Source: an uncultured Flavobacteriales bacterium
Lineage (GTDB): Bacteria > Bacteroidota > Bacteroidia > Flavobacteriales_C > GCA-002722245
Length of the DNA: 34,856 nt
Direction of reading: 5' to 3'
Assembly: GCA_905182585.1 (NCBI GenBank)
Contig: CAJJCC010000018.1
Coordinates: forward strand, 1 to 34,856
This document shows, piece by piece, positions 1 through 34,856 of the stretch (positions are counted from its first letter, which is position 1; every line of letters starts with the position of its first letter). Below the pieces are notes generated by a model. It was not told the DNA's origin, searched no databases, and was given only the letters and a program-made list of their open reading frames with translations. Made by a program: the position numbers and the translations under genes.

Positions 1-1689
1 GGTACAATTCATATTGTAATTAACAACCAAGTTGGATTTACAACAAATTACAGAGATGCAAGATCATCTACATACTGTACTGATATTGGAAAAGTAACTT
101 TATCTCCTGTATTCCATGTAAATGGTGATGATGCTGAAGCTTTAGCACACACTATTAATTTAGCAATGGAATACCGTCAGAGATACGGTAAAGATGTATT
201 TATCGATTTATTATGTTACCGTAAGCACGGTCATAACGAAGGTGATGAGCCAAGATATACGCAGCCATTAATGTATAAAGCGATTGCGAACCACCCAGAT
301 CCACGTAAGATTTATGTAGATAAATTAATGCAGGAAGGGGTATTGGAACAGCAATTGGCTAAATCAATGGAAAAAGAATTCCAAGATGAGCTTCAAGCTA
401 GAATCTTAGAATCTAAAGAAATTGAGAAATCAAAAGTTACTTCATTCTTAGAAAGTTATTGGAAAGATTTCCGTCATGGAACAGCTGCCGATTTCGATCA
501 ATCACCAGAAACTGGTGTTTTAAGAGAGGATTTATCTAAAGTTGCTGAAGCATTGTACACTCAGCCTGAAGGATTGAAATTCATTAAGAAAATCACGAAG
601 GAGTTTGATAAGCGTAAAGGGATGTTTGTAACAACAGACAAACTTGACTGGGGTATGGCTGAATTATTAGCATACGGTACTATGATTATGGATGGTAACA
701 CTATCCGTTTTACAGGACAAGATGTTCAGCGTGGTACGTTCTCTCACCGTCATGCAGTTTTAAAAACTGAAGACAATGAAACGAAGTACATTCCATTAAA
801 CAATATTGATCCAAACCAACCAGGGAAAATCTGGATATACAATTCATTGCTTTCTGAGTATGGTGTATTAGGATATGAGTATGGTTATTCTTTAACGGAT
901 CCTAATTCATTAACTATTTGGGAAGCGCAGTTTGGTGATTTTAATAACGGTGCTCAAATCATGATTGATCAATTTATCGCTCCAGGTGAGGATAAGTGGA
1001 AAACTCAATCAGGTTTAGTAATGTTATTACCACATGGTTACGAAGGAATGGGTGCTGAGCATTCAAGTGCAAGATTGGAAAGATTCTTACAGTTGTGTGC
1101 TGGACAGAACTTACAAATTGTTAACTGTACTACTCCTGCTAATTTCTTCCATGTTATGAGAAGACAAATGGCTAGAGATTTCCGTAAGCCGTTAATCGTG
1201 TTTACTCCTAAGAAATTATTAAGATTCCCATCTTGTGTATCATCAGTTGAAGAGTTAACTAAAGGTTCTTTCCAAGAAGTTATAGATGATCCTGCAGCTG
1301 ATGCTAAGAAGGTAGATAAGGTAATGTTTACATCTGGAAAGATGTATTACGAAATTTTGGACCAACAAGAAAACTATGGTAAGTATGAAAATATAGCCTT
1401 AGTAAGACTGGAACAAATGAATCCTGTACCAGTTAATCAAATCAGAACTGTTTTGAAGAAATACAGCAATGCTAAAGATTACTTCTGGGTACAAGAAGAG
1501 CCCGAGAATATGGGCGCTTGGGGATTCATGTCAAGAAAATTCCCTGATGTTAAATTAAACTATATCGGTAGACCTGAGTCATCAGCGCCTGCAGCTGGTT
1601 CGTTTAAACGTCATGAAAGAAGAGTTAACAAAGTTTACGATGCAATTTTTGCACAAGCGAACTTAGTTAGAAATCCTGTTGAAGCTTAA
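1..1689 (+). CDS. sucA: 2-oxoglutarate dehydrogenase E1 component, 3' part (5' end outside window)
   Basis: Frame +1 is open from base 1 (GTIHIVINNQVGFTTNYRDARSSTYCTDIGK...). Contains E1o-type motifs (RKHGHNEGDEPRYTQPLMY, GQDVQRGTFSHRHAV, LPHGYEGMGAEHSSARLERFLQL, WVQEEPENMGAW). Followed directly by an E2 gene. Confidence 0.96.
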   Translation, partial: GTIHIVINNQVGFTTNYRDARSSTYCTDIGKVTLSPVFHVNGDDAEALAHTINLAMEYRQRYGKDVFIDLLCYRKHGHNEGDEPRYTQPLMYKAIANHPDPRKIYVDKLMQEGVLEQQLAKSMEKEFQDELQARILESKEIEKSKVTSFLESYWKDFRHGTAADFDQSPETGVLREDLSKVAEALYTQPEGLKFIKKITKEFDKRKGMFVTTDKLDWGMAELLAYGTMIMDGNTIRFTGQDVQRGTFSHRHAVLKTEDNETKYIPLNNIDPNQPGKIWIYNSLLSEYGVLGYEYGYSLTDPNSLTIWEAQFGDFNNGAQIMIDQFIAPGEDKWKTQSGLVMLLPHGYEGMGAEHSSARLERFLQLCAGQNLQIVNCTTPANFFHVMRRQMARDFRKPLIVFTPKKLLRFPSCVSSVEELTKGSFQEVIDDPAADAKKVDKVMFTSGKMYYEILDQQENYGKYENIALVRLEQMNPVPVNQIRTVLKKYSNAKDYFWVQEEPENMGAWGFMSRKFPDVKLNYIGRPESSAPAAGSFKRHERRVNKVYDAIFAQANLVRNPVEA

Positions 1690-1724
1690 TTATTATTTGT
1701 AGAACAATTTGAAATTTATATAAA

Positions 1725-3317
1725 ATGTCAATCGTAGAAATTAAAGTTCCAAGTCCAGGAGAATCAATCACAGAGGTTGAAATCGCAACTTGGTTAAAAG
1801 CGAATGGTGATTACGTTGAATTAGATGAGGACATCTGTGAAGTTGACTCTGATAAAGCAACTTTAGGATTACCGTCAGAAGCAGCTGGAACTATCGAGAT
1901 TTTAGTTGAAGAAGGTGAAACTGTTCAAGTTGGAGAGGTTGTAGCTAAAATTGATACAAGTGCTGCTGCACCTGCATCAGCTGGAGCTGTTGAAGTAGCT
2001 ATTGAAGCTGCTGCTCCTGTTGCCGAAGCTGCACCTGTTGTTGCTGGTGACGGAAAACCAAAGCCAAATGGAGGTAATGCTCCAATTATTGAAATTAAAG
2101 TTCCTAGTCCAGGAGAATCGATTACCGAAGTTGAAATTGCAACTTGGCTAAAAGAAGACGGAGACTATGTTGGACTAGATGAAGATATTTGTGAAGTTGA
2201 TTCGGATAAAGCAACTTTAGGTTTGCCATCTGAAGCGGCTGGTATCATAACAAGACTAGTTGAAGAAGGTACAACTGTACAAGTTGGGGAAATCGTTGCT
2301 AAAATAGATCCTAACTATACTGCGCCAGTTGCAGCTGCTACAAGTACACCTGCAGTAACTGTTCCTGCTCCGGAAGCTGCACCAAAAGCAGCTACTGTAG
2401 CTTCAAAAACTAGTCATGCAACTGGTCACGCCGGTCCTGCAGCTGCAAAGTTAGCAAGAGAAGCTGGTGTTGATTTAGCGAAAGTTAATGGATCAGGAAA
2501 AGAAGGAAGAGTACTACAATCTGATGTTGTTGATTATATCGCAGCAGGATTTAATGTTGGTGATGTAGCTCAAGGTTGGGGAGGAACTCGTGAAGAGTCT
2601 TCTAAGAAAATGAAAGCTTTAAGAAGAAAGATCGCTGAACGTTTAGTTGCCGTTAAACAGGAAACTGCAATGTTAACGACTTTTAACGAAGTGGACATGA
2701 AGCCAATCATGGACATCAGAAAGCAATACAAAGAAAAGTTCAAAGAAACGCACGGAGTTGGAGTTGGATTTATGTCTTTCTTTACAAAAGCGGTTACCGA
2801 AGCATTGCGTCAGTTCCCTGATGTAAACGCAATGATCGATGATGATCATATCGTAAGCTTCGATTATGCTGATATAGGTATCGCAGTATCTGGTCCTAAA
2901 GGATTAATGGTTCCTGTTTTAAGAAATGCCGAGCAAATGAGCTTAGCGGAAATTGAAGCTGAAATCAGAAGATTAGCGTTGAAATCGAGAGATGGGAAGT
3001 TAACAATTCAGGAAATGACTGGAGGTACATTTACAATCACTAACGGTGGTGTATTTGGATCTATGTTATCTACTCCAATTATCAACCCACCACAATCTGC
3101 TATTTTAGGAATGCACAACATCGTTGAACGTCCAGTAGCAATTAACGGTAAGGTTGAGATTCGTCCAATTATGTATGTTGCCTTATCATATGATCACAGA
3201 ATCATTGATGGTAAAGATTCTGTTGGATTCTTGAAAACGGTTAAAGATTACTTAGAAAATCCAGTAAGTTTAATGTTTGGGGGGAAAACTCCGGAGCAAG
3301 TTTTATTAGGATTATAA
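1725..3317 (+). CDS. odhB: Dihydrolipoyllysine-residue succinyltransferase (2-oxoglutarate dehydrogenase E2) with two N-terminal lipoyl domains
   Basis: Two biotinyl/lipoyl domains each with [22 protein letters not shown], a peripheral-subunit binding domain ([32 protein letters not shown]) and a catalytic domain ending [28 protein letters not shown]. 36 bp after sucA. Confidence 0.94.
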
Positions 3318-3337
3318 GCTTTAGATTAATAACATCT

Positions 3338-3371
3338 AACAAAAAGCCTAGCATTTGCTGGGCTTTTTGTT
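3338..3371 (+). terminator. Rho-independent terminator-like hairpin after odhB
   Basis: Perfect inverted repeat AACAAAAAGCC / GGCTTTTTGTT 21 bp after the odhB stop; U-tract in the right arm. Confidence 0.85.
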
Positions 3372-3420
3372 GTTTCTTAAAACAAGGTATTGAAATTTAA
3401 GCATCAATATCTTTATTGTG

Positions 3421-3570
3421 ATGGTTAAACAGCTGGCGTATCTGATAATTTCGGTTTTTAGTATTGCTTTTGGTTATTTTATGGACTGCAAAACTATAGT
3501 CTATTGGTTTTATAAACACGAAGATTTATATTCAATAGAATATAGGTTTATACGGATGATTAATAATTAG
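3421..3570 (+). CDS. Possible small membrane/secreted protein (49 aa), below the ORF-track cutoff
   Basis: ATG-initiated ORF MVKQLAYLIISVFSIAFGYFMDCKTIVYWFYKHEDLYSIEYRFIRMINN with a hydrophobic N-terminus. Near-consensus TATCTTTA (-7-like) at 3408-3415. No homology evidence available. Confidence 0.3.
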   Translation: MVKQLAYLIISVFSIAFGYFMDCKTIVYWFYKHEDLYSIEYRFIRMINN

Positions 3571-3856
3571 TTAGGGGTATTAGAATACGAGAATAAAAAC
3601 TATTTAAAGTAAGGATTTATTCTATTATTAATAGGTTAAGTACCTATTAATAAACAATTTGAGTTATTTTATTGGGAGCTTTGTATTTTTTGTTGTGAGT
3701 AAAGGGTGTAGTTTCATTTTTATTTGTTAAAAACATAAGGAATGAGTAATTTCGTTGATTAAATTTGTGTGCGAATTCTCATGTTTAATAAAAATTATAA
3801 AAAGGGTGTATCTTTTTTTTGTTTTTTTATTATACATGAGAAAAACTTACCTATAG

Positions 3857-6800
3857 ATGCTTATTATGATATCTAAAAGAAATTTATTAGGATTACTGTT
3901 GACATTGTTTACTATTACTTCATTTTCACAGAATCAAGTTTGGTACTTTGGGTCAACTTTAAACGGTCCACCATGGGAGTTTTCTTCATTTGGCTTAGAT
4001 TTCACCTCATTTGTTAGTGGTACTGCACCAGGTCCAATTCAACGTAATAATGAATCAGCAATAGGTTATTATGAATCTGTTTCTGTGGTTTCTGATGAAA
4101 ACGGTAAGGTACTTTATTATACCGATGGAATTGATGTGTTTGATGGGTCTCATGCTAATATTTCTGTGAGTAATCCAGCAGATGCAGGAGATTTAACAGG
4201 TACCCAGCATGGATCAACAGCAAGCTCTGTTCAAGGTGCGTTTTCAATATTAAAACCAGGATCATTAACTGAATATTACCTTTTCACTTCTAGCTCAATT
4301 GAAAGCTCTAACGGATTAAGAGTAAATAGAATTGACATGTCAAAGCCAGGGAATGGATCAGTAGGGAGTCCATTAGGAGAATTGGTTTCAAAAGATAGTT
4401 TGATCTCGACTACAGCTTCTGAAATGATGACAGCATTTGGTGTTTGTGGATCTGATTCGGTTTGGGTGATTTCTCACCAACCCTCATCATATAATTTCGT
4501 GAAAGTTTTAATTACTTCTAATGGAATACAGAGTGTTGATATTCAAAATGTTCCTACTCCTAATACAGGAAACTCAGGTTATTTAGGAGCGTCAATAGGA
4601 AGAGGCTCAATGGATATCAATAAAGATGGAACACAATTAGTTTTTACGGGACAAAGTCCTATTGGAACGCATTTGTTAGATTTTAATAAATCGACAGGGG
4701 TATTAACGGCAAATCCAGATCATGAAATAAAGGGGCCAGATGGTTTTTCTTATTATGGTTATGGAAGTGAATTTTCCCCAGACGGGAGCAAGATTTATTT
4801 TAGTTCTAATTTATTAACTACAGGAATATGGCAGCATGAAATATCTTCAGGTGATGCAAATGTGGTAAGTGGATCTAATACAATTAAGCATGGAGAGATT
4901 ATTACTGGTGTAGATGATAAGTTGTATGTTGGAAAACCAAATCAGTCTGGTTTATTTACTATTGGAGTAATTGATGTTCCTAATGCAAAAGCTGGAGGCG
5001 GAGGTGTTAGTTACGATCCTGATAAAATTGATTTCGGTTCTGTTTCTGGTGGTCAGGCTGTGTCATATGCAATGCCACAAGGTTACTTTTGTCCACTTAA
5101 TCCTGAATGTGAAATTGATAGTGTATTCGAAGTTTGTAGTACTGATGCGCCATTTCAATTTACAGCAAATATGGATGGAATCTGGGGAGGAGGTGATTAC
5201 ATTAACCCAGCAGGAATCTTCACTCCTTTAGATGCTGGAGTTGGCATTCATTGGGTAACTTTTGATGGTGGTTGTTCTGAGCCGGATAGTGTTCAAATAG
5301 TTGTAGTGACATGTTGTCCAAATATTGATCCTAATTTAGGTGCTGATATTTCAGTATGTGATAATGCTACTCATACATTGGATGCAGGTTCAGATTTTAA
5401 AACTTATGAATGGATTGAAAATGGAGTGATTATGGTTGGTGAAACTGGATCTACAATTTCTGCTGATTCTGGAACTTATACTGTGAATGTTACGAATGAC
5501 GATGATTGTCCAGGTACCAGTACAATTGAAATTAGTACAACAGTATCACCAACACCAAAGATTACAGGTGATAATTTTTATTGTACTGGAGGTACAGTTA
5601 CCCTAAATGCAGGAGCTGAATACGCTTTTTATGCATGGTCCCCAGGCGGAGGGAGTGATCGTGAAAAGACAGTTAACTCTTTAGGTACTTATACGGTTAT
5701 TGTTGAAAATGCAGATGGTTGTGTAGGAATAGACAGTATTACTATTACAGAAAGACCTTTACCCTCACCAACTATTGATGGTGACAATATTGTTTGTGAA
5801 AACGGAACAATAGATATTACAGGATCAGCTGGTTCTGGAGGTACATTGACATGGTCTGATTTAGGATCGTTTTCAACGCCAAGATCTATTTCTTCATTTG
5901 GGACTTACTGGTTGATTGAAGAAGATGCCAATGGATGTATTGATTCGGTTAGCCATACTGTAACTCAAAAAGACGCACCAAATATTTCAATTACTCCACC
6001 AAGCGCAAGTTGTTCGAATGACTCACCTGAAAGCTTGCTTGCAACCCCTTCAGGTGGTGAATGGTTTATAAATGACGTAAGTATTGCCCCTGGAGTTTTA
6101 AACCCTGACTCGTTAGGGGACGATATTCATGAAATAAAATATCAAGTTACTGTTGATGGGTGTTCAGGTGCTGATTCAATTGTTCATACAATAAATTCTG
6201 CTCCTGAAATTATAAATATGCCATCAATATCCTTTCTTTGTTTAAGTGAAGCACCAATTACTTTAACTGCTGATCCCTTAGGAGGACAATGGTATGTAAA
6301 TGGTGAAGCTGCTACCGATGATGAATTTGACCCAGGAGCTTTAGGTTTAGAAGATCATGATGTTAAATACGTTGTTTCTAACGGGGCATGTTCCGATTCT
6401 GATTCTATTACAATATCTGTAAGGGATGCCCCAAATGTAGTGATTGAACCCATTGTCTCTAGTTGTGATAATCATGAATTAGAGATTTTAAATGCTACAC
6501 CCGAAGGAGGTCAATGGTATGTAAACAGTATTTTATCGTCCAATCAATTTAACCCCTCAGTATTAGGTGAAGGTACATATAATGTGAAATATGTTTTTTC
6601 AAATGAAAACGGATGTTCCGATTCCGATTCTGTAAGTGTTACTATTAATGCTGCTCCTGAAGTAGATTTAGGTCCGAGTACATTCTTTTGTTCAGGCGAT
6701 TCTGTATCACTGAACGCTGGTGCTGGATATAGTGATTATGAATGGTCAACTGGAGAATCTTTACATGTTATTTATGTGAGTTCTCCTGGCCCTATATCCG

Positions 6801-8530
6801 TTGTGGTTACGGATGCTAACGGTTGTTTAGATTCGAGTAGCATCCAAGTTTCTGCCAACGGCTTACCAATTGTTCCACTTCGAGATTCTATAGTTTGTGA
6901 GAAAGATTCTATTACCATTAATGCTGAGCATCCGGATGCATTTTCGTATACTTGGCTCCCAGGTAATGAAACGGACGCAAGCATTAAAGTGGGTTCTGAA
7001 GATGCAACTTATACAGTTACAATAGTAGATAATGATGGATGTGAATTTACCGATTCTGTCCAAATTTCTGAGGAGAAGCTTCCAACAGTTTCTTTAGGGT
7101 CTGATACAACAATATGTGATAATCTAACTAAAATTTTAGATGCTGCTTCTAGTTCGGATGTTTCTTACGCATGGTTTTTAGATAGAGTTATTATTCCAGA
7201 TGAAAATTCACCAACATTAGAAGCAGATTCTGGTGAATATATTGTAATTGTATCTACAGCAAATGGATGTGAAAGCAGTGATTCCATAAATATTGATAAC
7301 CATCAGTTGCCAAATGTTGTGATCGACAATGAATATGAATTTTGTAAATTCGATAGTGTAGAAATCGACTTGGGAAATATTGGAGAATCTTATTTATGGA
7401 GTACAGGCGATAGTACTTCTTCCATTTGGGTATATTCTGCAGGAGCTATCTCTGCTGAGGTAACCGACTCAAATTCATGTGTAGTTTCAGTAAACACTAC
7501 GCTAATTGAGAATGCTCTTCCGACGTTAGATTTAGGAGATCATGATTCCGCTTGCGTTGGTTTGGAGATTAACTTAGATGCTGAGCCTGTAGTTGGATAC
7601 GCTCCTTATACATTCATATGGAGTGATGGACAAACGGACCCTATTTATAACTTAGTAGGTCCTGATACGTTATCAGTAATTGTTACTGATAGTAATAATT
7701 GTATGGCCTATGACACCATTGAAATTGCAGCATTGGATTCGTTAGAAATGTCATTTGATGATGGAGATAATCAAGTTTGTCAAGGATCAGAATCAGAAAC
7801 GCCTTTAAATGCGGGTTCATTCGACGGAGCATCTTATACATGGTTGTTACCTGATGGAACAACTGAAACAACGCAAGAAATTGTACCATTATTAAATGGT
7901 TGGTATATTATTAATGTTACGGATGAGTACAACTGTAAGGGTTATGATTCTGTATTGAATGTTGTGATTCCAACACCAAATATAGATTTAGGTCCAGACA
8001 CATCGTTTTGTTCATTGGGTAGTGATACTTATACCATTAGAATGGAGTTTTATGAAAATGTATTAGGTACAATTTCTTGGAATGACAATAATAACAATTC
8101 AAATGATTCTTTATTTACAGCACGGTATACTTCTTCAACTGTTATCGGAACATTTGTAGATACCGCTACTGGTTGTGTTCACGTTGATTCTGTTGAATTA
8201 ACTGAATTTTGTGAGCCTACAGTAATTCAATTCCCGAATGTTTTCGTGCCTGGTTCAGAGGAGGGTAACGGGACATTCAGACCAATAGGAATTACAGACG
8301 GTAACTTTAAGGATTATGTAAATAACATTATTTGGAGTGATTTCGAAGTGTTTAATAGATGGGGGCTAAAGGTTTTCCAAAGTAGTGATATCCTTCCTAA
8401 TTGGGATGGGGTTTATGAAAACAGACCTGTAGCTTCAGGTGTATATTACTGGGTTTATAAGTACAAAGATTCTTCATTAAAAGAATATACCTTTAATGGC
8501 TTTACTCAGGCAATACAAACTAGAGATTAA
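3857..8530 (+). CDS. Large secreted multi-Ig/PKD-like protein with gliding-motility-associated C-terminal (T9SS type B, CHU_C-like) sorting domain
   Basis: Signal peptide (MISKRNLLGLLLTLFTITSFSQ), N-terminal WYFG...YYTDG...FSPDGSKIYFSS propeller-like region, about ten repeated Ig-like modules (LGPS.FCSGDSVSLNAGAGYSDYEWSTG...SVVVTDANGC), C-terminus FPNVFVPGSEEGNGTFRPIG...FEVFNRWGLKVFQS...NWDGVYENRPVASGVYYWVYKYKD. ATG at 3866 is an alternative start. Confidence 0.9.
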   Translation: MLIMISKRNLLGLLLTLFTITSFSQNQVWYFGSTLNGPPWEFSSFGLDFTSFVSGTAPGPIQRNNESAIGYYESVSVVSDENGKVLYYTDGIDVFDGSHANISVSNPADAGDLTGTQHGSTASSVQGAFSILKPGSLTEYYLFTSSSIESSNGLRVNRIDMSKPGNGSVGSPLGELVSKDSLISTTASEMMTAFGVCGSDSVWVISHQPSSYNFVKVLITSNGIQSVDIQNVPTPNTGNSGYLGASIGRGSMDINKDGTQLVFTGQSPIGTHLLDFNKSTGVLTANPDHEIKGPDGFSYYGYGSEFSPDGSKIYFSSNLLTTGIWQHEISSGDANVVSGSNTIKHGEIITGVDDKLYVGKPNQSGLFTIGVIDVPNAKAGGGGVSYDPDKIDFGSVSGGQAVSYAMPQGYFCPLNPECEIDSVFEVCSTDAPFQFTANMDGIWGGGDYINPAGIFTPLDAGVGIHWVTFDGGCSEPDSVQIVVVTCCPNIDPNLGADISVCDNATHTLDAGSDFKTYEWIENGVIMVGETGSTISADSGTYTVNVTNDDDCPGTSTIEISTTVSPTPKITGDNFYCTGGTVTLNAGAEYAFYAWSPGGGSDREKTVNSLGTYTVIVENADGCVGIDSITITERPLPSPTIDGDNIVCENGTIDITGSAGSGGTLTWSDLGSFSTPRSISSFGTYWLIEEDANGCIDSVSHTVTQKDAPNISITPPSASCSNDSPESLLATPSGGEWFINDVSIAPGVLNPDSLGDDIHEIKYQVTVDGCSGADSIVHTINSAPEIINMPSISFLCLSEAPITLTADPLGGQWYVNGEAATDDEFDPGALGLEDHDVKYVVSNGACSDSDSITISVRDAPNVVIEPIVSSCDNHELEILNATPEGGQWYVNSILSSNQFNPSVLGEGTYNVKYVFSNENGCSDSDSVSVTINAAPEVDLGPSTFFCSGDSVSLNAGAGYSDYEWSTGESLHVIYVSSPGPISVVVTDANGCLDSSSIQVSANGLPIVPLRDSIVCEKDSITINAEHPDAFSYTWLPGNETDASIKVGSEDATYTVTIVDNDGCEFTDSVQISEEKLPTVSLGSDTTICDNLTKILDAASSSDVSYAWFLDRVIIPDENSPTLEADSGEYIVIVSTANGCESSDSINIDNHQLPNVVIDNEYEFCKFDSVEIDLGNIGESYLWSTGDSTSSIWVYSAGAISAEVTDSNSCVVSVNTTLIENALPTLDLGDHDSACVGLEINLDAEPVVGYAPYTFIWSDGQTDPIYNLVGPDTLSVIVTDSNNCMAYDTIEIAALDSLEMSFDDGDNQVCQGSESETPLNAGSFDGASYTWLLPDGTTETTQEIVPLLNGWYIINVTDEYNCKGYDSVLNVVIPTPNIDLGPDTSFCSLGSDTYTIRMEFYENVLGTISWNDNNNNSNDSLFTARYTSSTVIGTFVDTATGCVHVDSVELTEFCEPTVIQFPNVFVPGSEEGNGTFRPIGITDGNFKDYVNNIIWSDFEVFNRWGLKVFQSSDILPNWDGVYENRPVASGVYYWVYKYKDSSLKEYTFNGFTQAIQTRD

Positions 8531-8537
8531 AACACAC

Positions 8538-8594
8538 TTTATTATAAACAAAAAAGCCGATCCAAACTGGATCGGCTTTTTTGTTTATAATAAA
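8538..8594. terminator. Long perfect palindromic terminator-like hairpin
   Basis: 26-bp perfect arms TTTATTATAAACAAAAAAGCCGATCC / GGATCGGCTTTTTTGTTTATAATAAA with loop AAACT. Confidence 0.9.
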
Positions 8595-8663
8595 ACTTCT
8601 TAAAGGTTCAAATTATGCTAGAAAACAACTTTTGATTATCGATAAACAACTTATTCAAAATAG

Positions 8664-8671
8664 TATATTTG
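8664..8671 (+). promoter_or_regulatory. Bacteroidetes-type -7 element (TAnnTTTG)
   Basis: TATATTTG ending 4 nt before the ATG at 8676. No well-spaced -33 TTG seen. Confidence 0.4.
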
Positions 8672-8675
8672 CGCT

Positions 8676-9881
8676 ATGAAAATTGCAATTATCGGAGGAG
8701 GTGCAGCGGGTTTTTTTGCGGCATTATCTGCTAAGAAAAGTCACCCAAAAGCTGAAGTAATTGTATTTGAGAAATCAGATAAATTATTAAGTAAAGTAAG
8801 AGTTTCAGGAGGAGGAAGGTGCAATGTAACACATGCTTGTTTTAAGGCGAGTGAATTAGCTCGCTTTTACCCGCGTGGATCAAAGCAAATAAAAAAAGCG
8901 TTTGGAATTTTCAATTCAAACCATACTGTTGCTTGGTTTAAAGAAAGAGGAGTAGAGCTTAAAAGAGAAGCGGATAACAGAATGTTTCCAATTACAGATA
9001 AGTCGATTACGATTATTAATTGTTTTTTAGATGAAGCACATAAATTAGGTGTTATTATTAAGAAAGAAACTAAAATTGAAGGTATAGAACCTCTAAAAGA
9101 TCAGATAAACTTAAAGATAGGTGGGTTTAATTATCCATTTGATAAAGTCATAGTGGCATCTGGAGGGAGTCCGAAATTAACAGGATTAGAGTGGTTAAAG
9201 GAGTTAGGGCATGATATAGAATCACCATTACCGTCCTTATTCACATTTAATATTCCCGATGAAGAAATAAGAACTTATCAGGGGCTTTCCGTGAAAAATG
9301 CTACAATACGTGTACCTGGAACAAAGTTAGTTCATGACGGTCCTTTATTAGTAACGCATTGGGGTATGAGTGGTCCTGCTATTTTAAAAACGTCTGCTTG
9401 GGGTGCGAGAATATTAGCTGAAAAAAAGTACGAATTTGAAATCCTTGTGAATTGGATTGGAAATTCAAACGAAGATGAAACACGCGTTTTGTTGAGTCGT
9501 CATTTATATAATTACGGAAAAAAGAAGGTTGGGAATTTAACGCCGTTTGAAATCCCAGCTCGTCTTTGGAAATACATATTGGATAAGTCTGAAATTGAAC
9601 ACGAAAAAATTGCAGGTGATTTAGGGAAGAAGGACAAAAATAAAATTTTAAATACCCTTTTAAATGACGATTATAAAGTGAAAGGTAAAACGACTTTTAA
9701 AGAGGAATTTGTTACCTGTGGAGGGGTTTCTTTGAAAGATGTTGACATGAAAACGATGCAAAGTAAAATCGTCCCTAATTTATATTTTGCAGGAGAAGTG
9801 TTGGATATTGATGGGGTTACTGGAGGTTTTAACTTTCAGGCCGCTTGGACAACAGGTTTTATAGCAGGGCAATTAGGGTAG
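8676..9881 (+). CDS. NAD(P)/FAD-dependent oxidoreductase, HI0933/YhiN family
   Basis: N-terminal dinucleotide-binding motif MKIAIIGGGAAGFFAALSAK, KVRVSGGGRCNVTH, and C-terminal CGGVSLKDVDMKTMQSKIVPNLYFAGEVLDIDGVTGGFNFQAAWTTGFIAG typical of the family. Confidence 0.93.
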   Translation: MKIAIIGGGAAGFFAALSAKKSHPKAEVIVFEKSDKLLSKVRVSGGGRCNVTHACFKASELARFYPRGSKQIKKAFGIFNSNHTVAWFKERGVELKREADNRMFPITDKSITIINCFLDEAHKLGVIIKKETKIEGIEPLKDQINLKIGGFNYPFDKVIVASGGSPKLTGLEWLKELGHDIESPLPSLFTFNIPDEEIRTYQGLSVKNATIRVPGTKLVHDGPLLVTHWGMSGPAILKTSAWGARILAEKKYEFEILVNWIGNSNEDETRVLLSRHLYNYGKKKVGNLTPFEIPARLWKYILDKSEIEHEKIAGDLGKKDKNKILNTLLNDDYKVKGKTTFKEEFVTCGGVSLKDVDMKTMQSKIVPNLYFAGEVLDIDGVTGGFNFQAAWTTGFIAGQLG

Positions 9882-10106
9882 TTAGTATATTCGTTAAAAG
9901 TAATTGTTAAATCATTAAGTTTCCCATTTTTGAGTGCTTTACCTGTATGAGGCTATTCATCAGCCCTTAAAATCTTATCTATATTTTTTTTGCTGAAAGC
10001 CCTTAATCGATAAAACACAAAATCGACTTGTAGTATTGAGCCAAAAGGACGACGATTAATTTCTTGTGGGCAGGTGGGGAAACACAAAAAATGACTGCGA
10101 TTCTCA
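9881..10106 (-). pseudogene. Coding-like degenerate region on the minus strand (interrupted by a frameshift and an in-frame TAG)
   Basis: Minus-strand reading gives VFPHLPTRN*, then after a frame change NRRPFGSILQVDFVFYRLRAFSKKNIDKILRADE*PHTGKALKNGKLNDLTITFNEYTN in one frame. Could instead be a repeat or structured RNA. Confidence 0.35.
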
Positions 10107-10145
10107 CGATTCACAAATAGACGAGATATTACTTTTGGTTAAACA

Positions 10146-11150
10146 TTAAGGCAGTCGTTTATGAATTGAGTCCGAAAATGTTTTTAAAAACTGTCCTGTT
10201 CCTTTTACCGATAAAATTAAAGGACAAACAAAATTCGACTTTTCGATCGTAATCTTTTCATCATTAAAAATAAGATACTCTGAATTATGATGTTTTGCAA
10301 TGGAGTCCGTGCGCATTAAAAATAATTGGCGATTTGGCTGGTCTTTTACCGCGCCAGCGTAAGCAGGGCTTTCATACAAAATCAATTCAATTTTATGTTG
10401 ATTACACAATTCAAATAGTTGCGTTAAGTATTTAGCACGGTCAGCATCCCAATTAAAAGATTGCCGCTTTTCATATAGTTCATAATACAAAGACGAGTCT
10501 GTTAATTCTGCAACATTCAAATTAGCGGCGTAAACTAAATGTTCTGGTGCAATATAACCATCAGGTTTTGTGTGAAATTCATTGTCTGGATGGCTGATGT
10601 GACCATCTTTAAAATACGGATTATCCTTTTCTTTTATATAATGCTTCAAACCTTGTATAGCATCGAATATTTTATAACTATTGTAAAAAGCAAACCGCAT
10701 AAAGGGAATGTTTGTTTGTGCGTAGTAATCAGGGTCCATATCCTTAACTACTTTAGAGACTAAACTATCCTCTAAATAAGGAGCGAATCGATACGTGTGA
10801 AAAGTATTAAACCGTAAATCAAAACTCTCAGGAGTTACATACAAATAAACCTGTTTCGGCTTTTTGTTCGCTTTTAAATAAAGGTGAAGATGAAGTAGAT
10901 TGTCTGCAAAGTCAGTATGCCTTAAAGCATAGTTATAAGACTTGGTACCAATCATTGAGTCTATTGCAGAAGCGTCAATTGTAAAAAGTGGTTCACAAGG
11001 ACCATGAAATAAAATATCATAATCCATTTCACCTTTCATAGCATTGGATACTTTAATGTTCCTGTTTTCTTGAATTAAGAAAGAAAAAGAAGCATCAAGT
11101 CCAAAAAGGCTAATGATAATGATTAATATGGAGAAGGCTATTTTTTTCAT
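10146..11150 (-). CDS. SGNH-hydrolase-like/hypothetical single-pass exported protein
   Basis: N-terminal hydrophobic segment MKKIAFSILIIIISLFGLDASFSFL, then YDILFHGPCEPLFTIDASAIDSMIGTKSYNYAL (SGNH block-I-like position) and a C-terminal VKGTGQFLKTFSDSI block. Confidence 0.6.
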   Translation of the reverse strand: MKKIAFSILIIIISLFGLDASFSFLIQENRNIKVSNAMKGEMDYDILFHGPCEPLFTIDASAIDSMIGTKSYNYALRHTDFADNLLHLHLYLKANKKPKQVYLYVTPESFDLRFNTFHTYRFAPYLEDSLVSKVVKDMDPDYYAQTNIPFMRFAFYNSYKIFDAIQGLKHYIKEKDNPYFKDGHISHPDNEFHTKPDGYIAPEHLVYAANLNVAELTDSSLYYELYEKRQSFNWDADRAKYLTQLFELCNQHKIELILYESPAYAGAVKDQPNRQLFLMRTDSIAKHHNSEYLIFNDEKITIEKSNFVCPLILSVKGTGQFLKTFSDSIHKRLP

Positions 11151-12776
11151 TTAAGGCTTTAAAGTCCATTGCACGTCAAGATCCCAATTCGCTCTTAAAT
11201 TAATCGATTCGGTATACCAGTAAACGGATTCAGGTTGTTGCTTTGTCCAATAATTACCTGAAGTCCATTCTTGATTGTCATCTGTATCATCAATGTATTT
11301 AAGCTTGTACTCACCTGGTTTAATCCCTAGAAGTTGTACAGAACCTTTTTTAGTTGACAGGACTTTTTTTTCAACTAAACCCCCACCATTCCAAATCTCT
11401 AATATTCCCTTTCCTTTGACACCAGAAAAATCATATTTCAAGCTCATATTACTTAAAGATGCAAGAGCGGTAGTTGAGAATTTCACCTTTAAAGTATCCT
11501 TGTTTTGAGCGTCGAAAATTGATGTGATTGCATTGGGTAATAACGTTAAAATATAGATCTTACTTTCCTGTAAAGTATTTAATAATTGGTAACGACTCAA
11601 TGTTCCAGAAGATTTGAACTTAGCCTGAACTGTATCGACATCCGATATTAAAACAAGCTTATTCGTATCGATTGATCGAATTGGTTGAGTGAAACTGATA
11701 AATAATGGCTTTTTATGATAGTTTCCCATTCCTGAAAAGTTATGCTGAGCGTATATTTTTTGAGTAGCTATACTTTTTCTGTTTTTTAAATTGAATTTTA
11801 AAGTGTCCGTTTTACTGTCGTATTTCACTGCTAGTAATATAGAGTCTCTTTCAGGTTTGCTCTCAAACCAAATTGTAAGCGAATCATCACTTGCTTTGAA
11901 TTGAGAAGAAGCGCTCATTTTTGTATAACCAACATCAATTACTTTCATGTAGAAATTTTCAACTGGAAGGTTGAAAATTAAATCAATTTTCCCAATGAAA
12001 TCACAATTAGAACTACTGATGAAGTTCTTTTTTTCAGCCTGTTCAAATGCTTTTAATATGATCCCCGAAGAATCCACTTGATTGGACACCAGCACTAACT
12101 CTTCTCTAAAAGCAATCTTTTCAGCTGGTAAATCATATAAATAGTTAGTGTTGTTGTCTACTAATGCAAATATTTTATAAGAACCTTCAGTTAGATTGTG
12201 AAAATGAAAATGACCGTTTTCTACCTTCGCAAAATAAGCTGGGATTTTTTTAGACTGAACAGAATCGTCGTTTGATTTATATAAATGAACCATTCCTTCG
12301 TTTAACGTTTCCATCGATTCAGCATTATAAATCTCTCCGCTTAAACTTAAGCTGTCAATAACATCACCAGTACTAAAAACCAATAAATTGTCCTCTAACG
12401 GATTTCCTTCATTAAGATCTTTAATCCCTTTCCCTAAAAAAACAGAGTAAGTTGTATTTGGAACGAGGGCAGAATCTAGTTTTAAAATAAGTTTTTTCCC
12501 TACTAATTTATGCGTAGGCTTGGAGTTTAATGGAGGCGAAATTAAAAGTTCATTGTAAAAGCCAGAAGCTTTTACATACTCGTCAAATTTGAAAACGATT
12601 TCTTTACCCTTAAAATTTGTAGCATTATTAACAGGAGTACTCACTTGAACTTCTGGGGCAGTTTGATCTTTATCGCCCCCAGTAGGAGTGCCTCTTTGGC
12701 CACAACCTTGTGATAGTACAATGATTGTTAGTATGAAACTTAATTTTTGTAAAAACGAAAATGTGTTTTTATTCAT
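11151..12776 (-). CDS. Ig-like domain (SbsA/Big_5-like) lipoprotein
   Basis: Lipobox SQGCGQRGTPTGGDKDQTAPEV followed by NNATNFKGKEIVFKFDEYVKASGFYNELLISPPL; abuts the downstream gene with 0-bp spacing. Confidence 0.8.
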   Translation of the reverse strand: MNKNTFSFLQKLSFILTIIVLSQGCGQRGTPTGGDKDQTAPEVQVSTPVNNATNFKGKEIVFKFDEYVKASGFYNELLISPPLNSKPTHKLVGKKLILKLDSALVPNTTYSVFLGKGIKDLNEGNPLEDNLLVFSTGDVIDSLSLSGEIYNAESMETLNEGMVHLYKSNDDSVQSKKIPAYFAKVENGHFHFHNLTEGSYKIFALVDNNTNYLYDLPAEKIAFREELVLVSNQVDSSGIILKAFEQAEKKNFISSSNCDFIGKIDLIFNLPVENFYMKVIDVGYTKMSASSQFKASDDSLTIWFESKPERDSILLAVKYDSKTDTLKFNLKNRKSIATQKIYAQHNFSGMGNYHKKPLFISFTQPIRSIDTNKLVLISDVDTVQAKFKSSGTLSRYQLLNTLQESKIYILTLLPNAITSIFDAQNKDTLKVKFSTTALASLSNMSLKYDFSGVKGKGILEIWNGGGLVEKKVLSTKKGSVQLLGIKPGEYKLKYIDDTDDNQEWTSGNYWTKQQPESVYWYTESINLRANWDLDVQWTLKP

Positions 12777-12866
12777 GCCGTAAAGTTAACCTTCTTTTCA
12801 AATAAAATCTATTTTTTGAGGGTAATCCTAACTTCTTAAAATCATCTTTTATAGGATCTTAAAAAG

Positions 12867-12906
12867 AAAAGGCCCCCACTTAACAATTGTTATTGGAGCG
12901 CCTTTT
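12867..12906. other. Imperfect hairpin with central perfect 12-bp palindrome in a divergent intergenic region
   Basis: AAAAGGC...GCCTTTT outer arms; central TAACAATTGTTA (12881-12892). Confidence 0.5.
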
Positions 12907-13004
12907 GAAAAATAGAATAAGGTGACTTATTAAAACCAATAACAAAGCCAAAAGAGAATTTAATATGAATTGGGAACTTTAGGGTTAAAGCTTAACTTTA
13001 ATGG

Positions 13005-14153
13005 ATGAATTTTTCACTTCAAGCTAAATTACCAAATCTGGAAAAATCAATTTTCCCTGTAATGACCGCTCTAGCTAATGAGCATAATGCTATTAATTTG
13101 GCACAAGGTTTCCCAGGTTTTGACACTGATCCAGAGTTGATAAACCTTGTTTCAAAATACATGAATCAAGGGGAAAATCAATATGCTCCAATGATGGGCG
13201 TATTGGGGTTGCGGGAAAAACTATCAGATAAAATAGCATCGCTGTATGGGCATCGTTACAATCCAGTAACCGAAATCTGCATCACATCAGGCGCTACTCA
13301 AGCTATTTTCACCGCTGTAAGTGCAGTGATAAACGAAGGGGATGAAGTAATTATAATTGACCCCGCTTTTGATTGCTACGAGCCTGTTATTCTCTTTAAT
13401 AAAGGTGTAGTTGTTCGAAGTCCATTAAAACCGATGACATTTGACTTTGATTGGGAAGATATCAGATCGAAAGTGACGCGTAAAACGCGAATGATAATTA
13501 TAAATACTCCTCATAATCCTAGTGGTAAGGTGTTTAGCGTTCATGATGTTGATGAATTAAAAAAAATAGTAATCGATTCAAATATTATTATACTTTCAGA
13601 TGAAGTGTATGAACACATAGTTTTTGAAGAAAAACGGCATGAAAGTATTTGTAGGTATACTGAATTAATTAATCGTTCGATTGTAGTATATTCTTTAGGG
13701 AAAACCTATCATACAACAGGTTGGCGAATGGGTTATGTTTGCGCGCCTGAATGGATTATGAAAGAGATTGTTAGTGCGCATCAATATCAAATTTACGCTG
13801 TGCCAACTCCTTTTCAATATGCGATTGAAGAGTATACGTTGAAATCTAATAAGTATTTGGAGTTGTCTGGATTTTTTCAAGAAAAAAGAGACTTTTTCTT
13901 GAAGTGTTTAGAAGAGAGTAAATTTGTACCACAGGAATGCTCGGGTACTTATTTTCAGTTGCTTAATTATTCTGCGATTACAGATGAGAATGATGTAGAT
14001 TTTGCTCGTAGGTTGACAATTAAAAACAAAGTAGCATCGATTCCAATATCGGTTTTTTATGAAAATAAACGGCAGGACAAGCTGCTTCGGTTTTGTTTCG
14101 CAAAGGATAACGATGAGTTGGAAAGAGGCGCTGAACGTTTGTGTAAGTTGTAG
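13005..14153 (+). CDS. PLP-dependent class I/II aminotransferase (methionine aminotransferase-like, YbdL/KAT family)
   Basis: NAINLAQGFPGFDTDPEL, NQYAPMMGVLGLREKLSDKI, INTPHNPSGKVFS, SDEVYEHIVFE, SLGKTYHTTGWRMGY. Confidence 0.92.
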   Translation: MNFSLQAKLPNLEKSIFPVMTALANEHNAINLAQGFPGFDTDPELINLVSKYMNQGENQYAPMMGVLGLREKLSDKIASLYGHRYNPVTEICITSGATQAIFTAVSAVINEGDEVIIIDPAFDCYEPVILFNKGVVVRSPLKPMTFDFDWEDIRSKVTRKTRMIIINTPHNPSGKVFSVHDVDELKKIVIDSNIIILSDEVYEHIVFEEKRHESICRYTELINRSIVVYSLGKTYHTTGWRMGYVCAPEWIMKEIVSAHQYQIYAVPTPFQYAIEEYTLKSNKYLELSGFFQEKRDFFLKCLEESKFVPQECSGTYFQLLNYSAITDENDVDFARRLTIKNKVASIPISVFYENKRQDKLLRFCFAKDNDELERGAERLCKL

Positions 14154-14191
14154 TTAAGAAAGTATTTATTTAAGTTAAATAAGATTTAGGA

Positions 14192-14920
14192 ATGAAAGTA
14201 ATTGCAATAATACCAGCTCGATATGCTTCAACGAGATTCCCAGGAAAACCTTTAGTGGATATTCAAGGGAAACCAATGATTCAACACGTTTTTGAAAAAG
14301 CTGTGCATTCAGGATTGTTCGAAAAGGTTATTGTAGCTACTGATGATGATCGTATTAAAAATACTGTTTTAGCTTTCGGAGGAGAAGTCGCAATGACAAA
14401 TCCTGATCATCAAAGCGGAACGGATAGATGCGGCGAAGTTGTTAATAGTTTACCGGATACGTACGATGTTGTAATTAACATCCAAGGTGATGAACCTTTT
14501 ATTCATAAATCGCAACTAGAAGATTTAGTTCAACTTTTTAAAACAACACCTGCTGAAATAGGAACTTTAAAAAAGGAGTTGAATAATATTGAAGATGTTC
14601 ACAATAAAAATGTTGTGAAAGTGGTTGCCGGAATTGATAAACGCGCTTTATATTTTTCACGAAATCCAATTCCATTTGTTAGAGATGCTGAGAAATTAGA
14701 TTGGTTAAATAACCAGAAGTTTTACAAGCATTTAGGATTATATGGATACAAAGTATCGGTATTAAAAGAGTTGGTGAAATTACCCGCTTCGGACTTGGAG
14801 AAAAGCGAAAACTTAGAACAATTGCGTTGGTTGGAAAACGGATATCAAGTATTCATATCCGAAACGGAACACGAAAGTATTGGTATTGACACACCAGAGG
14901 ATTTAGAAAAGATAAAATAA
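14192..14920 (+). CDS. kdsB: 3-deoxy-manno-octulosonate cytidylyltransferase
   Basis: MKVIAIIPARYASTRFPGKPLVDIQGKPMIQHVFEKA, VINIQGDEPFI, FSRNPIPFVRD, HLGLYGYKVSVLKELVKLPASDLEKSENLEQLRWLENGY. Confidence 0.97.
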   Translation: MKVIAIIPARYASTRFPGKPLVDIQGKPMIQHVFEKAVHSGLFEKVIVATDDDRIKNTVLAFGGEVAMTNPDHQSGTDRCGEVVNSLPDTYDVVINIQGDEPFIHKSQLEDLVQLFKTTPAEIGTLKKELNNIEDVHNKNVVKVVAGIDKRALYFSRNPIPFVRDAEKLDWLNNQKFYKHLGLYGYKVSVLKELVKLPASDLEKSENLEQLRWLENGYQVFISETEHESIGIDTPEDLEKIK

Positions 14921-14925
14921 AAATT

Positions 14926-15339
14926 ATGGGAGCTTGGGGAGTGGGATATTTCGAAAACGATTCGGCATTGGATTGGATTGATGAAATTATCCATAGCGAA
15001 GATGCATTTCAATTGCTAGTTGATATTGCTGAAGGAATAGAAGAATACGATCAAGTGGAGGTTGATGATGCTTGTGGATCGATTGTTTTTGGACTTATAA
15101 TTGCTTCAATTGTTTCAAGAGGTAAAGTAGAAGTAAAGCATCCGATTTTGGAAGAATGGATAAAAGCCAATGAAGGAATCGAGTTGGGAGAAGATTTGAA
15201 AGTAGTTGCAATTGATGTTTTAAACTTCTCATTATCAGATAAAAGTGAATTAAAAGACCTTTGGTCTGAAAATGAAGAGTTTTACCAAAAATGGGTGAAT
15301 TTAGTCACTCAGTTAGTTACTGCTATTTCAGCGAAATAA
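14926..15339 (+). CDS. DUF4259 domain-containing protein
   Basis: MGAWGVGYFENDSALDWIDEI N-terminal signature; 5 bp downstream of kdsB. Confidence 0.8.
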   Translation: MGAWGVGYFENDSALDWIDEIIHSEDAFQLLVDIAEGIEEYDQVEVDDACGSIVFGLIIASIVSRGKVEVKHPILEEWIKANEGIELGEDLKVVAIDVLNFSLSDKSELKDLWSENEEFYQKWVNLVTQLVTAISAK

Positions 15340-15500
15340 TCCATAATCATCTAATATTTATTTAGTTATGATCTTTATAAGTGAACGGAATTAACACGTA
15401 GGGTTTAAAAATCATTGGGGTTAACTTATCCTAGGTTTAAAAGCACATCAATTTTTCGTAAATTAGTAAGTATTCGACTGAGTAAGCAAAATCGTGAATT

Positions 15501-17927
15501 ATGAGTAATGAAATTGATGCGTCATCTTTAAATGAAAAAGTAGGGAAGTCTGAGGTTAAAGACATGGTTCTGAATGATTACAGAATTATGATGGAAAGCC
15601 GAGAAGCTTCTGTGCTTGGACGTCGAGAAGTCCTCACTGGAAAAGCTAAGTTTGGAATTTTTGGAGATGGAAAAGAGCTTGCCCAATTATGTTTAGCTAA
15701 ACAGTTTATGGATGGTGATTACCGAAGTGGTTATTACCGAGATCAAACAATCATGTTAGCTTTAGGTGAAGTGTCACTGCAAGAATATTACGCTCAATTA
15801 TTTTCTGATACTAACGTCGAGAATGAACCTCATTCAGGAGGTCGTCAAATGAATTGTCACTACGGAACAAGATTTATCAATGATGATGGGACTTGGAAGG
15901 ACATGACGAAGATGAAAATTACAACAACTGATTTATCTCCAACAGCAGGACAAATTCCAAGAATAATGGGATTGGGATTGGCGTCTAAGTTGTTTAGAGA
16001 AAATAAAGAATTACACCAATACGATACATTATCCAACAAAGGAAACGAGGTTGTTTTTGGAACAATTGGAGATGGATCAACTTCTGAAGGGATATTTTTA
16101 GAAGCAATAAATGCAATGGGTGTTTTACAAATCCCTGTTGTAATGAGTGTTTGGGATGACGGCCATGCAATTTCAGTACCTGTTGAAAAACAGACTACGA
16201 AAGGAAGCATTTCAGAGGCATTAAAAGGATTTGCAAAAGAAGGAGATTCCAATGGAATTGAAATCATAAAAGTAAGAGGATGGAATTATCCTGAATTGTG
16301 TGCCGCTTATGATAAAGCAGCAAAACTAGCAAGAGAAACACATACGCCTGTTTTAGTTCACGTAATTGAATTAACACAACCGCAAGGTCACTCAACTTCA
16401 GGTTCTCACGAACGATATAAATCGAAAGATAGATTAACTTGGGAGAAAGAATACGATTGTACGCGTCAATTTAAAAAATGGATTTTAGAGAACAATTGGG
16501 CAACGGAAGAAGAGCTTGATGAAGTTTATAAGAATTGCAAAAAGTCCGTTAAGGAAGGTAGAAATGCAGCTTGGAAAAACTACATTACGCCTTTAAAATT
16601 GGAGTTAGCTGAGGTTTTAAGTATGATTGATGCTATTGCTTCGAAAAGTCGCAGTAGAACATTTATTAAAAAGTATCGTGATGAGCTAACGGGTCAAATG
16701 GATATTTACCGTAATTATATGGTTAGCGCTGCTAAGAAAGTGTTACGGTTGGTTCGATTTGAAGACATTCCAGAAGAAAAACAGCGGTTGGCCGATTGGT
16801 TAAATGAACAAAAAATATCCAATCACGATCGGTATAACTCTTTACTTTATGCGCATGGGGATTTTGCATCCGTAAGTGTTAAAGAAGTAAAACCTATTTA
16901 TGCAGAGGAACCAAATCCAGTTGATGGAAGAATTGTTTTGCGTGAAAACTTTGATGCAATTCTAGCCAGTAATCCTAAAGTTGCCATTTTTGGAGAAGAC
17001 ACAGGGAAAATAGGTGGAGTGAACCAAGGTTGTGAAGGGTTACAAGATAAGTATGGTGAGTTAAGAGTTTTTGATACAGGAATTAGAGAAGCCGTAATTA
17101 TGGGGAAAGGTTCTGGGATGGCAATCCGAGGATTAAGACCAATTGCGGAGATTCAATATTTAGATTATTTGGTTTACGCTTTAATGACGCTTACGGATGA
17201 TGTAGCATCATTGCATTGGAGAACTAAAGGAGGGCAAAAAGCTCCAATGATTATTCGTACACGTGGACATCGTTTTGAGGGTATATGGCACTCGGGTTCT
17301 CCACTTGGAATGATTATTAATTCGTTAAGAGGATTTGTAGTTTGTGTCCCTAGAAATATGACGCAAGCAGCAGGAATGTATAATACATTATTACAAGCGC
17401 ATGATCCAGGTTTGGTGATTGAGCCGTTATTAATGTACCGTAAAAAAGAAGAGTTGCCAACCAACCTTGCTGAGTTTAGAGTTCCATTAGGAATACCAGA
17501 TGTTATTGAGGAAGGAACAGATGTAACGATTATTACTTACGGATCATGTGTTGGAATTGCACAAGAATCGGTAAGGTCTTTAAGAGAAGTAGGGATATCA
17601 GCTGAGTTAATTGACGTTCAAACCTTATTGCCATTCGATACAACAAGTAAAATTTTGAAGAGTTTGGAAAAAACGAATCGATTAATTGTTCTGGATGAAG
17701 ATGTTACTGGCGGAGCTACTGGTTTTATGCTTCAGCAAGTATTAGAGGGTCAAGGTGGTTATTTCCACTTAGATTCAGAGCCAAGAACATTATCTGCACA
17801 AGATCATCGATCGGCTTATGGTTCGGATGGAAACTACTTTACTAAGCCTAACCCAGAAACAATTTTTGATGTTGCTTACGAGATTATGCATGAAGTTGAT
17901 CCAGAGAAATTCCCTTCCTTATATTAG
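15501..17927 (+). CDS. Fused alpha/beta 2-oxoacid (branched-chain type) dehydrogenase E1
   Basis: N-terminal alpha-type half (GDGSTSEGIFLEAINAMGVLQIPVVMSVWDDGHAISVP) and C-terminal beta-type half (FGEDTGKIGGVNQGCEGLQDKYGELRVFDTGIREAVIMGKGSGMAIRGLRPIAEIQYLDYL) in a single 808-aa ORF. Confidence 0.93.
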   Translation: MSNEIDASSLNEKVGKSEVKDMVLNDYRIMMESREASVLGRREVLTGKAKFGIFGDGKELAQLCLAKQFMDGDYRSGYYRDQTIMLALGEVSLQEYYAQLFSDTNVENEPHSGGRQMNCHYGTRFINDDGTWKDMTKMKITTTDLSPTAGQIPRIMGLGLASKLFRENKELHQYDTLSNKGNEVVFGTIGDGSTSEGIFLEAINAMGVLQIPVVMSVWDDGHAISVPVEKQTTKGSISEALKGFAKEGDSNGIEIIKVRGWNYPELCAAYDKAAKLARETHTPVLVHVIELTQPQGHSTSGSHERYKSKDRLTWEKEYDCTRQFKKWILENNWATEEELDEVYKNCKKSVKEGRNAAWKNYITPLKLELAEVLSMIDAIASKSRSRTFIKKYRDELTGQMDIYRNYMVSAAKKVLRLVRFEDIPEEKQRLADWLNEQKISNHDRYNSLLYAHGDFASVSVKEVKPIYAEEPNPVDGRIVLRENFDAILASNPKVAIFGEDTGKIGGVNQGCEGLQDKYGELRVFDTGIREAVIMGKGSGMAIRGLRPIAEIQYLDYLVYALMTLTDDVASLHWRTKGGQKAPMIIRTRGHRFEGIWHSGSPLGMIINSLRGFVVCVPRNMTQAAGMYNTLLQAHDPGLVIEPLLMYRKKEELPTNLAEFRVPLGIPDVIEEGTDVTIITYGSCVGIAQESVRSLREVGISAELIDVQTLLPFDTTSKILKSLEKTNRLIVLDEDVTGGATGFMLQQVLEGQGGYFHLDSEPRTLSAQDHRSAYGSDGNYFTKPNPETIFDVAYEIMHEVDPEKFPSLY

Positions 17928-17951
17928 TAAGCAACAACATTTTAAATAAGT

Positions 17952-17993
17952 ACATAAAAAAATCCCGATCAAGTGATCGGGATTTTTTTATGT
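17952..17993. terminator. Bidirectional intrinsic terminator between convergent genes
   Basis: ACATAAAAAAATCCCGATC / GATCGGGATTTTTTTATGT perfect 19-bp arms, loop AAGT. Overlaps the stop codon of the minus-strand dus gene. Confidence 0.92.
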
Positions 17994-18968
17994 GTACGCT
18001 TTTAATATTTCATCTAATATTTGAATGACTTCAGTTTCTGTAGGACAAGTTACCAGTTGCATTCTGTAGCTTTTAATATCCGGCAAACCTCTAAAGTAAT
18101 TTGTATAGTGACGGCGCATTTCGATAATTCCTAAAATGTCACCTTTCCATCTTACCGATTCGAATAAGTGAAATTTTGCAGCTTCAACTCGTTCAGCAAT
18201 CGTTGGCTCAGCGAGTACTTCGCCAGTTTTAAAATAGTGTTTTACTTCATTAAAGATCCAAGGGTATCCAATTGCAGCTCTACCAATCATGATTCCGTCT
18301 ACTCCATACTCGTCACGGTATTTCTTAGCTTTCGCTCCAGAATCAATATCACCATTGCCAAAAACAGGAATAGTTAATCGTGGATTTTGTTTAGTTTCTC
18401 GAATTAAATCCCAGTTGGCTTCACCTTTGTACATTTGTTTTCGGGTACGCCCATGAATAGATATGCCCTGAATACCTACGTCTTGTAGTTGTTCAGCAAC
18501 GTCAACAACAAACTGTGTGTCGTCATCCCAGCCTAATCTAGTTTTCACAGTAACCGGTTTATTAGTAGCGTCAACCACAGCTTTCGTTAGCGCGACCATT
18601 CTTGGAATATCTTGTAGAATTCCTGAACCAGCTCCTTTACAGACAACCTTTTTTACAGGACAGCCATAATTTATGTCTATAACATCAGGATTAGCTGCTT
18701 CAACAATTTTAGTTGCTTCGATCATACTTTCCATATTTCCTCCAAAAATTTGGATTCCAATCGGACGTTCATAATCGTAAATATCTAATTTTTGCAGACT
18801 CTTCTTAGCGTCTCTTATTAATCCTTCACTCGAAATAAATTCCGAGTACATCATGTCGGCACCATGCTTTTTACATAAAGCTCTAAACGGAGGATCACTA
18901 ACATCTTCCATCGGAGCAAGTAAAAGAGGGAACTCTCCAAGATCTATATTTCCTATCTTTACACTCAT
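17988..18968 (-). CDS. dusB: tRNA-dihydrouridine synthase (DusB family)
   Basis: LLLAPMEDVSDPPFRALCKKHGADMMYSEFIS, IDINYGCPVKKVVCKGAGSGIL, ISIHGRTRKQMYKGEANWDLI, VFGNGDIDS, DGIMIGRAAIGYPWIF. Confidence 0.95.
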   Translation of the reverse strand: MSVKIGNIDLGEFPLLLAPMEDVSDPPFRALCKKHGADMMYSEFISSEGLIRDAKKSLQKLDIYDYERPIGIQIFGGNMESMIEATKIVEAANPDVIDINYGCPVKKVVCKGAGSGILQDIPRMVALTKAVVDATNKPVTVKTRLGWDDDTQFVVDVAEQLQDVGIQGISIHGRTRKQMYKGEANWDLIRETKQNPRLTIPVFGNGDIDSGAKAKKYRDEYGVDGIMIGRAAIGYPWIFNEVKHYFKTGEVLAEPTIAERVEAAKFHLFESVRWKGDILGIIEMRRHYTNYFRGLPDIKSYRMQLVTCPTETEVIQILDEILKAYT

Positions 18969-18970
18969 AA

Positions 18971-18987
18971 TTATCTTACAAAGATAA
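18971..18987. promoter_or_regulatory. Palindromic overlapping -7 elements of the divergent dusB/CPBP gene pair
   Basis: TTATCTT-ACA-AAGATAA. The minus strand reads TATCTTTG (18986-18979), a match to TAnnTTTG; the plus strand reads TATCTTAC. Confidence 0.5.
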
Positions 18988-19005
18988 ACAGAAAGATAAA
19001 TCTAT

Positions 19006-20019
19006 ATGTCTTTAGATACATTCAGAAATTGGTCAACCCCAAAAAAGATTATTTCTACGGTTATAAGTATGTTACTTGTAAATGTAATTGTCTCGTTATT
19101 ATTGATGCTTGTAACGGGAATTAACTTGGATGAATTAATGAATCCTGAAGTAAAAATAAAAAGCAGTGCGTTGGCAGGAAAAGTGATAATTAACAATGAT
19201 GTTGAGGTCATTGCTGAGCTAAAAGGTATTCAGTCAATAATAAAAGAAACTCCTCCAGGTGAATTAAATAAGGCGTTTTATTTACTTATCACGGTTAACT
19301 TAGTTTCTTATCTGGGCTTAGGTCTCGTTTTAATTCATGCCTTTTTTAAAGAAGGTTTTAAAGAGGTTTTAGTGCACAACAAAACTCCTGCTCTATTTAT
19401 TGCATCAGTTTTATTAGCCTATCATATTCCAAAATTAGGATCGGATGCTCTTCAATTAAATGAGTATTTAAAATTAGACCTTCTTCAAAACTGGTTATTT
19501 AACTCCGATTTACTCTCGGATACTATTAAGTCAATAGGAGAAATGATTTACATCATGCCTAATGATGGGAGAGGGTATTTGATCACGTTTATAGGAATAT
19601 GTTTAATTCCTGCAATAGGAGAGGAATTACTTTTTAGAGGGTTGTTGATGCGTTTGTTTAGTGAACGCACTAATATTCATAATGCAATTGCGATTCAAGC
19701 CTTGTTATTTGCAGCAGTTCATTTTAATTTAACAAACTTCCTTTATTATTTTGTACTTGGAGTTGTTTTAGGTTATCTCTACTATTGGGGAAGGAATATA
19801 GCTTTCCCTATGATTGTACATTTAATAAATAACTCTTTAGTATTGTTTAATTACTTTGTTATCACAACAGCTTCTAAGGAATCACTAAATAACATAACTG
19901 GAGAAGGTGTTTTTAATGATGCAGAAGTTTACGGTTGGATGAGCTATTTAACAATTGGATTATCATTGGGTATTTTTTACATGAACTTCAATAGAAATCG
20001 GCATATAATTGAGGAGTAA
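19006..20019 (+). CDS. CPBP family intramembrane glutamic endopeptidase (CAAX protease-like)
   Basis: Multiple TM segments; GEELLFRGLLMRLF (motif EExxxR) and AVHFNLTNFLYYFVLGVVLGYLYYWGRNIAFPMIVHLINNSL. Confidence 0.92.
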   Translation: MSLDTFRNWSTPKKIISTVISMLLVNVIVSLLLMLVTGINLDELMNPEVKIKSSALAGKVIINNDVEVIAELKGIQSIIKETPPGELNKAFYLLITVNLVSYLGLGLVLIHAFFKEGFKEVLVHNKTPALFIASVLLAYHIPKLGSDALQLNEYLKLDLLQNWLFNSDLLSDTIKSIGEMIYIMPNDGRGYLITFIGICLIPAIGEELLFRGLLMRLFSERTNIHNAIAIQALLFAAVHFNLTNFLYYFVLGVVLGYLYYWGRNIAFPMIVHLINNSLVLFNYFVITTASKESLNNITGEGVFNDAEVYGWMSYLTIGLSLGIFYMNFNRNRHIIEE

Positions 20020-20084
20020 TTAATAATAATTCCAATTAATTCACAAGACCGAAATAATTTCACGCGTCACTTAGTTTTAAATCT

Positions 20085-20092
20085 TATCTTTG
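20085..20092 (+). promoter_or_regulatory. Bacteroidetes-type -7 element upstream of typA
   Basis: TATCTTTG (consensus TAnnTTTG), 26 nt before the ATG at 20119. Confidence 0.5.
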
Positions 20093-20118
20093 CACCTTGA
20101 TTTAAAAAATCGTTTTTT

Positions 20119-21909
20119 ATGAAGGTTAAAAACATCGCGATTATTGCGCACGTTGACCACGGTAAGACTACATTAGTAGATAAAATGCTTCACGCTTGTG
20201 CAGTATTTGGAGAACACCAAGAAGTCGGAGAATTGATAATGGATAGTAATGATCTTGAAAAAGAACGTGGAATTACTATTCGATCAAAAAATGCATCCGT
20301 GCAATATAAAGACTACAAGATCAACATCATTGATACTCCAGGTCACAGTGACTTTGGTGGAGAAGTTGAGCGTGTATTAAAGATGTGTGATGGTGTTTGC
20401 TTGTTAGTAGATGCAATTGAAGGGCCTATGCCTCAAACGCGTTTTGTACTACAAAAAGCAATCGAATTGGGACTAAAGCCAATGGTTTGCGTAAATAAAG
20501 TAGATAAAGAAAACTGTGATCCTGAATTCGTTTACGAAAAGGTATTCGATTTAATGTTCGACCTTGGTGGAACTGAAGATCAATTAGACTTCCCGGTTGT
20601 ATACGGTTCTGCAAAGAACGGTTGGTTAAGTTCTGATTGGCAAAAACCAACTGATAACGTTGAACTTATCTTTGAAGAGGTAATCAAACATATTCCTGCT
20701 TTGGAAATCCCAGAAGGAAACACTCAACTTCAAATTACATCTTTAGATTATTCTGCTTTCGTAGGTAGAATTGCAATTGGAAGATTAGTTAGAGGAACTT
20801 TAAAAGTTAACCAGAATATTTCTTTGGTAAAAAGAGATGGCTCAATCGCGAAAGCGAAGATTAAAGAACTAATGGTTTTCGAAGGATTAGGGAAAAGACC
20901 TGTTGAAGAAGTTGAAGCTGGAGATATTTGTGCAATCACAGGAATTGAAGGGTTTGAAATCGGAGATACAATCGCAGATAGCGAAGAGCCAGAAGCGTTA
21001 CCTGCAATCACAATTGATGAGCCAACAATGAGTATGTTGTTTACAATTAACAACTCTCCATTTTTTGGTAAAGAAGGTAAGTTTGTTACTTCTCGTCATA
21101 TCAAGGATCGTTTAGCGAAGGAATTAGAGAAAAACTTAGCGATGAAAGTTGCTGATACTGATGCTGGAGATAAGTGGATGGTTTCTGGTAGAGGGATTAT
21201 GCATTTAGCTGTATTAATTGAAGAAATGAGACGTGAAGGTTTCGAACTTCAAGTTGGTCAGCCACAAGTTTTAGTGAAAACTATTGATGGTAAAAAATGT
21301 GAGCCAATCGAAGAATTAACTGTTGACGTTCCAGACGAAACTTCAGGTAAGGTTATCGAAATGATTACTAAGAATAAAGGAGAATTGAAATCAATGACTC
21401 CAATAGGTACTAGAGTTAAAATCGAATTTGATGTTCCTTCAAGAGGATTAATCGGAATGAGAGGTTCTATGCTTACCGCTACATCTGGAGAAGCTATTAT
21501 GGCGCACCGTTTTGTAAGATACGAACCATGGAAAGGAGATATTCCTCAACGTCAAAATGGTTCGTTAATTAGTATGGAACTTGGAGCTTCAGTTCCTTTC
21601 TCTATTAATAAATTACAAGAAAGAGGTAAATTCTTTATCGATCCAAATGAAGCAATTTATGAAGGTCAAGTAATTGGGGAAAATAGCCGTGAAGGTGATT
21701 TAACAGTTAACGTTACAAAAGCGAAAAAGCAGTCTAATGTTCGTTCGTCAGGTACTGATGATGCTGTTAAAATTGTACCAGCAATTAAAAGAACTCTTGA
21801 AGAGTACTTAGAATATATTCAAAGTGATGAGTATGTTGAAGTAACTCCAGTTCAAATTCGAATTAGGAAAATATTCTTAAACGAAGGTGAAAGAAAAAGA
21901 AATAAGTAA
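20119..21909 (+). CDS. typA: Translational GTPase TypA/BipA
   Basis: MKVKNIAIIAHVDHGKTTLVDKML, DSNDLEKERGITI, DTPGHSDFGGEVERVL, VPSRGLIGMRGSMLTATSGEAIMAHRF, YEGQVIGENSREGDLTVNVTKAKKQSNVRSSGTDDAVKI. Confidence 0.98.
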   Translation: MKVKNIAIIAHVDHGKTTLVDKMLHACAVFGEHQEVGELIMDSNDLEKERGITIRSKNASVQYKDYKINIIDTPGHSDFGGEVERVLKMCDGVCLLVDAIEGPMPQTRFVLQKAIELGLKPMVCVNKVDKENCDPEFVYEKVFDLMFDLGGTEDQLDFPVVYGSAKNGWLSSDWQKPTDNVELIFEEVIKHIPALEIPEGNTQLQITSLDYSAFVGRIAIGRLVRGTLKVNQNISLVKRDGSIAKAKIKELMVFEGLGKRPVEEVEAGDICAITGIEGFEIGDTIADSEEPEALPAITIDEPTMSMLFTINNSPFFGKEGKFVTSRHIKDRLAKELEKNLAMKVADTDAGDKWMVSGRGIMHLAVLIEEMRREGFELQVGQPQVLVKTIDGKKCEPIEELTVDVPDETSGKVIEMITKNKGELKSMTPIGTRVKIEFDVPSRGLIGMRGSMLTATSGEAIMAHRFVRYEPWKGDIPQRQNGSLISMELGASVPFSINKLQERGKFFIDPNEAIYEGQVIGENSREGDLTVNVTKAKKQSNVRSSGTDDAVKIVPAIKRTLEEYLEYIQSDEYVEVTPVQIRIRKIFLNEGERKRNK

Positions 21910-21933
21910 TATTTTCTATTTCAAATAATATTA

Positions 21934-21960
21934 GGGAAGCTTTTTAGCTTCCCTTTTTTT
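21934..21960 (+). terminator. Intrinsic terminator after typA
   Basis: GGGAAGCT-TTTT-AGCTTCCC followed by a T run. Confidence 0.93.
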
Positions 21961-22403
21961 GCATCTAATTTTCTTGTTTAAAGAGTGTGAACTATCTTTA
22001 TTACTTAATTATTTTGCTTGCTCAACAAGTAGACAATACAAACAAATTAACACTAGATGATTTAAATAAAGACTAATTACATATCGTAACGGTTCACTCC
22101 TCTTTTGAAAAAATTGTAGAGATTAGAGATGATTTACTTTACGATAAGAAAAAAAATTGTCTTATCGAGCAGCAATAAAGACTTTAAGTTGAAAGTAATT
22201 CAGACTGAGAAACAAAATTATAAGTTTTGGCCGATTTCGTATTTATAATACACAAGATTCAATTTTATAGGATTATAATAGACTATTGAAGAAGTAGCTT
22301 ATTATAATAAATGGAAGCTTAACACTATTTATATAATTTATGCGTTTAACTTTTCGTGTTTAATTTCTCCCTTTAACAGGGGTTGGCTATCTTAGTAAAT
22401 ATT

Positions 22404-24953
22404 TTGATTAAAAAACTTACATATCTTATATTAATAGGGCTGATTGTTTGGGGTTGCACCACAGATAAGAATGCTTTTTTAAACAGGAATTATCATTATT
22501 TAACTGTTAAGTATAACGGGTTTTTTAATGGTAATGAGGCCTATAAATTGGCTAAGAATAATATTGCGGATAATCACGAGGATGACTTTGATGAAATCTT
22601 GGATGTATTTCAATTTGGAGATGAAATTGTTAATAAATCTGAATACCCAAATCTTAACAGAGCAATTATAAAAGCTGCTAAAATGGTTGATAACCATTCT
22701 ATGAAGTTTAAGATTAAGGGTGAAGAGGTTGAAGTGAATTCAATGATCGACGATTCTTATTTATTAGTTGGTAAAGCACGTTTTTTAAAATTTGATTTAA
22801 TTTCTGCTTCAGAAACCTTTCTATATATCAAAAAAACGTACAAAGAAGGTATTGAGCGATATAAAGCCTCTTTGTGGTTAGCTTTAACATTTATCTATCA
22901 AGAGAATTATGTTGATGCTGAAACTTTAATAAAAGCGATTAAAGAGGATAAAGAGTTTCCTAAGAAATTTAAAGATGAGTTAGTTTTATATGAAGCAATA
23001 GCTTTTAAAAGAAGTGGTCAAGCTGAAAAAGCTATTATAGCTTTGGAGCAAGCGGCTTCCTTAATTAAGAAAAGAAAATTGAAGAGAAGAATTCAATTTA
23101 TTTTGGCCCAGATGTACCAGCAGAAAGGGGATCTTAAAAAAGCATCTGAGTTATACGAACTAATTGGTAAGAAAGCAACAAATTATGACCTCCAGTTTAA
23201 TGCAAAAATTAATCTTGCAATAACTCATGATGGAAATGGGAATGAAGTGATTTCTCTTTTGGAAAAAATGCTAAAGGACGAAAAGAATAAAGAGTACAAG
23301 GATCAAATTTATTACGCCTTGGCAAAAGTATATGAGAGAAAAGGGGACGAAGTTAATACGATATCTAACTATAAAAAGTCAGCTGCATCTAGCTTGAAGA
23401 ATCAGAAACAAAAAGGAAAAGCGTATTTAGCCTTAGGTGATTACTATTTTGAACAACCAGATTATTTATTGGCTTCTAATTATTATGATTCTTGCTTAAT
23501 CGCCTTGCCAAGAACACATTCTAGTTATACCGAAATATACGAGAAGAACTTAAGCTTAGAAGAGCTTGTTAAACATATTAAAATTGTTAAAAATCAGGAT
23601 AGTTTATTAAAGGTTGCTAATATGAGTAACGAGGAAAGAGTTGATTTTATTAACGCCAAAATAGAATCGGCAAAAGTTGATGCTGATGAAAAAGCTGGTT
23701 TGCTTGAAACTCAAAAAGAAGAAGCTCTTGCCAATATTGCAATTCAAGGAAGTAATGGATCGAATTGGATTTTTGATAATCCGTTATTATTAATTGCCGG
23801 TTTAGCTGATTTTAAAGGTTTATGGGGTGACCGTAAGTTAGAGGATAACTGGAGAAGGAGTGATAAAACATCATTAACCTTTGAAGCTTCAGCGGAAGAA
23901 GTGACAGTATACGAGAATATACCAGAAAACCAAACGGTTGATTTTTATTTAAAAGATCTTCCTTTGGGCGTTGATCAGAAAGCAATAGCAAATGATAAAA
24001 TTCAAAAATCTTATTATCAATTGGGAATCTTGTATCGTGATAATTTCTCCGATTTAGAGCAGTCAAATTTTTATTTTAATAAGCTTATAAATCGTTATCC
24101 TAAAAACTTAAAAGAGGCGATTTCTTTATATCAATTATATCGTAATTACGACAAATTGAAACTTTATGATAGGCAGGGAATAGTTAAGAATAAAATTCTT
24201 TCAGATCATGCCGGATCTGAATATGCAAAGCTTTTATTAAACCCCGGAATGTTAGCTGAGCAAGAAAAAAATGATCAAGCTAATGAAGTGAAATATGGCC
24301 AATTATTTACGCTGTATAAATCCGAAAAATATGAAACGGTAATTAATGAGGTTAGATTGTATAAACCTAACTTAACCGGTGGAGAGCTAGCTGGCCGTTT
24401 TGATTTGTTGGAAGCGTTTGCTCTAGGTAATGTTTTTGGAAAAGATAGTTTAGAGGCGAACTTAAAAAAGGCCTACCAAAAAAACATGGGGACTGAAGTT
24501 GCCGCGGAAATAGACTTAATTTTAGGTGGATTACGCAGGGAGCATCAAAAGAAAGTTAAATCTAAGATGGATTCCTTATCGAAAGAAAAGCAATTCAAGG
24601 CTTCAAAATCAGAACCACATTATTTTGTTTTAATATTTAATAACAAAATAAATAAAGAGTCAGAGTTGTTAAATGGATTGTCTGATTTCAATACTAACTT
24701 CTTTAAAAATAAAGCTTTAAAGGTAAAGGTTTTAGCGTGGAACGAAGACGAGAGCATTTTGGTCGTAAAGCCATTTAAAACTGAAGAAGAATATTCTAAG
24801 TATTACCTTACTGTAAGAGATGAGTTTTTAAAAGGGAAGAAGGAAACCGGAGATTTGTTTTTTACAATATCTAAAACCAATTACACTAAATTTTTTAAGC
24901 ATAAGGATGTTGTTGGTTATGTTGATTTCTTCAAAAGAAATTATATCAAATAA
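22404..24953 (+). CDS. sprE: Type IX secretion/gliding motility TPR lipoprotein SprE/PorW
   Basis: TTG-initiated lipoprotein signal MIKKLTYLILIGLIVWGC, then NAFLNRNYHYLTVKYNGFFNGNEAYKLAKNN, TPR-rich body, and conserved-type C-terminus HYFVLIFNNKINKESELLNGLSDFNTNFFKNKALKVKVL...YYLTVRDEF. The supplied track starts at the upstream TTG 22383. Confidence 0.85.
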   Translation: MIKKLTYLILIGLIVWGCTTDKNAFLNRNYHYLTVKYNGFFNGNEAYKLAKNNIADNHEDDFDEILDVFQFGDEIVNKSEYPNLNRAIIKAAKMVDNHSMKFKIKGEEVEVNSMIDDSYLLVGKARFLKFDLISASETFLYIKKTYKEGIERYKASLWLALTFIYQENYVDAETLIKAIKEDKEFPKKFKDELVLYEAIAFKRSGQAEKAIIALEQAASLIKKRKLKRRIQFILAQMYQQKGDLKKASELYELIGKKATNYDLQFNAKINLAITHDGNGNEVISLLEKMLKDEKNKEYKDQIYYALAKVYERKGDEVNTISNYKKSAASSLKNQKQKGKAYLALGDYYFEQPDYLLASNYYDSCLIALPRTHSSYTEIYEKNLSLEELVKHIKIVKNQDSLLKVANMSNEERVDFINAKIESAKVDADEKAGLLETQKEEALANIAIQGSNGSNWIFDNPLLLIAGLADFKGLWGDRKLEDNWRRSDKTSLTFEASAEEVTVYENIPENQTVDFYLKDLPLGVDQKAIANDKIQKSYYQLGILYRDNFSDLEQSNFYFNKLINRYPKNLKEAISLYQLYRNYDKLKLYDRQGIVKNKILSDHAGSEYAKLLLNPGMLAEQEKNDQANEVKYGQLFTLYKSEKYETVINEVRLYKPNLTGGELAGRFDLLEAFALGNVFGKDSLEANLKKAYQKNMGTEVAAEIDLILGGLRREHQKKVKSKMDSLSKEKQFKASKSEPHYFVLIFNNKINKESELLNGLSDFNTNFFKNKALKVKVLAWNEDESILVVKPFKTEEEYSKYYLTVRDEFLKGKKETGDLFFTISKTNYTKFFKHKDVVGYVDFFKRNYIK

Positions 24954-24968
24954 AGTAGATTAAAAAAT

Positions 24969-25787
24969 CTAGTCTTTTATTTCGTTTAAGGGTACTAATA
25001 GGTTTTTATACCCTGTCAAATCAAGCTTAATTGAACCAATCATTAAATTGGTTTTTAATCTTACGGGAACCTTGTTTGCATCATCACTAATCCACAAAGT
25101 CATATCTTCTTCATTTTTGAAAACTCTTCCTTTCTCTAACATAGGTCGGAATTTCAAACAATTAAACTCTCCTAACTTTACCTTAATTTTTTCTCTTCCA
25201 ATAAACTTGATTTTTAAGGGATACATTTCACGGTCGAAAAAAGTATTAATAATGAACTCTTGTCCAAGAGTTGCATTTTGTAAATCTAAAGTCCTACTGT
25301 AATAAAAAGCAGAAAGTAAATCTTGAGTATTGGGTTTAACTTTGTATGAATTTGTGTCTTTTTGAGCAACTGTAGCTTTGTTGTTGTAATGATCGAATTC
25401 AATCCCTCTGTCTAATTTATAACCACCTTCTCGCACGTGTCTGATGAATTTCCAAGGAAGTATAGCTTTTTCATCGATAAACGTCTCATATCGATCCTCT
25501 ACCTTAAAGAACCACCTGAAAGTACCTAACGATTTACCTTTCCCAATTATATGCATGGTTTTTCGGCCATTTATTATTTCTGATTTATTAGCAACTTCTA
25601 ACGTTACTTTTGCAGCATCAAAAAAACCATAAGAGGCATCGTATTCTAGCAATTCACCCTTTTTAAATGAATTTTGTTTAACTGTTCTAAGTGTATCTTG
25701 TCCCTTTTGACGGCTATCGTTATTAGGTGTGAAAGCGAATGAACCTGTAATTATTATTCCGAATATTAATAAAGACCTTATTCTCAT
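24969..25787 (-). CDS. DUF3108 domain-containing exported protein
   Basis: GELLEYDASYGFFDAAKVTLEV...GKGKSLGTFRWFFKVEDRYETFIDEKAILPWKFIRHVREGGYKLDRGIEFDHYNNKA pattern; N-terminal hydrophobic leader. Confidence 0.85.
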   Translation of the reverse strand: MRIRSLLIFGIIITGSFAFTPNNDSRQKGQDTLRTVKQNSFKKGELLEYDASYGFFDAAKVTLEVANKSEIINGRKTMHIIGKGKSLGTFRWFFKVEDRYETFIDEKAILPWKFIRHVREGGYKLDRGIEFDHYNNKATVAQKDTNSYKVKPNTQDLLSAFYYSRTLDLQNATLGQEFIINTFFDREMYPLKIKFIGREKIKVKLGEFNCLKFRPMLEKGRVFKNEEDMTLWISDDANKVPVRLKTNLMIGSIKLDLTGYKNLLVPLNEIKD

Positions 25788-25887
25788 ATTACTTAATTTA
25801 ATCTAAGGTAACCAAAGACTATTCCAATTTATTGTACGCACCGATTGTACGAAGGTTTAACGGAATAGCTTATTATTAATAACGTTC

Positions 25888-25920
25888 TTGTTTGATTCTC
25901 CTTAGTTTAATGTAGATTTG
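25888..25920 (+). promoter_or_regulatory. Bacteroidetes-type promoter (-33 TTG / -7 TAGATTTG) for the radical SAM gene
   Basis: TTG 25892-25894, 18-bp gap, TAGATTTG 25913-25920. Another TTG lies at 25888-25890. Confidence 0.6.
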
Positions 25921-25935
25921 AACAAAATTCATCCA

Positions 25936-26973
25936 TTGAAAGCAAGATTTAAAGACCAAATAAATTTAGCATCAAAGCTTACCTTTTCTAAGGTGATAAA
26001 CTCTTGGAAGTTACTGGCTAGTTATTATTTGTCTAAGCTTTTAAAAAAGCCCGTTCAATGGGGTTTTCCTGCGAGTATTTCATTTGAACCTACAACTTCA
26101 TGTAACTTAAGATGCCCTGAGTGTCCAAGTGGGTTACGTGCTTTTACTAGACCAAGGGGGATGTTGGAAAATAAGTTTTTTGAGAAGACGATTGTACAGT
26201 TGAAAAATGAGCTACATTACCTGACTTTTTATTTTCAAGGTGAGCCCTATTTAAATCCTGCATTTTTGGATATGGTGAAGTTTGCACATAAAAATAAAAT
26301 TTATTCAGCAACCTCTACAAATGGACATTACTTAAATAAAGAGATCGCGCAAAAAACAATTGATTCAGGATTAGATCGATTAATTATTTCCATTGATGGA
26401 ACTACCCAGGAAACTTATGAGTCTTACCGAGTAGGAGGTAAGTTAGAGAAGGCTTTGGAAGGGGCTAGAAATGTAATTAAAGCAAAAAAAGAAAATAACA
26501 CATCTAAGCCTTTTGTTATTTTCCAATTTTTAGTAGTTAGTCACAATGAACATCAAATAGAAGACGTTTTAAAACTAGGGAAGGAGATTGGAGTAGATGA
26601 GGTTCGTTTAAAAACAGCTCAGGTTTACGATTATGAAAATGGAAATGAACTAATTCCATCTATTGATAAATATTCACGATATTATCAAAAGAAAGATGGA
26701 ACCTGGGGCGTAAAAAACAAGATGATTAATTCTTGTTGGAGAATGTGGCAAGGTTGTGTTATTACTTGGGATGGTGGAATTGTACCTTGTTGTTTTGATA
26801 AAGACGCTACTCATCAACTAGGACAATTAGCCGAATCTGATTTTAAATCTATTTGGAAAGGTCAAAAATATCAAGGTTTCAGACAATCGATTTTAAAGTC
26901 AAGATCTGAAATTGAAATTTGTAAAAATTGCACAGAGGGAACTAAAGTTTGGGGTGAAAAGAGTTCTACCTAA
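25936..26973 (+). CDS. Radical SAM/SPASM domain-containing protein
   Basis: SAM-cluster motif CNLRCPEC (CxxxCxxC), LIISIDGTTQETYESYRVGG, C-terminal SPASM-type cysteines (CWRMWQGCVITWDGGIVPCCFD...CKNC). TTG 25936 (MKARFKDQ...) is preferred over the tracked TTG 25918, which lies in the -7 box. Confidence 0.88.
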   Translation: MKARFKDQINLASKLTFSKVINSWKLLASYYLSKLLKKPVQWGFPASISFEPTTSCNLRCPECPSGLRAFTRPRGMLENKFFEKTIVQLKNELHYLTFYFQGEPYLNPAFLDMVKFAHKNKIYSATSTNGHYLNKEIAQKTIDSGLDRLIISIDGTTQETYESYRVGGKLEKALEGARNVIKAKKENNTSKPFVIFQFLVVSHNEHQIEDVLKLGKEIGVDEVRLKTAQVYDYENGNELIPSIDKYSRYYQKKDGTWGVKNKMINSCWRMWQGCVITWDGGIVPCCFDKDATHQLGQLAESDFKSIWKGQKYQGFRQSILKSRSEIEICKNCTEGTKVWGEKSST

Positions 26974-27170
26974 TTGATTGAATATTGCGTTTACCGAGTA
27001 TTTAGCTAATCGAATTCGTTAAAAAACGATTCTTTTGCACTAAATTTTCGAAAAAAAATGATGTGATTTCTCTTTATAAATTATGGTGTATTTGACCCCG
27101 AAGAAAAGTTATATTTTCTGATTTTAAAAGCACCTGGGTTTAATAATTTTATCAAATGTATGCTTTCATT

Positions 27171-27839
27171 TTAAATCAAGTCGATCAGACCTAATTCACC
27201 GGTTGACTTTGGTGTTTTATAATTTTTTATTCCTAGCGCTTCAAGTTGTTTACCTGTAGAAGGGCCCATAGAAATGACATTTTGATGTTTTTCTAACTGA
27301 TATTTTTTAAAATAAGCTCTAGCATTTGATGGACTCGTAAATATTAGAATATCTGCATTTGGGTTATAGAATTCACTTTTCTCCTTTGTTTCATAAACAA
27401 TTAAATCCGTGACTTTTGATTGGTCTATGAAAAATTGTTGGATGGTTCTTTTGGAGATATTCGAAACAGGAAAAACACAGGTTCCTTTATTCACTTCTTT
27501 TACAAACTTTAATCCAATATCTTTAATATTAATTGAATCTCCAACAAAATTAATTTTATTGGTATGCATAGCAAGTTCTTTGTAGGTGCCACGCCCAACA
27601 CACGCAACCTTGCAATTCTCAATTTTCAGGCCTTGTTTAAAGAAGAATCTAACAGAGTTTTTACTCGTGAAAAAGATCCAATCAGCTTGGGGCACCTTAA
27701 TTACATCTATAGCTTTGAATGAAATTAATGAGTTTGCGATCACATTCCATGCAGCATGGATAAAGGGATACTTAAATAAACTGTTTTTATCTAAATTCTT
27801 TGAAATAAAAACAGTTTTATCGTCTACTTTTTTTTTAAT
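27171..27839 (-). CDS. hemD: Uroporphyrinogen-III synthase; N-terminus overlaps hemC end in the -1 frame (initiation mode uncertain)
   Basis: The open frame upstream of the tracked GTG (27743) encodes KTVFISKNLDKNSLFKYPFIHAAWNVIANSLISFKAIDVIKVPQADWIFFTSKNSVRFFF. Only a rare ATT at 27839 could initiate independently before this region. C-terminus DILIFTSPSNARAYFKKY...SMGPSTGKQLEALGI is HemD-like. Confidence 0.85.
   Translation of the reverse strand: MKKKVDDKTVFISKNLDKNSLFKYPFIHAAWNVIANSLISFKAIDVIKVPQADWIFFTSKNSVRFFFKQGLKIENCKVACVGRGTYKELAMHTNKINFVGDSINIKDIGLKFVKEVNKGTCVFPVSNISKRTIQQFFIDQSKVTDLIVYETKEKSEFYNPNADILIFTSPSNARAYFKKYQLEKHQNVISMGPSTGKQLEALGIKNYKTPKSTGELGLIDLI
27778..27833 (-). other. 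Putative programmed -1 frameshift cassette (slippery A-AAA-AAG, 9-nt spacer, 13-bp stem-loop) at the hemC/hemD junction
   Basis: Minus strand: GAA TTA AAA AAA AAG TAG (hemC stop), spacer TAGACGATA, then AAACTGTTTTTAT-(TTCAAAGAATTTAG)-ATAAAAACAGTTT. The -1 frame continues GTA GAC GAT AAA ACT GTT TTT ATT TCA (VDDKTVFIS) into HemD. Confidence 0.6.
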
Positions 27840-28714
27840 TCGGCAATGATTGCATCAGCGGCACCTTCTTCTTTTTCAAACGTTGATTGAAGGCGTTTTA
27901 GCGAACCATCTTCCTGTCCTAAAGCAGTCCACACTTCATATTTACCATTGATTTTTTCGGCATAAACTCCTAGGGGTAACTGACAACCACCATCTAGTTT
28001 ATTTAAAACCCCTCTTTCGATATTTATTAATGATTTAACATTAGGGTTGTTCATTCTTGAAACAACAGCTCTCGTTTTTTCATCGTTTAAACGGATTTGT
28101 AAACCGAGTACACCTTGAGCAGGAGCAGGAACAAACTCTTGTGGTTTTAATACTTCAACATGAAAATCAGATAAGTCAATTTCTAATCTCGTAACCCCAG
28201 CGTTAGCTAAAATGATTGCATCATAGTTTCTTTGGCGCAATTTATCAATTCGTGTCGGAACATTTCCTCTTAAATCCTTAATTTTTGCGTCTGGACGGAA
28301 AGCGGTTAAAAGGGCTTTTCGTCTTGCCGATGATGTACCAACTATAGCACCTTCTTTTAGTCCTAGATTTTTAGAGGCATCATAAGCATCTTTTTGAATT
28401 AAAAGAATATCTGCAGGGTTTGCTCTATCAGAAACCGCAACGACTTCAAGACCCTCAGGTTGATTTGTTTCTAAATCTTTGTGTGAATGAACAGCTAAAT
28501 CTACAGTTTCGCTTAATAAAGCATCTTCTATTTCTTTAGTGAAAAACCCTTTTCCTTCTAATTTATCGAAACTTAAGTTTTGGATTTTATCTCCTTGAGT
28601 TTTTATGATGTTAATTTCAACTTTACAGCCCAATTTTTGTAATTCACTTTTTACAAAATTAGCTTGCCATAAAGCCAAATCACTACCTCTGGTTCCAATC
28701 TTAATTAAAGTCAT
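27824..28714 (-). CDS. hemC: Hydroxymethylbilane synthase (porphobilinogen deaminase)
   Basis: IKIGTRGSDLALWQANFVKSEL, AVHSHKDLETNQPEGLEV, GTSSARRKALL, LRGNVPTRIDKLRQRNYDAIILANAGVTRL, FVPAPAQGVLGLQIR, GGCQLPLGVYA. Confidence 0.97.
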   Translation of the reverse strand: MTLIKIGTRGSDLALWQANFVKSELQKLGCKVEINIIKTQGDKIQNLSFDKLEGKGFFTKEIEDALLSETVDLAVHSHKDLETNQPEGLEVVAVSDRANPADILLIQKDAYDASKNLGLKEGAIVGTSSARRKALLTAFRPDAKIKDLRGNVPTRIDKLRQRNYDAIILANAGVTRLEIDLSDFHVEVLKPQEFVPAPAQGVLGLQIRLNDEKTRAVVSRMNNPNVKSLINIERGVLNKLDGGCQLPLGVYAEKINGKYEVWTALGQEDGSLKRLQSTFEKEEGAADAIIAELKKK

Positions 28715-28861
28715 AGCGCTAAAATAATTTAAACAGATTAAATTATTGTGATGAATATGATTTAAACCTCAAAAAAAAAGAAAGAACAACTTTAAATCCT
28801 TGAAAATTCGCATTTTGGAATACTAATTGTTTTTATCTTAGCAATTCAAATTTATTGAGAG

Positions 28862-29296
28862 ATGGATAAGGTGTTAAAAAAAGGAGTGTTTTTGTTACTA
28901 CTAATCGGAGGGTTTTCATTCATATCTAGTTCCGATAATAACAGCTTAAAAGTTAAGAAATCAATTACTGAAATAAGTGAGCATTTGTATAAGGTTTCGA
29001 TTCAAGTTACAAATGGAAATTTGATAAATGGTATAGCAAAATACGAAGCTAAATTACCCTTGTCAGCTGACTTCGTTGAAGAAATCACGAAAGACGAGGC
29101 AATCAACTTTAAACTTGATGGCAGAAAAGTTAAGTTAATTTGGATGCATATTCAAAAAAACAGAACGTACAATATGGTTTTCACGATAAAGTCTAAATTG
29201 CCCATTGAAAGGTTGAAAATGAACGGTAAAATGTTCGGTCATCACAAAGGTTTGAAATTTAGTTATGATGACAGCGAAGCTCTTATCATATATTAG
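28862..29296 (+). CDS. Small exported hypothetical protein (144 aa)
   Basis: N-terminal signal-like MDKVLKKGVFLLLLIGGFSFISSSDN followed by a soluble beta-rich sequence. Confidence 0.6.
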   Translation: MDKVLKKGVFLLLLIGGFSFISSSDNNSLKVKKSITEISEHLYKVSIQVTNGNLINGIAKYEAKLPLSADFVEEITKDEAINFKLDGRKVKLIWMHIQKNRTYNMVFTIKSKLPIERLKMNGKMFGHHKGLKFSYDDSEALIIY

Positions 29297-30678
29297 TTTT
29301 CAGCGATAATTATAAGTTTTTGTTTCAGCATTTCTTCCGTAGAGTACGAAATACCACCTAGCCCATCACCGCTTAATCCTTGACCGCCAAAGGGCATCCA
29401 ATCTACTCTAAACGCAGGGTGAGAATTAATTAAAACAGCAGATCCGTTTAAATCCTGAGTATATCTTAAGGCTTTATTTAAACTTTCGGTAAATACAGCT
29501 GATTGAAAACAATAGCGTGAATTATTAGCTCTTGTTATTGCTTCTTCATCAGAACTGAAACTATAAATACAGATAACTGGTCCAAAAATTTCTTCTTCGG
29601 TAACTTTACTTTTTTCTAACGGGTTTAGCAGGATAGTAGGTTCATAGCAATTGTTTTGTAGTATATTTCCACCAGCAATTAAAGTGGCTCCTTCATCAAT
29701 TGCATCTTGAACCCATTTATCAACACGATTAAGCGATATGTCTGAAATTATCGGGCCAATCTCGGTCTCCGCAGATAATGGATTTCCTAATTTTTGAGTT
29801 TGTGCTAAACGGTTAATTTGTGCTACAAAAGAATCACAAATGGAATCATGAACATATATCCTTTGTGCTGACACACAAACCTGTCCTGCATGATAAAATC
29901 CAGCTTTGGCAATTTGCGGGATAGCTAATTTTAAATTAGCATCAGCTCTCACGATAACAGGAGCATTCCCTCCATGTTCAAGTGAAATTTTCACTCCTGG
30001 TGCTATTTTAGCTTTGATGCTCCAGCCAATTTTTGAAGAACCAATAAAGGATATATATCCTAATAACGGGCTTTGTGCTAATTCAGCGGTAGTTTCATTA
30101 TCGCAAACTAAATAAGTACACCATTCTTTAGGTAGTCCAGAATTATAAAGAAGTTCAATCATTTTTTCACTTACCAAAGGAGTTGTTAACGCAGGTTTAT
30201 AGATTACTGGACATCCTGCTGCTATTGCAGGAACTATTTGGTGGATGGCTAAATTAATTGGGTGATTAAAAGCGCTGATTGAAAGCACAACCCCAATGGG
30301 TGACTTAATTGTATACGCTAGTTTATTTGTACTCGCAGCATTAAGGTTCATGGGTATTTGTTGTCCAATGATTGAGCGAACTGCTTGAACACCAAGTTTG
30401 ATGCCCTCAAGAGCACGATTAAATTCCACTTCAGTATCATTAATTGGTTTTGCTCCTTCAAGAACTGCTAATTGAATTAAACGCTCTTTGGCTTCGTAGA
30501 ATTTTTCGTAGAATTTTTCAAGGATAGAGATTCTTTTTTCTTTGCTTAAACCTTTTGCATGGTTTTGATACAAAGCACTTGCTTCTTCTAACTTAGCGAA
30601 AGCGACTTCTTTAGAACTTAGTTCTACAGTTTGAATACTATTTGATGAATATGGATTTAAGACTTCAATACTTGCCAT
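29293..30678 (-). CDS. Aldehyde dehydrogenase family protein (NADP-dependent)
   Basis: SISAFNHPINLAIHQIVPAIAAGCPVIYKPALTTPL, ISFIGSSKIGWSIKA, SLEHGGNAPVIV, AGFYHAGQVCVSAQRIYV (catalytic Cys), EEIFGPVICIY. Confidence 0.93.
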   Translation of the reverse strand: MASIEVLNPYSSNSIQTVELSSKEVAFAKLEEASALYQNHAKGLSKEKRISILEKFYEKFYEAKERLIQLAVLEGAKPINDTEVEFNRALEGIKLGVQAVRSIIGQQIPMNLNAASTNKLAYTIKSPIGVVLSISAFNHPINLAIHQIVPAIAAGCPVIYKPALTTPLVSEKMIELLYNSGLPKEWCTYLVCDNETTAELAQSPLLGYISFIGSSKIGWSIKAKIAPGVKISLEHGGNAPVIVRADANLKLAIPQIAKAGFYHAGQVCVSAQRIYVHDSICDSFVAQINRLAQTQKLGNPLSAETEIGPIISDISLNRVDKWVQDAIDEGATLIAGGNILQNNCYEPTILLNPLEKSKVTEEEIFGPVICIYSFSSDEEAITRANNSRYCFQSAVFTESLNKALRYTQDLNGSAVLINSHPAFRVDWMPFGGQGLSGDGLGGISYSTEEMLKQKLIIIAEN

Positions 30679-30707
30679 GCTCTAAAAGTACGAACATCTA
30701 TTAATAC

Positions 30708-32075
30708 TTACGAGAATAGATCTCGGAAAACTTCTTCTATTTTTTTTGCTTTATAAATACCCAATCCTTTAAAGTCTTTTAAAGCACTAAAATCATTGTA
30801 TTCAGAAACATATATTTTTTCAAAACCTAGTTTTTTGGCTTCAGTGATTCTTTGACCTATTTTTTGAACGGGTCTAACTTCTCCAGATAATCCAACTTCA
30901 CCTGCAAAACATACTTTACTTGATATCGGAAGATCCTCTCTGCTTGAAACAATAGCTGCTAAAATTGCCAAATCAGAAGCTGGGTCTTCAATTTTAATAC
31001 CTCCAGTAATGTTCAGAAATACATCTTCTAGTCCTACTTTAAACCCACATTTTTTCTCTAATACGGCTAAAAGCATGTTTAGTCTTCGTAAATCAAAACC
31101 TGTTGCTGAGCGTTGGGGCGTTCCATAAGCAGCTCTAGAAACTAATGCTTGAGTTTCTATCATTAATGGTCGAACACCTTCTAGGTTAGCTGTAATAGCA
31201 ATTCCACTTAAATCTTCTTCACGTGCTGATATTAATATTTTTGAAGGATCAACAACAGGTTTTAACCCTGATTCTAACATTTCATAAATACCCAATTCAT
31301 TTGTTGAACCGAATCTATTTTTAATACTTCTAACAATTCTGTAAAAATGGTTTCGATCACCTTCAAACTGAAGCACAGTGTCAACCATGTGCTCTAAAAC
31401 TTTAGGTCCTGCAAGACTTCCTTCTTTATTGATGTGTCCAATGATAAAAGTGGGAAGCCCCATGCTTTTTGCAAATGCTAAAATTTCATAAGTACATTCT
31501 CTTATTTGAGAGACTGTTCCTGGAGCTGATTCTAATTTATCTGAGTGTAATGTTTGAATTGAATCTATTATTAAAATATCAGGTTGTAAATTTTCTGATG
31601 CATTTTTAATAATGGTAGTATCTGTTTCTGTGAGAATAAATATGTTATCGGCCGTTTCTGGCTGAAGCCTATCAGCTCTTGTTTTAATTTGTTCATCACT
31701 TTCTTCCCCAGATACGTATAAAACTTTAAATTGAGGATTTTGTAATGCAACTTGAAGCATTAAGGTAGATTTCCCAATTCCTGGTTCTCCTCCAAATAAT
31801 ATTAGAGAGCCCGGAATTGCACCACCTCCAAGAACTCTATTTAATTCTACATCTGTAAAAACTAATCTTTTTTGAGTTAAAGGTTCAACATCTTTAAGTG
31901 ATTTTACTTTTTTAGCAGTTCGAGAAACTCCAGCCGAAACAGGTTTTGAATTGGGATCAGATATTATTTCTTCAACGAAAGAATTCCATGCGCTACATTG
32001 AGGACACTTACCTAACCACTTGGCAGATTGATTTCCACAACTTTGGCAAACGAAGGTGCTTTTTTTCTTAGCCAA
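30708..32075 (-). CDS. radA: DNA repair protein RadA
   Basis: N-terminal zinc finger FVCQSCGNQSAKWLGKCPQCSAWNSFVEE, Walker A FGGEPGIGKSTL, KNRFGSTNELGIYEM, C-terminal Lon-like domain. Confidence 0.97.
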   Translation of the reverse strand: MAKKKSTFVCQSCGNQSAKWLGKCPQCSAWNSFVEEIISDPNSKPVSAGVSRTAKKVKSLKDVEPLTQKRLVFTDVELNRVLGGGAIPGSLILFGGEPGIGKSTLMLQVALQNPQFKVLYVSGEESDEQIKTRADRLQPETADNIFILTETDTTIIKNASENLQPDILIIDSIQTLHSDKLESAPGTVSQIRECTYEILAFAKSMGLPTFIIGHINKEGSLAGPKVLEHMVDTVLQFEGDRNHFYRIVRSIKNRFGSTNELGIYEMLESGLKPVVDPSKILISAREEDLSGIAITANLEGVRPLMIETQALVSRAAYGTPQRSATGFDLRRLNMLLAVLEKKCGFKVGLEDVFLNITGGIKIEDPASDLAILAAIVSSREDLPISSKVCFAGEVGLSGEVRPVQKIGQRITEAKKLGFEKIYVSEYNDFSALKDFKGLGIYKAKKIEEVFRDLFS

Positions 32076-32501
32076 TTATTCAGTTGTTTCTTCGTTTTCA
32101 GAACCTTTCTTTGTAAATTCATACCATTGAGTACCAGAACTAGTTTCTCTACGAAGTGTCATATATTCTTCAGTTAATCCTTGGATATCCCAATCACCAT
32201 TAAAAACAGATCCTCTACAAGGAGCTTCTTTTAATGCCATAGTTAAAACTCCATTTTTAAGAATATATGCACCAAAAGAACAAGTGTCTAATTCTCCTGT
32301 TGCAGCTTCATTTTCATTACCATCAGTTGCCATTACGTAAACTTTGGAAGAATTAAAATACCATTTATATTCAAGCTCTTGCACAGGCTTAGAAATTAAA
32401 TTCCATTCACCAAGTAAATACTCTTGATTCTGCTTTTTGCAAGAATTAAAGATTAAAATTAGTGCGATTAATGGAAGAAATATTTTAAATGAATTTTTCA
32501 T
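32076..32501 (-). CDS. Small lipocalin-like lipoprotein, hypothetical
   Basis: Lipobox IFNSCKKQNQEYLLGEWNL; abuts radA. Confidence 0.65.
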   Translation of the reverse strand: MKNSFKIFLPLIALILIFNSCKKQNQEYLLGEWNLISKPVQELEYKWYFNSSKVYVMATDGNENEAATGELDTCSFGAYILKNGVLTMALKEAPCRGSVFNGDWDIQGLTEEYMTLRRETSSGTQWYEFTKKGSENEETTE

Positions 32502-32534
32502 GTTGCTTAGATTACACTGTGAATATACAAACTT

Positions 32535-33035
32535 TTAATTTTTACTCAAACTTTGGATCTTAGTTACAATAGTTGTGGATGAATATCCGTCAAGAAAAGG
32601 AATAACTTTTACTAAACCTCCTTTTGCTTCAACTTCAGATGCGCCAATAATTGTTTTAATTGTATAGTCACCGCCTTTCACTAAGATATTAGGTGTTAAA
32701 CCGGCAATTACATTTAATGGGGTATCTTCTTCAAAAACTACAACTAAGTCAATAAACTCTAATGCAGCTAGCATCATAGCCCGCGATTCAGTGCTGTTTA
32801 TTGGTCTCGTAGGACCTTTTAAACGACTTACTGAAGCAGATGAGTTTAAACCCAGAATCAGTTTATCACCTAGGTCTTTTGATTTTGATAAATAATCAAG
32901 ATGACCTAAGTGTAATAAATCAAAACATCCATTTGTAAAAACTGTTTTGATTCCTTTTTGTTTCCAAGCTTCAACAACTTCGGTTGCTTCTTTAAGAGAA
33001 ACAATTTTGGACTTTATTTTATTAAAGGTTGTCAA
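32535..33035 (-). CDS. rfaE2: D-glycero-beta-D-manno-heptose 1-phosphate adenylyltransferase (RfaE2/HldE C-terminal type)
   Basis: KTVFTNGCFDLLHLGHLDYLSKSKDLGDKLILGLNSSASVSRLKGPTRPINSTESRAMMLAAL; GGDYTIKTIIGASEVEAKGGLVKVIPFLDGYSSTTIVTKI. Confidence 0.93.
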   Translation of the reverse strand: MTTFNKIKSKIVSLKEATEVVEAWKQKGIKTVFTNGCFDLLHLGHLDYLSKSKDLGDKLILGLNSSASVSRLKGPTRPINSTESRAMMLAALEFIDLVVVFEEDTPLNVIAGLTPNILVKGGDYTIKTIIGASEVEAKGGLVKVIPFLDGYSSTTIVTKIQSLSKN

Positions 33036-33386
33036 TTACTTTATTTTATTAGTAGACGTTTCTGGAAATATAATGGTTGGCTTAAACAGTTTAGCTTTTT
33101 CAAAATCCAGTTGAGCATAGGATATTATAATAACAATATCATTTACAGCAACACGTCTTGCAGCAGGCCCATTTAAACATATGCTTCCTGATCCTCTTTT
33201 CCCCTTAATTATATAAGTTTCGAGACGTTCCCCATTATTGATATTTACAATTTGGACTTTTTCACCCTCAATCATATTTGCAGCGTCCATTAAATTTTCA
33301 TCAATGGTTATGCTTCCAATATAATTTAAGTCTGCTTGTGTAACAGTTACTCTATGAATTTTCGATTTTAGTACTTCAACTAACAT
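33036..33386 (-). CDS. panD: Aspartate 1-decarboxylase
   Basis: [23 protein letters not shown] (G-S self-cleavage site), [41 protein letters not shown]. Confidence 0.96.
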
Positions 33387-33435
33387 GGTGTAAAATTACA
33401 ACTAATTGTTAAAAGAGATACAACTACAAATTGGA

Positions 33436-34856
33436 TTATTTAATCAAAATGAACTTTTTACTGTACCATCGCTCCTTATTTTTATCATAGTAGCGTATTA
33501 AATAAATTCCAGTTGGATAATTACTAAGATTATATTTCCAAAAAGTATTGGGATTTCCGCCAAGCTTTGCAATGCTTTTCCCTGATAAATCGGAAATATA
33601 TAGTTCGTTTATCGGTGAATCAGATTGTATATTTACAATCCCTTTTGTTGGATTTGGGTAATAGGAAATATTTATATCAATTTGACCTTTGACCTCAAGT
33701 GTAGAATCAATTATAGCAGTATTCTCATACAAAGTGTTATTACATTCGGAAACGCTAGTATACTGAGTAATAAGTCTAACCATTAAATCATTTAGCTTCT
33801 CAACTTGATAATCATCAGTAGTAGGTTTGAGGTGTGAGCCACCAATTCCACTATCATCAGTTAAAAATGTATAGGTACCATTTGTAGCTAAGGCGATACT
33901 CCTCATCAGGTATTCTGTACTCTTATTAATACTACTCCCTACAATAGGAATGATTCTAATCCCTTTTTTTGACGCCAGTTTCACTGCTTTTTCAATTTTA
34001 TCTAATTCTGATTGATTTTGATGTGGTGGAGCATCAAGAATTAAAAATGCAATTTTGGTTCTGGTTTCATCCCGCCAATTCAAAAACTTACTTGTTATCC
34101 ATAAAGCCTCATCTACAGCTTCAGGTCCATCGCCGCCTCCTGCTGCAAATTGATTTTTTATAAATTCAGAGGTTTTAATAACATCGCTTGTCATTGGACT
34201 CATTTTCGTTAAATACGCATCGGTATGATCTCTGTAAAAAAAAACGCTTCCCGTTTGAATATTAAGAGTTTTGTTTTGATTTCTTATTCGATCGATTACG
34301 TCTAATAATTCTAATTGTAAGTATTTAATTTCATCTCCCATCGATCCTGTTGCATCAACAATAAAGGCTATGTCTACATTTTTTGAAGAAGTACAATTTG
34401 TTGAGATCATAGCGAAGTTAATTCCTTTTGAAAACGGAAAAGGTTTCTTGATCCATTTATCAACCTCATTTTTAGAAATAAGAATTTGATAATTAGTTTT
34501 AGTCTTATCTTTAAATAGATTTGACCATAATTCCGCTTTTCCTGTGTTATCCGTTCTTGATTCAAATATTAATTCATCACCATTGTATAATTTAACACTC
34601 GCGTTAACTACTGGATAGTCTTCGTGGTTTTGAACTTGAACACAAAATCGATGTTGAGGATAAATATTCCAGATTTTATAATAGTTTTCTAAATCAGTTG
34701 ATTCAATATCCGTCCATAATTCCCATTTAGAAAAATCATTTAACTCACCAGCTGTGAGCGTACCTGCAGATATTTCTTCAGTAACCCTCATTTTAGACGT
34801 TTTAGTAACCGAATAATCGTGAATATAATCTCCTTCTGCCATTACCGGGACTGATG
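33436..34856 (-). CDS. VWA-domain secreted protein with T9SS type A C-terminal sorting domain (N-terminus beyond window)
   Basis: VWA motif DIAFIVDATGSMGDEI...GGGDGPEAVDEAL; C-terminus ISYYPNPTKGIVNIQSDSPINELYISDLSGKSIAKLGG...YPTGIYLIRYYDKNKERWYSKKFILIK. Frame remains open to the window edge. Confidence 0.88.
   Translation of the reverse strand, partial: SVPVMAEGDYIHDYSVTKTSKMRVTEEISAGTLTAGELNDFSKWELWTDIESTDLENYYKIWNIYPQHRFCVQVQNHEDYPVVNASVKLYNGDELIFESRTDNTGKAELWSNLFKDKTKTNYQILISKNEVDKWIKKPFPFSKGINFAMISTNCTSSKNVDIAFIVDATGSMGDEIKYLQLELLDVIDRIRNQNKTLNIQTGSVFFYRDHTDAYLTKMSPMTSDVIKTSEFIKNQFAAGGGDGPEAVDEALWITSKFLNWRDETRTKIAFLILDAPPHQNQSELDKIEKAVKLASKKGIRIIPIVGSSINKSTEYLMRSIALATNGTYTFLTDDSGIGGSHLKPTTDDYQVEKLNDLMVRLITQYTSVSECNNTLYENTAIIDSTLEVKGQIDINISYYPNPTKGIVNIQSDSPINELYISDLSGKSIAKLGGNPNTFWKYNLSNYPTGIYLIRYYDKNKERWYSKKFILIK

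Follow-up and report, generated by a model that had tools for sequence, protein, structure and literature searches.

The hemC-hemD junction of an uncultured marine Flavobacteriales bacterium (contig CAJJCC010000018.1; the whole stretch of 34,856 nucleotides analysed is referred to as the window) raises the question of how HemD is produced, as its reading frame opens at a run of nine A residues at the end of hemC and offers no ordinary start codon. The features concerned are as follows.

27824 to 28714, minus strand: hemC (hydroxymethylbilane synthase), 296 aa, ATG to TAG (NCBIfam TIGR00212, E = 2.9e-89; Pfam PF01379, E = 9.3e-74, and PF03900)
27828 to 27836, minus strand: A9 slippery run (sense strand) within the last hemC codons, TTA AAA AAA AAG; proposed site of one added A in the mRNA or of a -1 ribosomal slip
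27824 to 27826, minus strand: hemC stop codon TAG, directly 3' of the A9 run, terminating the unslipped product; TAG or TAA at the equivalent position in five of five genus members
27171 to 27836, minus strand: hemD (uroporphyrinogen-III synthase), open in the -1 frame with respect to hemC, startless before the first beta strand (Pfam HEM4, E = 8.9e-26)
27171 to 28714, minus strand: HemC-HemD fusion reading, 514 aa, via one added A or a -1 slip at the A9 run; a single ORF in the sister genus and in most Bacteroidia
27778 to 27817, minus strand: 13-bp inverted repeat with a 14-nt loop (arms 27805-27817 and 27778-27790), not conserved

The 3' end of hemC reads GAA TTA AAA AAA AAG TAG, with the heptamer A-AAA-AAG in phase and a stop codon immediately behind it, as the initial annotation had described. 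Across the A9 run the -1 frame gives KKKVDDKTVFISKNLDKNSLF... and runs without a stop to the TAA at 27171-27173, which bears out the continuous fusion of about 514 aa that had been proposed. In the window, HemC and HemD domains can be placed on one chain only via recoding; in relatives they are encoded by one ORF.

No ATG, GTG, or TTG was found in the HemD frame of the window upstream of the GTG at 27743, in agreement with the earlier claim that such a codon is lacking ahead of the N-terminal strand. In an AlphaFold2 model of HemD (mean pLDDT of 87), whose best PDB matches are uroporphyrinogen-III synthases, the first strand comprises residues 8 to 11 and the second residues 31 to 34. The GTG at 27743 falls within this second strand and was rejected as an independent start. 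The sole rare start candidate is the ATT at 27837-27839, a position where relatives show GTT, ATT, or CTT, and it was likewise rejected because the codon is not conserved, which also argues against a HemD that is translated separately by re-initiation at a nonstandard codon past the hemC stop.

The junction was compared with those of four relatives from the same genus (JAQXEE010000115.1, cluster4_bin.84; PBLA01000033.1, SP250; PBEC01000018.1, SP330; and PBJD01000025.1, SP2976). In all five species examined (G000 to G004) an A9 run, identical in G001 to G004, is followed immediately by TAG or TAA; HemD occupies the -1 frame and lacks a start codon close to the junction. This frame break is genuine and conserved. 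An alignment of orthologous junctions, as suggested in the initial annotation, confirmed conservation of the phase and of the A run but not of the stem, and the longest invariant stretch in the aligned genus junctions is TTAAAAAAAAA. Across approximately 435 kb from three genus members, the hemC run was kept in six of six comparisons between orthologues and the other runs of nine or more A residues in none of five; the hemC run was also the only run of this length to bridge two long open frames over a break.

In the sister genus, an uninterrupted in-frame HemC-HemD ORF of 517 to 526 aa was present in all six genomes. A scan of named genomes identified in-frame fusions at 74 of 80 loci, the remaining six being four from this genus and two at contig edges; outside this genus, 74 of 76 Bacteroidia loci in the scan are fusion genes, and the other two are those at contig edges. 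As both the sister genus and the great majority of scanned loci are fused in frame, the fusion is most simply regarded as ancestral here and the break as derived. The distance from the HemC GGCQxPxG motif to the first HemD strand is 51 to 55 aa in the recoded products, compared with 48 to 59 aa in natural fusions. Given the one-ORF relatives, the conserved break and A run, the startless HemD, and this spacing, the HemC-HemD fusion put forward in the initial annotation is very probably the intended product. Two sequences titled Chryseobacterium gleum (L025, CAMBXP010000017.1; L026, CAMDPJ010000089.1) grouped with the sister genus, and their organism names look wrong.

A single frame break could also mark a hemD that was recently broken and is becoming a pseudogene, the more so as a second, distant HEM4 gene (L001) is located at G000:C1:12490-13116. 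However, HemD is intact, the break is common to the whole genus, and the second HEM4 gene is also found in sister-genus genomes, whose fusion stays intact. Between the main lineages of the genus dS either reaches about 2 or higher or is saturated, and for pairs with computable dS, dN/dS is 0.05 to 0.10 for HemC and 0.08 to 0.16 for HemD, values that show purifying selection on the coding sequence of both parts. The probability that hemD is decaying is accordingly considered negligible. Many fusion-bearing relatives also carry a second HEM4 gene; L001 has no similarity to the window HemD that was detectable by tblastn and is possibly not a uroporphyrinogen-III synthase.

The same arrangement, a -1 break at A9 or A10 followed by a startless HemD, was identified in 15 further species from six other families: seven species in six genera of family f5, three species of one genus in f53, two species in f126, and one each in f125, f128, and f129. 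The run is A9 in 15 species (the five genus members and G331, G352, G397, G413, G414, G295, G783, G793, G764, and G773) and A10 in five (G400, G412, G766, G767, and G812). Among these 20 species no startless -1 break had a run shorter than nine, and all 20 breaks are restored by the -1 frame. In-frame fusions also exist within f5, f53, and f125, as do two-gene forms with an ordinary start within f5, f53, and f126.

Approximately 240 related hemC/hemD genes were classified, of which 126 were fused. An A run longer than eight was absent from 124 of the fused genes, the other two carrying A9 or longer. Split genes with a run of at least nine and no start numbered 18 by automatic scoring and 20 by hand, the additions being L005, whose one upstream start, a GTG, is located far within hemC, and L305, which automatic scoring had missed; two further split genes (L301 and L302) combine such a run with a start. 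Of the 96 split genes whose run was shorter than nine, 95 had a start codon and one had none. Pattern hits in G497 and G757 (L208 and L209) fell outside the class and were dropped, as they have no hemC. On a HemC+HemD tree the A-run state requires nine changes, at least four of them forced by well-supported branches, but gain and loss are not distinguishable in these counts, and the number of origins is uncertain because this is a quick single-gene tree.

These counts bear on two of the alternatives. Re-initiation would suit the close overlap of the two genes, and many relatives have an ATG, GTG, or TTG start overlapping a TGA precisely there. Against it, none of these codons was found near the junction ahead of the first HemD strand in any of the 20 species, a standard start is present in almost all split genes without the A run, and the startless class coincides with A9/A10; separate translation of HemD is therefore judged very unlikely. 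The second alternative is that the run is truly A10 and the gene a plain fusion, through an assembly error, or that A9 and A10 are mixed at the DNA level by replication slippage (phase variation). A9 runs are error prone and hypermutable, and most of the genomes are metagenome bins. However, the five genus members, assembled separately, and 15 further species agree, just two of the 126 fused relatives carry A9 or longer, and three further frame breaks that the survey detected within fused genes are N gaps rather than indels and were discarded. An artifact or phase variation of this kind appears highly improbable.

Several other layouts were observed during the survey. In L261 (G769, f131), the two genes overlap, with hemD again in the -1 frame, but an A run and a standard start are both absent; the start is perhaps an ATT. 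In L177 to L182 (f10), L193 and L194 (f20), and L218 to L222 (f53), the hemD start overlaps the hemC stop in the -1 frame (GTGA, TTGA, or ATGA), which is translational coupling instead of slippage. L301 and L302 (G1080 and G1106, f20) are two-gene forms in which a GTG start overlaps the hemC TGA and is followed by A9 (GTG AAA AAA AAA GTA), plausibly an intermediate between the start-codon and slippage forms. G790 (L227/L307, f125) encodes the fusion in frame and has A9 at its domain boundary (CTT CTA AAA AAA AAG TCC); it is the mirror of the window arrangement, as slippage would yield a short HemC.

The remaining question is how the frame is restored. The initial annotation had read the junction as a dnaX-type signal, with programmed -1 ribosomal frameshifting at A-AAA-AAG promoted by a downstream stem-loop; A-AAA-AAA could serve as the heptamer in the same way. 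The -1 frame is required at all 20 breaks, A-AAA-AAG is in phase in G000, G003, and G004, and A-AAA-AAA is contained in phase within every A9. The perfect 13-bp inverted repeat it had described is present at the positions listed above and is more stable than composition predicts (z of about -4.1). However, the matching 50 nt of the closest relative, G004, whose HemD is 88% identical to that of the window, fold at just -1.8 kcal/mol, and downstream fold z values in the other 19 species range from -2.6 to +1.4. No conserved downstream stem-loop was found among the 20 species, the window species alone having a stem, when 60 nt past the run were examined with a simple minimum-energy fold, by which pseudoknots would be missed. 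The stem-loop was thus rejected as a conserved element, and the inverted repeat is probably incidental. No shared upstream Shine-Dalgarno-like element was found either, AGGAG and GAGG each occurring in one of the 20 species. The heptamer is altered to A-AAA-AAC in G001, G002, and G397. Seven nucleotides suffice for a ribosomal slippage heptamer, and runs of A7 or A8 are absent from the breaks, though the coding DNA of G001 contains 181 and 66 of these, respectively, compared with 12 of nine or more. With a species-specific stem, a variable heptamer, and runs never below nine, the dnaX-type reading did not stand up and is considered unlikely.

Long A runs are scarce in the two genus members where their frequency was measured. 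In coding regions of G001, 12 runs of nine or more were observed against approximately 35 expected from codon choice, and in those of G003, 6 against approximately 15, a depletion of about threefold and about 2.5-fold, respectively; A8 runs are not depleted (66 against 62 and 36 against 27). The depletion also fits avoidance of replication slippage. Nine is the usual avoidance threshold for such runs (PMC1088944), and at A/T runs single-base insertions dominate, rising exponentially with run length (PMC5574713). With regard to the criteria used for transcriptional slippage, a run of about nine or more A residues lies at the frame transition in all 20 species (15 with A9, five with A10), the two-frame organization, which by the criterion of PMC1088944 should be shared by at least two non-identical homologues, is shared by the five genus species and 15 others, and such runs are under-represented in the coding regions of G001 and G003.

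Slippage by RNA polymerase is favored over dnaX-type frameshifting because the runs are always A9 or A10, avoidance begins at nine, neither the stem nor the upstream element is conserved, and the heptamer is altered in three species. The repair of all 20 breaks by one A fits the insertion bias of the polymerase and -1 ribosomal slippage equally and thus does not discriminate between them; the two processes may act together. Transcriptional slippage on the A9 run, raised as an aside in the initial annotation, is on this comparative sequence evidence the better-supported mechanism.

The explanation that we consider probable is that an ancestral HemC-HemD fusion gene acquired, in this genus, a one-base frame break that became fixed in the A9 run at the domain junction. 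RNA polymerase would slip on this run so that part of the transcripts gain one A. Unslipped mRNA would give free HemC of 296 aa, ending in KKK, and mRNA with A10 would give the HemC-HemD fusion of 514 aa; no other source of HemD is evident at this locus. Cells would be expected to contain free HemC together with some HemC-HemD. Against this explanation, L261 is split with neither a start nor an A run, ribosomal slippage would likewise produce repair by the -1 frame in all 20 species, and the scarcity of long A runs has the alternative reading given above.

Poly-A slippage that gives two length variants is already known. Transcriptional frameshifting has been described for tssM1 of Citrobacter rodentium (A11) and tssM3 of Yersinia pseudotuberculosis (PMC4256274). 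As proposed for the hemC-hemD junction, a stop lies shortly past the poly-A run and slippage adds an A, giving short and full-length proteins, and a relative has an in-frame run where slippage shortens the product, as it would in G790 (PMC4256274). tssM is a secretion gene studied in two species and demonstrated by mass spectrometry, whereas hemCD concerns a fused enzyme of metabolism, recognized by sequence comparison in 20 or more species from seven families. The dnaX gene of Thermus thermophilus (PMC1088944, PMC5009743) is also a cellular gene with an A9 run and two products sharing their N-terminal part, but there the unslipped reading gives the full product and slippage a shortened one, whereas in hemCD, except in G790, the short protein is the unslipped reading and slippage would extend it. 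Slippage-corrected genes of Blochmannia and Buchnera resemble hemCD in that they were ancestrally intact and their reading frame is broken, in a conserved manner, at a long poly-A tract; the genomes are those of endosymbionts, reduced and very rich in AT, and contain more than 100 such tracts (PMC3017870). In contrast, the hemCD genomes are approximately 2 to 7 Mb, runs of A9 or more are depleted where tested, and the break is at a domain junction of one gene in several families. The Escherichia coli dnaX -1 frameshift shares with the window the in-phase A-AAA-AAG and, in the window species only, the downstream stem-loop, but differs in that the stem and upstream element are not conserved in hemCD and the run is always at least nine. 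No report of hemC-hemD recoding, or of slippage in a heme enzyme fusion, was found in the literature searched, which lay mostly outside subscription journals.

HemD converts the HemC product to uroporphyrinogen III, and this linear product is unstable. A tethered HemD would be sensible given this instability, and HemD may be needed in smaller amounts than HemC. A set ratio of HemC to HemC-HemD could have a function of its own. A nonadaptive alternative is that loss of one A was tolerated and that slippage rescues enough of the fusion, which would explain the recurrence as well; such a reading has been proposed for Blochmannia genes (PMC3017870). Conservation throughout the genus despite saturating dS points rather to a stable state but does not prove a benefit. 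We infer that slippage occurs, mainly at the transcriptional and not the ribosomal level, and that the cell benefits from, or at any rate tolerates, the ratio of products it yields. More tentatively, and with some doubt, the A9 junction could be a selected dosage device of several independent origins within a single essential metabolic gene, in which the slippage rate of RNA polymerase sets HemC-HemD against free HemC and through which lineages shift between fusion, slippage, and two-gene forms.

Conserved transcriptional slippage in ordinary metabolic genes outside reduced endosymbionts seems rare in the literature surveyed. Its apparent recurrence for a housekeeping enzyme in at least seven families, beside in-frame fusions and two-gene forms, provides a natural series in which to ask whether such breaks are selected or tolerated. 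Automatic annotation will probably call such hemD genes truncated or missing and may falsely report a broken heme pathway.

A9 and T9 runs are rare in coding DNA here, and one further example was observed in the window, a sense-strand T9 run at 34236-34244 within the minus-strand ORF at 33436-34842.
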